A stretch of DNA of 64,000 nucleotides from Hormoscilla sp. GUM202. GTDB lineage: Bacteria; Cyanobacteriota; Cyanobacteriia; Cyanobacteriales; Desertifilaceae. The DNA lies in NCBI GenBank assembly GCA_005518205.2, contig RFFC02000003.1, positions 62,001 through 126,000 of the forward strand. Direction: 5' to 3'. Under the pieces are notes generated by a model. That model was not told where the DNA came from, did no database searches, and worked only from the letters and a program-made list of their open reading frames with translations. This document shows positions 1 to 64,000 of the stretch, piece by piece. A program made the position numbers and the translations under genes. Within the stretch, counting starts at the first letter, position 1; each line of letters opens with the position of its first letter.

Positions 1-372
1 AGACACTACCGGCTGGGGCAGAAGCGGCGATCGTCGGATAGCATTATGAATGACAACAGATGCCAGAACAGATCCGATAATTTACCTTTAGTGCTGCAAG
101 AGAGTATGGCCTGTGGAACACCGATGGTTTCTTTCAAAATTGGTGGCGTTCCAGATCTGGTGCGTCCGGGCATAACAGGTTATTTAGCAGAACCGGAGAA
201 TGTGCCGGATTTGTGTAATGGGATCGTGCAGCTACTGGAAGACAACAATCTGCGCGATCGCCTGAGCCAAAACTGTCGGGCGATCGCTCTTGAAGAATAT
301 CCGCTCGAACTGCAAACAAAGCGATATATAGAACTATATCATCAAGTCTTAGAGGCTCTCCTGAGTTTTTGA
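1..372 (+). pseudogene. C-terminal remnant of a GT4-family glycosyltransferase, cut by the window edge
   Basis: The frame is open from the first base to the stop at 372. From about base 82 it matches the end of GT-B/GT4 glycosyltransferases: a DNLPLVLQESMACGTP-like nucleotide-sugar binding segment, then GGVPDLV and a typical C-terminal helix. The codons before base 75 do not resemble the family (no ADVFVLPS-type strand), so the 5' part looks lost or scrambled rather than just off-window. The enzyme class transfers sugars to polysaccharide or lipid acceptors, but this fragment lacks the acceptor domain and most of the donor domain. An ATG at 46 could give a 108-residue peptide; I doubt that it is functional. 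Confidence 0.6.
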
Positions 373-452
373 GGACCCCAAAGGAGATCGGGTGAATATC
401 GTCATGTCGGGAAAGTTCTTACCCTACAAAAAGTGGTAGGATAACCGTAGGT

Positions 453-582
453 TGCTCGTTCCCAGTCTCTGGCTGGGAACGAACCTTGGGAGGCTCTGCC
501 TCCAGTATAGGACAGCGGGCCCACCTGGAGGCAGCCGCCTCGAAAGCGGTGCGTTCCCAGGGGTCGCCAGGGAACGAGCAAT
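453..582. repeat. GTTCCCAG/GGAACGAG hairpin repeat cluster
   Basis: Nested inverted repeats of the type GTTCCCAG...CTGGGAACGA plus GGAGGCTCTGCCTCC. The same modules recur at 7080-7260, 48115-49139, 57895-58022 and 60298-60330, so this is a dispersed, non-coding, REP/MITE-like repeat family. Reading frames across it are artefacts of the repeat. The flanking stretch 373-452 and 583-697 shows nothing else I can name. Confidence 0.7.
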
Positions 583-712
583 TTGTCGATCGCGTGTCAG
601 ATGAAAACAAAATTAATATTCATTCCGTTAAGGGTGCGATCGCGGCATGATTGATTCCGTGGAAGTATTGAGGCCCGATCTGATCCCACAATAGTATAGG
701 AGATTTTTGCTC

Positions 713-1429
713 GTGATTTACCAGGTAAAAGACAGCCCGCCGGAGAATACTCTAGGTTGGACAGAAAATCGGAAAACGCCTCGCCTGGAAAGTGGCGATC
801 GCCTGTCACGTCCAGAATTTGAGCGTCGCTACGCAGCGATGCCCGAAAACAAAAAAGCCGAATTAATTGAAGGAGTAGTATACTTGGCATCACCATTACG
901 CTTTGAGAGTCATGCTGAACCCCACGCATCGATTATTACCATGCTGGGAATTTATCAAATCAGTACCCCTGGAGTCAGGTTAGGAATTGAGCCGACGATC
1001 CAACTGGATCTAGACAACGAACCTCAGCCTGATGGAGTTTTGCTTTTGGACGAAAGGGTTGGAGGGCGATCGCGTTTGTTGGAGTCAGATTACATTGAGG
1101 GAGCACCGGAATTAGTGATAGAAATAGCAGCTAGCAGTGCCGCCAGGGACTTGCACGACAAGCAGCGGGCTTATCGGCGTAATGGCATCCAGGAGTATAT
1201 TGTTTGGCAGATTTTTGAGAACCAGCTAGACTGGTGGCAGCTAGTGGATGGAGAATATGTGGCCCTGGAACGAGACTCGGATGGTATAATCAAGAGTCAG
1301 GTATTTCCAGGATTGTGGTTGGATGTATTGGCATTGCTGGATGGAAACATGACTCAGGTAATGGCGGTATTGCAGCAAGGATTGAATTCTCCAGAACATG
1401 ATAATTTTGTGCGCCGCTTGTCCGAGTAA
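713..1429 (+). CDS. Uma2 family (DUF820) putative restriction-endonuclease-fold protein
   Basis: A protein of about 238 residues with the Uma2 hallmarks in order: an N-terminal FERRYAAMPENKKAELIEG segment, QPDGVLLLD carrying the acidic active-site residue, ELVIEI (the E-x-x position) and DLHDKQRAYRRNGIQEY, typical of the PD-(D/E)XK fold in this cyanobacterial family. The cellular role of Uma2 proteins is not established; they are highly duplicated in cyanobacteria, and two more members lie at 52089 and 62594. I chose the GTG at 713 because AGGAGA at 698-703 is well spaced for it; the TTG at 707 is too close. It stands alone, followed by a terminator-like hairpin. Confidence 0.85.
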   Translation: MIYQVKDSPPENTLGWTENRKTPRLESGDRLSRPEFERRYAAMPENKKAELIEGVVYLASPLRFESHAEPHASIITMLGIYQISTPGVRLGIEPTIQLDLDNEPQPDGVLLLDERVGGRSRLLESDYIEGAPELVIEIAASSAARDLHDKQRAYRRNGIQEYIVWQIFENQLDWWQLVDGEYVALERDSDGIIKSQVFPGLWLDVLALLDGNMTQVMAVLQQGLNSPEHDNFVRRLSE

Positions 1430-1437
1430 GAACGATA

Positions 1438-1470
1438 AGAAACCCGGTAGGTCGTAAAAACCGGGTTTCT
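1438..1470 (+). terminator. AGAAACCCGG...CCGGGTTTCT hairpin
   Basis: Perfect 10-bp arms around a 13-nt loop just after the Uma2 stop, with T-rich flanks. The same AAACCCGG/CCGGGTTT stem recurs at 9878-9904, 45551-45584 and 63105-63145, so it is both terminator-like and a dispersed repeat. Confidence 0.55.
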
Positions 1471-1553
1471 GGGCTACCGATGCTGTCCTGTGGGAATGTG
1501 CAAGTATGGATGTCAACTAAAAGCAATTATACCAAGATTTGAGGAAGAGAGAT

Positions 1554-1922
1554 ATGACTGAAACTTGGATAATTTACAAAGCGGAAACGATGGACGATCC
1601 AGAATGGGAAAAGCGCCAACTGATGCCCTCTGGCTCTCTGACTGATATACTCTGGGAAAACTGGGATTATTCTGGGAAATTGCCAGCAGTGGGCGATCGC
1701 ATACGAGAATACTTACAAGATGAAGACACGGGAAAAGTTACCCACGCCCGGGATGGAGATTGGGTAGTAACGCAGATGCATCAGTTCAACTCCATTAATA
1801 CCGAGATGCGCATCGTCCTTTGTTATTGCCAGTTCCAAGCGATCGACCGCCAATGGGAACAGTTGCAGCGGGGCAAACCTGTAGATGAAATCCTATCTGC
1901 TGAAGTTGTAAAAGTTGGGTGA
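1554..1922 (+). CDS. conserved cyanobacterial hypothetical protein, 122 aa
   Basis: Small soluble acidic protein starting METWIIYKAE-like (MTETWIIYKAE) and rich in Trp and acidic residues, with a GDRIREYL...DGDWVVTQMHQF core. No catalytic motif, signal peptide or membrane segment is visible. The ATG at 1554 is preceded by GAGGAAGAGAG, so it is preferred over the TTG at 1539. Codon use and HIP1 sites inside the gene look native. I do not recognise a function. Confidence 0.7.
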   Translation: MTETWIIYKAETMDDPEWEKRQLMPSGSLTDILWENWDYSGKLPAVGDRIREYLQDEDTGKVTHARDGDWVVTQMHQFNSINTEMRIVLCYCQFQAIDRQWEQLQRGKPVDEILSAEVVKVG

Positions 1923-2025
1923 ACCTGACATCTTGCACCATGGAAAATCAGCCCTAGGGCCCTGGAGTTTTTGTTTGCGATCGCCCCCAAATAAGTGCGA
2001 TCGCCTGGATCGATCGGAATCTCTC

Positions 2026-2034
2026 TGCTATAAT
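2026..2034 (+). promoter_or_regulatory. extended -10 promoter element upstream of the glycosidase gene
   Basis: TGCTATAAT, a perfect extended -10 (TGnTATAAT), lies 71 bases before the ATG at 2105. No good -35 is visible, as is usual with extended -10 promoters. The transcript would start near 2041, leaving a leader of about 65 nt that runs through a repeat-like GCGGTCAAAACC segment also seen near 60258. Confidence 0.45.
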
Positions 2035-2104
2035 AAAATTGTCGCGGTCAAAACCTGTTGGCAGCTACTTGGCCCGCGTGGGCACCCTACAAACCATTAG
2101 TCAG

Positions 2105-2971
2105 ATGTTTCAATATCTAATCACCCTATTCACTTTAACATATCATTTATCCTTCCCAGGAACGGCCTCCCAATTCAAGGCAAAGGATAGATCTGTCACC
2201 AATGACATCCCCCCGGGTTTTACTGCTATTAAAACCGCACCAGGGGTGAATTTATATCAGCATACCCATGGAATTGATTACGTTCAAGTTGTCGATCTAG
2301 ATGCCGGTGCTTGTCTAGATTTATTTGACGATCGCCATGTCACGGGTTTCAAGTCTCAAGGGGCTTACGGCACCAATATTAGTGCTAGAATTGAGTTTCA
2401 AACCATTCAAACTCATTGGGATGATTTCGTGCGATCGCATGGAAAGAGAGCATTTTCAGTAACGAACGGTCAGTTTTTCAGTGTGGGTTCTCAGCAGTTA
2501 GCATTTCCGGTAAAAGCTGACGGAATTATCTATAGTGGGGGGTATGCAGGAGACTCGGAATTTGCGGGAGAAAAAATGATGTTGACAGTGAAGCAAACTC
2601 TGGCTAATATCGTCCCATTTCCTGAGAAAGATTATCCCGAAAATCCGCTGTTCTCTTCAGTCCCGAATATGATAGTGGGTTTGGCAGCAGATGCTGATAA
2701 GGGATTCGATCGCCAGGTAGGAAGAACATTTATCGGGGTAAAAGACGGAGACAAAAATGGTACAAATGAAACAGTTTTGATTTTCACTTCTAGCAGGGCG
2801 AGTCAATCTCATGCTGCTGAAGTATTAAGAGAATTTGGAGCAACGGCAGTGATGATGCTGGATGGCGGGGGTTCCACTCAGGCGATCGTGCAGGGGAGAG
2901 AGTATGTTAACTCTAGTGACGAGCCCGATCGAAAAATACCCCATACAATTGGCGTGATTAGCGGTTTTTAA
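2105..2971 (+). CDS. secreted phosphodiester glycosidase (NAGPA/DUF2233) domain protein
   Basis: Begins MFQYLITLFTLTYHLSF, a short hydrophobic signal-peptide-like segment, then a NAGPA-type domain to the end of the 288-residue protein. The family signature is the late MLDGGGSTQ motif preceded by a beta-rich RTFIGVKDGD/LIFTSS core. NAGPA domains hydrolyse sugar-phosphodiester bonds; the bacterial substrates are mostly unknown (cell-wall or exopolysaccharide phosphodiesters are plausible). The frame extends upstream to a TTG at 2039, but those codons fall in a repeat-like leader, so the ATG at 2105 is favoured. It probably acts outside the cytoplasmic membrane. Confidence 0.8.
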   Translation: MFQYLITLFTLTYHLSFPGTASQFKAKDRSVTNDIPPGFTAIKTAPGVNLYQHTHGIDYVQVVDLDAGACLDLFDDRHVTGFKSQGAYGTNISARIEFQTIQTHWDDFVRSHGKRAFSVTNGQFFSVGSQQLAFPVKADGIIYSGGYAGDSEFAGEKMMLTVKQTLANIVPFPEKDYPENPLFSSVPNMIVGLAADADKGFDRQVGRTFIGVKDGDKNGTNETVLIFTSSRASQSHAAEVLREFGATAVMMLDGGGSTQAIVQGREYVNSSDEPDRKIPHTIGVISGF

Positions 2972-2977
2972 GCGTGC

Positions 2978-3364
2978 TTATCTTCCCCGCCAGCGGAGTA
3001 ATACTGCTGCTTGGGCCTTACAAAGCATAAAGCGATCGCACTCAACGCGCAGTGCCATCAGTTCCAATCGTTCAGCCTCAGTGAGGGGACCATTTTGGTT
3101 GTTTGCAAGTAAGATGTTGTAACGTTCCATTTCGGCTGCACTCTTGCGGCTATGGGCAATCTCCCATAGGGTATTATCGTCCAGTTTGTCCAAGGCGGCA
3201 AGGTCAGCCTGAAACTCTTCTGGTGCGTCATCCCATTGGGGGGGACTACCGACAAGTAATGCATGCAGCATCACTTCTTCGAGCGATCGCGATTGTGCGC
3301 GGGCAGTGTTAACCAAGCGGAGATAGAGAGGATCTGGGATTTGCAGGGTAATAGTTTCAGCCAT
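2978..3364 (-). CDS. conserved hypothetical protein, possible ribbon-helix-helix-type antitoxin
   Basis: 128 residues from an ATG at 3364 (the frame stays open further upstream, but that part is the antisense of the next gene). The N-terminus ETITLQIPDPLYLRLVNTA followed by SLEEVMLHAL resembles the strand-helix-helix start of RHH/CopG regulators. The C-terminal half (PLTEAERLELMALRVECDRFMLCKAQA) is typical of a cyanobacterial family often found beside HNH or toxin genes. No partner toxin lies immediately downstream here. It is divergent from the small ParD-like gene at 3438, with an AT-rich shared promoter region between them. Function inferred only. Confidence 0.65.
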   Translation of the reverse strand: MAETITLQIPDPLYLRLVNTARAQSRSLEEVMLHALLVGSPPQWDDAPEEFQADLAALDKLDDNTLWEIAHSRKSAAEMERYNILLANNQNGPLTEAERLELMALRVECDRFMLCKAQAAVLLRWRGR

Positions 3365-3437
3365 TATATCCCGTCCATTGCCGAGCATAGTGATATAATT
3401 ATTGTAAAGCACTTTGGTTGAATAGACGAGGTGAGAT

Positions 3438-3611
3438 ATGAACCAGGAAAGGATTAAGTTTGAAATTGATAGGGAGAAGATCGAGAAAATAGAGGATATG
3501 CACCGGTGGCAGCAGGAGATCGAGAAGGGGTTATTGGAAGCAGAGGCGGGAGACTTTGCTAGTGAAGAAGAGGTGCAAGCTGTATTTGCCAAGCTGACCA
3601 ATTCCAATTAG
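3438..3611 (+). CDS. small ParD/CopG-like antitoxin, orphan (57 aa)
   Basis: A 57-codon gene starting ATG AAC CAG GAA after a GAGGTGAG ribosome site. It is almost all charged helix (IDREKIEKIEDMHRWQQEIEKG) and ends AGDFASEEEVQAVFAKLTN, which resembles the C-terminal toxin-wrapping tail of ParD-type antitoxins (EEVEAVFARW-like). No RelE/ParE-type toxin follows: 3612-3941 is a degenerate stretch. Either it is an orphan antitoxin or the toxin was lost. It reads divergently from the gene at 2978-3364. Confidence 0.55.
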   Translation: MNQERIKFEIDREKIEKIEDMHRWQQEIEKGLLEAEAGDFASEEEVQAVFAKLTNSN

Positions 3612-3941
3612 ATAGGTTCCAAAGGCACTGCTGCATTGGTAACCGGTTCACGAGTACATCTGGAAGAAAAGATTGTAAATTTTTGTAACCTAGGGTATTT
3701 GTGGTTGTCGAACATTGTTATAATTGAGCCAACACGGGAAGCGACTGTCAGGAGATGTTTACAGTCCCCGATAGCGCCGGTGGTGCAGAAGTCAAGTTAT
3801 AGTAAAACTAACAGTGGTTCAGAACGATGAAAATTAGACGTTTAGTCAGAACGGGGCTGGGATTACTTGCGACTTTTCATGCCTGTTGACAGTACCAGTA
3901 GAGGATGGGGTTGGAGTGGATATAGAGCTGATTGAATAGTT

Positions 3942-4425
3942 ATGATGTATAAAATGTATCTGGATGTATGTTGCCTAAATCGCCCTTTTGATGACTGGAC
4001 GCAAGAACGAGTCCGGTTAGAGGGAGACTCAATCTCGCAGATTATAAAGCGAATCAGTACAGGAGAGTGGCAACTAATTACGAGTGATGCGATCGCAGTC
4101 GAACTGGAAAAAATGCGGAATATGGAAAAAAAGGAACGTATATTAAAAATAATAGAATTAGCGACGATAAGGCAGGAGATTGACGAAAATATTGACAGGC
4201 GATCGCAAGAATTAGAAAATTTAGGTTTTGGCCTTTATGATTCGTTTCATCTGGCTTGTGCGGAAGCGGCGCAGGCTGATATTTCTATCTACTGACGATC
4301 GCCTACTGAAAAATGCTCTACGACATCAAGATAACTTAAAAGTAGGAGTGAGCAATCCTACTATGTGGTTAATAAAATTTTTGCAGTCTAAGTTAAATGG
4401 AGGAATCAATTATGACCCCGCTTGA
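3942..4425 (+). pseudogene. PIN-domain (VapC-like) ribonuclease toxin, frameshifted
   Basis: Starts MMYKMYLDVCCLNRPFDD, the N-terminal strand of PIN nucleases with the first catalytic Asp, then SDAIAVELE (conserved acidic) and YDSFHLACAEAA (third acidic motif). Frame 1 stops at 4295, but the next frame continues with FLSTDDRLLKNAL, the last conserved PIN acidic motif, and runs to 4425. A 2-nt loss (or 1-nt gain) in the T-run near 4279-4284 explains the break; restoring it gives one protein of about 160 residues. The restored gene overlaps the downstream small gene by 14 nt, as expected for a toxin-antitoxin pair. The break could be real or a sequencing slip. Confidence 0.75.
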
Positions 4426-4612
4426 GTTAAGAGAAAAAGGCTATGAGATTTTGGTTACTCATTTGGGACAGGCGGATACAATTCGCTTTTTGCAACAGAT
4501 GGGATGGGGGCATGGTGACTATACCAAAGAAAGAGAAGAGATCTTGAATAACGTTACCCGCGAGGAATTAGGGCAAGATTTGCAGAGGATTAGAGACAGG
4601 AAAATCAATTAG
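4412..4612 (+). CDS. small partner protein of the PIN toxin (putative antitoxin), 66 aa
   Basis: Starts MTPLELREKGYEILV after GGAGG at 4399-4403 and ends in basic residues. The core LGQADTIRFLQQMGWGHGDYTKER matches a cyanobacterial family found next to PIN-domain genes. It overlaps the end of the (restored) PIN gene, which supports co-expression. Antitoxin function is inferred from context. The toxin is frameshifted, so this protein may be without a target. Confidence 0.7.
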   Translation: MTPLELREKGYEILVTHLGQADTIRFLQQMGWGHGDYTKEREEILNNVTREELGQDLQRIRDRKIN

Positions 4613-4628
4613 TGCGTAAAACATTTTC

Positions 4629-4650
4629 TAGCCCCTTTAGGGGCTGAAAA
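4629..4650. terminator. TAGCCCCTTTAGGGGCTGA hairpin
   Basis: A stable GC-rich stem (AGCCCC/GGGGCT) with a 3-nt loop just after the putative antitoxin gene. No clear T-run follows, so it could equally be a processing hairpin. Confidence 0.35.
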
Positions 4651-4708
4651 TAGTTCAAATTTAAATGCCCATAACCATAACTGCCCCGAGAAATCAGTAA
4701 GATAAGTT

Positions 4709-5369
4709 ATGAAAATTCGCTGTATTGCCAATACTGGAGATACCCTTCCTGAAAATTATCTCGACCCGCGAGTGGGTTACACAAAAGAACTAAAATTTCC
4801 CTTAACAATTGGCAAAGAATACGCAGTTTATGCCCTCTACAGGTGGCAGGGACAAGTATGGTACTATATCTGGGGTGTGGTCAAAAGTAGTTGATAGTCA
4901 TTTGTTGCCGATAACTGTAGGGGCGACTGGCATTCTTGCGCAAATGATGATATCAAAAGATAGATGTCCGCGCCCGAATGCTTCGCCCTGCCCCCGCGAG
5001 GATCTCCGGTGTACCAACTGTTTTTGACCACACCCCTATATCTGTGATGATAACTACATCTACTATCCCCAAGAAAATCCTGCCCCTTTATTTGCAGTTG
5101 TTGACAGTCGAGTTTCTCAATATTGGCAAATTGAAATCGCTGAAAATGGCTTGTTGACGATCGCATTTCCCGAATGGTTTTCTCAACCATACTTTTACGA
5201 TAAACTTACAGATCGAGAAGAAGCAGAAGTGGAAATTTTTGCCAAAGTAAAAGACCTCATGGATGCCGAATTTAACTCTGAAGAATCATATCCGATACAG
5301 AAACAGCAGGTTGCAGTTCTGGCAAAGGCCGATAAAGGGTATCCCGCTGCCGGAAAGGACGGCCAATAG
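4709..5369 (+). pseudogene. conserved hypothetical gene split by a MITE
   Basis: The 5' part encodes MKIRCIANTGDTLPENYLDP...WQGQVWYYI and hits sequence unrelated to the gene at 4872. The 3' part resumes at 5044 with CDDNYIYYPQENPAP and ends at 5369. Removing 4872-5036 plus one copy of the 7-bp duplication TATATCT restores one open frame of 163 codons. The restored protein is soluble, aromatic-rich and ends with an acidic helix ([20 protein letters not shown]). I do not recognise its function. Its 3' end overlaps the convergent cofH gene by about 98 bp. Confidence 0.8.
4872..5036. mobile_element. 165-bp MITE with 15-bp terminal inverted repeats
   Basis: Left end GGGGTGTGGTCAAAA (4872-4886), right end TTTTGACCACACCCC (5022-5036): perfect 15-bp inverted repeats. 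Direct repeats TATATCT flank it (4865-4871 and 5037-5043), a 7-bp target-site duplication. It has no coding capacity. Its middle carries a second inverted repeat (GTAGGGGCGA.../...TTCGCCCTGCCCCC) like the GGGGCGAAGCATT repeats at 46390-46610. It would have to be moved by a transposase in trans. Confidence 0.85.
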
Positions 5370-6441
5370 AACGAATTGCCTGCTGCAAAATTTCCACTTC
5401 CATGCAAGTGCCCCCCTGGGCCCCCGCCATCGTAGTAATATGTTCTTCCATCAAAGTACCTCCAATATCGTTACATCCCCAACGCAGGGCCTCAGTTGCA
5501 CCCGCTAAACCCAACTTCACCCAACTGGGTTGATGATTAGAAATCCAATTTCCCAGGAAAATTCGCGCTACCGCTGTCAGCAACAAAGCATCCGATAAAA
5601 CGGGTTGATCCCGTCCCACCCGCCGCCGCAAAAATAAGGGCGCTTCTTGTCCCACAAAGGGCAAGAGGATAAATTCTGTCAAGGCAGTTTCTCCCTGCAG
5701 AAGAGATTTTTGTTGCAAAGTCCGCAACTTTTCCAAATGCTCCATCTGCTGTGCGGGCGTTTCCACGTGACCGCACAGCATGGTACTGGTACTGGGCATT
5801 CCCAACTTATGGGCAGTGGCGACAATTTCCAACCAAGTTGCCGTATCAATTTTTTCCGGACAAATTACCCGCCGCACATTGTCATCTAAAACTTCTGCTG
5901 CGGTTCCCGGCATGGAATCAACTCCCGCCGACTGCAAAGCAGCAATCACTTCAGCATAGGAAATGCCATCTTCCCTAGCAATAAATTGCACTTCCTGGGG
6001 AGAAAAGGCGTGTAAATGCAGTTGGGGAAACCGATCTTTAATAGTTCTCACCAATTGTATGTAATAATGTAAGGAAGTACCATTAATTTTGGCCTTCAAA
6101 TTCAGTCCGCCCTGCATGCAAATTTCCGTCGCCCCTCGGCGGACAGCATCGGTAGTTTTTTCTATAATTTGCCCCCAGTCTAACCAGTAAGCATCCTTTT
6201 CCCCTTCATCCCGGCGAAAGGCACAGAAACTACAGTGCTGTTCGCAGATATTCGTGAAATTGATATTGCGGTTAATGACGTAGGTAACGATATCGCCCGC
6301 TTGCTTGCGGCGCAGTTGGTCCGCAGTTTCTCGGATAGATGCGATCGCGCGTTCATCTTTTTGCTGTAAAAGCACCACTCCGGCGGCGGAGGAAATATCA
6401 TCACCTGCCAAGGCGCGGTTGAGGATAGCATCAACATTCAT
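5272..6441 (-). CDS. cofH: FO synthase subunit 2, CofH (radical SAM)
   Basis: A 389-residue radical SAM enzyme. The cluster motif [10 protein letters not shown] (C-x3-C-x2-C) lies near residue 65, followed by [10 protein letters not shown] and [10 protein letters not shown] typical of CofH/MqnE-like proteins. CofH couples tyrosine-derived 4-hydroxybenzyl to 5-amino-6-ribitylaminouracil; with CofG it makes the deazaflavin FO, used in cyanobacteria as a photolyase antenna. The ATG at 6441 sits 7 nt after GGGAG; a GTG at 6444 is adjacent and less well spaced. The last 30 residues overlap the convergent hypothetical gene. No cofG is in the window. Confidence 0.9.
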
Positions 6442-6605
6442 CACGAGTCTCCCATACAGAATCTTTCTTCCATTATGACATAAATTCTCGAATTATCCTA
6501 GGGCAGGTAACATGAATATCCTGGATCATCTAGTTCCCAGGATCCGCCTTGAAACTAGGACTTGTGCAGAATTTGATGGCAGGTAGTATAGAGCATTAGG
6601 CCCTA

Positions 6606-6881
6606 CTACTGCAATTTTTGAGTCAGTAACTTGAGAATTTCTACAATTTCACGTTGTCGGCGAGATAGATCGTCCTGCCGTTGATCCAACTCATCTAGCC
6701 TTTCATAGAAATTAGCCTGGGTTTGAGCTAGCTGAGTCATTGCTTGGTATAAACAAGAGCGGTCACGTTGCGACTCTTGCTGCCACTTATGGACGTTATC
6801 ACCCATGGCCTCAAGAGCACGGGCATTAGATTCGACTAAAGCTTCAATTCGGTCCAGCCGATCGGGTTGATAGTCAGTCAT
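6606..6881 (-). CDS. small coiled-coil protein, 91 aa
   Basis: Almost entirely heptad-patterned helix: RLDRIEALVESNARALEAM, then QANFYERLDELDQRQDD and a C-terminal LSRRQREIVEILKLLTQKL. No signal, membrane segment or enzymatic motif. Proteins of this kind are common and often duplicated in cyanobacteria, but their role is unknown. The gap 6442-6605 upstream of cofH shows no further gene. Confidence 0.7.
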   Translation of the reverse strand: MTDYQPDRLDRIEALVESNARALEAMGDNVHKWQQESQRDRSCLYQAMTQLAQTQANFYERLDELDQRQDDLSRRQREIVEILKLLTQKLQ

Positions 6882-6979
6882 GCTTACTGTTCTCCACAGC
6901 TATATCCTCTTTCCATTATACAACCCTTTCCTCAAAAATAGCCTGCCGACAAAAAAATTATCCTACAAATTAGTTAGGG

Positions 6980-7300
6980 CAATCGCGAAGGGGACACCAT
7001 CATTTTCTGGTGGGCGGTGCCCACCTTACTTATACCATTTTTTTAAAGGTATGATAGACTTGACTAGGCACGGATGAGGCGGGAGCCTCAGAAGACCGTT
7101 ACCAGGTTCTACCTGGTAACGAGAAGATAGTCGCTTTTTCTCTATATCACAAGGCAAAATTAATTGGTATTATAGCTAAAATAACAATTTGTTTAGTCGG
7201 TTTTCAACCGACTTTAGCCTCGTTACCTGGCTCCCGCCTGGTAACGCCTCTGGTTTGAACCAGAGGCGGGCTTTAGCTATGACGCAGGGGTTTGAACGGC
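6980..7300. repeat. intergenic block of dispersed hairpin repeats
   Basis: Contains a GGTGGGCGGTGCCCACC hairpin near 7009, GTTACCAGG...CCTGGTAACG near 7100 and again near 7225, AGTCGGTTTTCAACCGACT near 7195 and GGTTTGAACC...CGGCGGGC near 7250-7300. Variants recur at 49786-49845, 50985-51065, 52985-53138 and 60258-60420. No gene is supported here; short ORFs in the block are repeat artefacts. Confidence 0.65.
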
Positions 7301-7328
7301 GGGCTAACGGGACAAACGAATGGCAATT

Positions 7329-9386
7329 TTATTTGCCATTACCATTGTCATTCATTGCTAACACCCGTTCCGCGAGCTGATCTGGCACCACTTGTAGGTG
7401 GTCGTACTTCCAGTTGAAGAAGCCCACCCCCAAAGTACCCGATCGCAGTTCAATAATAAAGTCCTGCATTTCGGCCTGGGGCAAGTAAGCCGAAACCTTA
7501 TCCCAGCCCTGCCAATCTGAAACAGCATCATAACCCAAAATCTGTCCCCGACGGGTAGTAACTAGCTGCAACACTTTAGAAGTAAACTCGCTGGGTGCAG
7601 TCACCTCAATAGCCGCGATCGGTTCTAGGAGAGTCGGTTGACACTTAGGCATTCCCTCGGTCATGGCGATGCGGGCAGCTTGCTTAAAAGCTTGTTCGGA
7701 ACTATCAACCGAGTGATGAGAACCATCAGTCAGAGTTACCGCCACATCCACCACCGGGAAACCCAAGGGTCCCCGTGCCAGATACTCCCGCACCCCCGTT
7801 TCCACGCCCGGAATATACTGCTTCGGCACCACGCCACCGACAATTTTTTGGCTGAAACTAAAGCCTTCCCCCCGTAACAGAGGTTGAATATCTAGATAGA
7901 CATCTCCAAACTGACCGTGACCGCCACTTTGATGCTTGTAGCGCCCGTGTATCCGCGAAGCAGGTTTGCGGATCGTTTCCTTATAAGCAATGTGGGGCAA
8001 GTGGGTATGCATCGGCAAGTTGTACTTGCGCCGCAGCCGTTCTAGACTTACCTTCAGATGAATTTCTCCCTGACCCCAAAGGATAACTTCGTGGGTATCG
8101 CCATGCTGTTCCCAGTAGAGGGATGGGTCTTCTTCCAGCAACTTCGCCAAAGCACCCGATAGCTTCACTTCATCGTTACGCTTTTCCGGGGCGATCGCCA
8201 TTGCATAAACTGGAGGCAGCTGTTCGGCCCGAGGCAGTTCTTTCACCTTAGCATCAGTAGAGAGGGTATTTCCGGTTTTAATCTCCTCCATCCGGGCCAG
8301 GGCCACAATTTCACCAATACCAGCTTTTGCGAGGGACTGCTGTTGTTGTCCGAACAAGCGGTAAATGCCACCCGTGCGGACGCCATTGAGGACCATACCA
8401 TCAGTCAACTGGCCCCGCCAAACTCGCACCAGAGAAAGCTTGCCTCCTTGGGGAGTATAATAGGTTTTCAATACCTGAGCTAAAGGCGTATCTAAGGAGG
8501 TATTAACTCCGCGCCGTTCGGAAGTAGCAGCCGGGTCGGGTGCTTCCCGCCGCAGGGCATCTAGCAGCGGTCGAACCCCAGCACTTTGTTCTGCCATACC
8601 CAGGAACACGGGTACAATCAAATCTGCCCCCAGTTCCATCTTCAAATCTTTGACAATTTCCTCTTGGGATGGTTCAATTTCCTCTATCAGTTCTTCCAGC
8701 AGATGGTCGTCAAAGTCCGCCAAAGTTTCTAACATTTGGGTGCGTGCCTTTTTCTCCTCCTCTTGGAGAGACTCTGGCAGGGGCACCGGATCTGCCGGGG
8801 CACCGGGATGGTAATGATAAGCTTGTTCGCTCACCAGATCGATATATCCCACCAGTTCTTGTCCTTTGCCGATGGGATATTGATGGGGGATGACCGGACG
8901 ACTAGAGACAGTTTTCAGCGCCTTGAGTATCTCTGTAAAGCTAGTGGCGCAGCGGATCTCCTCCGTACAAACCCGGTCCATTTTGTTAACAAAGACCAGG
9001 TGCGGAATCTTCCAGTCATCCAGAAACTTAAATAATGGGGCGAGAGCGAGTACCCGATCGGGTTCCGGTTCGCAGACCACCACTGCTGCACCCACGCCCA
9101 TGAGGGCATTATAGGTTTCCTGGGCAAATTCTACCGAACCCGGGCAGTCCAGAAATGTGAAGTGGATCCCTTCACAGTCAGTGCTAGCAAAGTTCACCTC
9201 CACAGTCATCTGGCGCGATCGCGCCTCTGGGGAACCATCCCCCACCGTATTACCTTCTTGCACGCTCCCTTTGCGGGAAGTTGCGCCAGTGACATGCAGC
9301 AAACTTTCTAGTAGAGTGGTTTTACCGCTTAAATACGGGCCCACAATGGCCACATTGCGACTGCCCGATAGGACTTTTTGGTTCAT
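7329..9386 (-). CDS. elongation factor G-like GTPase (divergent EF-G paralogue)
   Basis: 685 residues with the EF-G domain order: GTPase domain with GPYLSGKT P-loop (residues 16-23), DCPGS (80-84) as G3 and NKMD (134-137) as G4, then domains II-V ending with the usual GHGQFGDV and EVTAPSEF segments. Canonical EF-G has G-H-V-D-H-G-K and DTPGH; here the G3 His, which is catalytic in EF-G and EF-Tu, is Ser and the G2 RGITI motif is degenerate. It therefore belongs to the EF-G-like group rather than being the main translocase, and its role is unclear. AAGGAG precedes the ATG at 9386. Confidence 0.85.
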   Translation of the reverse strand: MNQKVLSGSRNVAIVGPYLSGKTTLLESLLHVTGATSRKGSVQEGNTVGDGSPEARSRQMTVEVNFASTDCEGIHFTFLDCPGSVEFAQETYNALMGVGAAVVVCEPEPDRVLALAPLFKFLDDWKIPHLVFVNKMDRVCTEEIRCATSFTEILKALKTVSSRPVIPHQYPIGKGQELVGYIDLVSEQAYHYHPGAPADPVPLPESLQEEEKKARTQMLETLADFDDHLLEELIEEIEPSQEEIVKDLKMELGADLIVPVFLGMAEQSAGVRPLLDALRREAPDPAATSERRGVNTSLDTPLAQVLKTYYTPQGGKLSLVRVWRGQLTDGMVLNGVRTGGIYRLFGQQQQSLAKAGIGEIVALARMEEIKTGNTLSTDAKVKELPRAEQLPPVYAMAIAPEKRNDEVKLSGALAKLLEEDPSLYWEQHGDTHEVILWGQGEIHLKVSLERLRRKYNLPMHTHLPHIAYKETIRKPASRIHGRYKHQSGGHGQFGDVYLDIQPLLRGEGFSFSQKIVGGVVPKQYIPGVETGVREYLARGPLGFPVVDVAVTLTDGSHHSVDSSEQAFKQAARIAMTEGMPKCQPTLLEPIAAIEVTAPSEFTSKVLQLVTTRRGQILGYDAVSDWQGWDKVSAYLPQAEMQDFIIELRSGTLGVGFFNWKYDHLQVVPDQLAERVLAMNDNGNGK

Positions 9387-9536
9387 AACATACTCCTTTA
9401 GCTTTGAGCCAATAACTCTTTTTTGAGATTATCCTGTTCCTAACCCTCCAGATTAAAATTGCAACTTCTTTTAACATAAACCTCTCTTTTTATTTAAGTA
9501 AAGTTAACTTATGCGTCAATATATTAAGTTTTGTCT

Positions 9537-9606
9537 GCCGTTCGTAGTAAGACACACTTTACGGCTTCCCAGGCCGTTCGTAGTAAGACACACTTACGGC
9601 TTCCAG
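9537..9606. repeat. two tandem copies of a CCGTTCGTAGTAAGACACAC repeat
   Basis: Units at 9537-9572 and 9573-9606 share GCCGTTCGTAGTAAGACACA and CGGCTTCC, differing by small indels. The inverse of the core (TTACTACGAACGGC) occurs in the 48-bp repeat pair at 39106-39201. The spacer 9387-9936 otherwise holds AT-rich sequence with several AATGTTAAA words near 9620-9725 and no gene. Confidence 0.6.
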
Positions 9607-9877
9607 GTTTGGAGTTAAAGTTATGTTAAGGCGAGCGATTTGACCGAGACCGCACGATACATTTCGCCAACTAAGGTTAAAATAATGTTAAAAAACAGAG
9701 AGTGGAGGGAAAATAATGTTAAAGAGCGATCGTCTCACTTTCACTCTTTTGCCCAGAAACCCTCCTTGGGTTTTTGTGATAAGTAAAACTTATATATACG
9801 CCAAATCAAGCTAAAGCTTTTTTATTCTCCTAAATTGTATCTCAGTATACAATTTACACTATAAACCCAGGAGAGCC

Positions 9878-9904
9878 ACCCGGTTTTTTAGAAAAACCGG
9901 GTTT
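9878..9904 (-). terminator. ACCCGGTTTTT...AAAAACCGGGTT hairpin after the HEAT-repeat gene
   Basis: Strong stem with a T-run on either side, lying 33 bases beyond the stop of the minus-strand HEAT gene. Bidirectional in appearance. Confidence 0.6.
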
Positions 9905-9936
9905 CTTTATACGCAGTGCAGAGGGTGAAAGCTGAT

Positions 9937-11559
9937 TTAGCGAAAGGGGGCGATCGCAAACAGCAGCTCTTTTCTAAGATTGGCTGACATAGCTAGATCG
10001 CATGCGGCGATCGCGCGGTTTATTTCCGCCATCTGTGCCAGATCGGGTGTGGAAAACTGAGAGTTGTACCGCCGCAGCCATTTTTGCAGATAATTCTCAC
10101 CTAAATGGGCGATCGCCCGATCCAGACTGCCACAGGCCCAAATCAAAAAAGCCAAACTATCCCACTTACCCAGTTTTGCTAGCAAAACCAGGGCATTTTT
10201 CCTCACGTGGAAGCGCGGATCTTGCCGAAAAATCTTCCCCAGACCCTCAACACCAACCAATCTTGCTCGACCCAGTAGGGCCTCACGTCCAGCGCGAGAT
10301 ATACTGGGGCGATCGTCTGTGAGGGCCTCGACAAATAGATCTAGGAGAACATCTCCATTCAACTTAGCAGCAGACCGCAGTGCGGCGCAGCAAACTTTCG
10401 GGTTAGGGTGAGAACAGAAAGGAACTACGACATCAGCATCGATCGGGCCACCGACATCCCCCAGATCCAAAAGTGCCCCGCAAAGTTTACCACCGACATT
10501 GCTAGTCAGGGCCTGGCGATAGAATGCCGTGAAATCCATGGGGGCAATTTCGTTCAGGTAATAGCGGGCTAACTCGCGGATGGAACTGTGGCGATCGCAT
10601 AAACTCGAGTATAATTGTGGCAGTGCTTGGGCGGGTAACTTTTCCACGTAAGCTTGCAGTGCTTCCCGGCGGACGGGCATAAACTTGTTCCCGCTCATTT
10701 TCCACAAGAAGCTGCTCAGAATATTTCCCTCGAATTCCGAGCTAATTTTTCGTGCCCCCCACAGTCTCACAGCAATATCTCCATCTGCGATCGCCCGATC
10801 GAGCAGCCAAAGCTTTTCTATGCCTGCCGACTCTGCTGCTAGATGAAAGCAACAGCGCCTGACAACTCGATCCCTTGATTTCAATCCCGCGAGTACTGCT
10901 GAGTGACATTCAGCATTCTTGAGTAACTCAAATATCGAATCTATCAAACTACTGCGATCGCGTGCAGCAGGATCTCGGCGCATCTGCAATCTCGATATGA
11001 GGGCAAGATTCCCGACCATCTCCGGAGCATATTCTGGAATCAATCGTCTTTCCAAGGCTTCTCTTGCGGCCTCGCGCACGTTAACTACCCAGTCATACAG
11101 GCGAATTAGCAAAAAAGACAATTCTGCACCATTAGTAAATTCTGCCAGCTTCTTCACCGCCGCCTCTCGCACGTAGCCACTCCTGTGAAAACTCGCCAAT
11201 CCTATAATTGACAGGGACGACGAACCAAAGCTGAGTAGATAGTCTATCTTTTCTGGAAGCAACTCTTGCCATTTCCATCGCATAAATTCGTCTAGCCAGA
11301 GCAACTCAGCAGGAGATACAATTTCAACTAAACTTTGAACCGCCTTAGCTGCTGCTGCTGCCAATTCTGGTCTTCCCACAAAAATAAAAGGTATAATGTG
11401 AGGAATTGCTGCTGGTTCCTGAGCTTGAGCAATCTGTTCTAACTTCTTGGATAGGTCATCGTATTTCCCAAACAGCCTTTGCAAAAGGCCGTTCCGGGCA
11501 TCCAGGCGATGCTGCGCCCAGACGAGCAAAGCCAAAGTTTTATCTGAAATGGTTCTCAT
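9937..11559 (-). CDS. HEAT-repeat protein, 540 aa
   Basis: Built of tandem 30-35-residue helical pairs with HEAT/armadillo spacing, e.g. SGYVREAAVKKLAEF, DWVVNVREAAREALE, DRVVRRCCFHLA, DGDIAVRLWGARKI, HSSIRELARYYLNEI, HPNKVCCAALRSAA-like (NPKVCCAALRSAAKL), DDRPSISRAGREALL and DPRFHVRKNALVLLA. No catalytic domain, signal peptide or membrane helix. HEAT proteins act as scaffolds; cyanobacterial ones include phycobilin lyase relatives, but nothing here shows that activity. HIP1 sites are frequent, so it looks native, unlike the three genes upstream. It lies 212 bp downstream of the ligase-like gene. Confidence 0.75.
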   Translation of the reverse strand: MRTISDKTLALLVWAQHRLDARNGLLQRLFGKYDDLSKKLEQIAQAQEPAAIPHIIPFIFVGRPELAAAAAKAVQSLVEIVSPAELLWLDEFMRWKWQELLPEKIDYLLSFGSSSLSIIGLASFHRSGYVREAAVKKLAEFTNGAELSFLLIRLYDWVVNVREAAREALERRLIPEYAPEMVGNLALISRLQMRRDPAARDRSSLIDSIFELLKNAECHSAVLAGLKSRDRVVRRCCFHLAAESAGIEKLWLLDRAIADGDIAVRLWGARKISSEFEGNILSSFLWKMSGNKFMPVRREALQAYVEKLPAQALPQLYSSLCDRHSSIRELARYYLNEIAPMDFTAFYRQALTSNVGGKLCGALLDLGDVGGPIDADVVVPFCSHPNPKVCCAALRSAAKLNGDVLLDLFVEALTDDRPSISRAGREALLGRARLVGVEGLGKIFRQDPRFHVRKNALVLLAKLGKWDSLAFLIWACGSLDRAIAHLGENYLQKWLRRYNSQFSTPDLAQMAEINRAIAACDLAMSANLRKELLFAIAPFR

Positions 11560-11771
11560 AACAAGGCTATTTCCTTCAAGAAGCGATTATCAGATATTAA
11601 GCGATATGACCATCGCAGCGTTCCAGATAACTGGGCTCGATCGCCCCTGTCACTCTGTCAATAAATCTTAACTCCGATTCTCCGGGATTATTTAAACCTT
11701 GCCTTTGATAGGTGATTAAAAGTGAAGCCCCGGCCAAACCAATTATTGACCGGGTTCCCAAGAGTTAACGA

Positions 11772-13238
11772 TCAATTGATAACTTTCCAACCCCGAACGA
11801 AATTCTTCTTTTCCATTTCCAACCATAATGCTTCGATCTGTTCTTCGGAATTACTCACTCGGATCTCGCGGGAAAGCGGGTCTTTGCGGTTCGGGCTGAA
11901 GTCTGTGAAATGCAGAACATATGCGGGATATTCATCCGAAGACTCCTTACTGGTTTTCCACATGACCAGTTTTCTTACCATTTCAGTGCCTTTCAGGGTT
12001 TTGGTTGCAACTCGACGTTTCAACAGCGTACTTTCAGGCAATTTGTATTCTTTTGCCGATATATCCGCCAGCGGCACTTCAACTAAGTCGGTTATTTGTT
12101 CGATCCTTAAATCTTCGGCATTCACGGATTTATCTTCCCGGAATTTCACGAACTGAGGTGAAATCGCATTGGCTAAAGGCATGCGTCTGATGACTTCATA
12201 GCGTTTTTGGGAAGCATTCCAGTTCAATACCATTTTGTCTATAGTCCCCTGCCTGGTAGTTTCGGCAATCAGGTCCAAACAGGATATTTCGATAATGTAT
12301 TTCGGTTCCACCATGCGATATGCCACACGATCGGAATTGATTTCCGAATATTCACTATCCACGACGATATCTTTGAGATCCGAAAGCAGGTTCCGGCGCA
12401 TTTTATCCGTAAATCCACCGCCTACATGAGTCAGCAATTGAAAAGTTTCATCCTTGCGCATGATTCCCGCCAGAACGTCATGAAGCATACCGATGCGATC
12501 GTCCGTACCTTCGGTAAAACCCAGTACGATCGCATCTATATTATGCCGGGGCTTGATTTTGAAAATACCACTCGATTTCCCTCGGGCCACGACACCTTCA
12601 GCGCCTTCACTTTCCACCCATTGCTCGAAATATTCCTGAATTTGAGCGGGTTTTTCACCGATAACCGTTTCAACCGGATGGATATTTTTACCCTTGCCAA
12701 ATATTGCCGAGATCGCATTCCAGGAATCGGCATACGAGGGATATGTTTTTTGGTCGCATTCCATAATATCGAACGCGGCAAATTTAAGCCGTTTTACCTC
12801 CGATTCATTTTCCGGTTTGCGTGCAATGACCATGACGTCGCGAACCCTGGGCCGTGTTTTATCTTCATCCGGCTGCACGTATAATTCTCCGGCGATCGTA
12901 GCTTGTTTGATTCCGGCTTTTTTCAACAAACTGGCCGCTTCTGCCATGAAATCAAGTCCGATTCTCACCGTACCGCCGGGATTGACCGTAATGGCGCTTT
13001 CTCCGTCAAACAGGAGTACGGTAAATTCTCCGTCGATTTTGCGGCTGATATGATAGTTATCCGTTGGGATTTTTTGGGAAATATCGGATTTGTCCAGCGG
13101 TCGCATAGTCGCCGCCATTTTCCGGCGAAACATTTGCACTTTCGGATGTAACATGGGATCTTTCAGAGCATTCGCCGGACCTGTGGCATAATTGCCGATT
13201 TTATAGACCAATCTGGAGCGATCGACAACGGTATCCAT
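11772..13238 (-). CDS. ATP-dependent DNA/RNA ligase-like nucleotidyltransferase
   Basis: 488 residues. All core nucleotidyltransferase motifs are visible: motif I SRKIDGE with the candidate adenylated Lys near residue 67; motif III IAGELYV near 116-122; motif IIIa KFAAFDIME near 152-160; motif IV EGVVAR near 214-219; motif V IFKIKPR near 225-231. Motif I ends DGE-F instead of the usual DG-x-R of DNA ligases. About 250 residues follow the catalytic core, longer than an OB-fold alone. The predicted reaction is AMP-dependent sealing of nicks; substrate (DNA or RNA) is open. The ATG at 13238 follows AGGGAAG. It is third in a tight operon with two unknown genes. Confidence 0.75.
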   Translation of the reverse strand: MDTVVDRSRLVYKIGNYATGPANALKDPMLHPKVQMFRRKMAATMRPLDKSDISQKIPTDNYHISRKIDGEFTVLLFDGESAITVNPGGTVRIGLDFMAEAASLLKKAGIKQATIAGELYVQPDEDKTRPRVRDVMVIARKPENESEVKRLKFAAFDIMECDQKTYPSYADSWNAISAIFGKGKNIHPVETVIGEKPAQIQEYFEQWVESEGAEGVVARGKSSGIFKIKPRHNIDAIVLGFTEGTDDRIGMLHDVLAGIMRKDETFQLLTHVGGGFTDKMRRNLLSDLKDIVVDSEYSEINSDRVAYRMVEPKYIIEISCLDLIAETTRQGTIDKMVLNWNASQKRYEVIRRMPLANAISPQFVKFREDKSVNAEDLRIEQITDLVEVPLADISAKEYKLPESTLLKRRVATKTLKGTEMVRKLVMWKTSKESSDEYPAYVLHFTDFSPNRKDPLSREIRVSNSEEQIEALWLEMEKKNFVRGWKVIN

Positions 13239-13255
13239 AATCAATTCTTCCCTTC

Positions 13256-13957
13256 CTAATCACCAGGTTTTTTAAGTTCCATCTTGGAAAGATGGAGGAT
13301 CAATGCATATTTGTCATCTTGAGTCCGGCCTTCCAGGAAGCCCCGGTAGGGCGTAGCGCCTCGACGAAAAATCAAAGGCTGGTTTCCTTTAGGGCCTCCT
13401 CCCAGCAACATCAGGCAGTCTTGGTCTTCCAACTCCTTTGCTATGGCATACAGAAAATCATAAGTGAGTCCGTTGATATGGGTAATTTGAAGTTTTCCGG
13501 AAAAAACGAACTTATTGAATACTTGCGATTTTTTCATCTTTTTCCCGGTCCATTTCAAAGGAATTTCCGTCGCCGTGTTCGGTTCGGGCATTTGCCTCGG
13601 TCGTTTCTCCCGTTCGCTGCCGTCCGGGTTTTTAATTATTTCATTTTGCACGATCCGATGAACGATTTTCCTTTTCTTATCGATATATACCCGAGCCGTA
13701 TTTTTCAAAAAACTGCCGTATATTTCTATATCAATTTCCGGGTCTTCATTTATCAGCGCTTGCGTAAGGTTCTCCAAATCGCCGTATTTTTTCAGCAAAG
13801 CATCCAAATCCCGATCCATCGTACCTCTGAGAATTTTTTTTGTTTCTACCTGGCTGCCATGGATATCTAGCCAGCGCATTTTCAAAACCGGTGAAACTGA
13901 TTCGGTACTTACGGCTGCATCCCGGTCCCGGCTGTTACTGATATTTATTTTTCCCAC
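13256..13957 (-). CDS. unknown protein, middle gene of the ligase cassette, 233 aa
   Basis: GTG start at 13957 with AGGA upstream. Basic, soluble protein; residues 45-65 (DRDLDALLKKYGDLENLTQAL) are helical, then IDIEIYGSF and VYIDKKRKIVHRIV form strands, and a Lys-rich stretch WTGKKMKKSQVFNKF precedes a C-terminal LMLLGGGPKGNQPLIF segment. No known catalytic motif. It is 17 bp upstream of the ligase-like ATG and 21 bp downstream of the 204-residue gene, so co-transcription is likely. I do not recognise the family. Confidence 0.7.
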   Translation of the reverse strand: MGKINISNSRDRDAAVSTESVSPVLKMRWLDIHGSQVETKKILRGTMDRDLDALLKKYGDLENLTQALINEDPEIDIEIYGSFLKNTARVYIDKKRKIVHRIVQNEIIKNPDGSEREKRPRQMPEPNTATEIPLKWTGKKMKKSQVFNKFVFSGKLQITHINGLTYDFLYAIAKELEDQDCLMLLGGGPKGNQPLIFRRGATPYRGFLEGRTQDDKYALILHLSKMELKKPGD

Positions 13958-13978
13958 GATCCTATTCCTTCTAATGAT

Positions 13979-14593
13979 TTACATCATGCCAAAATCCATA
14001 TCATCATCTTCTTCGATTTCCGCCTCCGCCTCTTCGACGGCAGCGGTTTGTTCGTATCCTATAAAATTAATTTCGGTTTCCTTTCCTACCAGCATCCAAA
14101 TAGTATCCTCCGTACCTTTCAATAGAAATGCCGTATCCGGTTCCAGTCCGCCACGATAACTGAATGGAAACGCATAAATTGCGCCGTTTCCGAGTTCATC
14201 CAGTAACTTTGGATCTAATTCTGTTTCACAATTGAGCATATAAGAGGAACGAATATTGAAATTCAGGAATTCATCTATGGTAACTTTTCGTTCCAATGGA
14301 TTCGGCTGATTGAAACTCGATTGAACCGGCTTTATTTCATTGCCGTCGAAATCCACGGGTTTGAGGTTTGATTTGTCGCACCATTCCCCGTTTTGTGAAA
14401 TATAAGCCAAAGCAGTGCCTCCCTTGCCGATCAATGTTTTTCCATCCCCGGCTAAAACGGCCATTTCACAAATTTTCCCATCCTCATCAAGGGTTTCGAT
14501 ATCGACCGAACCATATAATTTGCTTCGATCCACTTTTGCAAGTGAAAATGGGATCTCCTTCCCGTCATATGTTAAAACCAGTGGCTTTGCCAT
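13979..14593 (-). CDS. unknown protein, first gene of the ligase cassette, 204 aa
   Basis: Starts MAKPLVLTYDGKEIPFSL and is beta-rich with many short turns (VDIETLDEDGK, YAFPFSYRGGLEPDTAFLL), ending in a strongly acidic tail (EEAEAEIEEDDDMDF). Such a tail on a small beta domain can suggest a chaperone- or partner-binding role, but that is speculation. No signal peptide or membrane segment. Together with the next two genes it forms a compact operon with fewer HIP1 sites and different codon preference from the neighbours, which suggests transfer. Function unknown. Confidence 0.7.
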   Translation of the reverse strand: MAKPLVLTYDGKEIPFSLAKVDRSKLYGSVDIETLDEDGKICEMAVLAGDGKTLIGKGGTALAYISQNGEWCDKSNLKPVDFDGNEIKPVQSSFNQPNPLERKVTIDEFLNFNIRSSYMLNCETELDPKLLDELGNGAIYAFPFSYRGGLEPDTAFLLKGTEDTIWMLVGKETEINFIGYEQTAAVEEAEAEIEEDDDMDFGMM

Positions 14594-14758
14594 GTGCTGT
14601 ACCTCATTATTATTTTTTATTGTCCGAGCAATTACAGCTATATTATAATATTAATCAAGGCATCCGCCTATGAAATGAGCTCCTTTAGAATTATTACTTT
14701 CATGTATTTGCCTTAATTTCCCAAACAGCCTTTTCCGGCTGTTCCGGGCCTCAACCAA

Positions 14759-15133
14759 TTACTTCCAAGCATCCAAATCTAGGGCCTTGGATCCTCCCCG
14801 TTCCAACTGATTTAATATTTGACCTAACTGATACCACACTAGCAAGCAAATGAACAGCGTCAGTGGTGCTGATACTCCGTAGGCAAACTTAGCTGAAAAG
14901 TAGAAAATCTGTAAACCTGCAGCTATAAAAACACAAATGCTAGCACTTATCCCGATAAATGGAATCAACAGTTTTTCTCCCCGCATATTTGCTAGGGTAA
15001 TTTGGGAGCGGTTTTTCGACCACTCTTGCACCGATCGCGTCAAGGATGCATAAAATGCAATCCCCGAGGCAACGCCAGCTAGCAAACTAGCTATCACTAA
15101 AAAATAAGGTGGTTCGGGAATGTAATAATACAT
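14759..15133 (-). CDS. small membrane protein, 124 aa
   Basis: Three hydrophobic stretches fit transmembrane helices: PYFLVIASLLAGVASGIAF, LLIPFIGISASICVFIAAG and APLTLFICLLVWYQLG. A polar loop (SVQEWSKNRSQITLA) lies between the first two. AGGAG precedes the ATG at 15133. No family assignment. The 145-base gap upstream (14594-14758) carries only an AGCCTTTTCCGGCT hairpin near 14728. Confidence 0.65.
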   Translation of the reverse strand: MYYYIPEPPYFLVIASLLAGVASGIAFYASLTRSVQEWSKNRSQITLANMRGEKLLIPFIGISASICVFIAAGLQIFYFSAKFAYGVSAPLTLFICLLVWYQLGQILNQLERGGSKALDLDAWK

Positions 15134-15202
15134 AAATAACTCCTATTGCTAATTGAAAATTGCGATCTTGCTAATTGTCAAGGGCTAATGGTTAATTGCC
15201 CC

Positions 15203-15254
15203 ATTAACCATTAGCCATTAGCCCTTAACCATTAGCCATTAGCCCTTAGCCCTT
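15203..15254. repeat. short tandem AACCATTAGCCATTAGCCCTT repeat
   Basis: At least two near-perfect 21-bp units plus partial copies, with an inverted partner (TAATGGTTAATTGCC) just to the left. Low-complexity spacer repeat between two minus-strand genes, reaching the 3' end of the kinase gene. Confidence 0.5.
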
Positions 15255-16988
15255 GAAGGCCACAACTGAGGGCAACAGGGCCGCAGCTCTTTCTCTAGAG
15301 AAGTCTGTCAGAGCATCCCAAGCTACATCTAACAACCGACTCGGTTCCAAGTCAACCTTGATCAGATCCCAGATCCTTTGCACTTCTTCCGTGTGCAGGC
15401 GATCGTCTTCTGTCAGAGCCAACAGCAGCTGCCGCCGGATAAACCTACCTTCATCCGATAGCAGATATTGTAGACCTAGCTGGGCTGTGGGCATCAGGTC
15501 GAAGCCGTAGTCGTTGCGGGCGATCGCGATCGTATTTTCCAGCCGGTCCCATCGGAACTTGCCATCTTTGAACAGCACCTCCAGCAACCGCCGCCGCAGT
15601 TTTGGAGATTCCCCCGTCAACAGACGCCGGGCCACATAGGGATAGGCCACTTCGACAATTTTGAAATTCGCATTTACACTCAGAGCCAACCCTTCCTGAG
15701 TCACCAGAGAACGGATAATCAGAGCAAACTTAGCCGGGACGCGGAAAGGATAATCATACATCAGTTCCGAGAAGCGGTCAGTAATCGTCTTGAAGTTAAA
15801 GTCCTTAACGCTTTCACCGATCGCATCTCCCAGCACCGCTTCCAAGGCCGGGACAATCTCATAAATATCGACATCTGGAGTCAAAAAGCCCAACTTGACA
15901 AAATCGGATGCCAACTCCACATAGTCTTTGTCGATCAGATGCACCACCGCATCCACCAGAGTTTCCTTGGTTTCCTCCTCCAGCTGATCCATCATCCCGA
16001 AATCAATATATGCCATCTGGCAACCGTCCTGCCACTTGACAGGTTCCCGTTCTCGATCTACCGGACATTGAGGCGACAGAGCAAACAAATTTCCCGGATG
16101 GGGGTCCGCATGGAAAAAACCATGTTCTAGCAGCTGTTGCAGACCTGTCGTGACCCCGATCCAGATCAGGGTATCTGTGTCTAGTTTATGCTTGGTAAGT
16201 TGATCTGTATCGGTCAACTTAAATCCATTAATCCACTCCAGGGTGAGTACCCGCTTGCTGCAATAGCGCCAGTATATAGCAGGCACTTTCACCAAGGGAT
16301 TATCTCGGAAGTTATTGGCAAACTTTTCCGCATTGCGACCCTCATTGAGGTAATCGATTTCTTCAAATAACTTAGTGCCAAATTCATCTACAATCTCAGT
16401 CAGCTCGTGTCCCAGATTCAGAGGCAACCACCGGCCAAACCATCGGGCCCCCCATCGCATCAGGTAGAGGTCCAGAGTCAGAATGGGGATCAGGTTGGGC
16501 CGCTGTACCTTGATGGCTACTTCTTCGTCGCTGTGCAAACGTCCTTTGTATACTTGACCCAGACTTGCTGCTGCCACCGGTTCTGGAGAAATTTCCCTGT
16601 AAAGTTCTCCCACGGCTTGACCCAGTTCCAGTTCTATCCGCCTCATTGCTACCGTGGTGGGAAAGGCTGGCAACTGGTCTTGCAGCTTCACCAGTTCATC
16701 TAAGAAGTCTTTGCGAACTAGGTCTGGTCGCGTGGACAGGGCTTGTCCCACCTTAATATAGGTTGGTCCCAGACTGGTGAGCATCTGCCGCAGTTGGGCC
16801 GCTCGTTTCAACTTCTGCTCGCTGCTCCTATTGGTCCATTTGTCCCACCACAGAGCTAAGATAAAACCGACAAAACACGACAGCACCTCCAGCGATCGCC
16901 CAATGCTCTGCCACGGACGCCTTCTGTAATACTGGGCGATCGCCTGCTGGTCGTATTTCGATAGCTGCTCTAGTTTATACTGCTTCAC
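15246..16988 (-). CDS. ABC1/UbiB (AarF) family atypical kinase
   Basis: 580 residues with the full signature set: LGPTYIKVGQALSTRPDL (the KxGQ motif) near 72-90, the Ala-rich loop PVAAASLGQVYKGRL, VAIKVQRP with the ATP-contacting Lys, EIDYLNEGRNAEKF, the catalytic loop FHADPHPGNLF and the metal-binding YIDFGMM. ABC1 kinases bind ATP and act on lipid/quinone metabolism at membranes; cyanobacteria carry several paralogues tied to prenylquinone homeostasis. Which paralogue this is cannot be told here. The large spacer upstream (16989-18069) is its likely promoter region. Confidence 0.9.
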   Translation of the reverse strand: MKQYKLEQLSKYDQQAIAQYYRRRPWQSIGRSLEVLSCFVGFILALWWDKWTNRSSEQKLKRAAQLRQMLTSLGPTYIKVGQALSTRPDLVRKDFLDELVKLQDQLPAFPTTVAMRRIELELGQAVGELYREISPEPVAAASLGQVYKGRLHSDEEVAIKVQRPNLIPILTLDLYLMRWGARWFGRWLPLNLGHELTEIVDEFGTKLFEEIDYLNEGRNAEKFANNFRDNPLVKVPAIYWRYCSKRVLTLEWINGFKLTDTDQLTKHKLDTDTLIWIGVTTGLQQLLEHGFFHADPHPGNLFALSPQCPVDREREPVKWQDGCQMAYIDFGMMDQLEEETKETLVDAVVHLIDKDYVELASDFVKLGFLTPDVDIYEIVPALEAVLGDAIGESVKDFNFKTITDRFSELMYDYPFRVPAKFALIIRSLVTQEGLALSVNANFKIVEVAYPYVARRLLTGESPKLRRRLLEVLFKDGKFRWDRLENTIAIARNDYGFDLMPTAQLGLQYLLSDEGRFIRRQLLLALTEDDRLHTEEVQRIWDLIKVDLEPSRLLDVAWDALTDFSRERAAALLPSVVAFKG

Positions 16989-18069
16989 GCTCTTGCCTCT
17001 TAATTCAACAATTGTTGCTTATTGCAAGTTACCCCGCCCATTACAAACCCGATGTGGGAATGTCACTTCTAGAAGCTAGGTTATTTAACTCAACTGGGGA
17101 TCGGTTGGTTTTTTATCTTTTTCTTTAAGATCCTTTAATAATCTACACCTTTTTTAGCGCTAATTTCAAGTTTGATTAATTTTTTGCAGTTTTTGGGCAA
17201 CTAAGCTGAGAAAAACCAGATTGCCGATAGCGGCAATAGAGACAGCTTATTGATAATGGATAAAGAGCCATTATCTTAGGTCTAAACCTTCAGGGTGTAA
17301 AATCGCGCCAAACCCTTGTAGTATAAGGATGTAAGCTCTCTATAGTACAACTTCAAGCAGGCTGACTTATTTTCCCGACCCAAGGTGTATACTAGCTTAT
17401 ATGACCTTTACTACTGCACAGAGGACCGACTCACTGACATTCGCCGTCCTGACGAGATGGCGACATCAGTGCTGCTGGTCAGATAAGTCTTGCAGCATCA
17501 CCCCAAAACAGTATTTGGATTTAGATTTTGCTGGCCACGCTACTTTCAACAAAGGCCCAATTGGATCATAAGATTATTGTGCAGATTTTCATATTTTAGC
17601 TCCCGAGAAAGTAACCGGTTTATCTGCTTATTGATAAAGAACTGTTTGTATTGACAATTTGATAGAAAAATTATTTTTAAAATTATTATCAGACTTTTGT
17701 CTGTAGTCAAGGATTAGAATTTAGATGCGTTTACCCTAGATAAGTGACAAAATTATTTATCCCCAAAGTCTCGAAATACATTTTCCACCGCTTTAACTAA
17801 ACTGTTCCAACTCTCATATGTATCTATATCTAGCCACGAGTATTAAATTAGCGCCACAAAATTTCAATAATTTAATTAGGAGAATAGGTGGGCAAGGAGA
17901 ATATTTTTAACCCTTTTTTTCTCCATTATTCTTGTTTGTTTGGCACTGCCTTACTCCTATAATGGAAGCATTATCCATTACTAATCCCGTTTTTTTCTAG
18001 TGTAGATCGAAAATAACTGCCAAACTGCGCCAAAATAGATAATGAATATTTGTCAAAAAATCGGGAATA
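16989..18069. other. 1.08-kb spacer without a protein gene
   Basis: AT-rich, no credible ORF on either strand. It contains a TATACT -10-like box near 17386, then a strongly structured segment (separate entry), and near 17717-17740 a TTTAGATGCGTTTNCCCT word that also occurs upstream of sigF (29597-29618). It sits between divergent genes, so it should hold the promoters of both the ABC1 kinase and dedA. Confidence 0.5.
17424..17480 (+). ncRNA. candidate structured RNA segment
   Basis: GACC...GGTC encloses CACTGA/TCAGTG, which encloses TCGCC/GGCGA around a loop: a long imperfect stem of about 57 nt in an otherwise AT-rich region. A TATACT box lies about 38 bases upstream. The GC content and nested pairing stand out from the spacer. 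It does not match SRP RNA, tmRNA or RNase P RNA as I know them. Strand is a guess based on the -10-like box. Confidence 0.3.
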
Positions 18070-18690
18070 ATGTCATTAGATTTTTTATCACTGGAGACAA
18101 TAAAGGAAATCGCCCATGAATATGGCTACTGGGCAGTTTTTCTGGGAATAATGCTAGAAAATACGGGGGTGCCTCTACCAGGGGAAACCATTACCCTCGT
18201 GGGTGGGTTTTTGGCCGGTAGCGGTGAGCTGAATTACTGGTGGGTGCTGTTCTTCGCGATCGCTGGTGCCATCCTGGGGGATAACTGTGGTTATTGGATC
18301 GGCAGATATGGCGGTTGGCCAGTGTTGCTGCGGGTGGGTAAGTTATTCCGGATTACCGAACAGCAGCTGTTAGAGGTAAAATACCAGTTCAGTCTCAACG
18401 CTGCCAAAGCAGTGTTTCTGGGGCGATTTGTGGCCTTGCTACGTATTTTTGCGGGACCGATCGCAGGCATAGCCCAAATGCCCTACGGGATATTTTTGCT
18501 GTGCAACGCGGCGGGGGCCACTATCTGGGCTAGTCTGATGGTGAGTCTGTCGTTCTTTGTCGGGCGACTTGTGCCTCTCGAAGAATTGGCAGCTTGGGTG
18601 GCTGAATTTGGATTAGTCGCTTTATTGCTAGTGATTGCCTGGATAGTGGTTCCGATCTGGTGGGAGTCGAGAAAGGGGAAAGTTTCCTAA
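18070..18690 (+). CDS. DedA (VTT/SNARE-associated) family membrane protein
   Basis: 206 residues. LENTGVPLPGET near residue 28-40 and the re-entrant G-x-x-x-G pattern (AGAILGDNCGYWIGRYGG) plus FLGRFVALLRIFAGPIAGIAQMP are the DedA hallmarks. Several hydrophobic helices and a final anchor (GLVALLLVIAWIVVPIW). DedA proteins are membrane transporters/flippases linked to undecaprenyl-phosphate recycling and membrane potential; the specific substrate is not shown. Single gene, divergent from the ABC1 kinase. Confidence 0.9.
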   Translation: MSLDFLSLETIKEIAHEYGYWAVFLGIMLENTGVPLPGETITLVGGFLAGSGELNYWWVLFFAIAGAILGDNCGYWIGRYGGWPVLLRVGKLFRITEQQLLEVKYQFSLNAAKAVFLGRFVALLRIFAGPIAGIAQMPYGIFLLCNAAGATIWASLMVSLSFFVGRLVPLEELAAWVAEFGLVALLLVIAWIVVPIWWESRKGKVS

Positions 18691-19232
18691 CAAGTCCTAG
18701 CTACAACTGGCGCGCAGCGCCTAGGAAACTGACTCTGGTTGGGGATATCTGGCGACTGGCGGTCTTTTTCTCCGGAAAGCCGAAAGGGCGATCGCGGCTG
18801 CGGTTGCCATATTATTTTCGGCATTTTTGGCCGCATTGAGGGAGCAACTACAAATTTCTGGTATAAAGAGATCGGGAAAATGCTGGAAGCACGATCGAGT
18901 ACCTCCTCCAAGCTCCACAATTTTAATACTTGCTTTAATTTATTATCATGCACCAGCTAAGGTCTGTAATCGGTAAATTTTATCTTTTTTCTATAATCTG
19001 ATATTTCTAGTTCAAATGTCTTGCCAATTATGATATCGTTTGACAAATATCATCGATCGGCAATTACAGCATTTTTCATGACAGTTGAATATAGGACTGA
19101 ATACAAGACATAATGTTATAACCCTGGCGGACAAATAGTCCGATATGATGTTTGTATTCTATCAACATGTTCGTCGCTGTAATCCTAGCTTAATATCTGG
19201 TGTGTAATGCTGCAAATAAGGGAAAATCAGAT
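18691..19232. other. spacer without a supported gene, left of the ISKra4-type element
   Basis: Short frames exist on both strands, but none has a ribosome site plus recognisable protein character. A short Ala/Leu-rich frame near 18790-18960 might be the tail of a decayed membrane protein; support is weak. Confidence 0.3.
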
Positions 19233-19468
19233 TTTTCCGGAGGGTGCATCCCAATTTGGCAATGAGCAAAAATACTTCATTGTTAAACTGTCACTAATAG
19301 ACCCTTGGTCTGTCAAGGAAATGATGACGGATAAGAGAAGGGAAGGCTCGGAAGCGGTTATCTCCGTAAAATTCGTCAATTTTATCTTGACAGACCACGA
19401 GATGATGAGAATGTCAAGATTGACTCACCTTGAGAATACTCCATTGAGATAAGCACGCTCCGGGCCCC

Positions 19469-20503
19469 CTACGCTGCGAGATGCCGCAGAACTTGGGGAA
19501 CATTGGCAGCTTTCCACTGCGCTCCTGAGAGCTTCACCCGTGCCGCAACCTGCTTAATCGTTGATTCCACCTCTCCCGAACCGATTGAAATTCCCTCGGC
19601 TTGGTAATAGCCATAGTTCACAATGCGGTGACGATGCTTAGTAACATAGGCCCTGAAGTTATCAACCCGTGGATGCTCCCAGTCGTCAAATTCTTTGAGG
19701 GCTGCATCTACCTTGCCTGACCATAGGAGAGCTTTCACTCGTGCCAGTCTAGAGCTGGACCCACCGACTTTCTCGAGGTTTTCCATCAAGTGATACCAAT
19801 CGAGGATTTCCAGACGGAAGATGGTTGGGCCAATCTCGGCAAACAAATTCCAAACGCCATCATGACCGTCTCCGATACTCACAAGTGGATTCGCCAAGGG
19901 CTGCTGGTTGACCCATTTGACCAGTCCTGCATTGTCCCGAAAGAAGGCCGCTACCCCGAGGTCATGTAGATTAACGCCCTTGTAATCGCGCCACTCACAG
20001 GGTCTCCCTTGCGGGGTCCGTAAGCGTACTTTCCCCCCATCAATGCTCATTTCCTCAACAACTTCCTTGACAGTCGGCAACTTCAACTCATGGGCGAGCA
20101 CTTTCGGTTCTTGAGGGCTGATTTCGGAAACAGCTTTTTTAGCCGTCGGCAACTCAAACTCCTGAGGGGGCAGTTTCGGTCCTTGAGGGCCCGTTGAGGA
20201 AACGGCTTCTTTAGCTGTGGGCAACTCAAACTCCTGAAGGGGCAGTTTCGGTTCTTGAGCGCTCGTTGAGGAAACGGCTTCTTTAACTGTCAGTAATTCA
20301 AACTCATAACGTTGCACCAGTCGTTGCTGAGTTCCCCGGGAAACGCTCATCCCCGTGAGCTGCTTAAGATCTTCCGAGGCGTGCTCATAAGAAGAGTTCG
20401 CACTCAGTAACAAGCAACATTTTTCCAGATAGGGACTCCACTGGCTATAGGCTCTCACATCAAAATAAGTCGCTTGCTTCTCCGTGATGAGGAGCTCGCC
20501 CAA
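19469..20503 (-). CDS. ISKra4-type transposase, main (downstream) frame
   Basis: 344 codons. SIGDGHDGVWNLFAEIG and LDWYHLMENLEKVGG carry the first DDE acidic residues, and ISIGSGEVESTIKQVAARVKLSGAQW holds the conserved late Glu motif of this family. Residues about 69-163 contain three to four tandem copies of a 24-residue unit of the form EFELPTAKEAVSSTxPQxPKLPxQ, unusual for a transposase. The frame begins with a TTG in a TTTTAAAC context 9 nt after the stop of the upstream frame, so full-length protein may need a frameshift. Confidence 0.8.
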   Translation of the reverse strand: MGELLITEKQATYFDVRAYSQWSPYLEKCCLLLSANSSYEHASEDLKQLTGMSVSRGTQQRLVQRYEFELLTVKEAVSSTSAQEPKLPLQEFELPTAKEAVSSTGPQGPKLPPQEFELPTAKKAVSEISPQEPKVLAHELKLPTVKEVVEEMSIDGGKVRLRTPQGRPCEWRDYKGVNLHDLGVAAFFRDNAGLVKWVNQQPLANPLVSIGDGHDGVWNLFAEIGPTIFRLEILDWYHLMENLEKVGGSSSRLARVKALLWSGKVDAALKEFDDWEHPRVDNFRAYVTKHRHRIVNYGYYQAEGISIGSGEVESTIKQVAARVKLSGAQWKAANVPQVLRHLAA

Positions 20504-20511
20504 AATGCTGT

Positions 20512-20730
20512 TTAAAATTCGGGTTCGCCCTGCGGTGGTGCCACTGGTGCTTTCGATAAAAAAAGGGCAATCTCTGGACTGACGTATTGAAGCAACTGCC
20601 CACGGACTGTAGCTTCGAGTCCTGAGAGTGTTTTCAATTGCTCTGGAACAGTCCCTTGGGCCTCCTCATACAACAAGGCGGCTATTCCCAAAGCATAGGT
20701 TTTAATTTGAGCTAAATTTTCAGGATTCAT
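20512..20730 (-). CDS. ISKra4-type transposase, upstream frame (N-terminal part)
   Basis: 72 codons, MNPENLAQIKTYALGIAALLYEEAQG, matching the helical N-terminus of ISKra4 transposases. It ends GEPEF-stop at a TTTTAAAC sequence where a frame change would join the larger frame. Either programmed frameshifting or a disabling mutation; the sequence alone cannot decide. Confidence 0.65.
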   Translation of the reverse strand: MNPENLAQIKTYALGIAALLYEEAQGTVPEQLKTLSGLEATVRGQLLQYVSPEIALFLSKAPVAPPQGEPEF

Positions 20731-20999
20731 AGTTTTAGAGGGAGCGTTTACCGACTGTCTCAGCTTAACACCATCTCGGAACCCGTTCGACTAAGCATTT
20801 CTACTCATTGCGAAACTGGGATGCACCCTTTTCCGGAAGGGTTCGCAACAATTTTTATTCTTGGCGACGAGCGCCTAAAGGCTTTCAGAATCGAAGAGGA
20901 TCCACACAATTAGACGGCAAGGTAATAAGGGATTGTAGGATATACAATTACTGTTGTATACAGCTTTTGTAGCAGTCGTATAGCTAGAGTAAGTTATCG

Positions 21000-21308
21000 A
21001 TGAAATACTTTTTCCTAGCGGATGGATGGACAGTAGGTCGGGTGTGGGAGTTCGGGGGGCTATGGAACGAAGTCGCCTGGAGACGCAAACCACAGATTGA
21101 CAAAATGAATCTCGGGATCGTAGAACAGGGGCAAACCCTATGGCTTTACCGGGTTGAAGATGCCGTGTTAATGGTAGAGGTAAAACCCACACCAACAGCA
21201 GACCCCCATAACGCGATCGGTCAAGTGGTCCTCAAACGCTTAATTAGCGCCGATCGAGCCATTGACCGATTACGTACAGCTGAAGCAACCATCAACCACC
21301 AAATCTAG
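21000..21308 (+). CDS. conserved hypothetical protein, 102 aa
   Basis: Starts MKYFFLADGWTVGRVWEFGGLW and ends in an amphipathic helix (ADRAIDRLRTAEATINH). Trp-rich N-terminal half with a strand pattern (LGIVEQGQTLWLYRVEDAVLMVEVKP). No signal peptide. Its stop overlaps the convergent TolC stop by 4 nt. A plausible small cyanobacterial gene of unknown role; the start has only a weak ribosome site. Confidence 0.6.
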   Translation: MKYFFLADGWTVGRVWEFGGLWNEVAWRRKPQIDKMNLGIVEQGQTLWLYRVEDAVLMVEVKPTPTADPHNAIGQVVLKRLISADRAIDRLRTAEATINHQI

Positions 21309-23116
21309 GGACTCTCAGAGGCAGAAATATTACTGATCGCCCGTTGGAGGTTAGCTAAAGCCCGATTATAGCCGAGTACCGCCTGCACCCGGTTGAACTC
21401 AGCCTGTGTCAAATCAGTTTCCGAGTTGATCACGTCAGTTTGAGTACCCACACCCGCCTGAAAGCGTAACCGAGCCAGTCGCAGGGCTTCCTTGGCCTGT
21501 TCCAGAGCCACAGAAGCCGTGCCAATATTATCAAAACTGGAAATCAAGTTGAAATAGGATCGTTCCACCTGCAAGCGGATCTCGTTGCGTTGGTCGGCAA
21601 AAGTCGTTTCCGCGATCGCAGTTTCTGCCTCTTCCTGAGCTGCTTGCGCCTTGGCCTGTCCCCCATCAAACAAATTCCAGGTGACTCGCGCGCCAAAGGA
21701 GTAGCCATCACCAGATCCCTGCTGAGTACTCAAGTTATCATCACTGTTCAGCTCGAGCACATTGTAGTTAGCAAACAGACTGATCTGAGGTCCGAGGGTT
21801 GCTAACCGGGCCAGACGTTGCTGCTGGTTCAGTTCCCGAGTTACCAGCTGGGTCTCCAACTCCACCCGGTTCTGAAAAGCCAATATAATGCTCTGGTCCA
21901 AAGGAATGTTCCAAGTGCCAGCAATCTCCACCGGATCTGCTGCCGAGATATCAATAAACTGGGGTAAGCTCAGTTGCTCCACTAATATCCGGCGGGATAA
22001 CCGCTGCTGAGACGTTGCTTCGGTTAGTCTTTGCTCTTCCTCTGCCAACTGCACCTGGGATTGCAGCACGGAAAATCTGGTGCCTACTCCGGCTCTTTCC
22101 AAAGCTTGGGCATCTCGCAGACTGCTCTCGGCATTGCGCACGGCCTGCTCTCGGATCCGCACTTGTTCGTCGCTTTGCTGAAGGTCGTAGTAGCTTTCCG
22201 TCACTGCTAGACGCACCTCCTCCTGCAAGCGCTCGATTTCCAGTTCGCTCAAGCGCACCTGCTTTTTCCCCACCCGGATGTTAGCAGACCTCAGACCAGA
22301 AGTATAGATGTCATAATTTAGTGCTAAGGTGCCAGTCAAGGTGGTGGTAGGAGCATCTCGATCGAGTGACGAAGGAGGATTTTCGTTCGCCTCACTAATC
22401 TGACCTTGAGCACTCTGACTGCGAGTGATATCTCCCTGAGCTGTGAGCGTTGGATACTCAGCTGCCAGAGCTTCTCGCAATTGAGCTTTTGCCTGTTCCA
22501 GTCGCAGTTGAGCTACCTGTAGATCCCTATTGTTGCGCCGTGCCAAATCCAGTACCTGTTGCAAGGTCAGGGGCTGGGTTCCCTGAATCTCCACTTCCTC
22601 CGGTGTGGTGGGAAATTGTAGGGGATTAGGGCCCGGGTCAAGATAGAGTTCTGGGGAATTTTCCAACTCCCTTCTGACAGGTGGTCTTTGTCCGTAGATC
22701 TCCGGAAGGTTCGCCCCTGGCTTTTGTACAGCCAATTCCACCATCTCGGAAGCTTGGGGCTGGGCTAAGTCGGTACTCTCTGGTCGTGTCCAGAGACGCC
22801 CACCCATGTCGCTGCCGGTCAGGCGAGCGACAGGGTGGGCGCTCTCGGACACGAGGAGCACATCTGCTACTTCTGGCTCCCAGGCTTTGATAGAGCGTAC
22901 AGTGAAGGGAGCAAAGTGAAAACTGGTCCGACCCTGGTCGGATGCATCTGGGGTGGCCTCCGGTGTTGGGCTGGCCTGGGCAATGGTATTAGGGCTAGGC
23001 GATGCCTGAGAGGTTTTTGCCGTGCATCTCGAAGGCATCGAAGCTCCCAGGGCGATCGCCGCGATCGCGGCGCGAAAAATCGCACTCACACCAATAAAAT
23101 TCAGCTTTTTCGACAT
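21305..23116 (-). CDS. TolC-family outer-membrane efflux protein
   Basis: 603 residues. An N-terminal hydrophobic signal (GVSAIFRAAIAAIALGASM) is followed by a Pro/Ser-rich periplasmic extension of about 150 residues, then two OEP repeats beginning PLTLQQVLDLARRNNRDLQVAQLRLEQ-like and ALAAEYPTLTAQG, with LARLRFQAGVGTQTDVINSETDLTQAE in the second. TolC trimers form the outer-membrane and periplasmic channel of type I secretion and RND/ABC efflux. No partner inner-membrane gene is adjacent, so substrate is unknown. The long N-terminal extension is common in cyanobacterial members. Confidence 0.9.
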   Translation of the reverse strand: MSKKLNFIGVSAIFRAAIAAIALGASMPSRCTAKTSQASPSPNTIAQASPTPEATPDASDQGRTSFHFAPFTVRSIKAWEPEVADVLLVSESAHPVARLTGSDMGGRLWTRPESTDLAQPQASEMVELAVQKPGANLPEIYGQRPPVRRELENSPELYLDPGPNPLQFPTTPEEVEIQGTQPLTLQQVLDLARRNNRDLQVAQLRLEQAKAQLREALAAEYPTLTAQGDITRSQSAQGQISEANENPPSSLDRDAPTTTLTGTLALNYDIYTSGLRSANIRVGKKQVRLSELEIERLQEEVRLAVTESYYDLQQSDEQVRIREQAVRNAESSLRDAQALERAGVGTRFSVLQSQVQLAEEEQRLTEATSQQRLSRRILVEQLSLPQFIDISAADPVEIAGTWNIPLDQSIILAFQNRVELETQLVTRELNQQQRLARLATLGPQISLFANYNVLELNSDDNLSTQQGSGDGYSFGARVTWNLFDGGQAKAQAAQEEAETAIAETTFADQRNEIRLQVERSYFNLISSFDNIGTASVALEQAKEALRLARLRFQAGVGTQTDVINSETDLTQAEFNRVQAVLGYNRALANLQRAISNISASESP

Positions 23117-23317
23117 TTGTTTAAGATATCTGGGCAGTCAGGTAAATTTTCCCGCAGTGTCAGGCTTCCAACCAATAGCAGCATACTGGCTTGCTATTGG
23201 GCTTGGCTATCAGAGACAGTCCTTTTAGCATCCCTAGCAGGTTAGCAGTTTCCCTAGAGTAAGGCTTTAGTTAAGATTCGATTGTATCAACTAAAATTAT
23301 ACCTGTAGTCTAGGCGA

Positions 23318-24469
23318 GTGAACAACATTCCCTCTGTTGACCTGAGCGGGCAGTACCTTCCCATTGCTGCCGAAGTGGAAGCCGCTGTCAAAGAAGTCCT
23401 GGCTAGCGGTCGTTACATCGGTGGCCCCCTAGTGTCTGAATTTGAAGCTCAATTTGCCGCCTATTTAGGAGCTACTGAATGCGTGGCCTGCAATTCCGGT
23501 ACCGACGCTCTGTATCTGGCCCTGCGTGCTTTGCAGATCGGGCCCTCTGATGAAGTGATTACTACCCCTTTTACCTTTATTGCTACGGCTGAGGCCATCT
23601 CGGCGGTGGGAGCGAGGCCAGTGTTTGTTGATATTGACCCCCAAACTTTTAATTTGGACCTGGAACAGTTGTCAGGGGCAGTCACTGGCCAGACTAGGGC
23701 GATTATACCAGTTCACCTGTTTGGCCAACCAGTTGATATGACCCGCTTAATGGCGATCGCCAACTCTCACGGTCTAGCTGTGATTGAAGACTGCGCCCAG
23801 GCTACCGGAGGCGAATGGGCTGGCCAAAAGCTGGGGACGATAGGTCTAGTGGGCTGCTTTAGTTTCTACCCTACCAAGAACTTAGCCGCCTGTGGCGATG
23901 CAGGTGCTGTGATTACTAGAGATCGGGCGATCGCCTCCACTGTCCGGCAACTGCGAGATCACGGTCGCCGCCATGGCTACGAACACGAACATACTGGCAT
24001 TAACTCTCGCCTCGACGTCATCCAAGCTGCCATTCTGAAAATCAAACTCAAGTATCTCGATACCTGGAACGAACAGCGTCGCCAGATTGCCTCTCGCTAC
24101 CATCTGCTGCTGCAAACCCTTCCAGATATCATTCGTCCCCAAGAGTACGAGGGCGGTCTTACTGTCTGGAATCAATACACAATTCGGGTGACAAGTCAAG
24201 CAAAAAACTCCCCCATCTCACAGCGGGATTGGGTGCGTTCCCAGTTACGGCAGCATGGCGTGAGCACAATGGTTTACTATCCCCTGCCCTTGCATCTACA
24301 ACCGGTCTACAAACATTTGGGTTATCAACCCGGTCAACTGCCAGTTGCAGAGCAGGCTTGTCGGGAAGTCTTATCTTTGCCCATGTTCCCCGAACTGGAC
24401 AGCCAGCAACAGGCTATTATGGTCGATCGCTTGCTTGATTTATACTGCGAAGGGTCCCTTTGCCCTTAG
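23318..24469 (+). CDS. DegT/DnrJ/EryC1/StrS family sugar aminotransferase
   Basis: 383 residues from a GTG at 23318. Fold-type I PLP enzyme: AYLGATECVACNSGTDALYLALRAL (cofactor phosphate), EDCAQATGGEW, and the Schiff-base Lys in FYPTKNLAACGDAGAV; then RDHGRRHGYEHEHTGINSRLD and a typical WNEQRRQIASRYHLLL. The family transaminates nucleotide-linked keto-sugars for polysaccharides or lipopolysaccharide. The sugar cannot be inferred. Stands alone, downstream of a spacer shared with tolC. Confidence 0.9.
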   Translation: MNNIPSVDLSGQYLPIAAEVEAAVKEVLASGRYIGGPLVSEFEAQFAAYLGATECVACNSGTDALYLALRALQIGPSDEVITTPFTFIATAEAISAVGARPVFVDIDPQTFNLDLEQLSGAVTGQTRAIIPVHLFGQPVDMTRLMAIANSHGLAVIEDCAQATGGEWAGQKLGTIGLVGCFSFYPTKNLAACGDAGAVITRDRAIASTVRQLRDHGRRHGYEHEHTGINSRLDVIQAAILKIKLKYLDTWNEQRRQIASRYHLLLQTLPDIIRPQEYEGGLTVWNQYTIRVTSQAKNSPISQRDWVRSQLRQHGVSTMVYYPLPLHLQPVYKHLGYQPGQLPVAEQACREVLSLPMFPELDSQQQAIMVDRLLDLYCEGSLCP

Positions 24470-24593
24470 GGCCTTAAGTTCCCAGGTATTTGTACTCGAG
24501 CAAACCGAACCATCAGCAGGGCTTAGGAGTGCTGTTTGTCTCCTGCGAGCATCCGCTTCCACCTGGACTGTGTAAGTTCCCTCACATGCTTGC

Positions 24594-25170
24594 TCAAATA
24601 TTGTAGAGGGATACCTCTTGACCGAGCAAACGACGGTTTTGACGAGAGCTCACCAAGAGATGATTCTGAGTATCTGGAATAGTGGCAAATTCTTCATACA
24701 GGTCGCTCTGGAGGTCACCGATATGAGTCACCATGCGTGCCTGACCAGCACTAAAACAATATTGACTACGCTCTGCCGATAACAGCCATTTGGGTAGTGA
24801 TAAACATGTAGTGATGTGATGGCTAGTCTGTCCCAATAGGTGTGGGGATGTGGCATTTTCAATTTTTCGGCTGGGAGCTGAAATGCCTGAAATATCGTTA
24901 TTTGACTTGCCGTTGGATGCCACTATTGCGATCTCCGTCTGAGCTTTCTTGTGCTAACATCACTACTTGTGACCCACTACCGCCATTTGTACGATTCCTT
25001 CTCCTTAGCACGGAAGTTTCTGATACTCCCGTTTATGCTTATCGGCACGCTCTGGGTCTCGAGTCCAGATTTGTACTGTGTTTAAACCCAAGGGAAAACC
25101 ACTTTCTTGTATTTCTGCTTCACCATCCTGTAATCTGGAATAATTATATGCCAAGTGAATAGACTTGCGG
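24594..25170 (-). pseudogene. degenerate IS4-type DDE transposase
   Basis: Two out-of-frame minus-strand pieces. The upstream piece (about 25010-25170) reads GFPLGLNTVQIWTRDPERADKHKR, matching the PLGL...WxR segment of IS4 transposases. The downstream piece (24594-24860) reads WLLSAERSQYCFSAGQARMVTHIGDLQSDLYEEF and NHLLVSSRQNRRLLG, matching the HIGDREaDIYELF second-Asp motif and the LLVRS strand. Frames are broken between them and both protein ends are missing. No inverted repeats were found, so it is an old remnant. Confidence 0.75.
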
Positions 25171-25189
25171 GTGCAGAGGATAATTACAG

Positions 25190-26758
25190 ATGAAAGATAG
25201 AGCAGAACAAATTCAACAAATAGCAGTAACTGCGGCCCAGATGCGAGAAATAGAAGAGAGGATCTTTGCCGCAGGCATGCCAGTGGCAGCATTGATGGAA
25301 AAGGTAGCGGGCCTGCTGGCCCGGCGCATAGAATCTCTATACCCAGAACCCCAGCGGGTAGGAGTCTTGGTCGGACCGGGTCATAATGGGGGAGATGCTT
25401 TAGTAGTGGCGCGGGAGTTGCATTTCCACTCCTATGATGTTACTATTTATAAACCCTTATCTAAACTGAAGCAACTTACCAGTCAACATGCGGAGTATGC
25501 CGCATGTTTGGGTATTCCCTTTCACGAAGAGATTGCCCCGCTGCAAGATTGCCACCTGTTGATTGATGGTTTATTTGGATTTGGGTTAGAACGGACAATC
25601 TCCGAGGGACTGGCAGAGGCGGTAAACGAGCTGAATAGCTGGTCAAAACCGGTGCTAAGTATAGATATTCCTGCGGGCATCCACACGGATACAGGGGCAG
25701 TCCTGGGAACGGCAGTGCGGGCAACTCGGACATTTTGTCTGGGTTTGTGGAAGCTGGCATTTTTGCAGGACCAAGCTTTAGAATATATCGGCAAGGCGGA
25801 ACTGATTGATTTTGATATTCCCTGGGCAGATATCGAACCTGTAATTAATCAAACATCGAGAATATATCGGATTACAGCAGTCACTGCCATAGCCCATCTG
25901 CCCATCCCTCGCCCGCGAGTTACTCATAAATATAAGGAAGGACATTTGCTGTCCATCTGCGGTTCTCGTAAGTATGCAGGGGCAGGGATTTTAACGGGTT
26001 TGGGCGCGCAAGCAAGTGGAGTGGGGATGCTGTCAATCGCGGTGCCAGAGTCTTTGAAACAGTTGTTAGTGGCACAGTTACCCTCAGCATTGATTATCGG
26101 TTGTCCGGAAACTAAAACAGGCGCGATCGCCCAACTGCCAGTAGAATTGAGCAGCTATAGCGCGATCGCCTGCGGTCCGGGATTGACAACGGAGGCAGTA
26201 GAAGTAGTAGAAAAGGTATTGGAGAGCGATCGCCTGCTAGTGCTAGATGCCGACGGGTTAAATATCCTGGCATCTTTGGGCCCGATCGCCAGATTATCCC
26301 AGCGGCAAGTACCAACAGTGCTTACCCCGCATACGATCGAGTTTAAGCGTCTGTTTCCCGAAGCACCCGATCCGACCCAAGATAGAATCAAAGCAGTGCA
26401 AAATGTTTCCGGATTGGGAGGTGCTGTGGTATTGTTGAAAGGAGCATTAACCGCGATCGTCAATCATTACGGTTCTGTATGGATTATCCCCGAAAGCACC
26501 CCAGCATTAGCCCGTGGCGGCAGTGGGGACGTATTGACTGGACTGTTGGGTGGACTGTTAGCACAGGCCCCCGGGCGGGAGACTCCCATAGAAGGGGTAG
26601 TAGTAACAGCAGCATGGTGCCATGCCCAGGCAGGCATGTTGGCAGCATCGGAACGAACGGAGTTGGGCGTAGATGCCCTGACCTTGACCCAATATTTAAT
26701 GGCAGCGGTGGGAAATGCTATAGTTGATTATTCAGCTGACAAAAGCATCTACTGTTGA
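25190..26758 (+). CDS. nnr: bifunctional NAD(P)HX epimerase / ADP-dependent NAD(P)HX dehydratase
   Basis: 522 residues with both repair domains. YjeF_N epimerase: GPGHNGGDALVVAREL near 63-78 and LIDGLFGFGLER near 123-134. Carbohydrate-kinase-like dehydratase: GSRKYAGAGILTGLGA near 256, LVLDADGLNIL, TPHTIEFKRLFP, VLLKGALT and ARGGSGDVLTGLLGGL with the GGSGD motif. It repairs hydrated NAD(P)H in the cytosol. The ATG at 25190 follows GAGGATAATTACAG. Complete and native-looking. Confidence 0.93.
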   Translation: MKDRAEQIQQIAVTAAQMREIEERIFAAGMPVAALMEKVAGLLARRIESLYPEPQRVGVLVGPGHNGGDALVVARELHFHSYDVTIYKPLSKLKQLTSQHAEYAACLGIPFHEEIAPLQDCHLLIDGLFGFGLERTISEGLAEAVNELNSWSKPVLSIDIPAGIHTDTGAVLGTAVRATRTFCLGLWKLAFLQDQALEYIGKAELIDFDIPWADIEPVINQTSRIYRITAVTAIAHLPIPRPRVTHKYKEGHLLSICGSRKYAGAGILTGLGAQASGVGMLSIAVPESLKQLLVAQLPSALIIGCPETKTGAIAQLPVELSSYSAIACGPGLTTEAVEVVEKVLESDRLLVLDADGLNILASLGPIARLSQRQVPTVLTPHTIEFKRLFPEAPDPTQDRIKAVQNVSGLGGAVVLLKGALTAIVNHYGSVWIIPESTPALARGGSGDVLTGLLGGLLAQAPGRETPIEGVVVTAAWCHAQAGMLAASERTELGVDALTLTQYLMAAVGNAIVDYSADKSIYC

Positions 26759-26833
26759 AAATCCCAGTTGCAACAGGTTGGTACTTTACCAAAAGAACCT
26801 ATAATGGACGGACTTTGGGTCACATCTATCTGA

Positions 26834-27025
26834 CTAATGATTCCCGGGCGATCGCACCTTAACTGGTTTCCCAGGCGACAGGCGATCGATCGCCTGGGAA
26901 ACTAGCGCCATCAAAGGAGGTTTACCCAGGGATCGATCTAGATCGGCAATTAGATCCTCTGGATGTTCTAAACCAACAGATCTGCGCAGCAAATTGTCCG
27001 GAGTTGTCGAACCTGGTCCTTCTAT
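26834..27025 (-). pseudogene. C-terminal remnant of a Cys/Met-metabolism PLP enzyme
   Basis: About 63 codons ending at TAG (26834). They read GSTTPDNLLRRSVGLEHPED followed by LIADLDRSL, the extreme C-terminal signature of cystathionine gamma-synthase/lyase and O-acetylhomoserine sulfhydrylase. An in-frame stop lies just upstream (27026-27028) and no more of the enzyme is present. The tail after the motif (ALVSQAIDRLSPGKPVKV) is probably read-through into HIP1-rich spacer. A decayed fragment too short to function. Confidence 0.75.
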
Positions 27026-27133
27026 TTAAGGATATTTTTCTTCTGTTTCCCTGAATTTATATCCTTAATTAATCTGTTCTTAATCTATTAATAAAAAGTT
27101 AACCTAGGGCAGCCCCCTGAATCAGAAAGAAGA

Positions 27134-27858
27134 TTATTTACTGAGAACAGCCCGATCGCGTCCCTGCTGTTTAGCCTCATAGAGGGCAGCGTCAGCAGCC
27201 CCAATCAGTTGATTAGGCCCAGAGATGGGATCTGGGATGGTACTCTGGCAGCGGAGGGTTCGTTACCCGGGGAGCCCAAACTCAAAGTGACATACTGGCT
27301 CACTAAAGTCAAACTGGCGTCGGTTAGCCAGCTGAGTCAAGCCATCTAGAGAGGCAAGGCGTTGCAACTTTTCATTGGCCGACTCCAACAATTGAGTTGT
27401 CAGTTTGTGAATTTCCTCAGAAGCCCTCAGTAATTCATGAGCATCCAGTAAGCGGTAGTCAGACCCTCTCAGCTGCACCACGATCGGTTCATAGAGCAAA
27501 TCGGGCGATCGCTGCAAAGACTGATGAGCTGCCTCTACAATTAACATATCCATAGGAACCATCAAAACTTCGCTACTGGCAAAACGATGAGGGATCTCAG
27601 GGGTCGAAAGAGAAACAGTTCCAAGCCATAGGGACGGCTCATCTGTTCCAAAAACCTGCGTCGGGAAATCATCCCTATATACTGTCCCAGTTCTGTCAAG
27701 ATTACTCCAGGCAGCAGCGGATTAGCTTCCAAAGATCGAGCAACTTCCTGACCTGGGTGCTCCAATGATATTTGAAAATCATGAAGCCTCAGTTCCAGTA
27801 CAGTTGACTTTTGACTAAGGTTGTACATATCGATCTCAGACCGAGGTTGAACTAACAT
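27134..27858 (-). pseudogene. GGDEF-domain (diguanylate cyclase) gene with frameshift and internal deletion
   Basis: From 27858 the protein starts MLVQPRSEIDMYNLSQ with an input domain ending GLELFL. There the frame breaks: a 2-nt gain near 27610-27620 shifts TPEIPHRFASSEVLMVP into the next frame, which continues to ANEKLQRLASLDGLTQLANRRQFD, the start of a GGDEF domain. The central GGDEF domain, including the signature, is missing; a last piece at 27134-27240 reads LIGAADAALYEAKQQGRDRAVL, the end of the domain. No cyclase activity is possible. Confidence 0.85.
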
Positions 27859-28004
27859 AGAAGACTGCCGAGTCTCACGGCATAGCTATAGTTACAGCTT
27901 GCCACTGCCAGATCCTCATCAGCGCTCTGGCAGACTTAAAATTCACAATTGACAATTGACAATTCACAACTAACAACCGACCATTAACAACTGACCATTA
28001 AAAC

Positions 28005-28334
28005 CTACCCCTGTGAGAGAGGGGGTGTGCCGTCCGGCTCTGATGGGGAAGAGCCGGTCATATGCACCAATATTTCGCGCAATTTCATCCGATTGATATA
28101 GGGCCAGCCCCCTTGGGCTTCAATATCTTTCACCAGAGAGTAAAGATCCTGACGGTTATCTGGTAAAGACTCTTGAAACAGACCTTCCCGAATTTCTCGA
28201 TGCAGATCCTCCAAGCTCCGCAGCAGCTGTAGGAGAGCCAAAGTATCTCCCCGACAACCCGCAGCCTGAGCAGAGATCCTATCCGTAATGGCTTGCAAAT
28301 CCCGTTGTGAGTTATAATTACTGTCGCTATTCAT
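28005..28334 (-). CDS. conserved cyanobacterial hypothetical protein, 109 aa
   Basis: Helical protein: RDLQAITDRISAQAAGCRGD, LALLQLLRSLEDLHREIREG, then DLYSLVKDIEAQGGWPYINR. No membrane or signal segment. The ATG at 28334 lies divergent to the psbO promoter region. Family known to me only as a conserved hypothetical. The left spacer (27859-28004) carries ACAATTGACAATT and CCATTAACAACTGACC low-complexity repeats. Confidence 0.65.
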   Translation of the reverse strand: MNSDSNYNSQRDLQAITDRISAQAAGCRGDTLALLQLLRSLEDLHREIREGLFQESLPDNRQDLYSLVKDIEAQGGWPYINRMKLREILVHMTGSSPSEPDGTPPLSQG

Positions 28335-28602
28335 GCTATAGTCTATTGTGCTTCATTGGGACAAATCCAATCTAACCCAGTCTCCTGCTGATGTAGGAGG
28401 GAAGTTGAATTGAAGCACCGGTGATAGATGCTCGGGAAGAAGGAACTGATGATTCCGGAAGTATACTTATCGACTAGCAAGAAGCGCATCCGACAGCAAT
28501 ATCACCGCGCGAACGGACAAGGGGGCACCCCCTTTGGTAAAATACACTTCTGTGTTCATCATCCATACAAACTGCGTACTTCATATATAGAGGTTGATTG
28601 TC

Positions 28603-29436
28603 ATGAGGTATCGTGCCTTAATTATTGCCATTCTGGTATTGTGTTTGACTGCGATCGCGGCTTGTAGTGAAGGTCCTACAGCTGACAGTACAAAGCAACT
28701 TACCTACGACGATATCAAAAACACGGGTCTAGCCAATAACTGTCCAGAATTGCTGGGACCAGGCCGTGGTTCAATTGCCATCGATCGGGGCCAGACCTAT
28801 ATCATGAGCGATCTGTGCTTGCAGCCGACTAGCTTCTTCGTCAAGGAAGAAGCCTCTAATCCCCGGCAAGAGGCAGAATTTGTTCCGGGCAAACTATTGA
28901 CCCGCTACACTTCCACCCTAACCCAGATCCTGGGCACGGTGACATCTAACCCCGACAATAGCCTGACCTTTGTCGAAGAAGATGGCATCGATTTCCAACC
29001 TGTTACTGTGCAACTGCCTGGTGGCGAGCAAGTGCCTTTCTTCTTCACGATTAAAGGACTCGTGGCCAAAAGCCAACCGGGTATGGAGATCATCAATAGC
29101 TCGACTGACTTTGAAGGGGGATTTTACGTGCCTTCCTATCGGGGTGCTACATTTTTGGATCCCAAAGGTCGCGGCGTAGCCACCGGTTATGACAATGCCG
29201 TGGCTCTGCCAGCAAGTGCGGATGCTGAGGACCTAACTCTTGCCAATGTCAAGCGGGCTGAGATCCGCAATGGCAAGATTTCCCTAGGAATCAACAAGGT
29301 TGACAGCACGACTGGCGAAGTTGCAGGCACCTTCGAGAGCGAACAGCCCTCAGATACAGATTTGGGAGCCCAAGAACCTGTGGATGTGAAGATTCGCGGC
29401 AATTTTTACGCCATTGTGCAACCAGAAGAAGTATAA
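28603..29436 (+). CDS. psbO: photosystem II manganese-stabilizing protein PsbO
   Basis: 277 residues from the ATG at 28603 (GAGG upstream; the TTG at 28594 is not needed). N-terminal hydrophobic signal LIIAILVLCLTAIAAC with a lipobox-like LTAIAAC, then LTYDDIKNTGLANNCPEL, DLCLQPTSFFVKEE and AEFVPGKLLTRYT, all diagnostic of PsbO; C-terminus DVKIRGNFYAIVQPEE. The conserved cysteines (NNC...DLC) are present. PsbO caps the oxygen-evolving Mn4CaO5 cluster on the lumenal face of PSII. Monocistronic, with a hairpin downstream. Confidence 0.97.
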   Translation: MRYRALIIAILVLCLTAIAACSEGPTADSTKQLTYDDIKNTGLANNCPELLGPGRGSIAIDRGQTYIMSDLCLQPTSFFVKEEASNPRQEAEFVPGKLLTRYTSTLTQILGTVTSNPDNSLTFVEEDGIDFQPVTVQLPGGEQVPFFFTIKGLVAKSQPGMEIINSSTDFEGGFYVPSYRGATFLDPKGRGVATGYDNAVALPASADAEDLTLANVKRAEIRNGKISLGINKVDSTTGEVAGTFESEQPSDTDLGAQEPVDVKIRGNFYAIVQPEEV

Positions 29437-29449
29437 ATCATCATCTATA

Positions 29450-29469
29450 ACTCCCGCTTACCCGGGAGT
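29450..29469 (+). terminator. ACTCCCG...CGGGAGT hairpin after psbO
   Basis: 7-bp GC-rich arms around CTTACC, 13 bases after the psbO stop. No T-run follows, so it may act as a stability hairpin rather than an intrinsic terminator. Confidence 0.45.
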
Positions 29470-29692
29470 CGGACACTCCCAAATAAGTAGGCAGGGCGAA
29501 CGCATCTTATTCTTGAAATGCTTACTGGGCTTGCGGTTTCAGCACGATTGAGTATTTATACAGATTAAATTCTCAAACCCTTGCTGGGAAAGGCTTCCGG
29601 AATTTAGATGCGTTTTCCCTGAATAACAGGTGTGTCCAGACTAAAGAAGTTGCCTAGGCACGGTTAAGTACTCCACCAACCGGAATATAGTC

Positions 29693-30481
29693 ATGAATAC
29701 TAAAATCAGCAGCAAAGAACTGAAGAATAATAGCTTGTGTCTGTTGCAAGAGTACCCGCAATCGGCATCCCTGGAACTGCGCAATCAGATAGTTCAACTG
29801 AATATAGGACTGGTCAGAAAAGAAGCGCATCAGTGGCTGAACCATTGTACCGAAAGCTACGAAGACTTGGTACAAGTAGGCTGTATAGGCTTAATTAGAG
29901 CCATTGAAAGCTTCAAAATGTCGAAAGGACATGCTTTCAGTTCATTTGCCATGCCTTACATTCGGGGCGAAATACAACATTATCTCAGAGATAAAAGTAA
30001 CACCGTCCGCATTCAGCGGCGGTGGAAGGGACTGCGAAAGCAGGCGGCGTCGGTGAAAAGGGACTTGCCAGAAAAGTGGCATCGAAAGCCAACAGACAGA
30101 GAAATAGCGGAGGCCCTGGAGATTTCGGCAGAGGAATGGTCGGAAATTAAGCTGGCCAACCAAAATCAGACTCCTTTGAGCTTGGATGCACCGGTAGAGG
30201 AGGAAGGGGAAAAGGTCATTTGCCTGGGAGAACTGGTACCAGATACAGGCGATCGCAGTTTTCAATTGGCCCAAGAAGACCAAATTCGCCTCCAGCAGGC
30301 CCTGGTGCAGCTGGAAAAGCGCACTCGCCAAGTCCTGGAATTTGTATTTTTACAAGACTTAACCCAAAAAGAAACGGCAGAACGCTTGGGAATCAGTGCG
30401 GTGACAGTTTCCCGCCAGGTGAAAAAAGGGTTGGAACTACTGAAAAAGTTAATGTATGAGACGGAGTCAATTAAAAATTAA
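29693..30481 (+). CDS. sigF: RNA polymerase sigma factor SigF (group 3)
   Basis: 262 residues with sigma regions 2 (EDLVQVGCIGLIRAIESF, then FSSFAMPYIRGEIQHYLRD), 3 (RKPTDREIAEALEI) and 4 (QVLEFVFLQDLTQKETAERL with the HTH ending AVTVSRQVKKGLELL). Region 1.1 is absent, as in SigF/SigB-like group 3 factors. In cyanobacteria SigF governs motility and type IV pilus genes and some stress genes. The next gene encodes a lipoprotein, possibly in the same operon. A TTTAGATGCGTTTNCCCT word lies about 90 bp upstream. Confidence 0.92.
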   Translation: MNTKISSKELKNNSLCLLQEYPQSASLELRNQIVQLNIGLVRKEAHQWLNHCTESYEDLVQVGCIGLIRAIESFKMSKGHAFSSFAMPYIRGEIQHYLRDKSNTVRIQRRWKGLRKQAASVKRDLPEKWHRKPTDREIAEALEISAEEWSEIKLANQNQTPLSLDAPVEEEGEKVICLGELVPDTGDRSFQLAQEDQIRLQQALVQLEKRTRQVLEFVFLQDLTQKETAERLGISAVTVSRQVKKGLELLKKLMYETESIKN

Positions 30482-30667
30482 AGTTAAGCAGTATTTTTGG
30501 CGATTTGGAACTGAGAATTTTAATGGGTTGATTGTTTCGAGTTAGTTGTTGATGGTCAAAAATATTGAGATATTACCGGATTGTTTGATAAATTTCCAAT
30601 TTACTCGTTTCCTGGTTACGGCCTGGGAACAAGCTACGCTAATTTTCTTGAAAATTTCGGGGAGCAG

Positions 30668-31336
30668 ATGGAGAAAGTATCGGATATGATATGGGTAGGG
30701 ATACTGGCTGTGTTAATGGGTGGCTGCGGTTTGTTGGATGGTGGCGATCGCAAACCAGATGCAGCAAGCTCGCCAGCAGCAACGCCAGCACTGGCTCCAA
30801 AGAAAACAGCAGCAAAATCGGAGCCAGAGTCAGAACCAGAGGAGACTGTGGATCCTCTGCCTTCAGCACCAGATTTGATTCCGTCCACAAATGCAGAACA
30901 GCGAATTAGAGAGATAGAACAGTCTGAAAGACAGCAACGGGACCCATTTAATGTCGTGAGGCCGCTGCCAGGAGTGCCGAGAATTACTCCCAGTACGCCT
31001 GATGCGCCTGATGCGATCGCGAGTGGGAATGGTGTGACAACTGGTGGGGAAGTGCCGCCCAGACTGGAACCGATAGCACCAGCACGAGCGGAAACAGCGA
31101 CGGCGGTGACGGTTTCGGGAGTGATGGAATTAGGGGGTGAACGATCGGCAATTGTGACGGCACCGGATGAACCGAGCAGACATGTGAAAGTTGGAGATAT
31201 ATTGGCTTCTGGAGCAGTCCTAGTTAAGCGCATAGAAATCAGCAGATTTGATAAGCCAGTGGTAATTCTAGAGGAAAATGGGTATGAGGTGGCAAGAGAA
31301 TTGGGAGAAAAACCCTCATCCGAAGAGCAACCATAG
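30668..31336 (+). CDS. putative lipoprotein downstream of sigF (PilP-like C-terminus)
   Basis: From the ATG at 30668: MEKVSDMIWVGILAVLMGGC is a lipoprotein signal with lipobox LMGGC. A long Ala/Pro/Glu-rich linker (about residues 30-130) follows, then a compact C-terminal domain VTVSGVMELGGERSAIVTAP...RHVKVGDILASGAVLVKRI, resembling the beta domain of PilP-type pilus proteins and GspC. A linkage to pilus biogenesis fits the sigF neighbour, but is inference. The frame is open upstream to 30581 without signal character there. Confidence 0.7.
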   Translation: MEKVSDMIWVGILAVLMGGCGLLDGGDRKPDAASSPAATPALAPKKTAAKSEPESEPEETVDPLPSAPDLIPSTNAEQRIREIEQSERQQRDPFNVVRPLPGVPRITPSTPDAPDAIASGNGVTTGGEVPPRLEPIAPARAETATAVTVSGVMELGGERSAIVTAPDEPSRHVKVGDILASGAVLVKRIEISRFDKPVVILEENGYEVARELGEKPSSEEQP

Positions 31337-31431
31337 GAGTTATGGGCTTGGAGTAAATTATATTATAACAATTATCGATGAACAATGAACAATTACCATC
31401 GAAAATTAGGGCTCGCCATATTGCTAGCTTT

Positions 31432-32303
31432 GGCGTTGCACAATTACGGGATGATTTAAATAGGTACCGGTACAGAATTATAACGTAGATAGTGCAATAA
31501 TAACTTAATTGAAAGCCTCAACATTTCTTCGGACTTTGAGTAACATAATGTTTTTCTTTTTAATCCAGCTCGATAATGTCTTAATCGACCTATTTCACAT
31601 TCAACACGGGTCATGTAGGTTTTGCTGACTATATGGTCAATATATTCAATAAACATTGGATAAACAGGCCATCCATCAGTAACGTATAAAAAGCATTGCC
31701 AACATTTTATAATATCCCACATAGGCTTAAAAGTTTCTGCAGAACGATCGCCTAATACCCATGTTATAATCCCTGGCTTGAAATGATTTACGACTGTCCA
31801 TAGCCACTTTTTATTCTTTTTTTTATTGACATAAGTATGCAACTCGTCAATTTCTGCAACCTCCGGAATATCGTAGTTTTCAGGGATTGACGGTAATTCT
31901 TTAGCTGCCTGTTTTACCCAATCAATTTGAGTATTATGGCTGACACCAGTTATCCTTTCAATACCTCGAAATCCATTGCCATTAACGTACATTGTCAAAC
32001 AATTTTTCTTGACATCTTCTGAATAACCGCGCGGATAATAATGTTCGAGAAACTGGCGACGACAATCTTTACAAATTCAATTCTGTTTGCCGCGTCGGTG
32101 ACCATTTTTATTGATGTTTTCAGAACCACATCTGGGACATTTCATGTTCGACTCCTTTAGCTAATTCTTTCGCCTTACTATCCATGATAACACATATTAT
32201 GACTAGGTCGAAAACAAACATCATACTATACATAAATTCTGACTGTAAAATTGCAGATTATCATAATCTGCAATAACCCATCATCCCGAAAATGTGCAAC
32301 GCC
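31432..32303 (-). mobile_element. IS1-family element with perfect 9-bp target duplication
   Basis: Ends are inverted repeats: GGCGTTGCACAATTACGGGA at 31432 and, inverted, GGCGTTGCACATTTTCGGGA ending at 32303. Flanking direct repeats GCTAGCTTT at 31423-31431 and 32304-32312 are a 9-bp target duplication, normal for IS1. Length 872 bp. It carries one transposase gene on the minus strand that has an internal stop, so this copy is probably not autonomous. Confidence 0.9.
31456..32145 (-). pseudogene. IS1 transposase with in-frame stop codon
   Basis: The start MKCPRCGSENINKNGHRRGK gives the zinc-ribbon of the InsA part. A TGA at about 32077-32079 replaces the aromatic residue expected in KQN-x-ICKDCRRQF. 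The rest is open: YSEDVKKNCLTMYVNGNGFR, EIDELHTYVNKKKNKKWLW (first Asp), VTDGWPVY (second Asp), TRVECEIGRLRHY (Glu region) and a C-terminal helix to 31456. A single nonsense mutation separates it from a normal single-frame IS1 transposase of about 229 residues. Confidence 0.85.
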
Positions 32304-33081
32304 GCTAGCTTTAACTTTGGAGATTGCTAGCTATTTTACGAATGGGATGTCAGCTTGGGGGCAAGTCCGAGAAGAAGTTGATACATCAACGGACGAGTTG
32401 ACCCTCACTTGTAAACCGAACAGACCTACGGCTAGGGTGAAATGCCATTACCCCAATGGTGACAACTTTGAGGGAGACCTGGTGAATGGGATAATCGAGG
32501 GTAGGGGAGTGTATGTATACGCTAATGGGAACCGCTACGAGGGAGAGTTCCGCAATGGCAAGCCCCATGGCAGGGGGTTATTTATCAGTGCAGATGATTC
32601 CCGCTTCGAGGGACTGTTTGAGAATGGCACGATTAAAAACGGGATAGTTGTTTTTGCTGATGGCAACCGCTACGAGGGTGAATTCGATCTGGTTCAAGAA
32701 GTTGGCACTGATATAATCATGAGTCAACCGGGTGGTAAGGGGATATTTATATTTAACGATGGCAGTCGCTACGAGGGTGAATTCTTCGCCGGTCAAATTT
32801 TTGGCATGGGGGTACTCAAGCGCCCGGATGGGACCAACTGCGCCGGACAGTTCTTTAATCCGAATCTGGACGCGAGAGTGGTTTGTACATTCGGAGACGG
32901 GAGTCGCTATGAAGGAGAGTTGCGCCAAGGACGACCTCATGGAGAAGGGACGATGATCGATGCCAATGGTCGGCGCTTTTCAGGATATTTTCGTGATGGT
33001 GAGTTGCTTGAGTAAGATTCGGGGACAGTCTGAGGCTGTAACGGCTAAGGTGGAAAAATACCTTGATTAAGTGGTGATGCC

Positions 33082-33699
33082 ATGACTAATGCGGCTTCGG
33101 TTGAGGAAAATACTGGTGGGTTTGTACCTGATGCCAGACAGGATGCTGATTTGCTTAGAGAACTGGGCTTTATCCCAGGTTTAAAGGAAATCCTGATGTT
33201 GCGACAGGTTCATGCTTTGGAACATGCTACGGTTTGGGTGCTGAGTGAAGGTGCTGGTTCTTCCGATCCTTCAGGGACGGCAGATAATCGGCTGTTGGGT
33301 GGGATGTCTACCGAGAGGGGCTTCTATCTTTACGGTGATGTGGCTACAGCTGACCTGCAGCAGGCCGTGCATGGGGCTTTAAGGCGGATTACTACCGGTG
33401 GCTACGACCTGGCGGTGCATCCCCGCTGTGGTACGAATCTGTCGGTGTTGATGCTGCTGACGGCGGGTATGGGTTTTGGTATAACTATGTTGCTGCCTAA
33501 AGGCCCGATGGAGCAATTGTTGGGTTTCGGCATTGCCGCTACGGCGGCGGCCCACCTGGCTCCGGATCTGGGTGCGGTGGCTCAGCGATACGTGACGACG
33601 GCGATTCCTTTTAATCTGGAAATAGCCCAAATCTCGGCAAGACAGGACTTCTGGGGGCGCCCTACCCATTTTGTGGAGGTGCGATGGCAGGAAAGTTAA
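33082..33699 (+). CDS. DUF6391-type membrane-associated protein, 205 aa
   Basis: LRQVHALEHATVWVLSEG near 45-62 carries a conserved HALEHA motif. RLLGGMSTERGFYLYGDV and AVHPRCGTNLSVLMLLTAGMGFGITMLLP follow, the latter a membrane helix, then LGFGIAATAAAHLAPDLG. The HxxEHA and HPRCGTN motifs are strongly conserved in this cyanobacterial/chlorobial family and look like a metal or active site, but no activity is known to me. Located between the MORN gene and psaE. Confidence 0.75.
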   Translation: MTNAASVEENTGGFVPDARQDADLLRELGFIPGLKEILMLRQVHALEHATVWVLSEGAGSSDPSGTADNRLLGGMSTERGFYLYGDVATADLQQAVHGALRRITTGGYDLAVHPRCGTNLSVLMLLTAGMGFGITMLLPKGPMEQLLGFGIAATAAAHLAPDLGAVAQRYVTTAIPFNLEIAQISARQDFWGRPTHFVEVRWQES

Positions 33700-33788
33700 C
33701 AAAACTTAAAATAGGGAATGCTCCCAGAGGTACCTTCGAGTAGTAGGCTGAAAAACAAACCATCAAGTTCAATAAGGGAAAGGTACTC

Positions 33789-34013
33789 ATGGTTCAACGT
33801 GGTTCTAAGGTGAGGATTCTCCGGAAAGAATCTTACTGGTATCAGGATGTAGGCACGGTGGCTTCGATCGACAAGAGCGGTATTAAGTATCCAGTGATTG
33901 TCCGGTTCGACAGGGTAAACTACACTGGCTTTAGTGGCAGCCCCTCTGGCGTGAACACTAATAACTTTGCGGAGAGCGAACTGGTTGAGGTTGCACCTCC
34001 GAAGAAGAGATAA
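33789..34013 (+). CDS. psaE: photosystem I reaction-centre subunit IV, PsaE
   Basis: 74 residues starting [20 protein letters not shown] and [22 protein letters not shown]3-like barrel with [20 protein letters not shown], all standard PsaE. It is a stromal/cytosolic subunit of PSI that supports ferredoxin docking and cyclic electron flow. AAGGTACTC precedes the ATG. mutM begins 15 bp downstream and may be co-transcribed. Confidence 0.97.
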
Positions 34014-34028
34014 AGACGAGACAAAGTT

Positions 34029-34883
34029 GTGCCAGAACTGCCGGAGGTAGAAACGGTCCGCCAGGGGCTCAATCAGTTGACCCTGGCTCGGGTAATATTG
34101 GGTGGGGAGGTTTTGCTCGATCGCGCGATCGCCCACCCAATCTCTGTGGCCAGTTTCCTGAATGGACTCCAAGGAGTGGCGATCGCTCATTGGCATAGGC
34201 GCGGCAAATATTTACTAGCAGAGTTAAAAAGAGAACAGAATAATGGGGAAGAAGGAGGGTGGTTGGGGGTTCACCTGCGGATGACGGGTCAGCTGTTGTG
34301 GGTGGAGAGAACGGAACCGTTGCAGAAACATACGCGGGTGCGGCTGTTTTTTGCTTCGGAAAAGGAATTGCGGTTTGTGGATCAGCGTACTTTCGGTCAG
34401 CTGTGGTGGGTATCCCCGAGGGAAAAGCCGGAAACAATTATTACAGGACTGCAAAAGTTGGGACCAGAACCTTGGGCAGCGGAGTTCTCGGTAGCATATA
34501 TGACAGGGAAGTTGGGAAAGAGTCGGCGTCCGATTAAAACGATGCTGCTGGATCAAGGATTTGTGGCAGGTATTGGTAATATTTATGCAGATGAAGCTCT
34601 GTTCCTGAGTGGGATCCCACCCCTGAGGAGTTGCCAGGATTTGAGTCCAGAGCAAATTGAGGGCATGAGAAGGGCGATCGTGCAGGTTTTGGAAGCAGCG
34701 ATGGATGCTGGGGGCACTACTTTTAGTAATTTTCTCAATGTGCTGGGCGTCAATGGTAATTATGGGGGTGTGGCCTGGGTGTATAATCGCGCGGGAAAAC
34801 CTTGTCGGGTCTGCGGAACCCTAATTCAGCGCCAGAAGTTGGCGGGGCGATCGACTCATTTTTGTCCCCAATGTCAGAAATAG
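34029..34883 (+). CDS. mutM: formamidopyrimidine-DNA glycosylase (Fpg/MutM)
   Basis: 284 residues from a GTG: PELPEVETVRQGL with the catalytic Pro2/Glu3, the H2TH region KTMLLDQGFVAGIGNIYADEALF with the conserved Lys and Asn, and a C-terminal zinc finger CRVCGT...CPQC. It excises 8-oxoguanine and formamidopyrimidines and nicks the strand. The psaE-mutM arrangement, I believe, is seen in other cyanobacteria. Complete. Confidence 0.95.
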   Translation: MPELPEVETVRQGLNQLTLARVILGGEVLLDRAIAHPISVASFLNGLQGVAIAHWHRRGKYLLAELKREQNNGEEGGWLGVHLRMTGQLLWVERTEPLQKHTRVRLFFASEKELRFVDQRTFGQLWWVSPREKPETIITGLQKLGPEPWAAEFSVAYMTGKLGKSRRPIKTMLLDQGFVAGIGNIYADEALFLSGIPPLRSCQDLSPEQIEGMRRAIVQVLEAAMDAGGTTFSNFLNVLGVNGNYGGVAWVYNRAGKPCRVCGTLIQRQKLAGRSTHFCPQCQK

Positions 34884-34925
34884 TCAGTGGTTAGTGGTTA
34901 GTGGTTAGTTGTCAGTGGTTAGTTG
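34883..34925. repeat. GTCAGTGGTTAGTGGTTAGT short tandem repeat
   Basis: Four to five imperfect copies of GTTAGTG/GTCAGTG after mutM. Low-complexity spacer repeat; related to the TTAACAACTGACCATT words near 27960-28000. Confidence 0.5.
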
Positions 34926-34956
34926 TATTGCTGGTGGCAGTATGCCAAAATGCTAA

Positions 34957-36411
34957 ACAGGACTTACGCAGAGGCAATTTTGTAGGGTGGGCACCGCCCA
35001 CCAGAGGCTACAACCGCTACGATATTACGATCAATACTCCGGACAAAATTAGGATGCTATAGCCCCGTAGGCAAGGAGATTCTGGTAGCGAGGGTGTGAT
35101 TTAATCCTCGTCGGCTCGAGGTCAAACAGGGAAATAAATAATTCCAAAAGATGCTCATTTAGGGCTAGCCGTTTGTAGGAAGCGATGGAGAAACTGAGCG
35201 GTTCTGTGGTCTGCTGCTGCTGCAAGGCTGCTTTCGCGAGATTCAGGGCTGTGAGACTGGCATTGACATGGGAATCGAGAGCCTCAGGGGATCGTGCCTG
35301 ACAATCGGCGAGTCCAGTAAACTGTCGTGCATCACGGAAAATAAATTCAATTTGAAAACGAGCAGTGTAGCATTGATAGAGGTAGAGGGGGTCAATCTCC
35401 AGATCGGTGGAGAACAACACGACCGAGCTGCGCTTTCCATTTTGTTCTTTGAGCAGATACGCTAAACGGATACGTCGCTTGAGACTCACAGACCAGACTA
35501 CAGCTGTGTAGAGTTGGACGTCGCCATCGAGGGTTTCAACGAATTCAAAGCGACTGGGGTCAGTTAGGTCCACCTTGCCGTCGTAGCGCCTGGGTCGTCC
35601 GCGTCCCTTCAAGGGACCTTCATAGAGGAACTTGAGGTTGGCATCACGGCGTAATTTACCAATGGAGTGTAATCCCAATTGCACTACCCCTTCCACCCAC
35701 TTGTATTTGCTATAGAAGCCATCGGCAGCCACATAGCGCACCCCGGTCGGGAAATAAGTTTGACAATAGGCCAGATGCCCCAGATAGAAGTCAAGCCGGT
35801 TGCCATGAGACTCGCCATCTGTTGTGCCGGGTGGTGTCTGAGCTGCTAATTGGGGTTCGGTTTGTTGGGCAGATAGGGTGTAGCCAGTATTCTGCTCCAG
35901 GTCTACAATCGCCACGACGGACCATTCCAGACCACGCTCGGCTCGTTGCGTTTTGCCGTTATAAAACCAATCTAGTCCGTGAGTATGACGGCCACTTTTC
36001 TCAATAAACGTGCAATCAACTACGGCTATCTGACAACTCTGAGATGGTCTGACTTGGCCTACCAAGACCTGGTTGATACCCTCAAGCCCCAACCCTTTCT
36101 GGAAGTGCCGGCGGTAGGTCCGCTCTGACAGATGAGAGTAGCGACTCAAGTTTGTGTAGTTGACTTTGCCACAAACCACGAAAATGGTGGTGAGCAAGGT
36201 CAGCAAAAACTGCCGTTGGGGTTTGTGGAAATTGCTTACAGTCTCCAGCAGACCGGTTATAATCCTCTTGAGGCTATCCATCGGTGCGGGGAGTATGAAA
36301 GTTTACTACCGCAGTCTACACGGTGGATAGCTTTCCTCCAAGCTCCCCCTGACCCTGAAAAACTGTCCGGAGTATTGTACGATATAACGGTTCAAAAAGC
36401 GTAAGTCCTGT
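34957..36411 (-). mobile_element. DDE insertion sequence (IS4-like superfamily), 1455 bp
   Basis: Inverted ends ACAGGACTTACGC (34957) and GCGTAAGTCCTGT (to 36411), with a second subterminal inverted pair CAATACTCCGGACA (35032) / TGTCCGGAGTATTG (36364). The flanks both carry TAA (34954-34956, 36412-36414), a possible 3-bp target duplication. It encodes one transposase. The right end lies only 35 bp before the ndhO start codon, so the element displaced or replaced the ndhO promoter. Confidence 0.8.
35049..36281 (-). CDS. DDE transposase of the 34957-36411 element
   Basis: 410 residues. First Asp in IAVVDCTFIEKSGRHTHGLD, second in YVAADGFYSKYKWVE, Glu in RFQIEFIFRDARQFTG; the N-terminal YTNLSRYSHLSERTYRRHFQ is a helix-turn-helix-like DNA-binding region. 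The typical Y-x2-R-FQ-IEF C1 motif is present (YTARFQIEF). Frame intact, start and stop inside the inverted ends, so it may be active. I would place it in the IS4/IS701-like superfamily without a firm family name. Confidence 0.85.
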   Translation of the reverse strand: MDSLKRIITGLLETVSNFHKPQRQFLLTLLTTIFVVCGKVNYTNLSRYSHLSERTYRRHFQKGLGLEGINQVLVGQVRPSQSCQIAVVDCTFIEKSGRHTHGLDWFYNGKTQRAERGLEWSVVAIVDLEQNTGYTLSAQQTEPQLAAQTPPGTTDGESHGNRLDFYLGHLAYCQTYFPTGVRYVAADGFYSKYKWVEGVVQLGLHSIGKLRRDANLKFLYEGPLKGRGRPRRYDGKVDLTDPSRFEFVETLDGDVQLYTAVVWSVSLKRRIRLAYLLKEQNGKRSSVVLFSTDLEIDPLYLYQCYTARFQIEFIFRDARQFTGLADCQARSPEALDSHVNASLTALNLAKAALQQQQTTEPLSFSIASYKRLALNEHLLELFISLFDLEPTRIKSHPRYQNLLAYGAIAS

Positions 36412-36446
36412 TAAAGTTAGTGATTTAGAGAATAGATCGAGAAGTC

Positions 36447-36556
36447 ATGGCAGATACAATCAAGAAGGGTTCGTTGGTTCGCGCGGTTCGCGAAAAGTTG
36501 GAAAATAGTCTGGAAGCTAAGGCTAGCGACGCGCGCTTCTCGTCTTATATCTTTGA
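36447..36556 (+). CDS. ndhO: NdhO, NAD(P)H-quinone oxidoreductase subunit O, exon 1
   Basis: ATG at 36447; reads [20 protein letters not shown], then [16 protein letters not shown], and ends two bases into the next codon at 36556, where a group II intron starts (GTGCG). Unspliced translation would stop after eight more codons. Joined to 38960-39071 the frame gives a 73-residue NdhO. NdhO is a small cyanobacterial/plastid subunit on the cytoplasmic side of NDH-1, which modulates cyclic electron flow. A DDE insertion sequence ends 35 bp upstream. Confidence 0.9.
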
Positions 36557-38959
36557 GTGCGATTCGTTTAGCGTAAACTGAATTGACACAAGTCAATAAT
36601 GGTGACCGCTAGCAGGGTTTCATTAGCCTTGACAACTTACAGATGATGGTGGTGAAAGCCCACCCCTCCAGGTGCAGGAGTGACAGCACCCTCCCCACGG
36701 TAGAGATGGCATCAATCCGTGAAGCGGGAAGGAAAGGCGCTCTAATCGGTAGCCTAAACCGGTTATCGCCAAGCAAGTAGTCATGATGAGCGAAAGCGAA
36801 GGTTTACAGATGTCGTTATTAAGAACCAGCGTAATAAGGCTGAGACGCTGGCCCAAAAGGGAAAGGATATAGGTCATTGGCGGACTCAAGGCCGACCAAT
36901 AAGCACTGACCATAAACCCGGCATATAGAACCTATCTAAAACTACAACCAATCATCTGTAGGAACGAAGTAAACCAGGTATGTACTCTCAATCACCGGTC
37001 GATAGATTGAGTAGCCACCACAGGCGCAAACTCTGCTCTCCGGAAGGCAGGTCATACTTGGGAAAGATTGAGTGGAGAAGCACAAACGCCCATCTGTAAT
37101 GGATGGGATAAGCTAACGCCCTCACGGTTTCGTCAATTGTGAAGTTGTGAGTAGTAGTTAATATGTCACGGAACACCATCAATAGAAGAGTGTATGACTG
37201 GAAGACTATCCCCTGGCAGAAGCTAGAGCGAGTAGTTTTTAAGCTGCAAAAACGAATTTACAGAGCGGCACAGGAAGGCAATAGACAAAAAGTTCGCAAG
37301 CTCCAAGGGTTACTGAATAGGTCATGGTCCGCAAAGATGATAGCGGTACGGCAGGTAAGTCAACAGAACCAGGGAAAGAAAACGGCAGGTGTGGATGGAG
37401 TGAAAGCTCTAACCCCAAAGCAACGTCAGGAACTGGTAAGCCAACTCAGAGTCACCAAAAAGGTTAAGGCAAAACCCACACGAAGAGTATGGATACCAAA
37501 ACCAGGAGGGGACGAAAAGAGGCCATTAGGGATACCGACAATGCACGACCGCGCATTACAAGGGTTGGTCAAACAGGCGCTAGAACCCGAATGGGAGGCG
37601 TACATGGAAGCCAACTCATACGGATTCAGATCGGGGAGAGGATGCCACGATGCAATAGAAGCGATATTCAACAGCATCAAGACGAAACCCAAATGGGTAT
37701 TAGATGCGGATATTGCGAAATGCTTCGACAGAATCAGTCACTCAGCACTCCTTGATAAACTGAATACAACATCACCAATCCGCAGACAAATACGGGCATG
37801 GTTAAAAGCCGGGGTGATAGACCAGGGAACATGGCAAACCACGGAAACCGGGACTCCACAGGGGGGAGTAATATCCCCATTACTGGCCAATATAGCCCTT
37901 CACGGACTAGAAAAGGAAGTAATGAGCCTCGCGCAAACGAAAAAGGAAAAGGCAAAACTGACAATAGTCAGATACGCCGATGACTTTGTGGTTATGCATG
38001 ATGACCGGTCAATGATTGAACAAGCAAGAGGAGTAGTTGAGGACTGGCTAAAAGGAATAGGTCTAGAGTTAAAAGCCGAAAAAACAAGGATATCTCACAC
38101 GCAGGAGGGAGAGAGCCCAGGATTCGATTTCCTAGGGTTCAATATCCGACAGTACAAAATGGGGAAACATAGAAGCGGCAAAAACTCTAACGGGACCACC
38201 CTAGGATTCAAGACCCTAATCAAACCAAGTAACAAATCCATTAGGAAACATAAAGAACAGCTATCACAGATAGTTAAAAGCCATAAATGTACACCACAAA
38301 CAGCGTTGATAGCAAAACTGAACCCGGTAATACGGGGATGGAGTAACTATTTCAGGACAGTGGTAAGTAAGGAAACTTACAACGACATGGACAATCACCT
38401 ATGGAAATTACTCTGGCAATGGGCAACACGACGGCATCACAACAAATCAGGGCAATGGATAGCTAAGAAATACTGGACCACTGAAGGTAAGAACCATTGG
38501 GTATTTGCCGGCAAGTCCAGAGAAATTGGCGAAATAACAATGGCCAAACACTCCGAAACTGAGATAGTCAGACACGTAAAGGTGAAAGGTACAGCTAGCC
38601 CTTTCGACGGTAACCTAGTCTATTGGAGCCAAAGATTACGGAAGAGCCCAGATGTAAGCACAAGAATAATAAAGCTGCTCAAGAGGCAGGATGGCAAGTG
38701 CAGGCTATGCGGACTAACGTTCAAGGATGGTGACAAATGGGAAGTGGACCATATCCTGCCAACCTCAAGGGGAGGTAAGGACTGGTATGCAAACCTACAG
38801 TTGCTACACGATTATTGCCACGACTATAAGTCTGCCAGAGATGGTAGCAAAGGCCGTATCCATGACAAGGATGACGAAACTGAGGAGCCGGATGAGGTGA
38901 AAGTCTCACGTCCGGTTCTGAAGACGAGTCGGTCCGGTGACGGACTGGCTTAGTGTAAT
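36557..38959 (+). mobile_element. group II intron inserted in ndhO
   Basis: The 5' boundary GTGCG fits the GUGYG consensus; the 3' boundary TAAT fits AY. Domain V (34 nt, 38885-38918) starts GAGCCGGATGAGG and ends CACGTCCGGTTC, the classical catalytic hairpin with AGC; domain VI follows. About 600 nt of structured non-coding RNA (36557-37162, domains I-IV) precede the maturase gene. Removal of exactly this interval joins ndhO in frame. The ORF runs through domains IV-VI. A 3' fragment of a related intron lies at 60053-60229. Confidence 0.9.
37163..38953 (+). CDS. ltrA: group II intron maturase/reverse transcriptase with HNH endonuclease
   Basis: 596 residues. RT domain: [12 protein letters not shown] (RT1), [21 protein letters not shown] (RT2/3), [13 protein letters not shown] (RT3 acid), [21 protein letters not shown] (RT4), the catalytic YADDF near residue 270 and FDFLGFNIR (RT7). 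Maturase/X domain: [14 protein letters not shown]-terminal HNH: CRLCGL...[24 protein letters not shown]. It should help splicing and retrohoming into DNA. No frameshift. The last about 25 codons translate domains V-VI of the intron itself, so the natural protein end may be later than the functional domain end. Confidence 0.95.
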
Positions 38960-39071
38960 AACTAAAGGCGAGGTGATGGATACGCGGGGAGACTATGCCT
39001 TGGTAAAGTTTGGGTTCGTGCCGACGTCGAATATTTGGTTGCGCATCGACCAGTTGGAAATATTTGAGTAA
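38960..39071 (+). CDS. ndhO: NdhO exon 2
   Basis: Completes the Glu codon split by the intron and continues [20 protein letters not shown] and [16 protein letters not shown] to the TAA at 39071, matching the C-terminal half of NdhO. If the intron ended three bases later (after TAATAAC) the frame would also hold; the TAAT end is preferred because the second intron copy at 60229 shares it. Confidence 0.9.
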
Positions 39072-39105
39072 ATTGATGGCCAAAGCCCACAGACAGCAAG
39101 TCTGG

Positions 39106-39201
39106 GGCGAGGCGCTTTCGCGCCTGGGAAGCACTAAAGTGCTTACTACGAACGGCGAGGCGCTTTCGCGCCTGGAAAGCACTAAAGTGCTTACTACGAA
39201 C
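39106..39201. repeat. two tandem 48-bp repeats with GGCGAGGCGCTTTCGCGCC
   Basis: Units at 39106-39153 and 39154-39201 differ by one base. Each holds a GAGGCGCTTTCGCGCCT hairpin and AGCACTAAAGTGCT hairpin followed by TACTACGAACGG. The last word is the inverse of the repeat at 9537-9606. Located between ndhO and the putative defence operon. Confidence 0.7.
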
Positions 39202-39286
39202 GGTTTTGAGACTTGACTCAGTTCACAAACCAGTTCAGATGGATTATGGTTAGTTTATACTAAAACAATCAAGCAAGAAAAGTGAT

Positions 39287-39973
39287 ATGGCATCAACGAC
39301 AGGTATACAAGGCACTCCATTACAAGTCAAAACCCGCGTCCTGCTGACATTGTGGGCAATGGAACAGGATCGCGAGGAAGTCAAGAAAAGTGAACTGATT
39401 CAGAAAAGTAAGCGGAGTAGGGAGAAGGCTGGAGACTATAAGGGCATTTTACAAGAACTACTCGAAGCTGGGGCGATCGCGATCGTCACGGAAAACCGAG
39501 TGGCGAAGGTGTCCCTGACAGAGAAAGGTAAGCAAATTCTCGGGGAAGGACTGAAAAACCCGGAGTTCAGCTTTGAGGGCAATCAAGTTGGCTCAAAGGT
39601 GGTGAATGCGGTGCTGGACTGGTATCGCCAGTCCGATGCTAATGTCCCGACTGCGCTGGTGACAGAGAAAGTGGAAGCCAAAGAGGGGGCGATCGCCTCT
39701 TATGAAGACTTCCAGTCGAAAGTCCTGGCCCTATTCGAGAAGCTCGACATTGGTTACAACTACAGCGGACTTGTCCCCATTTGGCATCTGCGTCGGGAAC
39801 TAGGAGAGGCCGTCGGTCGCGAGGAATTTAACGAGTGGATAATGGAAATGCAGGCGCAGAAGTTGTTCTATCTGCAAAGCGGTGAGGCCCGTGGAGCTAC
39901 TGATGACCAGAAGCAAGATTCAATTACCAGTGAAGTCCGAGGACTTTTGTTTTACGCTAGCCAACCATCTTGA
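39287..39973 (+). CDS. winged-helix-like protein, first gene of the putative defence operon
   Basis: 228 residues. N-terminal half has a helix-turn-helix/winged pattern: QVKTRVLLTLWAMEQDREEV, KGILQELLEAGAIAIV and KVSLTEKGKQILGEGL, i.e. helix, recognition helix and beta wing. A second similar domain appears at 150-200 (LDIGYNYSGLVPIWHLRREL, FNEWIMEMQAQKLFYLQSGE), typical of a tandem wHTH with a WHLRRELG motif. No catalytic motif. Followed after 16 bp by the ATPase gene. Likely a DNA-binding or adaptor component. An AT-rich stretch with TTTATACTAAA (39251) could be the promoter. Confidence 0.75.
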   Translation: MASTTGIQGTPLQVKTRVLLTLWAMEQDREEVKKSELIQKSKRSREKAGDYKGILQELLEAGAIAIVTENRVAKVSLTEKGKQILGEGLKNPEFSFEGNQVGSKVVNAVLDWYRQSDANVPTALVTEKVEAKEGAIASYEDFQSKVLALFEKLDIGYNYSGLVPIWHLRRELGEAVGREEFNEWIMEMQAQKLFYLQSGEARGATDDQKQDSITSEVRGLLFYASQPS

Positions 39974-39989
39974 ACTGCGGAGAGAAAAC

Positions 39990-41822
39990 ATGAGCGATAT
40001 CTATAAGCTATTTGCCGAGGCCCGCCAGCAAGGACCTAATCCTTTTCGACTGGAAACGGTGATCTCCGATCGAGAGGTTTGGGGTGATGTGTTGACTGAC
40101 CTTCCTAACCTGAATCGGGATATTGATGAAACAATATACCAGGCAATTGCTGAGGTGCGCCAACAGGATTCCAGTAAAATTGGCGTTGCCATCCAGGGCG
40201 ATCGCGGAACGGGAAAAAGCCATGCCATCCATCGGCTCTGGAAAAATATTGAAAGGGAAGGGGGAGCGGTATTTGCCTACATACCCCCCACTCTAAATCC
40301 CCGTCTGATTAACTCTCATGTCCGGTTTTATCTGTGCGAGAGTTTCAAGCATCAAGATCGACAGGGTGCCAGTCAATGGCAGAAGCTGTCTACCGCAGTC
40401 ATCGCTACCTTAAAAGGCACGGAATTTGAACAGGAGTATCAAGAATACTTGGAACTTGTTGAGCAACCAGAAAACCTCAGAAAATACATTAAGAAAAAGA
40501 TCGCCAAGGACAATTTGCTCGATTGGATGATGGATCTGGTTGATTGTATTGTGGAAATTAAACCGGAACTAGATCCTGATTTTGTCAAGGCAGTCTTATT
40601 CTTGCTGTTCAAGAACGATCGCTACGCCCAGGCAGCGTTAGCATGGATTAAAGGGGAAGATCACCCCAATATTAAAGATTTACTGGGTTTGCCCGAATAT
40701 TCAACAGAAGTACAGGATGAAAGGTCTATCTGGATGATGGAGCAGATCTGCAAAGTTGCTGAAGTTGCGGCACTACCTGTACTGATTTGCTTTGACCAGT
40801 TAGATAGTGCCGAACCGGATATTGAGACGGGAGATAGTCCCGCACAAACAGTGGCTAGGTGTATCGATCGCATTTATATGCAGTGCAGTAATTTAATTGT
40901 TCTGTGTTGCGTCATCAGCGATACCTGGAGGGAAATTAAGCAAATGGGAAGTGGGATCCCCGATCGGGTGGGTCAACGGTCGGTAATGGCCAAACCTCCC
41001 ACTGACGAACAGATGATAGAGATTGTCCAAAGCAGGTTGAATTGGTTTTACCAAAAGCATAATCTCCAGGTCCAGGACTATCCTGATTTATATCCTTTAG
41101 AGTCAAGTAAAATAAGGAATATTGCCAGGGAAGGTGCCGGAGTTCGTTCTGTTCTGGAAGAGTGCGCCAAAATATTTGATTCAGTAGGAGTTGATAGTCA
41201 AAGCTTAGTCAGAAATGAAGGAGACAATATCCCGAAAAAATTTCGGGATATTTATCATGACATCCTCGAACGAGTTAATGATACCATGAAGGATGATTAC
41301 CATCTGGCTGATGACAATCTAGCAGCAATTATCGCTCAGAACATCAGAATGCTTCCTGAAGGAGGAACGGCCTTCGTGGTCGTCGATCGAGTTGAAGAGG
41401 TTAATAGTTCATCCCACGATATCCAGTTCACTATATCTGGGTACGATCAATTTCGTCAAAAGCAAGTGAAAATTGGGGTAAAAGTTTGTGAAACTGAAAA
41501 TGGGCATACCTTTAATGCAGTGATGAAGCGACTGCTGGACTACGAAAAACATCAGATAACCCGTAGTTGTTTATTGCGTTATCATGAAGTGCCGAAAAAA
41601 TGGAAGAAAGGTAAACAGCTAGAGCAGGAACTGGTGGCGGAAAAAGGCGGAAAAGTGGTTCTTTGGGAACGAGAAGGAATCTTGCCTTTAGTTGCGCTCA
41701 AGAGAATCTACGATGAAGCAGAGGAACATGGATTTGCAAAAGAGGAGGTAAGCAATCTCGTCAAGGAGTTAAAATTAGAGGTTGACAATCAACTAATTCA
41801 TCAGATTCTCAGGGATGGGTAA
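39990..41822 (+). CDS. AAA+/STAND-like P-loop ATPase, second gene of the putative defence operon
   Basis: 610 residues from the ATG at 39990 (GGAGAG at 39979-39984); the frame is open earlier but overlaps the previous gene. Walker A GDRGTGKS at 70-77, Walker B PVLICFDQLD at 263-272, sensor-1-like NLIVLCCVISDTW at 301-313, and a lid helix rich in KPPTDEQMIEIVQSRLNWFY. The fold resembles ORC/Cdc6-like or BrxD-like ATPases. A C-terminal domain (about 470-600) with beta-rich IQFTISGYDQFRQKQVKIGV may engage DNA or the nuclease partner. Stop and next start are 2 bp apart. It probably powers or gates the nuclease encoded next. Confidence 0.85.
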   Translation: MSDIYKLFAEARQQGPNPFRLETVISDREVWGDVLTDLPNLNRDIDETIYQAIAEVRQQDSSKIGVAIQGDRGTGKSHAIHRLWKNIEREGGAVFAYIPPTLNPRLINSHVRFYLCESFKHQDRQGASQWQKLSTAVIATLKGTEFEQEYQEYLELVEQPENLRKYIKKKIAKDNLLDWMMDLVDCIVEIKPELDPDFVKAVLFLLFKNDRYAQAALAWIKGEDHPNIKDLLGLPEYSTEVQDERSIWMMEQICKVAEVAALPVLICFDQLDSAEPDIETGDSPAQTVARCIDRIYMQCSNLIVLCCVISDTWREIKQMGSGIPDRVGQRSVMAKPPTDEQMIEIVQSRLNWFYQKHNLQVQDYPDLYPLESSKIRNIAREGAGVRSVLEECAKIFDSVGVDSQSLVRNEGDNIPKKFRDIYHDILERVNDTMKDDYHLADDNLAAIIAQNIRMLPEGGTAFVVVDRVEEVNSSSHDIQFTISGYDQFRQKQVKIGVKVCETENGHTFNAVMKRLLDYEKHQITRSCLLRYHEVPKKWKKGKQLEQELVAEKGGKVVLWEREGILPLVALKRIYDEAEEHGFAKEEVSNLVKELKLEVDNQLIHQILRDG

Positions 41823-41824
41823 AG

Positions 41825-43282
41825 ATGAGTATCAAAATCAGCAGAGGAATTCAACTGTCAGCTTTTGATGTGGAAATGCTGACCTCGGGCCGGCTAATTG
41901 CCGTGCCGTTCAAACATTACAGGAAGAATGGCGAAATATTCTGGCTTTATCCCAGTCAGCAACTGCCAGATAATCTAAGTTGGGAGCAATACTATCAGCC
42001 GGAATATTTAATTAAGGTTGAGAGGTCATTAGCAAAATGTCAAACCTATCCCCTCCAAATTGAGGTTTGGGGACGTTGCGAAGAACATTGGCATGTTACG
42101 CCAGAGCAAAAGCATCTTTTACCTCAGATTGCTTCGTCAACGGTCTGGAATTTGAGTGCCTTGGAATATATGTTTGAACAGCATCAAGTTCTCAAGCTGT
42201 TGTTTTTGCGAGTCTATCGTTTGTCCAGTCCTTGTCTGGTTAATGTGCCACCTAAACCAGCTCCTTTCTTCTTCCCTCAGTCGGAGGATGTAATGACGAT
42301 CGCAAATACTACGGATATTCCAGTGGTCTCGGAAGCCAGTTTTAACAGGCGTAAAGCTCTTTTGTTGGCGGGAGAGGTTCATCCTCATAGGGACTTGGAG
42401 CTGTTGGAACTGCAAGTTTCGGAAATTGACTGTGATAACTCGGCTGCTGGACAGCTACAGTCGGATATTAACGTATTTTTGAGAGGGACTAGGGAGACGG
42501 TAACGCGGGAACCAGATCGGGATTTAGATTGGATTCAGCAAATTGCCGCTGTGGGCAATTCTAGCGATGGCAATGAGTTTGAAAAGCTAGTCCGCAAAGG
42601 TTTGATTCTGCTGGGCTTTTCTAATGATAACACAAATCCCCAAATCAGTCTGGACCCAGAGGCAACGGGGGGCGCTGGGGGTTTAGACTTTTATTGTGCA
42701 TCTCCTTATCCTGTGGTGGGAGAATGTAAAGCAACTAAAACCACAAAGGTGCCGGATGGAACGGCTGCACAGTTAATTAAGCTGGGCTATAAGCACCTTC
42801 AGGAAAGCTATGATGATTGTGTTAAGTTAATTATCGCCGCTGGGGAACTAACGCCAGATGCTCGCCAAACTGCTGAGGGGAACAAAATAAGCGTGATTAG
42901 TCCGGAAATTCTGCAACGTATGGTAGAAATGCAAGCCAAGTATCCAGGTTGTATTGATTTGATAAAGCTTAAGGAATGCTTCCAAAGTGCTTATGGTTTG
43001 GCTGACGAACAGGTGGCACAATATCTGCAACAGGTGCGCGGCGAAATAGAGTTGCGATCGCGCCTCGTGGAGTTAGTGAAAAACTACCTGGAAAACTCAA
43101 AGTCTGATAGTGCGGGTGTAGAAACTTTACATGGTGCTTATTTTAGTTCTAACCCGCCTCAGTCATTAACCCCAGAACAACTGCAGGAAATTTTGATTGA
43201 GCTTTCGTCGCCGCTAACAGGTTATTTGGGTAGGAAGGGCGATCGCTTTTATTTCCTGCGCCCTTTGCTGATGGATGCTTGA
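41825..43282 (+). CDS. DUF1802-like N-terminus with PD-(D/E)XK nuclease domain, third gene of the operon
   Basis: 485 residues. Residues 1-150 resemble the DUF1802 domain: LTSGRLIAVPFKHYRKNGEIFWLYPSQ-like start, QIEVWGRCEEHWHV and LEYMFEQHQVLKLLFLRVY. From about 240 comes a restriction-endonuclease fold: GNEFEKLVRKGLILLGF (Glu251/253), GGLDFY (Asp288), VGECKATKT (E-x-K, Glu300/Lys302), then AAQLIKLGYKHLQES. The acidic and Lys positions fit PD-(D/E)XK. It ends with a winged tail (LSSPLTGYLGRKGDRFYFL). Fusion of a sensor-like domain with a nuclease, co-transcribed with an ATPase, suggests DNA-targeting defence; this is inference. Confidence 0.8.
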   Translation: MSIKISRGIQLSAFDVEMLTSGRLIAVPFKHYRKNGEIFWLYPSQQLPDNLSWEQYYQPEYLIKVERSLAKCQTYPLQIEVWGRCEEHWHVTPEQKHLLPQIASSTVWNLSALEYMFEQHQVLKLLFLRVYRLSSPCLVNVPPKPAPFFFPQSEDVMTIANTTDIPVVSEASFNRRKALLLAGEVHPHRDLELLELQVSEIDCDNSAAGQLQSDINVFLRGTRETVTREPDRDLDWIQQIAAVGNSSDGNEFEKLVRKGLILLGFSNDNTNPQISLDPEATGGAGGLDFYCASPYPVVGECKATKTTKVPDGTAAQLIKLGYKHLQESYDDCVKLIIAAGELTPDARQTAEGNKISVISPEILQRMVEMQAKYPGCIDLIKLKECFQSAYGLADEQVAQYLQQVRGEIELRSRLVELVKNYLENSKSDSAGVETLHGAYFSSNPPQSLTPEQLQEILIELSSPLTGYLGRKGDRFYFLRPLLMDA

Positions 43283-43614
43283 GGGCGACGATCTAATGGC
43301 GCGACCCCGAAACCCGGTTTCTTAATTCAACATCGAGATGCTAACAGAAATTATCAAATATCTTGACCTGACCATTATTGTAGATACTGTGTCGAACTGT
43401 CAAGGGGTTGCCGATAAAAAAATCGGGTCAAAGGGCTGATTTTAATATTCCAAAAGCCATATGTAACAACTTACGCATCACCGCTCCAAAGAAGAGCATC
43501 TTTACCTTGCCACGACGAGCGCAACCCACTCACTGAACGCTTTGAGCAAGGGATTATGTCGCATGGCCGCTCCGGGCAGGCCAATACTCCCGCATTACGT
43601 AACCATTACCCAAC

Positions 43615-43858
43615 CATCTACCCAGCATTATGGGACGATCGAGGTGGTATTAATCCCAGTAGTAAACTGTGATGCGAACGGTAAAGCCCAGTGGTATCGG
43701 AACTATAAAGAAAATATCGAATGTCATTTTTGGTTCTATCGCGCATCTGCTCTATAGTATACCACATAAGGCGATGCCAGAAAAGAACAAAACACGGGTC
43801 GCGCCCGATCGGGACACCAGACTGCGAGATCGGTGCGTGGGGTGTAAGTAGTCCGTAG
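43615..43858. repeat. copy A of a 245-bp dispersed segment
   Basis: Begins TCTACCCAGCATTATGGGA and ends GGTGTAAGTAG. It is about 90 percent alike to 46063-46320, sharing AGTAAACTGTG.TGCGAACGG, TCGAATGTCATTTTTGGTTC and CGCGCATCTGCTCTATAGTA. In copy B the segment overlaps the 5' part of a broken gene, so copy A may derive from that gene's 5' region. Confidence 0.7.
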
Positions 43859-44204
43859 TTTGAAAAAGAGAGAGCAAAATTCCCACAGCGCAAGGGTTAA
43901 GCGCGTTTTTGAAACTTGGGCAATGCTTTTTTCGATCGCCGCAATGCTAGCTGCTGCGCTAGCGCCCCTACAAGACGATCGCGCGATCGCACCCTTTCTC
44001 CAGAATATGTAGTAGGGGCACAGCGTCAGCGTGTCAGTTGATTTTCGGATCCGATCGCGGATCTATCTATTGCCGTGCCCCGGATGGGTATTGCGATCGG
44101 ATCGCGTCGGGGCACGGCGGAGCGTTAATTTTCGGGTGCGATCGCATAGTTATCTGATGCCGTACACCTACCCTCGGACGTGGTTTTGTTAATATAACGG
44201 AAGG

Positions 44205-44312
44205 CGATCGCACCCTTTTTCCAGCAGAAAAGCCATCTGGAACACCAGTCGCGTCTACAAAAAGAAAACCCGCGCTAGCGGGTTTCCCTATTCAAAGATG
44301 AAATTGTTAACA
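44205..44312. repeat. CCAGCAGAAAAGCCATCTGG / AACCCGC-hairpin repeat
   Basis: One of several copies of a repeat of about 105 bp holding CCAGCAGAAAAGCCATCTGG, CAGTCGCGTCTACAAAAAGA and a GAAAACCCGC...GCGGGTTT hairpin, ending AAATTGTTAACAG. Other copies: 45408-45515, 46612-46722 and inverted at 63185-63290. Confidence 0.75.
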
Positions 44313-44562
44313 GTCGGACTGTGGGTTCCTTGAGAGTGCGGGACTTGTTTCCATAGGGCGATCGCACTCTTTTCCCAGCAGAAAAGCCATCTCTATCACC
44401 AGTCGTAGAGCCAGAATAAGCATCTCATATCCCAGGGTTTCTGGATCTTATTCCATCTCGGCTCTCATGATTAATAATTGCCGATCGCTTGCCTAAAAAG
44501 TGGGTTGTGTGCTAAGATGGACATGTAGTCAAAATAGCCGTGCTAATAGAGGATATCGGATA

Positions 44563-44860
44563 ATGGAAATTGAGGAACTGCTGAAAGAAAAGCGAGAAAA
44601 AATCCTGGAAATAGCGGCCAAACATGGCGCTATAAATGTGCGGGTTTTTGGTTCGGTAGCTAGAAGCTGGGGGAGAAGCTGATGCGGATAGTGATGTAGA
44701 TTTTTTGATAGATTTAGGAGAAAATCTCAGTCCTTGGTTTCCAGTACGATTAATTCGCGATCTGGAAAGCTTGCTGGGGAGAAAGGTGGATGTGGTGACG
44801 GAAAATGGTTTGAAAACTCGCATCCGCGATCTGGTGTTGCAAGAGGCGGTGTTACTGTGA
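44563..44860 (+). pseudogene. MNT-type minimal nucleotidyltransferase (antitoxin), frameshifted
   Basis: Starts MEIEELLKEKREKILEIAAK and reaches VRVFGSVAR, the GS motif of the MNT nucleotidyltransferase fold. An insertion of about 7 nt near 44663-44672 shifts the frame; the second frame continues GEADADSDVDFLID with the DxD catalytic pair, then LSPWFPVRLIRDLESLLGRK and ends QEAVLL at 44860. Members normally pair with a HEPN RNase toxin, AMPylating and blocking it; no HEPN gene is next to it here. Confidence 0.8.
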
Positions 44861-44881
44861 TAGAATATAGTAACGAATGAC

Positions 44882-45193
44882 ATGAAAATCTTAACAGATT
44901 ATCTGGGTCGCCAGGTAAGATTAACAGAGGAGCGATTGACACACATTCTACAACGTCCTCAAATGTCCGGTATGGAACCAGCAATTGAGGCGACATTGCA
45001 AAATCCAGAACAGGTAAGAAAATCGAGAACTGACGAAGCTGTTCTTTTGAGCTATCGATATTATACTGGAACAGAAGTAGGCGATAAATGGCTGTGTGTG
45101 GTAGTCAAGTACAGTGAAGAGGATGCTTTTATCCTCACGTCCTATTTAACCGATCAAATCAAAAAAGGAGAACAAGTATGGCCTCAAATGTAA
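44882..45193 (+). CDS. small BECR/DUF4258-like protein, putative toxin (module 1)
   Basis: 103 residues: MKILTDYLGRQVRLTEERLT and LHILQRPQM-like helix (THILQRPQMSGMEPAIEATL), then strands AVLLSYRYYTGTEVGDKWLC and VVVKYSEEDAFILTSYLTD. The RLTxERxxHI...H/Q motif and terminal beta sheet fit the barnase-EndoU-colicin-RelE-like nuclease superfamily, which I cannot confirm. It overlaps the DUF2283 gene by 16 nt, typical of toxin-antitoxin pairs. A paralogous pair is at 45653-46077. Confidence 0.6.
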   Translation: MKILTDYLGRQVRLTEERLTHILQRPQMSGMEPAIEATLQNPEQVRKSRTDEAVLLSYRYYTGTEVGDKWLCVVVKYSEEDAFILTSYLTDQIKKGEQVWPQM

Positions 45194-45399
45194 AAGTTTG
45201 GTATGACAAAGAAGGAGACTATCTGGAAGTTATTTTTTCAGATAAGCCGGGTTATATGCGGGAAACAAACAACGATGCCGTCATGGAAATGGTGGATCGA
45301 GAAGGTAATATTTTAGGATTTTCTATCTTGGCTGTGAGTCGTCTGTCACAGTCAAAGCCATTAGTGGCTGAATTAGTCGGTAAGGGAGAACTAAAATAA
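45178..45399 (+). CDS. DUF2283 family protein, putative antitoxin (module 1)
   Basis: 73 residues, with VKVWYDKEGDYLEVIFSDKP and MVDREGNILGFSILAVS, the two-repeat DUF2283 pattern (D-x-x-x-D-x-L-x-I). AAGGAG lies before the ATG at 45178, inside the end of the previous gene. DUF2283 proteins often accompany DUF4258-like genes; the role is inferred from pairing. Confidence 0.75.
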   Translation: MASNVKVWYDKEGDYLEVIFSDKPGYMRETNNDAVMEMVDREGNILGFSILAVSRLSQSKPLVAELVGKGELK

Positions 45400-45404
45400 A
45401 AGGC

Positions 45405-45730
45405 CGATCGCACCCTTTTTCCAGCAGAAAAGCCATCTGGACCACCAGTCGCGTCTACAAAAAGAAAACCCGCCCTGGCGGGTTTTCCTATTCAAAGATG
45501 AAATTGTTAACAGAATGAAAGGCGATCGCGCTTGCGGTGGGGGATGAATTAAGAAACCCGGTTTTTTTCCATACCGGGTTTCTTAACTGCTGGTGAAACC
45601 TCCCCGCAGTCTGTTGCGCATTGGTGGGCGGTGCCCACCCTACTTTTACCATTCAAATCTCGACTGTTGACAAAGTACACTGCAAGGGTTCAGAATCATC
45701 CACTTGGAAATAAAGCTTTTCAAAACCAAT
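45405..45730. repeat. 325-bp segment inverted-duplicated at 62965-63290
   Basis: Includes a CCAGCAGAAAAGCC/AACCCGC repeat, an AAGAAACCCGGT...ACCGGGTTTCTT hairpin (45551-45584), a GGTGGGCGGTGCCCACC hairpin near 45624 and the last about 25 codons of a DUF2283 gene. The whole block recurs in inverse orientation near the right end of the window, about 17 kb away. Confidence 0.8.
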
Positions 45731-45865
45731 GACTTGCCCATTGCGGTCTTTCATCTGAATAACACCATTCCCCGTTTCTTCGCAAACATATTCATTTTGT
45801 GGATTTCCCCACCAAACCGTCAGGGTATTGCCAATCCGATCGTGAATAATTTTTACTTGACCCAT
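45653..45865 (-). CDS. DUF2283 family protein, putative antitoxin (module 2)
   Basis: 70 residues: VKIIHDRIGNTLTVWWGNP, VIQMKDRNGQVIGFEKLYF and a VDDSEPLQCTLSTVEI tail. Same gene order and a 13-nt overlap with the BECR-like gene as in module 1. The C-terminal half is duplicated in inverse orientation near 62965. Confidence 0.7.
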   Translation of the reverse strand: MGQVKIIHDRIGNTLTVWWGNPQNEYVCEETGNGVIQMKDRNGQVIGFEKLYFQVDDSEPLQCTLSTVEI

Positions 45866-46077
45866 ATTTGTTCGCCTTCCTTAATTGCATCGGTGGGATA
45901 AGCAGTAATCAAAAAACCTTCGCCGTTGAGGCGCTTGGCAACCGCGCATAGCCACCGCTTAGGACGTTCCAATCGATAAAAAAGATATACCTGTGGGTCT
46001 TCTCGACTCCGACAAATTTCATCAGGCATGCGCAATGTTTCCTGCACGTCAACTTCTCTACCCAGCATTATGGGATG
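45853..46077 (-). pseudogene. BECR/DUF4258-like protein, 5' part replaced by a repeat (module 2)
   Basis: The C-terminal about 70 codons are clear: LGREVDVQETLRMPDEICRS, YLFYRLERPKRWLCAVAKRL and EGFLITAYPTDAIKEGEQIW, paralleling the gene at 44882. Upstream of about 46077 the frame enters the 245-bp repeat copy B instead of the expected RLTEERxxHI start. The frame remains open to 46353, so a chimeric protein is possible, but this is probably a broken gene. Confidence 0.6.
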
Positions 46078-46320
46078 CTTGTTGGTGGTAATAAGTCCCA
46101 GTAGTAAACTGTGGTGCGAACGGTAAAGCCCAGCGGTGTCGGAACTATAAAGAAAATATCGAATGTCATTTTTGGTTCTATCGCGCATCTGCTCTATAGT
46201 ATACCATATAAGGCGATGCCAGAAAAGGGCGAAGCACGGGTCGCGCCCGATCGGGACACCAGACGAGGTCACGGCACCGAATTGAAAATGGTGCGAGATC
46301 GGTGCGTGGGGGGTGTAAGT
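46063..46320. repeat. copy B of the 245-bp dispersed segment
   Basis: Shares about 90 percent with 43615-43858; has extra bases around 46266-46290. It lies across the 5' side of the broken BECR-like gene. Confidence 0.7.
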
Positions 46321-46353
46321 AGACAGTCGCTGCGCCCGATCGCGCGATCGCAC

Positions 46354-47125
46354 CCTTTATTCAGCATAAAAGTTATCGGTAACACCAGAAGCTGTAGGGG
46401 CGAAGCATTTGGGCGATCGGTGATTGGGATAAACCAATATTTTTCTATCCAAATGCTTCGCCCGGCCCCCGAAGCAAAACCAGGCAAGGGATATGATCGA
46501 ACGAAGGTGGAATTCCTTTGTCGCGGGGTGGGGGCGAAGCATTGCGTTAGTTAAATGGTTGGTAATGAGCGTTTTCCGATCGCCGCAATGCTTCGCCCCT
46601 ACAAGACGATCGCGCGATCGCACCCTTTTTCCAGCAGAAAAGCCATCTGGACCACCAGTCGCGTCTACAAAAAGAAAACCCGCGCTAGCGGGTTTCCCTA
46701 TTCAAAGATGAAATTGTTAACAGAATGTCAGGCGATCGCGTCGGACCAATGTTACACAATATGTAGTAGGGGCACAAGTCAGCGTGTCAGTTGACTTTCG
46801 GGTCAAATCAATGTTGATGTTGGTACCGCGATCGGCTGCGCAACCATGCTTTGTTCATGTAGTCCCACCCTTTAGGTGGGGGGCGGCTACGATGTCCTCC
46901 AAGCATCGAAGTGCGTCCTCCAGACATCAAGCTCCCCCGAGACATCGATCTGGACCGGGGACATGGAGCGCGCTTTAGACATCGAAGCCAAAGCGATCGC
47001 CCCTTAATGATAGATATATTCGATCGTGGAATAACTCAGTCATGCCCCTCTGTGACTGAGTTATTTTCGCTTTGTGACTGAGTTATTCCTTGGGGTAATT
47101 GTTCAGTTCCTGAAGTAACTTCCTC
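46354..47125. repeat. repeat cluster without genes
   Basis: Contains a MITE-like unit with inverted GGGGCGAAGCATTTGGGCGA (46398) / ATGCTTCGCCC ends, a second GGGGCGAAGCATT...ATGCTTCGCCCC unit (46531-46600), another AACCCGC-hairpin repeat (46612-46722) and, at 46890-46975, four or five degenerate GACATCGA/CATCAAG words of about 20-bp spacing. TGTGACTGAGTTATT occurs twice near 47050-47090. No supported gene. Confidence 0.6.
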
Positions 47126-48061
47126 ATGCCACCGAGTACGAGAGTCATGCCCTGGCGGCACAAGGCTTTGCTTTTCGATAGCGTCGAGACAGTCTTGCAA
47201 AGCCGCGTCGCCAGCACGGCGGGATATATTGCCAATGACTGTGTCGAATATAAATGGTTATTCCGAGAACTGGTAGTAACGGAACATCAGAGCAAGATCC
47301 TCTTTATCAGTCGGGAAAGCATAGCCGAAATGCCCCCTACTCTCATCCGGGAACTGCCCCTGACAGGACTGCAACCAGAAGCTGCCATTGCCCTGCTGCA
47401 AACTTTTCACCTGACCGCCTCAGACACAGAATTAGCACGACTAGCTACAGGCTATCAAGGGCATCCCCAAGCCTTAGAACAGCTAGCCACCTTAATTATC
47501 AATGACTTGGAATTTGCTGGCAACGTCGGCAAGTTTTTGCAGGATAGAGACTGGCTGCTAATTCGGGAGCTAGAAAAGCTGACAGATGAAATTATAGCGC
47601 GTCTCAGCGACATAGAACGGACATGTCTGGGCCGCATTTCCATCTATCAAACGGCAGAATATTCCCTGGACTGTGGCGCCATTGCTGCTCAGATGCCAGA
47701 AGTGAGTTTGTATGAATTGAAAGAAGATATCATCCGCGCCCTCAAACGCCGACATTTATTAGAATATCACCCCGAAATCAGATCTTTTCAACTGCATCCC
47801 CTCCTGCGGGCCAAGGGCGAAATAATGTTATGGAAAAATCCCGAAAACCTGCGCGCAGCCCATCGTCAAGCATACAAATATTTCTTGAATATTCCCCTCA
47901 AACCGGAAGCGGAATGGCAAGAAATAGAGTACATCAAACCGCTACATTTAGTCCATTACCATGCGAAGCAAGCTGAAGATGAAGAGGAAGCAGCAGCAGC
48001 AATTTCGAGAATAGAATGTCTCTGTAGGGTGGGCACCGCCCACCAGCAAGATGACAGGTAA
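47126..48061 (+). pseudogene. NB-ARC/STAND ATPase fragment, both ends missing
   Basis: From about codon 17 the frame reads DSVETVLQSR, KILFISRESI, LRELPLTGLQPEAAIALLQT-like, GYQGHPQALEQLATLI and LEKLTDEIIARLSDIERTCL, the RNBS/GLPL-to-winged-helix part of cyanobacterial NB-ARC ATPases (the GLPL-like position is YQGHPQALE). The P-loop and Walker B are absent and the C-terminal WD40/TPR sensor is replaced by a GGTGGGCACCGCCCACC repeat. Such STAND proteins work in signalling and phage defence; this fragment cannot bind ATP. Confidence 0.75.
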
Positions 48062-48114
48062 TTTCAGGGCTTAGAATGTAGTCATAATATGTAGGTTGGG
48101 TAGAGCTAGCGCTC

Positions 48115-49139
48115 TACCCAACCTGACCATTTTCCTCGTTCTGGAGGCAGAGCCTCAACCGGGCGTAACCAGGGAGACCCTGGTCACGAGGGGTTTGTCT
48201 TATTTTTCCTCGTTTTCCTCGTTTTCCTCGTTCCCAGGGAACGAGCACTCTGAGGCGGAGCCTCTTGTCTTATACCATGATTGAGATACACCCGATCGCC
48301 CGTTGATAATTTTCCTCGTTCCCAGGGAACGAGCACTCTGAGGCGGAGCCTCTTGTCAGTAGCAACCAAATTCCTTAAATGAGGTATGTAGTTCTGGAGG
48401 CAGAGCCTCAACCGAGCGTGACCAGGGAGACCCTGGTCACGAGGGGTTTGTCTTATTTTTCCTCGTTTTCCTCGTTTTCCTCGTTCCCAGGGAACGAGTA
48501 CTCTGAGGCGGAGCCTCTTGTCAGTAGCAACCAAATTCCTTAAATGAGGTATGTAGTTCTGGAGGCAGAGCCTCAACCGGGCGTAACCAGGGAGACCCTG
48601 GTCACGAGGGGTTTGTCTTATTTTTCCTCGTTTTCCTCGTTTTCCTCGTTCCCAGGGAACGAGCACTCTGAGGCGGAGCCTCTTGTCTTATACCATGATT
48701 GAGATACACCCGATCGCCCGTTGATAATTTTCCTCGTTCCCAGGGAACGAGCACTCTGAGGCGGAGCCTCTTGTCAGTAGCAACCAAATTCCTTAAATGA
48801 GGTATGTAGTTCTGGAGGCAGAGCCTCAACCGAGCGTGACCAGGGAGACCCTGGTCACGAGGGGTTTGTCTTATTTTTCCTCGTTTTCCTCGTTTTCCTC
48901 GTTCCCAGGGAACGAGTACTCTGAGGCGGAGCCTCTTGTCAGTAGCAACCAAATTCCTTAAATGAGGTATGTAGTTCTGGAGGCAGAGCCTCAACCGGGC
49001 GTAACCAGGGAGACCCTGGTCACGAGGGGTTTGTCTTATTTTTCCTCGTTTTCCTCGTTTTCCTCGTTCCCAGGGAACGAGCACTCTGAGGCGGAGCCTC
49101 TTGTCTTATACCATGATTGAGATACACCCGATCGCCCGT
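48115..49139. repeat. 418-bp tandem duplication of hairpin repeats
   Basis: The modules GGAGGCAGAGCCTC, CCAGGGAGACCCTGG, TTTTCCTCG (x3) and CCCAGGGAACGAG...GGCGGAGCCTC alternate. Two variants (CCGGGCGTAACC and CCGAGCGTGACC) alternate, and the pattern recurs exactly with period 418 bp (e.g. 48138, 48556, 48974). Identical 160-codon minus-strand frames at 48184 and 48602 are by-products. No gene. Confidence 0.85.
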
Positions 49140-49751
49140 TTATAAATCTGCAAACCGCCTCAAAATACTCAAAACCCGGTATAACTCATTACCCCGGCGA
49201 TACAAACTAAACTCTTCAGACAACCCGTACTTAGGAGTATCCTGCCGAGTCAGTTTGATAAAGGTGAAATGACTGCCATTCGTCATCAAGCCAAAGGTGG
49301 GTTTCTCAGGATGAGGATTTTTCAGCATATAAAACAAAGCTTGCGGCAAAGCTTTCACCAGACTAAACTGTTGATTTTTTGCCTCTATTAATGTTACCCA
49401 AAAATCTTGCCGTAAAATCAACACATCAATACTCCCGCGTACCATTTTTCCCTCATCTTCAGCCTCAACTATTACCTCGGCATCTAGGTGAAAAGGATGA
49501 CGAAAAAAACCTGCTAAGGACAGCAAAGGACTTAGGACAGCCAGTTTGACAATTTCTTCGTGGAAGGGGTACTCTTCTAGAGAGAGAAAATCTGCTTTCA
49601 CCCGATCGAGCCATTCTTTTTCCGCCTTAGTCACCTGTGGCAAATTATATTGCCATTCGGGGAAAAAATCTTCGTCATCAATCTTCTGGAGGCTAAATTG
49701 TTCCTTAACATCCTGTAATGTTAATGTATTTGCCTGGATGATTATTGTCAT
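49140..49751 (-). CDS. HsdR_N-like PD-(D/E)XK protein, cyanobacterial family
   Basis: 203 residues from the ATG at 49751: MTIIIQANTLTLQDVKEQF is the standard start of this family. The nuclease-like core is GSIDVLILRQDFWVTLIEAK (Asp then E-x-K), followed by ALPQALFYMLKNPHPEKPTF and GLMTNGSHFTFIKL. It resembles the N-terminal domain of type I restriction R subunits without any helicase. Function unproven. It borders the 418-bp repeat array, which abuts its stop codon. Confidence 0.75.
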   Translation of the reverse strand: MTIIIQANTLTLQDVKEQFSLQKIDDEDFFPEWQYNLPQVTKAEKEWLDRVKADFLSLEEYPFHEEIVKLAVLSPLLSLAGFFRHPFHLDAEVIVEAEDEGKMVRGSIDVLILRQDFWVTLIEAKNQQFSLVKALPQALFYMLKNPHPEKPTFGLMTNGSHFTFIKLTRQDTPKYGLSEEFSLYRRGNELYRVLSILRRFADL

Positions 49752-50009
49752 AATGTCCCTCACGATATCTCTCACTTCGCTGTCAGCCCGCCGGGGGTTC
49801 AAACCCCCGGCTAATAGCTAAAGTCGGTTAAAACCGACTAATAGAATAATGCGTAAAAATGTAGCATATTTTTACAAAATGGGATAATTATAATATATCA
49901 GGTAAAATCTCACTTTTGTCATCTAGCCCGCGCAGGAAGGTTGCCGCGCTGCGCTCGCAATGACACTGCTTTGTTTGTGTAGCCCCACCCTTTAGGGTGA
50001 GGGCGATCG
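49752..50009. repeat. GGGGGTTTGAACCCCC / AGTCGGTTTTAACCGACT repeat spacer
   Basis: CGGGGGTTCAAACCCCCGGC and AGTCGGTTAAAACCGACT hairpins (49788-49845), plus GCCGCGCTGCGCTCGC near 49945 and CCACCCTTTAGGGTGAGGG near 49985. No gene. Confidence 0.6.
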
Positions 50010-50969
50010 TCAAAGTAAATCTTCTGCCAATGCCACCGCACCCCACAGGGGGGCTTCATCTGACAAAGCAGCAGGAACAATTTCAAAATTAACTTCTGGT
50101 AAAGCAGTCTTCCGGGCCACCCGACGCACTGCTGACCAAAACTTTGCCCCTGCTTTCGTCACGCCTCCCCCCAATACAAAAAGCTGCGGATTGATCAAAT
50201 TTGCCACATTCCCAATACCTACTCCTAGGGCCCATCCTGCTACTTCTAATACTTCACTAGCTATATCGTCTCCTTGGTCTGCCGCTTTACTTACTAATTG
50301 TGCAGTTATCTCTGACAAATTATTTGCTGCCAAATTTCGCAGTATTTCTCCTCGATATGGTTGCTGCTGCAAAAACTGCTGCGCTGATTGGGCAATATAT
50401 GGTCCCGAAGCGAAACGTTCCACACATCCGCGCTTCCCACACAAGCATTTTGGACCTTCTGGATCGACTACTATATGACCTATTTCTCCTGCCATGCCAT
50501 CAGCACCCCGCCAAGGGCGTCCATTCAGAATCCATCCCCCTCCTACTCCCGTACTGATGGTAATATAAAACATGCTCTCGTAACCCTTTCCCGCCCCAAA
50601 CCGATATTCTCCTAATGCTGCTACATTGGCGTCATTGTCTACCCTGACCGGTGCGCCATATTCGGTTTCTAAGAGTTCCCGCAGGGGAGTATTTTCCCAA
50701 CCCGGGACGTGATGGGAAAGCCGTACTGTGCCCGTGGTGGCGTCTACCGGTCCCCCAAAACTTACCCCGATCGCCCCTGGTTTTTCTCCTTGCAGCAACT
50801 GGTGGATGAGCGATCGCATAATTTCGCGATCGACGGTAGCACCAGCGAAGGGAGGAGAAAGGGCGCGGCGACCTTTCTGCCACTTTCTGTCTCCGCTGTG
50901 GACGATCGCGGCTGCATGTTTAGTGCCTCCAAAGTCGAGAGCGAGAATTAATTTATTCTTGGAATTCAT
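50010..50969 (-). CDS. ROK-family sugar kinase (glucokinase-like)
   Basis: 319 residues: LALDFGGTKHAAAIV ATP-binding phosphate-1 motif, DNDANVAALGEYRFGAGKG with the catalytic Asp, TISTGVGGGWILNG, GEIGHIVVDPEGPKCLCGKR and the zinc motif CLCGKRGCVERFASG. The family phosphorylates glucose or related sugars, or acts in N-acyl sugar metabolism. The last residues ALWGAVALA are usual. Neighbours give no pathway clue. Confidence 0.9.
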   Translation of the reverse strand: MNSKNKLILALDFGGTKHAAAIVHSGDRKWQKGRRALSPPFAGATVDREIMRSLIHQLLQGEKPGAIGVSFGGPVDATTGTVRLSHHVPGWENTPLRELLETEYGAPVRVDNDANVAALGEYRFGAGKGYESMFYITISTGVGGGWILNGRPWRGADGMAGEIGHIVVDPEGPKCLCGKRGCVERFASGPYIAQSAQQFLQQQPYRGEILRNLAANNLSEITAQLVSKAADQGDDIASEVLEVAGWALGVGIGNVANLINPQLFVLGGGVTKAGAKFWSAVRRVARKTALPEVNFEIVPAALSDEAPLWGAVALAEDLL

Positions 50970-51096
50970 TTTATGAGTCTCCTGGCCCGCCGTGGGTTCA
51001 AACCCCCGCGTTACCAGGCGGGAGCCAGGTAACGAGGCTTAAGTGGGTTAAAACCCACTGAAAACATTATCTAGAAAGTAAGGGTCTGCTTTCCTT

Positions 51097-51969
51097 TTAA
51101 TCGCGGAAGGCGAGAATGTGCTTGGCAGTAATTTCCGGCTTCTCCAGGTGCGGTACGTGACCGCACTCTTCGATCCAGATCAGTTTTGAACCCCCGATCG
51201 CCCTCTGGAACCTTTCCGCATCGGAGGTTCCCAAAATCTTATCCGAGTCTCCCCACAAAATCAAGGTCTCCTGCTTAACTTCCGAAATGCGATCGGCCAA
51301 AAAGCCGTAACCACCCGTCTTAGTAAAGTCTACCATACCTTGACGCCAATTGGGCATTTTCAGGTGTAGGGATGCACATAAATTAGCATCAGAGGAAGCA
51401 AACTTCCGGTCATAGTAAGCCTTTTTACTGACATACTCGCGCACCTTGGGCTGACGCAGAAATTCCGCCCCCAGGTAGACCAAGGGAGTCAACCAAAATC
51501 CCTGCATTGCGGGGGCTTTAGCAAACCCCGCACTGTCAATTAGTACTAGCTTTTTGACAGCTTCCGGGTAAGTGATGCTAAAATCGATCGCAGCAGCACC
51601 GCCCATGGACACCCCCACCAAAATTACTGGCCGATCGATTAAACTTTGCCAACAAGCATAGAGATGTGCTTTAATGGTTTCTGGGGTAATGCCCGGAATG
51701 CGTTCCGTAAAGCCGAAACCTAACAAGTCGATCGCCCAAGTTTCATTCGCAGGGGCCAGTAGGGGGAGAAGGCGGCGGAATTCCATCACCGAACTGTCAA
51801 AACCGTGCAATAATAAAATCGGGGTGCCCCCTTTCCCCTCATGCAGGTAGGCGGTCGAAATTGGCCGATCGTTCGTGGCGATCGGCTGACACTGGATCCT
51901 TTGGGCCAGAGTAATAGAAGTAGACTCAGTCAGTTGGGTAACTTCCGGGGGGAAGAAAATGCTAGACAT
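51097..51969 (-). CDS. alpha/beta hydrolase, 290 aa
   Basis: Catalytic triad positions visible: LLLHGFDSSVMEF oxyanion loop, VGVSMGGAAAIDF with the nucleophile Ser in G-x-S-x-G, LILWGDSDKILG with the acid, and EECGHVPHLEKPE with the His. The start is the ATG at 51969 (MSSIFFPPEVTQL); the frame is open to 52161, but that part overlaps the divergent Uma2 gene. Substrate unknown. Confidence 0.85.
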   Translation of the reverse strand: MSSIFFPPEVTQLTESTSITLAQRIQCQPIATNDRPISTAYLHEGKGGTPILLLHGFDSSVMEFRRLLPLLAPANETWAIDLLGFGFTERIPGITPETIKAHLYACWQSLIDRPVILVGVSMGGAAAIDFSITYPEAVKKLVLIDSAGFAKAPAMQGFWLTPLVYLGAEFLRQPKVREYVSKKAYYDRKFASSDANLCASLHLKMPNWRQGMVDFTKTGGYGFLADRISEVKQETLILWGDSDKILGTSDAERFQRAIGGSKLIWIEECGHVPHLEKPEITAKHILAFRD

Positions 51970-52088
51970 AAACAACGGTGAGAAAAAATAGATTTGGTCG
52001 ATCGGGGAGGATTTATATGTTATATTATAAGAGGAATGGATAGCTTTGGCAATATTCATGACCAAAGTCCGCTGGAGGTAAAGCACCG

Positions 52089-52856
52089 ATGGTACAGGTA
52101 CAAGAAGTCCTCGCTGAGAAAAAACCAGAAATAATATATCCCGATAGTGACGGTCAACCAATGGCTGATAATACCAAACAATTCCGCTGGATTGTGATCG
52201 TCAAAGAAAACTTGGAAATCTTGTTTGCCCCGATCGACGATTTGTTTGTCGCGGGGGATCTATTATGGTATCCGGTTGAGGGAGATAACACAATTCGGCA
52301 AGCACCCGATGTGATGGTTGTCTTTGGCAGGCCAAAAGGAGACAGAGGTTCCTACAGACAGTGGGAAGAAGATAACATCGCCCCCCAGGTGGTGTTTGAA
52401 ATTCTATCTCCGGGCAACCGACTCAAAGAAATGACCAGGAAACTCGGCTTTTACGAACGCTATGGAGTCCAGGAATATTACATCTATGACCCAGAGAGGA
52501 TGTGCTTAGATGGGTTGCAGCGTTCTGGGGGAAGCTTAGAAGAGATTCGCCAGATGAATGGTTGGGTTAGTCCCCGGTTGGGAATCAGGTTTGAACTGAC
52601 ATCAAACGGCCTGGAAATTTATCGTCCTGATGGGCGCAAGTTCCTCACTCCCGTTGAACTGGATCGACTCCGCGAACAGGAACACCAACGGGCAGAACGG
52701 GAACACCAACGGGCAGAACAGGAACACCAACGGGCAGAACAGGAACGCCAACGGGCTTTGGAAGCAATTACTCAATTGGAACAGGAACAACAGCGCTATC
52801 AATATTTGATAGCGCGACTGCGCCAACAAGGAATCGATCCCGAACAGCTTTCATAG
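52089..52856 (+). CDS. Uma2 family protein with C-terminal charged coiled coil
   Basis: 255 residues. Uma2 fold: DDLFVAGDLLWYPVEGDN, QAPDVMVVFGRPKGDRGSYR with the acidic site, QVVFEILSPGNRLKEMTRKL with the E-x-x/K positions and FYERYGVQEYYIYDP. From about 195 it becomes a repeated EHQRAEQEHQRAEQ coiled coil and ends RLRQQGIDPEQL, which is a frequent Uma2 variant in cyanobacteria. Divergent from the hydrolase, start codons about 120 bp apart. Confidence 0.9.
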   Translation: MVQVQEVLAEKKPEIIYPDSDGQPMADNTKQFRWIVIVKENLEILFAPIDDLFVAGDLLWYPVEGDNTIRQAPDVMVVFGRPKGDRGSYRQWEEDNIAPQVVFEILSPGNRLKEMTRKLGFYERYGVQEYYIYDPERMCLDGLQRSGGSLEEIRQMNGWVSPRLGIRFELTSNGLEIYRPDGRKFLTPVELDRLREQEHQRAEREHQRAEQEHQRAEQERQRALEAITQLEQEQQRYQYLIARLRQQGIDPEQLS

Positions 52857-53190
52857 TCCAGCGGGTGTATTTCATACCATTTGGGAAAAACAATGCTATA
52901 ATTTCTTGAACATTATATTTTTAGTCTGTTTTAACTCATATCTTGCACCTGTCGCAACAAGCAGCCTCTGTTTAAAAGCGTCCGCCAGTGGGTTTTAACC
53001 CACTTAAGCTATTAGCCGTGGGTTTGAACCCACGGCGGGCCATGAGACCAATTGAGAAAATTGAGAATGGTGCAAGATATCAGTTTTAACTGACTATAGC
53101 TATGACGCGGGGGTTTGAACCCCCGGCGGGCTGACAGGGAAGACAAATGGTATTACTACAAACCCGTGTTATTATACCACAAAAAGCACC
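52857..53190. repeat. GTGGGTTTTAACCCAC / GGGGGTTTGAACCCCC repeat spacer
   Basis: GTGGGTTTTAACCCAC and GTGGGTTTGAACCCAC hairpins at 52988-53038, GGGGGTTTGAACCCCC at 53107-53122. Related blocks at 7195-7300, 49786, 50985 and 60258. No gene. Confidence 0.65.
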
Positions 53191-53631
53191 ATGAATAGGT
53201 TGATTTACGAAAATTCAGTTTCCCATCGGGGACATCTGATCGTCCCCTTTGTGTTTGGCATGGCGGACGGTTACTCCATCTACTCCTATAAGCTAGTATC
53301 CGATCTGGGACATAAAGGTAAATTCCATAAATCGGAAAATCCCGCTGGCATCTATTCCGGTGGCATTGCTAGCTTGATTGAAATTGCTAAAGAACATCTC
53401 GATCGCCATACAGATGTCCTCAGTCAGGTAGATTATTTCAAATCTCGATATACCTATCGCCACAATCTAATTATCATCTACCAACAATGCGGAAAATATT
53501 TTTACGATCATTATCCCCCCGACAGCTTGAGAAATATTGCCGCCCCCAAGCTGTTCCCATCGGAACAAGCATGTATAAACTGGATCAAACAGGGACTCGA
53601 TCGCCCCTCTGCAACTTCTACAATATCATAG
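53191..53631 (+). CDS. conserved cyanobacterial hypothetical protein, 146 aa
   Basis: Soluble: VPFVFGMADGYSIYSYKLVS, then GIASLIEIAKEHLDRHTD and LIIIYQQCGKYFYDHYPPDS. No signal or known motif. Nine bases separate it from the PHP phosphoesterase gene, so the two are likely in one transcript. Role unknown. Confidence 0.7.
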   Translation: MNRLIYENSVSHRGHLIVPFVFGMADGYSIYSYKLVSDLGHKGKFHKSENPAGIYSGGIASLIEIAKEHLDRHTDVLSQVDYFKSRYTYRHNLIIIYQQCGKYFYDHYPPDSLRNIAAPKLFPSEQACINWIKQGLDRPSATSTIS

Positions 53632-53640
53632 GAAATCAGC

Positions 53641-54471
53641 ATGTTAGAACTGCACTGCCACAGCACCTACTCCGACGGTACCCTATCGCCCAGTGAACTG
53701 GTCGCCGCCGCAGCTAATGCCGGAGTTCGGGCCCTCGCGGTTACGGACCACGATACCTTAAATGGTTGGGATGAAGCATTTGCCGCCGGGACTGCATACA
53801 ATATCGAAATTATTCCCGGTCTGGAACTGAGTACCGTACATAATAACTGTGCCCTGCATATTTTAGGCTTTTATCCAGACCGGAAAAAACTGCGCGTCCT
53901 TTTGCAGGAACGCTTGCAAGCACGCCATCGCCGCGCTCAACAAATGATAGCAAAATTATCAACATTAGGCTATCCCATTACCTTACCAGAAATGGCTCCG
54001 GGTATGGCACCCGGACGACCTCATCTGGCAGCGGCCCTGGTGCAAGCAGGTCACGTTCGGTCTATAGACGAAGCATTCGATCGCCTGTTGAGGGATAACG
54101 GTCCCGCTTACGTTCCTTACGAGAAATTTTCCATCTCTGAAGGCATCAACCTATTAATTCGATGTGGGGCCGTGCCAGTATGGGCTCATCCCTACTTATT
54201 TCGAGGGGGCAAAGTCGAAGCAGTGCTTTTGGAAATGCTAGCAGATGGTTTGATGGGCATAGAAGTTTATCACCCCAACCATACTCCCACTCAGATCGAA
54301 CATTTAGAAAGTTTCTGTCTCCAGCATGGGTTACTAAAGACTGGCGGTAGTGACTATCACGGACCCAGTTCTGATGCCAAAGGTCACCGTCTAAATATGT
54401 GGCATTTGCCCTTATATTTGCTCGACCCAATTAAATCTGCTGCTGCCATAATTGCCGAACAAAAATATTAA
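53641..54471 (+). CDS. PHP-domain phosphoesterase
   Basis: 276 residues. Metal ligands: ELHCHSTYSDGTLSPSELV (HxH), AVTDHDTLNGW, ELSTVHNNCALHILG and a C-terminal GGSDYHGP motif. It resembles the 3',5'-nucleoside bisphosphate phosphatase / RNase AM (YciV) group, which trims short RNA and pAp; exact substrate unproven. The stop overlaps the convergent gene at 54468 by 4 nt. Confidence 0.9.
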   Translation: MLELHCHSTYSDGTLSPSELVAAAANAGVRALAVTDHDTLNGWDEAFAAGTAYNIEIIPGLELSTVHNNCALHILGFYPDRKKLRVLLQERLQARHRRAQQMIAKLSTLGYPITLPEMAPGMAPGRPHLAAALVQAGHVRSIDEAFDRLLRDNGPAYVPYEKFSISEGINLLIRCGAVPVWAHPYLFRGGKVEAVLLEMLADGLMGIEVYHPNHTPTQIEHLESFCLQHGLLKTGGSDYHGPSSDAKGHRLNMWHLPLYLLDPIKSAAAIIAEQKY

Positions 54472-55643
54472 TTAAGCTTGTCAATGGCAGCATATTTATG
54501 TTGCAATAAATCTAAATAAAATTCCGCTTGCTTACAGGTCATTTTTTCGCCGTGAGTAATCTTTTCCTTATCAAACAGCACCCGCCCAAACCGGAATATT
54601 CCTTCTTGTTCCGAATGCTTCACTTGCGGCAAACTATTCGGAACAGGCAAGAACTTTTTCCCGATCGGATAGGGGGTGTGGAAAGAAAACCTGACATCGG
54701 CAATGCGATCGGAAGCGACGGATAAATAATACAGAGAGTAGTAATCTTTAATTTGACGCACTGGTTCCCGGAGTCGGTCGTAAAAGCGATCGGGTTCATC
54801 ATATTCATCATCAAAATCCAGATCGTCCCAAATAATTTTATGAGGGCGATCGGGGCGATAAAAACTTAACTGGGCATAAGGAGACCGCACCAAAACGCGC
54901 ACAATTTCATGCTTCAGTTGATAATATTCCCGTGATTTAGCCCGATACTGGTCGGCATATTTCCTAGCGCGATGAGCCCGGATCTGATATTCCTTCGCCC
55001 ACCGAGAAACCCAGACACACCAATAAGCTAGCTTCAGCACTGGTGCAGCAGCAGCATCTCGAATTTCCCATTGTTCGCACAGTTCTTGCCAAGTTAAACC
55101 AAATTCTAAACGAGCCCGGTTATGTTTTACCTTAGTTTCCTTGGCCTTATATGCGCCGATTTTGCGAGAACGTTTCAGCAGCAATGCGTGAGTCTTGCGC
55201 CAAGCTGCAATCTCCTCTGGAGACAGCCGGGCGATCGCCCTAAAATCGAACAGAGAGAAAACCAAATCCTGCCCATGCTTCCTGACAGAATCAGAACCGA
55301 CCACAGGCAGTTTGCCTTCCGACTCCCAACGCTTGCGTTCCGTTCGAGAACATTGCAAAATATACTCAACATCCGGAGGATGCAGGGCCAAAGCTTGGTT
55401 AAACCTCTGGAAAAAACTATCCCATAGTTGAGGATGTTCTAGCAGGGTGGCAATCAACCAATCTTTGCTATCCTTACTAGAAACCTTAACCTGGGGAAAA
55501 CGAGTAGCTGCATCCTGCAAGAACTCAATTATATCTGCTTTGACAACTTTGCTACCTATATACCAACTTGCGGCCCCCGGAAAATCTTCTTGCCCCGTTA
55601 GGTGCTGGGCAGCTTGGGCAACTACTTCCTTGATATCCTGCAT
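54468..55643 (-). CDS. hypothetical protein, 391 aa
   Basis: Highly charged, helical, Tyr/Arg-rich protein: VVAQAAQHLTGQEDFPGAAS, VEYILQCSRTERKRWESEGK, FDFRAIARLSPEEIAAWRKT and a central basic region KEYQIRAHRARKYADQYRAK, followed by an acidic patch DDLDFDDEYDEPDRF. The basic stretch looks like a nucleic-acid-binding segment. No known catalytic motif, signal or membrane helix. I do not recognise the family. HIP1 sites inside are normal for the genome. Confidence 0.7.
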   Translation of the reverse strand: MQDIKEVVAQAAQHLTGQEDFPGAASWYIGSKVVKADIIEFLQDAATRFPQVKVSSKDSKDWLIATLLEHPQLWDSFFQRFNQALALHPPDVEYILQCSRTERKRWESEGKLPVVGSDSVRKHGQDLVFSLFDFRAIARLSPEEIAAWRKTHALLLKRSRKIGAYKAKETKVKHNRARLEFGLTWQELCEQWEIRDAAAAPVLKLAYWCVWVSRWAKEYQIRAHRARKYADQYRAKSREYYQLKHEIVRVLVRSPYAQLSFYRPDRPHKIIWDDLDFDDEYDEPDRFYDRLREPVRQIKDYYSLYYLSVASDRIADVRFSFHTPYPIGKKFLPVPNSLPQVKHSEQEGIFRFGRVLFDKEKITHGEKMTCKQAEFYLDLLQHKYAAIDKLN

Positions 55644-55769
55644 TGGCTGTTTCTTTTCTTGTCAATCATCTGGCATCATTTTTGATTCACACTCAAAAAT
55701 GAAATACCCATGCTAATATGTTAGCATAATCTAGATAGCAATTGTGGAATAACTCAACCCATTACCGCG

Positions 55770-56474
55770 ATGAACTCCAACTCCAACAGGATCGAAACCA
55801 TCAGTTACTCTCAGGTAATAGACCTCAGCCATATTATCGACCCCAACATTCCCCGATGGCCGGGGGATCCCCCCGTTGAATTTGAGTCAGTCGCTGAGTT
55901 AAACCAAGATGGTTACTATCTGCGCCGCTTCTCCATGGGAGAACATAGCGGCACTCACATGAATGCACCCAAGAGTTTTTATCCCGATGGTCCCGGAATC
56001 GATCGCTATCCCGCCAAATCCCTGGTTGTCCCAGCTGTGGCCATCGATATCTGCGATCGCGCTGCGGCTAATCCCGATTATGCCTTAACCAAAGATGACA
56101 TTCTCAGTTGGGAAGCCAAGCACGATCGCATCCCCGTCGGCAGTATTGTCCTATTATACACGGGTTGGCAAAACAAGTGGGGGGATGCCGGAGCATTTTT
56201 GCCGCAATTTCCCGGATTCGGGAGTGAAGCCACCTGCTTTATGCTAGCAGAAAGAGGCATTGCCGGAGTTGGAATTGACACCCACGGAGTAGACCCCGCA
56301 GTAGACAGCACGTTCTCTATTAATAAGCTGGTACTTCGAGAGCAGAAAATTGTCCTGGAAAATTTGACCAACCTCGATCGCCTGCCGACTACAGGTGCTA
56401 CCTTAGTAATTGGCATTCTTCGTCTCCGGGGAGGTTCGGGAACGCCGGTATCAGTATTGGCCTTGATTCCATAA
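55770..56474 (+). CDS. cyclase family (kynurenine formamidase-like) metal hydrolase
   Basis: 234 residues. The cyclase Pfam motif with metal ligands is GEHSGTHMNAPKSF (usual form HxGTHxDAPxH; here the last His is Phe and Asp is Asn). DLSHIIDPNIPRWPGDPP starts it and VGIDTHGVDPAVDSTF closes it. Fold related to kynurenine formamidase and isatin hydrolase. The substitutions suggest a changed or weak metal site; substrate unknown. Confidence 0.8.
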   Translation: MNSNSNRIETISYSQVIDLSHIIDPNIPRWPGDPPVEFESVAELNQDGYYLRRFSMGEHSGTHMNAPKSFYPDGPGIDRYPAKSLVVPAVAIDICDRAAANPDYALTKDDILSWEAKHDRIPVGSIVLLYTGWQNKWGDAGAFLPQFPGFGSEATCFMLAERGIAGVGIDTHGVDPAVDSTFSINKLVLREQKIVLENLTNLDRLPTTGATLVIGILRLRGGSGTPVSVLALIP

Positions 56475-56660
56475 TTCCCATTGTACAATATTCTGGATAT
56501 AATCATCAGGCAAACCACTTTCTTTGGCACCATTGACAACATGGTTGACATAGTCCTGACCCAAGGGTAAACCCTCTTCTATCCAGTCAGGTTGGGCAAC
56601 ATAAGTTTCTGCTGTTATCTCATCCCCCACAACCGTGCTGACCTCGACCGTCAGGCGATC
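56451..56660 (-). pseudogene. C-terminal remnant of a gamma-glutamylcyclotransferase-like protein
   Basis: About 70 codons on the minus strand reading VEVSTVVGDEITAETYVAQPDW, EEGLPLGQDYVNHVVNGAKE and SGLPDDYIQNIVQW, matching the C-terminal region of AIG2/GGCT-like proteins (EGLPxxxYxxHIxxGAxExGLPxxY). The N-terminal catalytic half is missing: the sequence turns into an ABC-transporter fragment near 56660. The 3' end overlaps the cyclase gene end. Confidence 0.7.
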
Positions 56661-56668
56661 GTAATGGT

Positions 56669-56863
56669 ATGGATATTCTTTTAGACGAACCCACCGCCGC
56701 CTTCCTTAGCCGATTGGCCGATCGCATTGTCGTGCTAGATAATAGTCCCATTGTCGAAGTGGGCGATCGCGCTCAACTGATGGCCAATGATGGCCTCTAT
56801 GCGCGGATGTTTCGCTTACAGGCTTCTAGCTACAATCTCCAAGAGAGTATTGCTAATAGCTAA
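56669..56863 (+). pseudogene. ABC-transporter ATPase C-terminal remnant with internal deletion
   Basis: MDILLDEPTAAFLSRLADRI joins a Walker B (ILLDEPTA) directly to the LADRIVVLDNSPIVEVGDRA strand that normally follows the H-loop about 40 residues later, so the D-loop/H-loop region is deleted. It continues QLMANDGLYARMFRLQASSY, the usual end of an ABC exporter half-transporter. Not functional. Confidence 0.8.
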
Positions 56864-56872
56864 CAATTAACC

Positions 56873-57145
56873 ATGAACAGCCAAATCTATTGTTTCCGGG
56901 CTAGCTACAAACTGTCAACCCAGTTTGACGAAGGCGCTGTACCTGAATGGCTATCCGTAGGAGTAAATTGGCAGGGATATAGGATCTCCACCGTTCCCTG
57001 GATAGCCGACGTGGCCAGGGCCCTGGGTATTATAGAAGTCGAAAATACTCCCCAAGGGTGGATCTCCTACTTGGAAAGCCTGGGACTAAAGGATGTCATC
57101 CAAGTTACTTGTGAAGACCTGTTTGAGGATAAGCTTTATTGTTGA
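56873..57145 (+). CDS. small hypothetical protein, 90 aa
   Basis: MNSQIYCFRASYKLSTQFDE and RISTVPWIADVARALGIIEV, C-terminal DVIQVTCEDLFEDKLYC. Soluble; no motif recognised. It starts 9 bp after the ABC remnant. Complete but of unknown function. Confidence 0.55.
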   Translation: MNSQIYCFRASYKLSTQFDEGAVPEWLSVGVNWQGYRISTVPWIADVARALGIIEVENTPQGWISYLESLGLKDVIQVTCEDLFEDKLYC

Positions 57146-57252
57146 GCCACACCCGATTTGGTTTACTACAACACTCTACAGGGTGGATAGCTTGGAGACC
57201 AACTCCCTTTTCAACTGGCTATTGTAATACACATAGATTACAAAAATTGAAA

Positions 57253-57729
57253 CTAGCAATTAGCACTAACCGCTTCACAAGCTCCAATACTCACCCAACT
57301 GCTGGAACCATCGGCCCAATGTTCCTTTTTCCAGATGGGGGCGTTGTGCTTCAGGGTATCGATCGCGTACTGGCAAGCTGCAAAAGCTTCGGCCCGGTGG
57401 GGACAACCCACAGCTACCAGGACGCTAATTTCCCCAAGCTGCAAGCGTCCAGTGCGATGGTGGATCGCCACCCGATTCACATCAGGCCATTGATGACGAA
57501 TCTGGGCCGCAATGTTACGAAATATCTGAATTGCCATTGGTTCGTAAGCCTGATACTCTAAGGCTACCACGGGCTTACCATCCGTCTGATTCCGTACCGT
57601 GCCACTCATCACTACTACCGCCCCGTTGGCTAGATCGTCTGCCAAGGCGTAGACTTCTTCTAAGGACAAGGGGGCAAAAGTAATGGCAAAACTATCTTTT
57701 ATTTGCGGTTGACTGGGGGCTATGAGCAC
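57253..57729 (-). CDS. moaE: molybdopterin synthase catalytic subunit MoaE
   Basis: 158 residues from a GTG at 57729 preceded by AAGGAG. Key MoaE features: GAVVVMSGTVRNQTDGKPVV, LEYQAYEPMAIQ, VAIHHRTGRLQLGEISVLV (HHR), AFAACQYAIDTLKHNAPIWK and KEHWADGSSSWV with the catalytic lysines. With MoaD it inserts the dithiolene sulfurs into precursor Z. No moaD is adjacent. Confidence 0.95.
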   Translation of the reverse strand: MLIAPSQPQIKDSFAITFAPLSLEEVYALADDLANGAVVVMSGTVRNQTDGKPVVALEYQAYEPMAIQIFRNIAAQIRHQWPDVNRVAIHHRTGRLQLGEISVLVAVGCPHRAEAFAACQYAIDTLKHNAPIWKKEHWADGSSSWVSIGACEAVSANC

Positions 57730-58139
57730 AATTGTGACTCCTTCAATTCATCGCTGCCATTTTCCAATCATATCTCCAGCAGCTATAATTGGTAAAATGG
57801 GCGGTGCCTAGTGCTGCTGCGCGGAATTCAAAATTTCTTTCATGTAGCCGGGCCCCTCGTTCGGGCTACTCCGTATCCTACCAACGGGCGCAAGACCACA
57901 CCCCGTTGAGGCTCTGCCTCCTGGCCTCGACGGCGGAGCTCATAGGAGTCCCAGAAATCACAAGCTTACAAGAGGCTCCGCCTCAGATTGCTTGTTCCCA
58001 GGGAGACCCTGGGAACGAGAGAAATCTCCCGTGGGATACCCCAGTCGCGGGATCCGGTGCATGACCACATCCATTTGACATCTATGTTTCAATTGGTTTA
58101 GGGGCGATCGCCCGATAAATCAAGTCCGCTGGAGATATT
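57730..58139. repeat. hairpin-repeat spacer upstream of the ferredoxin gene
   Basis: At 57895-58022 it repeats the GAGGCTCTGCCTC...GAGGCTCCGCCTC and CCCAGGGAGACCCTGGGAACGAG modules of the 48115-49139 array. Nothing else identified. Confidence 0.6.
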
Positions 58140-58496
58140 ATGGCAGCTTATCAAGTGCGTCTGGTGAATGATAAAATTGGTCTCGATTTTTCGCGCAGCG
58201 TTCGCGCGTTCGAGGTTCCCGAGAACGAGTATATCCTCGACATAGCAGAGGAGGCGGGGATCCGCTTACCCTCTGGATGCAAGCAAGGAGAATGTTCTGC
58301 TTGTGTGGCCCAGCTAGTGAGTGGGGAAGTGGATCAAAGGGAACAAAAATTTCTCCGTCCGTCGGAGATAGCAGCAGGATACATTGTTACCTGCGTAGCT
58401 TATCCTTTATCTGATTGTACCCTGCTGACTCACCAAGAACAAGTGCTTTATAAATCCTCTCTTTACTTTCAGCAGGATATTCTTCCCGGGAGTTAG
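58140..58496 (+). CDS. plant-type [2Fe-2S] ferredoxin
   Basis: 118 residues with cluster ligands in SGCKQGECSACVAQL (C-x4-C-x2-C) and a fourth Cys in IVTCVAYP. N-terminal YQVRLVNDKIGLDFSRSVRA, then EYILDIAEEAGIRLPSGC. Longer at the C-terminus than photosynthetic PetF, so one of the accessory plant-type ferredoxins. It carries electrons; partner unknown. Convergent with the hydrolase-like gene (4-nt overlap). Confidence 0.9.
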   Translation: MAAYQVRLVNDKIGLDFSRSVRAFEVPENEYILDIAEEAGIRLPSGCKQGECSACVAQLVSGEVDQREQKFLRPSEIAAGYIVTCVAYPLSDCTLLTHQEQVLYKSSLYFQQDILPGS

Positions 58497-59395
58497 TTTA
58501 ACTCCGCGACAAATGGGGCTATCGCCCGCACAAATTCCGCCGTTGATTCATAAGGTAACACATTTCGACCGGGAATTTTCACCCCGCGACCATTTGGCAA
58601 GCATTGCAAATAAGCAGCTATACGTCGATCGGGTGTTTCCGTCTTACCTTCTGGACTAATACTTGATGCCATTTCTCCGACAACTACCAAAGTGGGTTGA
58701 GAAATAGCGGCGATCGCGCTTTCGTAGTCCTGTCGCCAAAACCCAGCGAGAAAGGAAAACACGGCATAGCGACTAGCAGGATTTTCTGCACCGGTTTCCA
58801 AGGTATCTAACCAGGAACCATCGACTCCGGAGACATCAGCAAACAGTTGGCGTATAGAAAAAGATTCAAAGAATTGCCGACGGCGGGCGTAGCGATAGAA
58901 AGCATTACCAATAGGAGAATCAAAGAAGAGATTCCAGACCAGTCGTTGCTGCCAAGGGCTTGACTTTTTGGTCATTATCGGCCAAGCTGGAGGACCAGCA
59001 AACACCAGTCCTCGAATCAAATTAGGTTGGCTTTGGGTTAAGGCGATCGCTACTGGTAAGAGGGCACCTTGGACGAGGACAATGGCGGGTTTTTGGATGA
59101 CAGTCTGCAAAAAATGTTGCAACTGAGCTGCCCAATCGGTAGGATCGTAAGCTAGGCGGGGCATATCGCTTTCACCGCATCCGAGTAAGTCCGGATTGTA
59201 AATGGGATTGCGGTGACCTTGATGATACCATTGGGAGCAGAATCGGCGCCAAAACTGCCCCGATAATCCCACCCCGATGGGATGAATCAACAGTAGGGGA
59301 ATGCCGGTAGCAGCAGTGGGGGCAGTTGGGTAATGCACGGAGTAGGCACAGCGATAATTCTGCCAAGAGTAAAATTCAGTGATTGCAGGTTGCAT
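58493..59395 (-). CDS. alpha/beta-hydrolase-fold protein with degenerate triad
   Basis: 300 residues from ATG 59395. LLLIHPIGVGLSGQFWRRF and DLLGCGESDMP match the hydrolase scaffold, but the nucleophile elbow reads VQGALLPVAIA, i.e. Ala where Ser/Asp/Cys is expected, and the His loop reads PGRNVLPYES, with Asn in place of His. Probably non-catalytic, or using another mechanism. Its relatives in cyanobacteria may share this, so it may be a family trait rather than decay. Confidence 0.8.
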   Translation of the reverse strand: MQPAITEFYSWQNYRCAYSVHYPTAPTAATGIPLLLIHPIGVGLSGQFWRRFCSQWYHQGHRNPIYNPDLLGCGESDMPRLAYDPTDWAAQLQHFLQTVIQKPAIVLVQGALLPVAIALTQSQPNLIRGLVFAGPPAWPIMTKKSSPWQQRLVWNLFFDSPIGNAFYRYARRRQFFESFSIRQLFADVSGVDGSWLDTLETGAENPASRYAVFSFLAGFWRQDYESAIAAISQPTLVVVGEMASSISPEGKTETPDRRIAAYLQCLPNGRGVKIPGRNVLPYESTAEFVRAIAPFVAELN

Positions 59396-59477
59396 AGTAG
59401 ACTCAGCCAATAGTGGATATTTGACAATGATATTTTACAGCATTATCCTTCTCGATTTGCCTCATGACCCGCCTTCG

Positions 59478-59681
59478 CTATCTCGTGGGAGCGCTATTCG
59501 CACTACCCACGAGACAGCGAGGGTTCAAACCTTGGGAGGCGATAACCTTGTTAAGGTTAGCTGTCAACTCTTCTATTGTCAGTGGTGGTGAGGGATAGAC
59601 AGTGGTGTTAGTCGTTAATCCGGCGATTAAGCCGTTAGCGAGGGCAATAACTTCTGGTTCAGTTCTTGGAAATTTAGCCAT
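59478..59681 (-). pseudogene. truncated hypothetical protein, repeat at 3' end
   Basis: MAKFPRTEPEVIALANGLIA and VYPSPPLTIEELTANLNKV resemble the start of a cyanobacterial family with fibronectin-like downstream part (FPRTExEIxxLA start). After about codon 53 the frame runs into a GGTTTGAACC-like repeat and ends. Likely cut by the repeat. Confidence 0.5.
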
Positions 59682-59776
59682 TACTCTTGACACAGAAGCG
59701 ATCGGGATTATTTTGTACCTCACGCTTAGTAGAATACGCTATAATAATTCCGTTAGATAGTAGCTGGGAAGCCAAG

Positions 59777-60223
59777 ATGACGGCAAATTTTCCAAATATC
59801 GACCTTTCGGGAGTGCAACCGGACCTGCAAACCCTGAAATCTTTCGAGCAACTGCTCGATTACATTGAGTCTAGGATCGACCCCAGCCAGGAACCGGCAG
59901 CGATCGCGTCTTTATGCAAGCTCAAAAAGGAGATAATCAAACTCAAAAGTAAAAAAAAGCCGGGAGATAGGATGCTCCATGCTGGTGTCAGTGAACTACG
60001 AAAATCATTTTATGCTCATAAGGATGCAATTAGAGAAAGAAAAAGTATTTCATATACCAACCTACAGTTACTGCATGATTACTGTCATCACAAGAAATCG
60101 GCTGCGGACGGTAGTCATGAGGGTCGCACCCGGATTCGGGACATTGAAGCTGAGGAGCCGGATGAGGCGAAAGTCTCACGTCCGGTTTTGGAGACGAGTC
60201 GGTCCGGTGACGGACTGGCTTAG
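59777..60223 (+). CDS. hypothetical protein whose 3' half is group II intron sequence
   Basis: First about 92 codons (MTANFPNIDLSGVQPDLQTL, KSFEQLLDYIESRID, LKKEIIKLKSKKKPGDRM) form a normal small charged helical protein of unknown family. From about 60053 the frame reads [20 protein letters not shown] and ends [16 protein letters not shown], which is the translated 3' end of the intron ORF at 38780-38953. The chimera is probably an accident of a 5'-truncated intron insertion; the original C-terminus is lost or short. Confidence 0.55.
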   Translation: MTANFPNIDLSGVQPDLQTLKSFEQLLDYIESRIDPSQEPAAIASLCKLKKEIIKLKSKKKPGDRMLHAGVSELRKSFYAHKDAIRERKSISYTNLQLLHDYCHHKKSAADGSHEGRTRIRDIEAEEPDEAKVSRPVLETSRSGDGLA

Positions 60224-60229
60224 TTTAAT
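60053..60229 (+). mobile_element. 5'-truncated group II intron remnant (domains V and VI)
   Basis: Domain V at 60155-60188 (GAGCCGGATGAGG...CACGTCCGGTTT) and domain VI to TTTAAT at 60229 match the ndhO intron almost base for base, differing in the loop. The upstream 5' 2.2 kb of intron is absent. Such 5' truncation is typical of incomplete reverse transcription during retrohoming. Confidence 0.8.
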
Positions 60230-60607
60230 ATTGTAGTCCAACATAATCTAACATTGGGTGCGGTCAAAACCCGTTGGTAGGAGACCTCCCCGCCCGAACC
60301 CGTTCCCAGGCAGAGCCGTGGGAACGAGGGGTCCGGGCTACCAACGGGTTTTAACCCACTTCAGCCTCGAAACCTGGCTCCCGCCTGGTAACGCGCGTGG
60401 CCCACGGCGAGCCATGAGGCTAATCTCCAATGGTGCAAGAACTCAGTTAAAACCCTCTGCGGATTATTGCGACGTCATGTTACTATAACACCATCCTAGC
60501 TCAGGTTTACTCAAATATTGGTATGATGTACTCAGCATACTAGAATGGAGAAACGGCTGGGAAAACCCAGCTCGAAGAACCGGTAGGAGAAAAACAAGAA
60601 AAAACCT
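60230..60607. repeat. CCGTTGGTAG / ACCAACGG repeat spacer before avtA
   Basis: AACCCGTTGGTAG (60269)...CTACCAACGGGTT (60339) flank a GTTCCCAGGC...GTGGGAACGAG module; then GTTTTAACCCACTTCAGCCT and the CTGGCTCCCGCCTGGTAACG block. No gene. The promoter of avtA should lie near 60500-60590 (TATACTAGAATGG-like AT-rich stretch before GGTAGGAG). Confidence 0.6.
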
Positions 60608-61876
60608 ATGGAACCTGTACTGACTCAATTTGGCGTGAAGATGTCCCACCTCAGCGGGGTGCGGGCAATTATGAAAGATATCATTGAAACTTTACAAGCT
60701 GGTAAAGGGCAGGATTTTATTAATTTGAGTGCGGGCAATCCAGTTATATTACCAGAAGTAGAGCAGTTGTGGCGTGATTGTACGGCAGAACTGCTATCTA
60801 GTCGGGAATACGGCGAGGTGGTTTGTCGCTACGGCCTATCTCAAGGATATCAGCCTTTGATTGAGGCGATCAAGGATGATTTTAACCAGCGCTACGGGTG
60901 GGAACTGGGCGATCGCAATATCTTGATTACGCCTGGGAGTCAATCAATCTATTTTTTTGCGGCGAATGTCTTTGGCGGCTATACTCCGGATGGCACTCTC
61001 AAGGAAATTGTGTTACCATTGAGTCCAGATTACACGGGATACGGATCGATTAGCTTGACCCCAGATGTAGTATATGCCTATAAACCAAGGATAGAAATGA
61101 CATCCCATCGGTTCAAGTATCGCCCAGACTTCAGTCAACTGCAAATTACCGAAAATACGGGTTGCGTTATCTTCTCTCGCCCCTGCAACCCCACGGGAAA
61201 TGTTTTGACAGATGATGAGGTGAAAAAGATTGGCGCGATCGCCTCTAATGTGCCAGTCTTCATCGACTCGGCCTATGGCCCGCCCTATCCGGCCCTGAAC
61301 TTCACGGGTATGACGCCAGTATTTGGAGATAATATCGTCCATTGTCTGAGTTTATCAAAGGCGGGACTGCCAGGAGAACGGATTGGTGTGGCGATCGGAC
61401 CGTCCAAACTGCTGCGAGTGTTGGAGTCATTTCAGACAAATTTGTGCATTCATTCCTCCCGCTACGGACAGGCGATCGCGGCCTTAGCGATTAAGTCAGG
61501 TAAACTCGGGAAGATATCAGATGAGGTAATACGTCCATTTTACCAGAAAAAGTTCGAGATTGTCGAATCGACATTGGATGAAGTAATGCCCAAAGAATTA
61601 CCCTGGTTCCTGCATCGGGGGGAAGGGGCAATATTTGCCTGGTTGTGGTTGCAAGATTTACCAATGACTGATTGGGAATTTTACGAAAAGCTGAAGCAAG
61701 TAGGAGTGATAATAGTGCCAGGGAGTCCATTTTTCCCAGGTTTGCGGTCAGAATGGCAACACAAGCAAGAGTGCATGAGAATTAGCTTGACGGCGACGAA
61801 TGACGAAATTGTCATGGGAATGTATCGCTTGGCAAAAGTTGTAGAAGAAGTGTATAATAATAAAGGTTTGGAGTAA
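60608..61876 (+). CDS. avtA: valine-pyruvate aminotransferase (AvtA)
   Basis: 422 residues, fold-type I PLP enzyme. INLSAGNPVILPEVE near the start, ILITPGSQSIYFFAAN, FSRPCNPTGNVLTDDEV with the PLP-anchor Asn, and the Schiff-base Lys in HCLSLSKAGLPGERIGVAIG; late GEGAIFAWLWLQDLP and VIIVPGSPFFPG. It transfers amino groups between valine/alanine and keto acids. GGTAGGAG precedes the ATG. The stop lies inside a perfect hairpin (61871-61894). Confidence 0.92.
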   Translation: MEPVLTQFGVKMSHLSGVRAIMKDIIETLQAGKGQDFINLSAGNPVILPEVEQLWRDCTAELLSSREYGEVVCRYGLSQGYQPLIEAIKDDFNQRYGWELGDRNILITPGSQSIYFFAANVFGGYTPDGTLKEIVLPLSPDYTGYGSISLTPDVVYAYKPRIEMTSHRFKYRPDFSQLQITENTGCVIFSRPCNPTGNVLTDDEVKKIGAIASNVPVFIDSAYGPPYPALNFTGMTPVFGDNIVHCLSLSKAGLPGERIGVAIGPSKLLRVLESFQTNLCIHSSRYGQAIAALAIKSGKLGKISDEVIRPFYQKKFEIVESTLDEVMPKELPWFLHRGEGAIFAWLWLQDLPMTDWEFYEKLKQVGVIIVPGSPFFPGLRSEWQHKQECMRISLTATNDEIVMGMYRLAKVVEEVYNNKGLE

Positions 61877-61924
61877 GGACTTTAGTCCTTACTCCCTAAC
61901 TCGCAGATGAGGACTAAAGTCCTC
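61871..61924. terminator. two hairpins between avtA and rimM
   Basis: GAGTAAGGACT-TT-AGTCCTTACTC (61871-61894) is a perfect palindrome including the avtA stop; GAGGACTAAAGTCCTC (61909-61924) is a second. No long T-run. They may terminate or stabilise the transcript; the same words can also be a dispersed repeat. Confidence 0.5.
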
Positions 61925-61953
61925 ACTACTTAATAAAAATTACGAATTGACAA

Positions 61954-62556
61954 ATGAGCAATGAAGAATGGATAGAAATTGGTACAATAGTTGCGCCCCA
62001 CGCCCTGAATGGGGAAATGCGAGTTTATCCTAATACTGACTTTCCCGAACGGTTTCTCGAACCCGGAAAAAGATGGCTACAACAGGGAGATCGGGAACCG
62101 GAACCGGTAGAATTGCTGGGGGGACGCTATATTCCGGGGAAGGGTTTATATGTGGTAAAATTGGCAGGGATAGAATATCGCGACCAAGCGGAAGCTTTGC
62201 GAGATGCTAAATTATTGGTGCCAGAAAGCGATCGCCCCCTGCTGGAAGAGGAAGAATATCACGTGAGAGACTTGCTGAAACTGGAAGTATTTAACCAACT
62301 GACAGGAGAGGCGATCGGTGTTGTAGTAGATATAATACCAGCGGGGAACGATCTGCTAGAAGTGCAGTTGCACAAACAACCAGAACTGCCGTCGGAGAAG
62401 TCAAATGCCCCCATTCCGAATAGAAAGAGTAAAATTAGAAAAAAGCAGCCAAGGAAACCAGTTACGGTTTTGATTCCCTTTGTCAAGGAAATTGTGCCAG
62501 TGGTAGACTTGGAAAATCGGAGAATGGAGATAGCGCCTCCTCCAGGTTTGCTATAA
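61954..62556 (+). CDS. rimM: ribosome maturation factor RimM
   Basis: 200 residues. N-terminal [20 protein letters not shown] and [20 protein letters not shown] with the RimM beta barrel; then [20 protein letters not shown] and the PRC-barrel. An insertion of about 20 basic residues ([15 protein letters not shown]) sits before [19 protein letters not shown], the usual end. It aids 16S rRNA processing and 30S head assembly. Start at 61954 follows AATTGACAA; no strong ribosome site. Confidence 0.9.
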
Positions 62557-62593
62557 TTCTGTTATGCTCGATCGAACAGGAACGACTTGAAGT

Positions 62594-62940
62594 ATGAGTC
62601 AACAAAGATATTTGGTACGGGCGATCGGGGGAATCATAAAAAAGAGGCGATCGCATTCCACACAATTACCCACAGACATATGGGAGATCGTCAGTTGGGA
62701 AGAGTATATAGAGTTGATTAACGATCGGGCTTATGAACAGGCGAGTGGTTATTATTACAAAGGACGGATGCCGATCGCCTCCATGCCTACAGGATACGAT
62801 CGTTCGTGCGATAAAGGCATAATTTTATTTGCCGTTAACTTGTTTGGTACGATTAAAGGCATTCCTCTCAATGGGCGCCTGTAGCTTTCGTCAGGTTGGG
62901 GTGCTGGAATGTCAGCCGGATGTTTCTTATTATTGGCGAA
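62594..62940 (+). pseudogene. Uma2 family N-terminal part, frameshifted and truncated
   Basis: SWEEYIELINDRAYEQASGY and MPIASMPTGYDRSCDKGIIL, FAVNLFGTIKGIPLN match Uma2 N-termini. The first frame ends at 62884 because of one extra G near 62871-62873. The next frame continues CSFRQVGVLECQPDVSYYW (PDVSYY is the acidic-site motif) and then stops matching at about 62940, where the inverted 325-bp repeat begins. Confidence 0.8.
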
Positions 62941-62964
62941 CTTGCCCAAATAGTTCCAAGAGGG

Positions 62965-63290
62965 ACTTTTGAAAAGCTTTATTTCCAAGTGGATGATTCT
63001 GAACCCTTGCAGTGTACTTTGTCAACAGTCGAGATTTGAATGGTAAAAGTAGGGTGAGCACCGCCCACCAATGCGCAACAGACTGCGGGGAGGTTTCACC
63101 AGCAATTAAGAAACCCGGTATGGAATAAAAACCAGGTTTCTTAATTCATCCCCCACCGCAAGCGCGATCGCCTTCCATTCTGTTAACAATATCATCTTTG
63201 AATAGGAAAACCCGCCAGCGCGGGTTTTCTTTTTGTAGACGCGACTGGTGGTCCAGATGGCTTTGCTGCCGGAGAAAGCGTGCGATCGGC
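62965..63290. repeat. inverse copy of the 45405-45730 block
   Basis: Starts with the end of a DUF2283 coding sequence (LYFQVDDSEPLQCTLSTVEI is encoded here in plus orientation), continues with the GGTGAGCACCGCCCACC hairpin, the AAGAAACCCGGT...ACCAGGTTTCTT hairpin (63105-63145) and the AACCCGCC...GCGGGTTTTC repeat with CCAGATGGCTTTGCTGCC. About 90 percent identical to its partner. Confidence 0.8.
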
Positions 63291-63320
63291 CCAGAAATAC
63301 CCGATCGAAATGAAGTTAAT

Positions 63321-63815
63321 TTAGTTAATTTCTCCAAGATCGCGTAGGACTGCCTCAACAAGACTGGATTTAATGTAAATTCCATTAGCGAGCAACTGCT
63401 CAATGTAGACTTTTACTTCAGTAATCAAGCCCGCATTTTTAGCTCTACGTAAGATCCCAAGCGTCCCGATTCGAGGAATCTTTAAATGTTCTACTAATCG
63501 CCGTGCTTGGATGTCGTCTAGCAAAACTATGCTATTGGGAATAGATTGAGCTAATGCAATTGCTTCTGCTTCCCCACGATCGACTAGAAGAGATATAGGC
63601 TCTAGAATTGTAGGTAATGGTGCTTGAATTTCAATCCATTGCGCTTGGCGGACCGCCTGTGCTCCCGGTAAGCCCGCACCTAGAACAGTAACTTCATCCC
63701 ATACAGCAGGAGGAAGCAAGATCCGCTGATATAGCTGAGGCAAAAGTTCTAGCTGTTCGATAATAGCTAGAGAAATGAGCGGACTGCTATCGGCGATAAT
63801 GGCAGCATTAGTCAT
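63321..63815 (-). CDS. DUF3368 PIN-like toxin of a toxin-antitoxin pair
   Basis: 165 residues. IADSSPLISLAIIEQLELL (first Asp), PPAVWDEV, SLLVDRGEAEAIALAQSI (G-x-A-E-A) and LLDDIQARRLVEHL (D-D) are the conserved acidic motifs of the DUF3368 PIN-related family. C-terminal GTLGILRRAKNAGLI and SLVEAVLRDLGE. Start ATG 63815 (or GTG 63818) overlaps the UPF0175 stop by a few nt. Likely RNase toxin by family analogy. Confidence 0.9.
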   Translation of the reverse strand: MTNAAIIADSSPLISLAIIEQLELLPQLYQRILLPPAVWDEVTVLGAGLPGAQAVRQAQWIEIQAPLPTILEPISLLVDRGEAEAIALAQSIPNSIVLLDDIQARRLVEHLKIPRIGTLGILRRAKNAGLITEVKVYIEQLLANGIYIKSSLVEAVLRDLGEIN

Positions 63816-64000
63816 CACGTAATTCGTCAGCTATTTGGTCATCGTCTAGGTTGATTACCGGGATTTTCATTCGTCCGAGTTCAAACATAAATTGGATTTT
63901 GTTCATGTGACAAAATTCAGCGGCCTTGCCTAGAGACAACCGCCGTAACTCATACAGTTTGACTGCCAGCAAGAAGACCAGTTCTGCTTCTAAATCTTGC
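63808..64000 (-). CDS. UPF0175 family antitoxin, C-terminal part (cut by window edge)
   Basis: The minus-strand frame reads LEAELVFLLAVKLYELRRLS, LGKAAEFCHMNKIQFMFELG and KIPVINLDDDQIADELRDD, stopping at 63808. UPF0175 proteins have a helix-turn-helix (RLSLGKAAEFCHM) and precede DUF3368 toxins. The 5' end lies beyond position 64000. Confidence 0.9.
   Translation of the reverse strand, partial: QDLEAELVFLLAVKLYELRRLSLGKAAEFCHMNKIQFMFELGRMKIPVINLDDDQIADELRDD

Follow-up and report, generated by a model that had tools for sequence, protein, structure and literature searches.

The type IV restriction enzymes MspJI, AspBHI, VcaM4I, HhiV4I and DpnI, in which a PUA-superfamily-like sensor and/or a winged helix is fused to a nuclease, act alone. 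McrBC pairs an AAA+ NTPase with a PD-(D/E)XK nuclease, and BREX systems, which to our knowledge have no nuclease, carry the AAA+ proteins BrxC and BrxD. It is also established that target recognition by HsdS, of type I restriction-modification (RM) systems, is exchanged by recombination. According to PMC7897488 and PMC11037411, modification-dependent restriction enzymes are generally built as a PUA-superfamily sensor joined to a nuclease; PMC11037411 presents the reading of 6mA by ASCH domains as predicted, not shown.

Here we compare with these systems a three-gene operon found in a 64,000-nucleotide stretch of DNA from Hormoscilla sp. GUM202 (the window, to which the coordinates below refer unless a locus or contig is named). 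The host we take to be a sponge-dwelling cyanobacterium. An earlier note on this DNA had put the operon forward as a candidate defence system that it did not recognize. The genes and domains of the operon are as follows.

39287..39973, + strand: gene 1, wHTH protein of 228 aa (ORF, weak winged-helix Pfam matches)
39990..41822, + strand: gene 2, AAA+ ATPase of 610 aa, start codon ATG at 39990 (ORF)
39990..41189, + strand: predicted AAA+ domain of the ATPase, residues 1-400, initiator clade (fold comparison of the model)
41217..41819, + strand: C-terminal region of the ATPase, residues 410-610 (secondary structure of the AlphaFold2 model)
41825..43282, + strand: gene 3, DUF1802-nuclease of 485 aa (ORF)
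41825..42319, + strand: DUF1802 domain, residues 1-165, predicted ASCH/PUA-like fold, putative sensor, part of the variable block (Pfam, fold)
42521..43018, + strand: predicted FokI-like PD-(D/E)XK catalytic domain, residues 233-398, with E253/D288/E300/K302 (fold, conservation)
43028..43279, + strand: predicted winged helix at the nuclease C-terminus, residues 402-485 (fold, many winged-helix chains at Z 8-9.6)

The three adjacent genes were recovered as the same ORFs, with the same coordinates, as in the earlier note, and are separated by 16 bp (wHTH/ATPase) and 2 bp (ATPase/nuclease). Co-location of the three families, which the note had proposed as a check, turned out to be strict. The trio was intact and in the order wHTH-ATPase-nuclease at 105 of 116 loci, with median gaps of 45 and 5 bp, and several of the loci that were without a complete ordered trio were contig ends or split genes. 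Given this conservation, the operon is not a chance grouping but a real, conserved unit.

The nuclease chain appears to combine three domains. The DUF1802-like N-terminal domain that had been noted earlier has a Pfam match (PF08819, residues 13-177, E 8.8e-14) of 52.2 bits, above the gathering cut-off of 25. In an AlphaFold2 model of the nuclease (87-sequence alignment, mean pLDDT 90.5), this domain retrieved ASCH proteins at ranks 1-5 and 7-12 in Foldseek (probability 0.99-1.00, E 0.009-0.05) and aligned with 5y6b, 6kir and 2dp9 at the moderate scores of Z 8.1-8.5 (VIA-align). DUF1802 is thus predicted to adopt an ASCH/PUA-superfamily fold, the likeness being one of fold only: ASCH (PF04266) had no Pfam match in the operon proteins, and hhalign returned no match between DUF1802 and a thin, mixed set of cyanobacterial ASCH proteins. 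ASCH proteins can have other roles, on RNA or as enzymes. The assignment of the third gene to the PD-(D/E)XK nucleases, for which the Pfam match to Mrr_cat was sub-threshold (E 0.0021), is upheld by the model, whose catalytic domain superimposes on 2fok at Z 14.9 (rmsd 2.5 Å over 145 residues). As to the catalytic triad, which the note had given as Glu251/253, Asp288 and an E-x-K at 300-302, residues E253, D288, E300 and K302 are kept in 85, 86, 85 and 84 of 87 homologues, respectively, across 36-57% divergence, but E251 is not conserved; the triad is E253, D288 and E300-C-K302. A viral fold library gave only generic nuclease and ASCH matches to the model, and no sequence relatives were found in the PDB. 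On the model, then, a single nuclease chain carries an ASCH/PUA-like DUF1802, a FokI-like PD-(D/E)XK domain and a winged helix, an arrangement like that of modification-dependent restriction enzymes.

The wHTH protein had only weak winged-helix matches in Pfam. The two motifs reported earlier for the second gene lie at residues 70-77 (Walker A, GDRGTGKS) and 267-272 (Walker B, CFDQLD) of the ATPase. Walker A is present in all 67 homologues, with G73, G75 and K76 invariant. Residue 270, the usual Walker B glutamate, is E in 58 of the 67 and Q in Hormoscilla and 8 of the 67; because it is Q in the clade of the Hormoscilla protein, ATP hydrolysis by the latter may be impaired. The AlphaFold2 model of the ATPase (67-sequence alignment, mean pLDDT 90.6) resembles TnsC (Z 13.9), Cdc6/ORC (Z 13.8), BrxC (Z 12.1) and RdrA (Z 11.6). 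The note had described it as BrxD/ORC-like; the model places the protein in the initiator clade (ORC/TnsC/BrxC-like) of AAA+ proteins. In the C-terminal region, residues 463-558 of the model form an alpha/beta domain followed by helices that are probably of the winged-helix type.

The same fold comparison bears on the strongest rival to a DNA-sensing system, namely that the ATPase, in the manner of NLR and Avs proteins, senses an invader protein rather than DNA, oligomerizes and switches on the nuclease, with DNA destruction and abortive infection as the outcome. CED-4 and plant NLR ATPases also resemble the operon ATPase (Z 11.2-11.4), as does RdrA, and AAA_16 and nSTAND gave Pfam matches that were sub-threshold. 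The TnsC and ORC structures outscore the NLR-type ones, however, and no repeat-type ligand-binding domain was seen in the model.

Searches for described counterparts bore out the view that the system is an unrecognized one. The best match in PADLOC-DB 2.0 was mad8 (E 0.0072, P-loop region only), the nuclease had none, no NCBIfam family fits any of the operon proteins, and no match to a described system emerged from either collection. In the literature searched, DUF1802 is mentioned in one paper, which by its title and abstract treats an unrelated topic; PMC7159879 describes its NTP-dependent conflict systems with no mention of ORC or TnsC, in passages on MoxR-vWA systems. The operon is nevertheless related in parts to several known systems. 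Like the five type IV enzymes named above, of which MspJI and AspBHI appeared weakly in the fold search with the operon nuclease, it has no methyltransferase partner beside it: none was present in the complete PADLOC family list of 125 sampled neighbours or in the conserved neighbour clusters examined, which would fit a modification-dependent or otherwise self-sparing logic. It departs from those enzymes in joining DUF1802, of ASCH-like fold, to a FokI-like domain and a winged helix in a single polypeptide, and in having wHTH and AAA+ partners for its nuclease. The pairing of an AAA+ protein with a PD-(D/E)XK nuclease recalls McrBC, but the ATPase is ORC/TnsC-like and not McrB, and the putative sensor forms part of the nuclease polypeptide; McrB and McrC had no Pfam, PADLOC or NCBIfam match in the operon. 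The operon ATPase has an AAA+ fold related to that of BrxC in BREX, and neither PglX/BrxX, PglZ/BrxZ nor BrxB was found in it (nor PglX or PglZ in the conserved neighbour clusters). Finally, the operon is like TnsA-TnsC of Tn7 in that the ATPase fold is nearest to TnsC and a restriction-like nuclease is followed by a winged helix. Unlike Tn7, it has an extra ASCH-like domain and no transposase or TniQ, and TnsA was not among the fold matches listed.

To compare close relatives we took 48 pairs of strains that carry the operon at the same locus and whose pgi is 94% or more identical, and scored the operon in 25-residue bins. The median identity was 84-92% over the N-terminal half of the wHTH protein and 56% at its C-terminal end. 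It was 19-68% along the ATPase (about 48% for Nostoc pairs) and 44-66% over DUF1802 up to residue 150, and 80-96% over the nuclease half. The N-terminal half of the wHTH protein is a constant part; its C-terminal end, the ATPase gene along its entire length and DUF1802 make up a variable block with sharp boundaries at the DNA level; strains with flanks at 95-98% identity can have blocks at only about 45%. The pattern recurs elsewhere on the chromosome, in Argonema-like, Microcoleus-like and Calothrix-like groups, with the pairs L073/L074 (flanks 95%, AAA 41%, DUF1802 49%, catalytic domain 92%) and L135/L137 (flanks 97%, AAA 45%, catalytic domain 91%) as examples. The reverse case is seen in L032/L033 (ATPase 96%, nuclease half 51%).

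Ten Nostoc-like strains gave 45 pairs, not independent of one another, and in every pair the DUF1802 class agreed with the ATPase class: DUF1802 identity was 85% or more in exactly those pairs whose AAA domains were 74% or more identical. The catalytic domain followed neither. Thus, L167 and L108 have the block in common (ATPase 96%/89%, DUF1802 90%) and differ in the catalytic domain (55%), while L128 and L115 have the catalytic domain in common (95%) and differ in the block (43-51%). Trees of the ATPase and of DUF1802 both joined L167 with L108, a grouping that was rejected in the nuclease-half tree by the AU test (p = 7e-73), as was a five-strain class (p = 2.4e-4). Nor does the five-strain class form a clade in a wider ATPase tree (AU p = 2.6e-6), its ATPase type being present in L151 and L138 too. 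To judge from these alignments and trees, the two parts do not share a history: close relatives evidently exchange the block whole, and the nuclease part is swapped separately. The resemblance to HsdS is that recombination would replace a target-recognition part flanked by constant parts, with the locus staying fixed; the differences are that the proteins are unrelated to HsdS, no methyltransferase is involved and the exchange extends across three genes.

Within Hormoscilla itself, a smaller tract of this kind separates the window from a second genome of the genus, G001.

39000..40950, no strand assigned: mosaic tract, 85-97% nucleotide identity to G001, flanks 99-100% (alignment)

The nuclease of the window is 99-100% identical to that of G001, and the reading frame of the G001 ATPase is shifted by a 1-nt difference, which may be an assembly error. 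Diversifying selection between the two Hormoscilla was considered and discarded: dN/dS in the tract was about 0.44 for the wHTH protein and 0.16 for the N-terminal part of the ATPase, indicating imported variation with no clear positive selection.

Hypervariability of the whole ATPase is what would be expected of an NLR-like sensor, but DUF1802 and the C-terminal end of the wHTH protein covary with it, pointing to an interface with DNA or within a complex; we regard protein sensing as unlikely. Strain-level polymorphism at a fixed locus, in hosts that are mainly large-genome and mostly filamentous, could also mark a kin or self/non-self discrimination system of filamentous cyanobacteria, whose block recognizes other strains. 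Polymorphic toxin systems usually diversify the toxic domain and have an immunity gene linked to it. In this operon variation is lower in the nuclease, neither an immunity gene nor a secretion signal was seen, and this reading is to our minds highly improbable. Repeated swapping of a recognition block with the cutting part kept suggests an arms race, and it is this repeated replacement between close relatives that supports a role in conflict.

The operon is chromosomal and usually present in one copy per genome. Of 99 relatives, 49 have the nuclease, 65 a member of the ATPase family and 61 the wHTH protein. Across the phylum the nuclease profile matched 62 of 292 genomes, in some of which the match was confined to an isolated DUF1802 or a piece of the C-terminus, and all 80 loci retained from 241 confirmed matches in a collection of 84,980 species were cyanobacterial by record title. 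The nuclease was absent from the PLSDB plasmids and the phage collection searched, and a pattern-limited search of IMG/VR yielded no ATPase homologues. In 45 of 120 loci the operon lies, with some or all of the genes named, in a core locus of the order psaE-mutM-ndhO-(mdh)-operon-pgi; these operons come from Nostocales, a Microcoleus-like family and Hormoscilla. Where the operon is not intact, the core locus frequently shows a closed site or remnants, namely the beginning of the wHTH gene, the extreme C-terminus of the nuclease or both.

The placement beside mutM, the single copy and the absence from mobile elements would suit a housekeeping module for DNA repair or replication in filamentous cyanobacteria. 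We consider such a module distinctly improbable: the distribution is patchy, decay in situ is recurrent, tandem copies occur, and the block diverges between strains with nearly identical flanks, core repair genes behaving otherwise. The claim that the operon sits in a typical defence island is not supported. It occupies a core locus in many genomes and decays there in others, and the neighbours of loci at other sites comprised 25 PADLOC families in 125 proteins, no richer than control proteins from random regions of the same genomes (54 in 125, at a cut-off of 1e-10).

Tandem ATPase-nuclease units are found in several genomes. Side-by-side units of different subfamilies are present at L123, L097, L104, L107, L121, L122 and L166. 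L123 (Calothrix sp. PCC 7716) carries relatives of both nuclease clades, of which L135 and L137/L145 hold one each, and its tandem is a possible intermediate of allele exchange. A cluster of ORFs of about 214 aa is found near the operon in nine loci (L072, L045, L073, L074, L075, L089, L120, L142 and L149); its L072 member (L072:9619-10296) is a putative endonuclease of the Uma2 family and lies between ATPase and nuclease. Short ORFs and fragments limited to the C-terminal domain of the nuclease (about 60-115 residues; L039:15035-15385, L213, L215 and G343:C1:1838234), several of them at the ancestral locus, are mostly remnants, although some are intact frames of 116-136 aa.

In the window, ndhO does lie upstream of the operon, as had been noted, but is split at 36447-39069 by a group II intron with a reverse transcriptase-maturase-HNH ORF (37163-38953). 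The 5' exon (about 36447-36557) ends in SSYIFE and the 3' exon spans about 38966-39069; Rfam places D5/D6 of the intron at 38882-38959, and the intron is also present in G001 (L031). A DDE transposase between mutM and ndhO (35049-36281) is missing in G001 (alignment gap 35.0-36.4 kb). The interval between ndhO and the operon contains, at 39107-39202, two copies of the palindromic repeat AAGCACTAAAGTGCTTACTACGAACG 48 bp apart, with no further copy in the window. Downstream, an overlapping gene pair at 44882-45399, PBECR2-like (RelE/barnase-type nuclease, sub-threshold) and then DUF2283, is a likely toxin-antitoxin, and a second DUF2283 lies at 45653-45865.

The same genome contains a paralogous operon (L051:8379-14016; G000:C18:68-74k), with partial copies at G000:C4:227696 and C5:196136. 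It encodes a wHTH protein of 289 aa, an ATPase of 674 aa and an 887-aa fusion of a DEDD exonuclease, a PD-(D/E)XK domain and an FtsK motor, the C-terminus of which matches SspH (E 3e-69). Paralogous operons of this kind, often with two ATPases, are widespread in cyanobacteria, clear matches to the fusion recur in many of the 99 relatives, and the arrangement looks like another undescribed system. The wHTH + ATPase pair would thus serve at least two nuclease effectors. The paralogue also provides a tie to DndFGH/SspFGH, from which the three-gene unit differs in having no FtsK/HerA (DndH/SspH) protein; PADLOC DndF/G and SspF/G had no match to the operon proteins.

What, then, does the operon do? 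We think it probable, though by no means assured, that it is an NTP-dependent, type IV-like restriction system, directed against phage or other foreign DNA, whose recognition cassette can be exchanged. That it acts against phages, targets DNA and senses modified bases is what we infer. The wHTH protein and the ATPase would assemble on DNA as an ORC/TnsC/BrxC-like oligomer, and the block as a whole would form one recognition assembly that sets target specificity. Base flipping, the mode of SRA, EVE and YTH domains, would let DUF1802 read a base or a feature of the DNA. ATP-driven assembly would bring two FokI-like domains together to cut, and a swap of the block would give each strain a different specificity, as HsdS does in type I RM. 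Counting against restriction are the lack of island enrichment, the absence from the plasmid, phage and IMG/VR collections, the likeness of DUF1802 to ASCH in fold only, the other roles open to ASCH proteins and the glutamine in Walker B of the ATPase. Of the original proposal, what stands is an uncharacterized unit whose role in conflict is backed by block exchange; the argument from an island fails, and block exchange is the stronger argument in its place. An undescribed nuclease system, likely for defence, is a plausible description.

More tentatively, and with rather less than even confidence, we suggest that the operon is an undescribed cyanobacterial immune system at a core locus, in which a three-gene specificity cassette with a new PUA-like reader of modified DNA, DUF1802, is exchanged independently of a constant FokI-like effector, an AAA+ analogue of HsdS switching. 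If so, filamentous cyanobacteria would have a new immune system, and DUF1802 would gain a fold and a likely role. Nature would offer pairs of close strains whose main difference is the putative specificity block, and recognition would be directly testable by swapping it. A defence locus would, in this case, evolve through allele exchange at an unchanging core position instead of in mobile islands, and fixed-locus defence of this sort would tend to escape surveys based on neighbourhood ("guilt by association").
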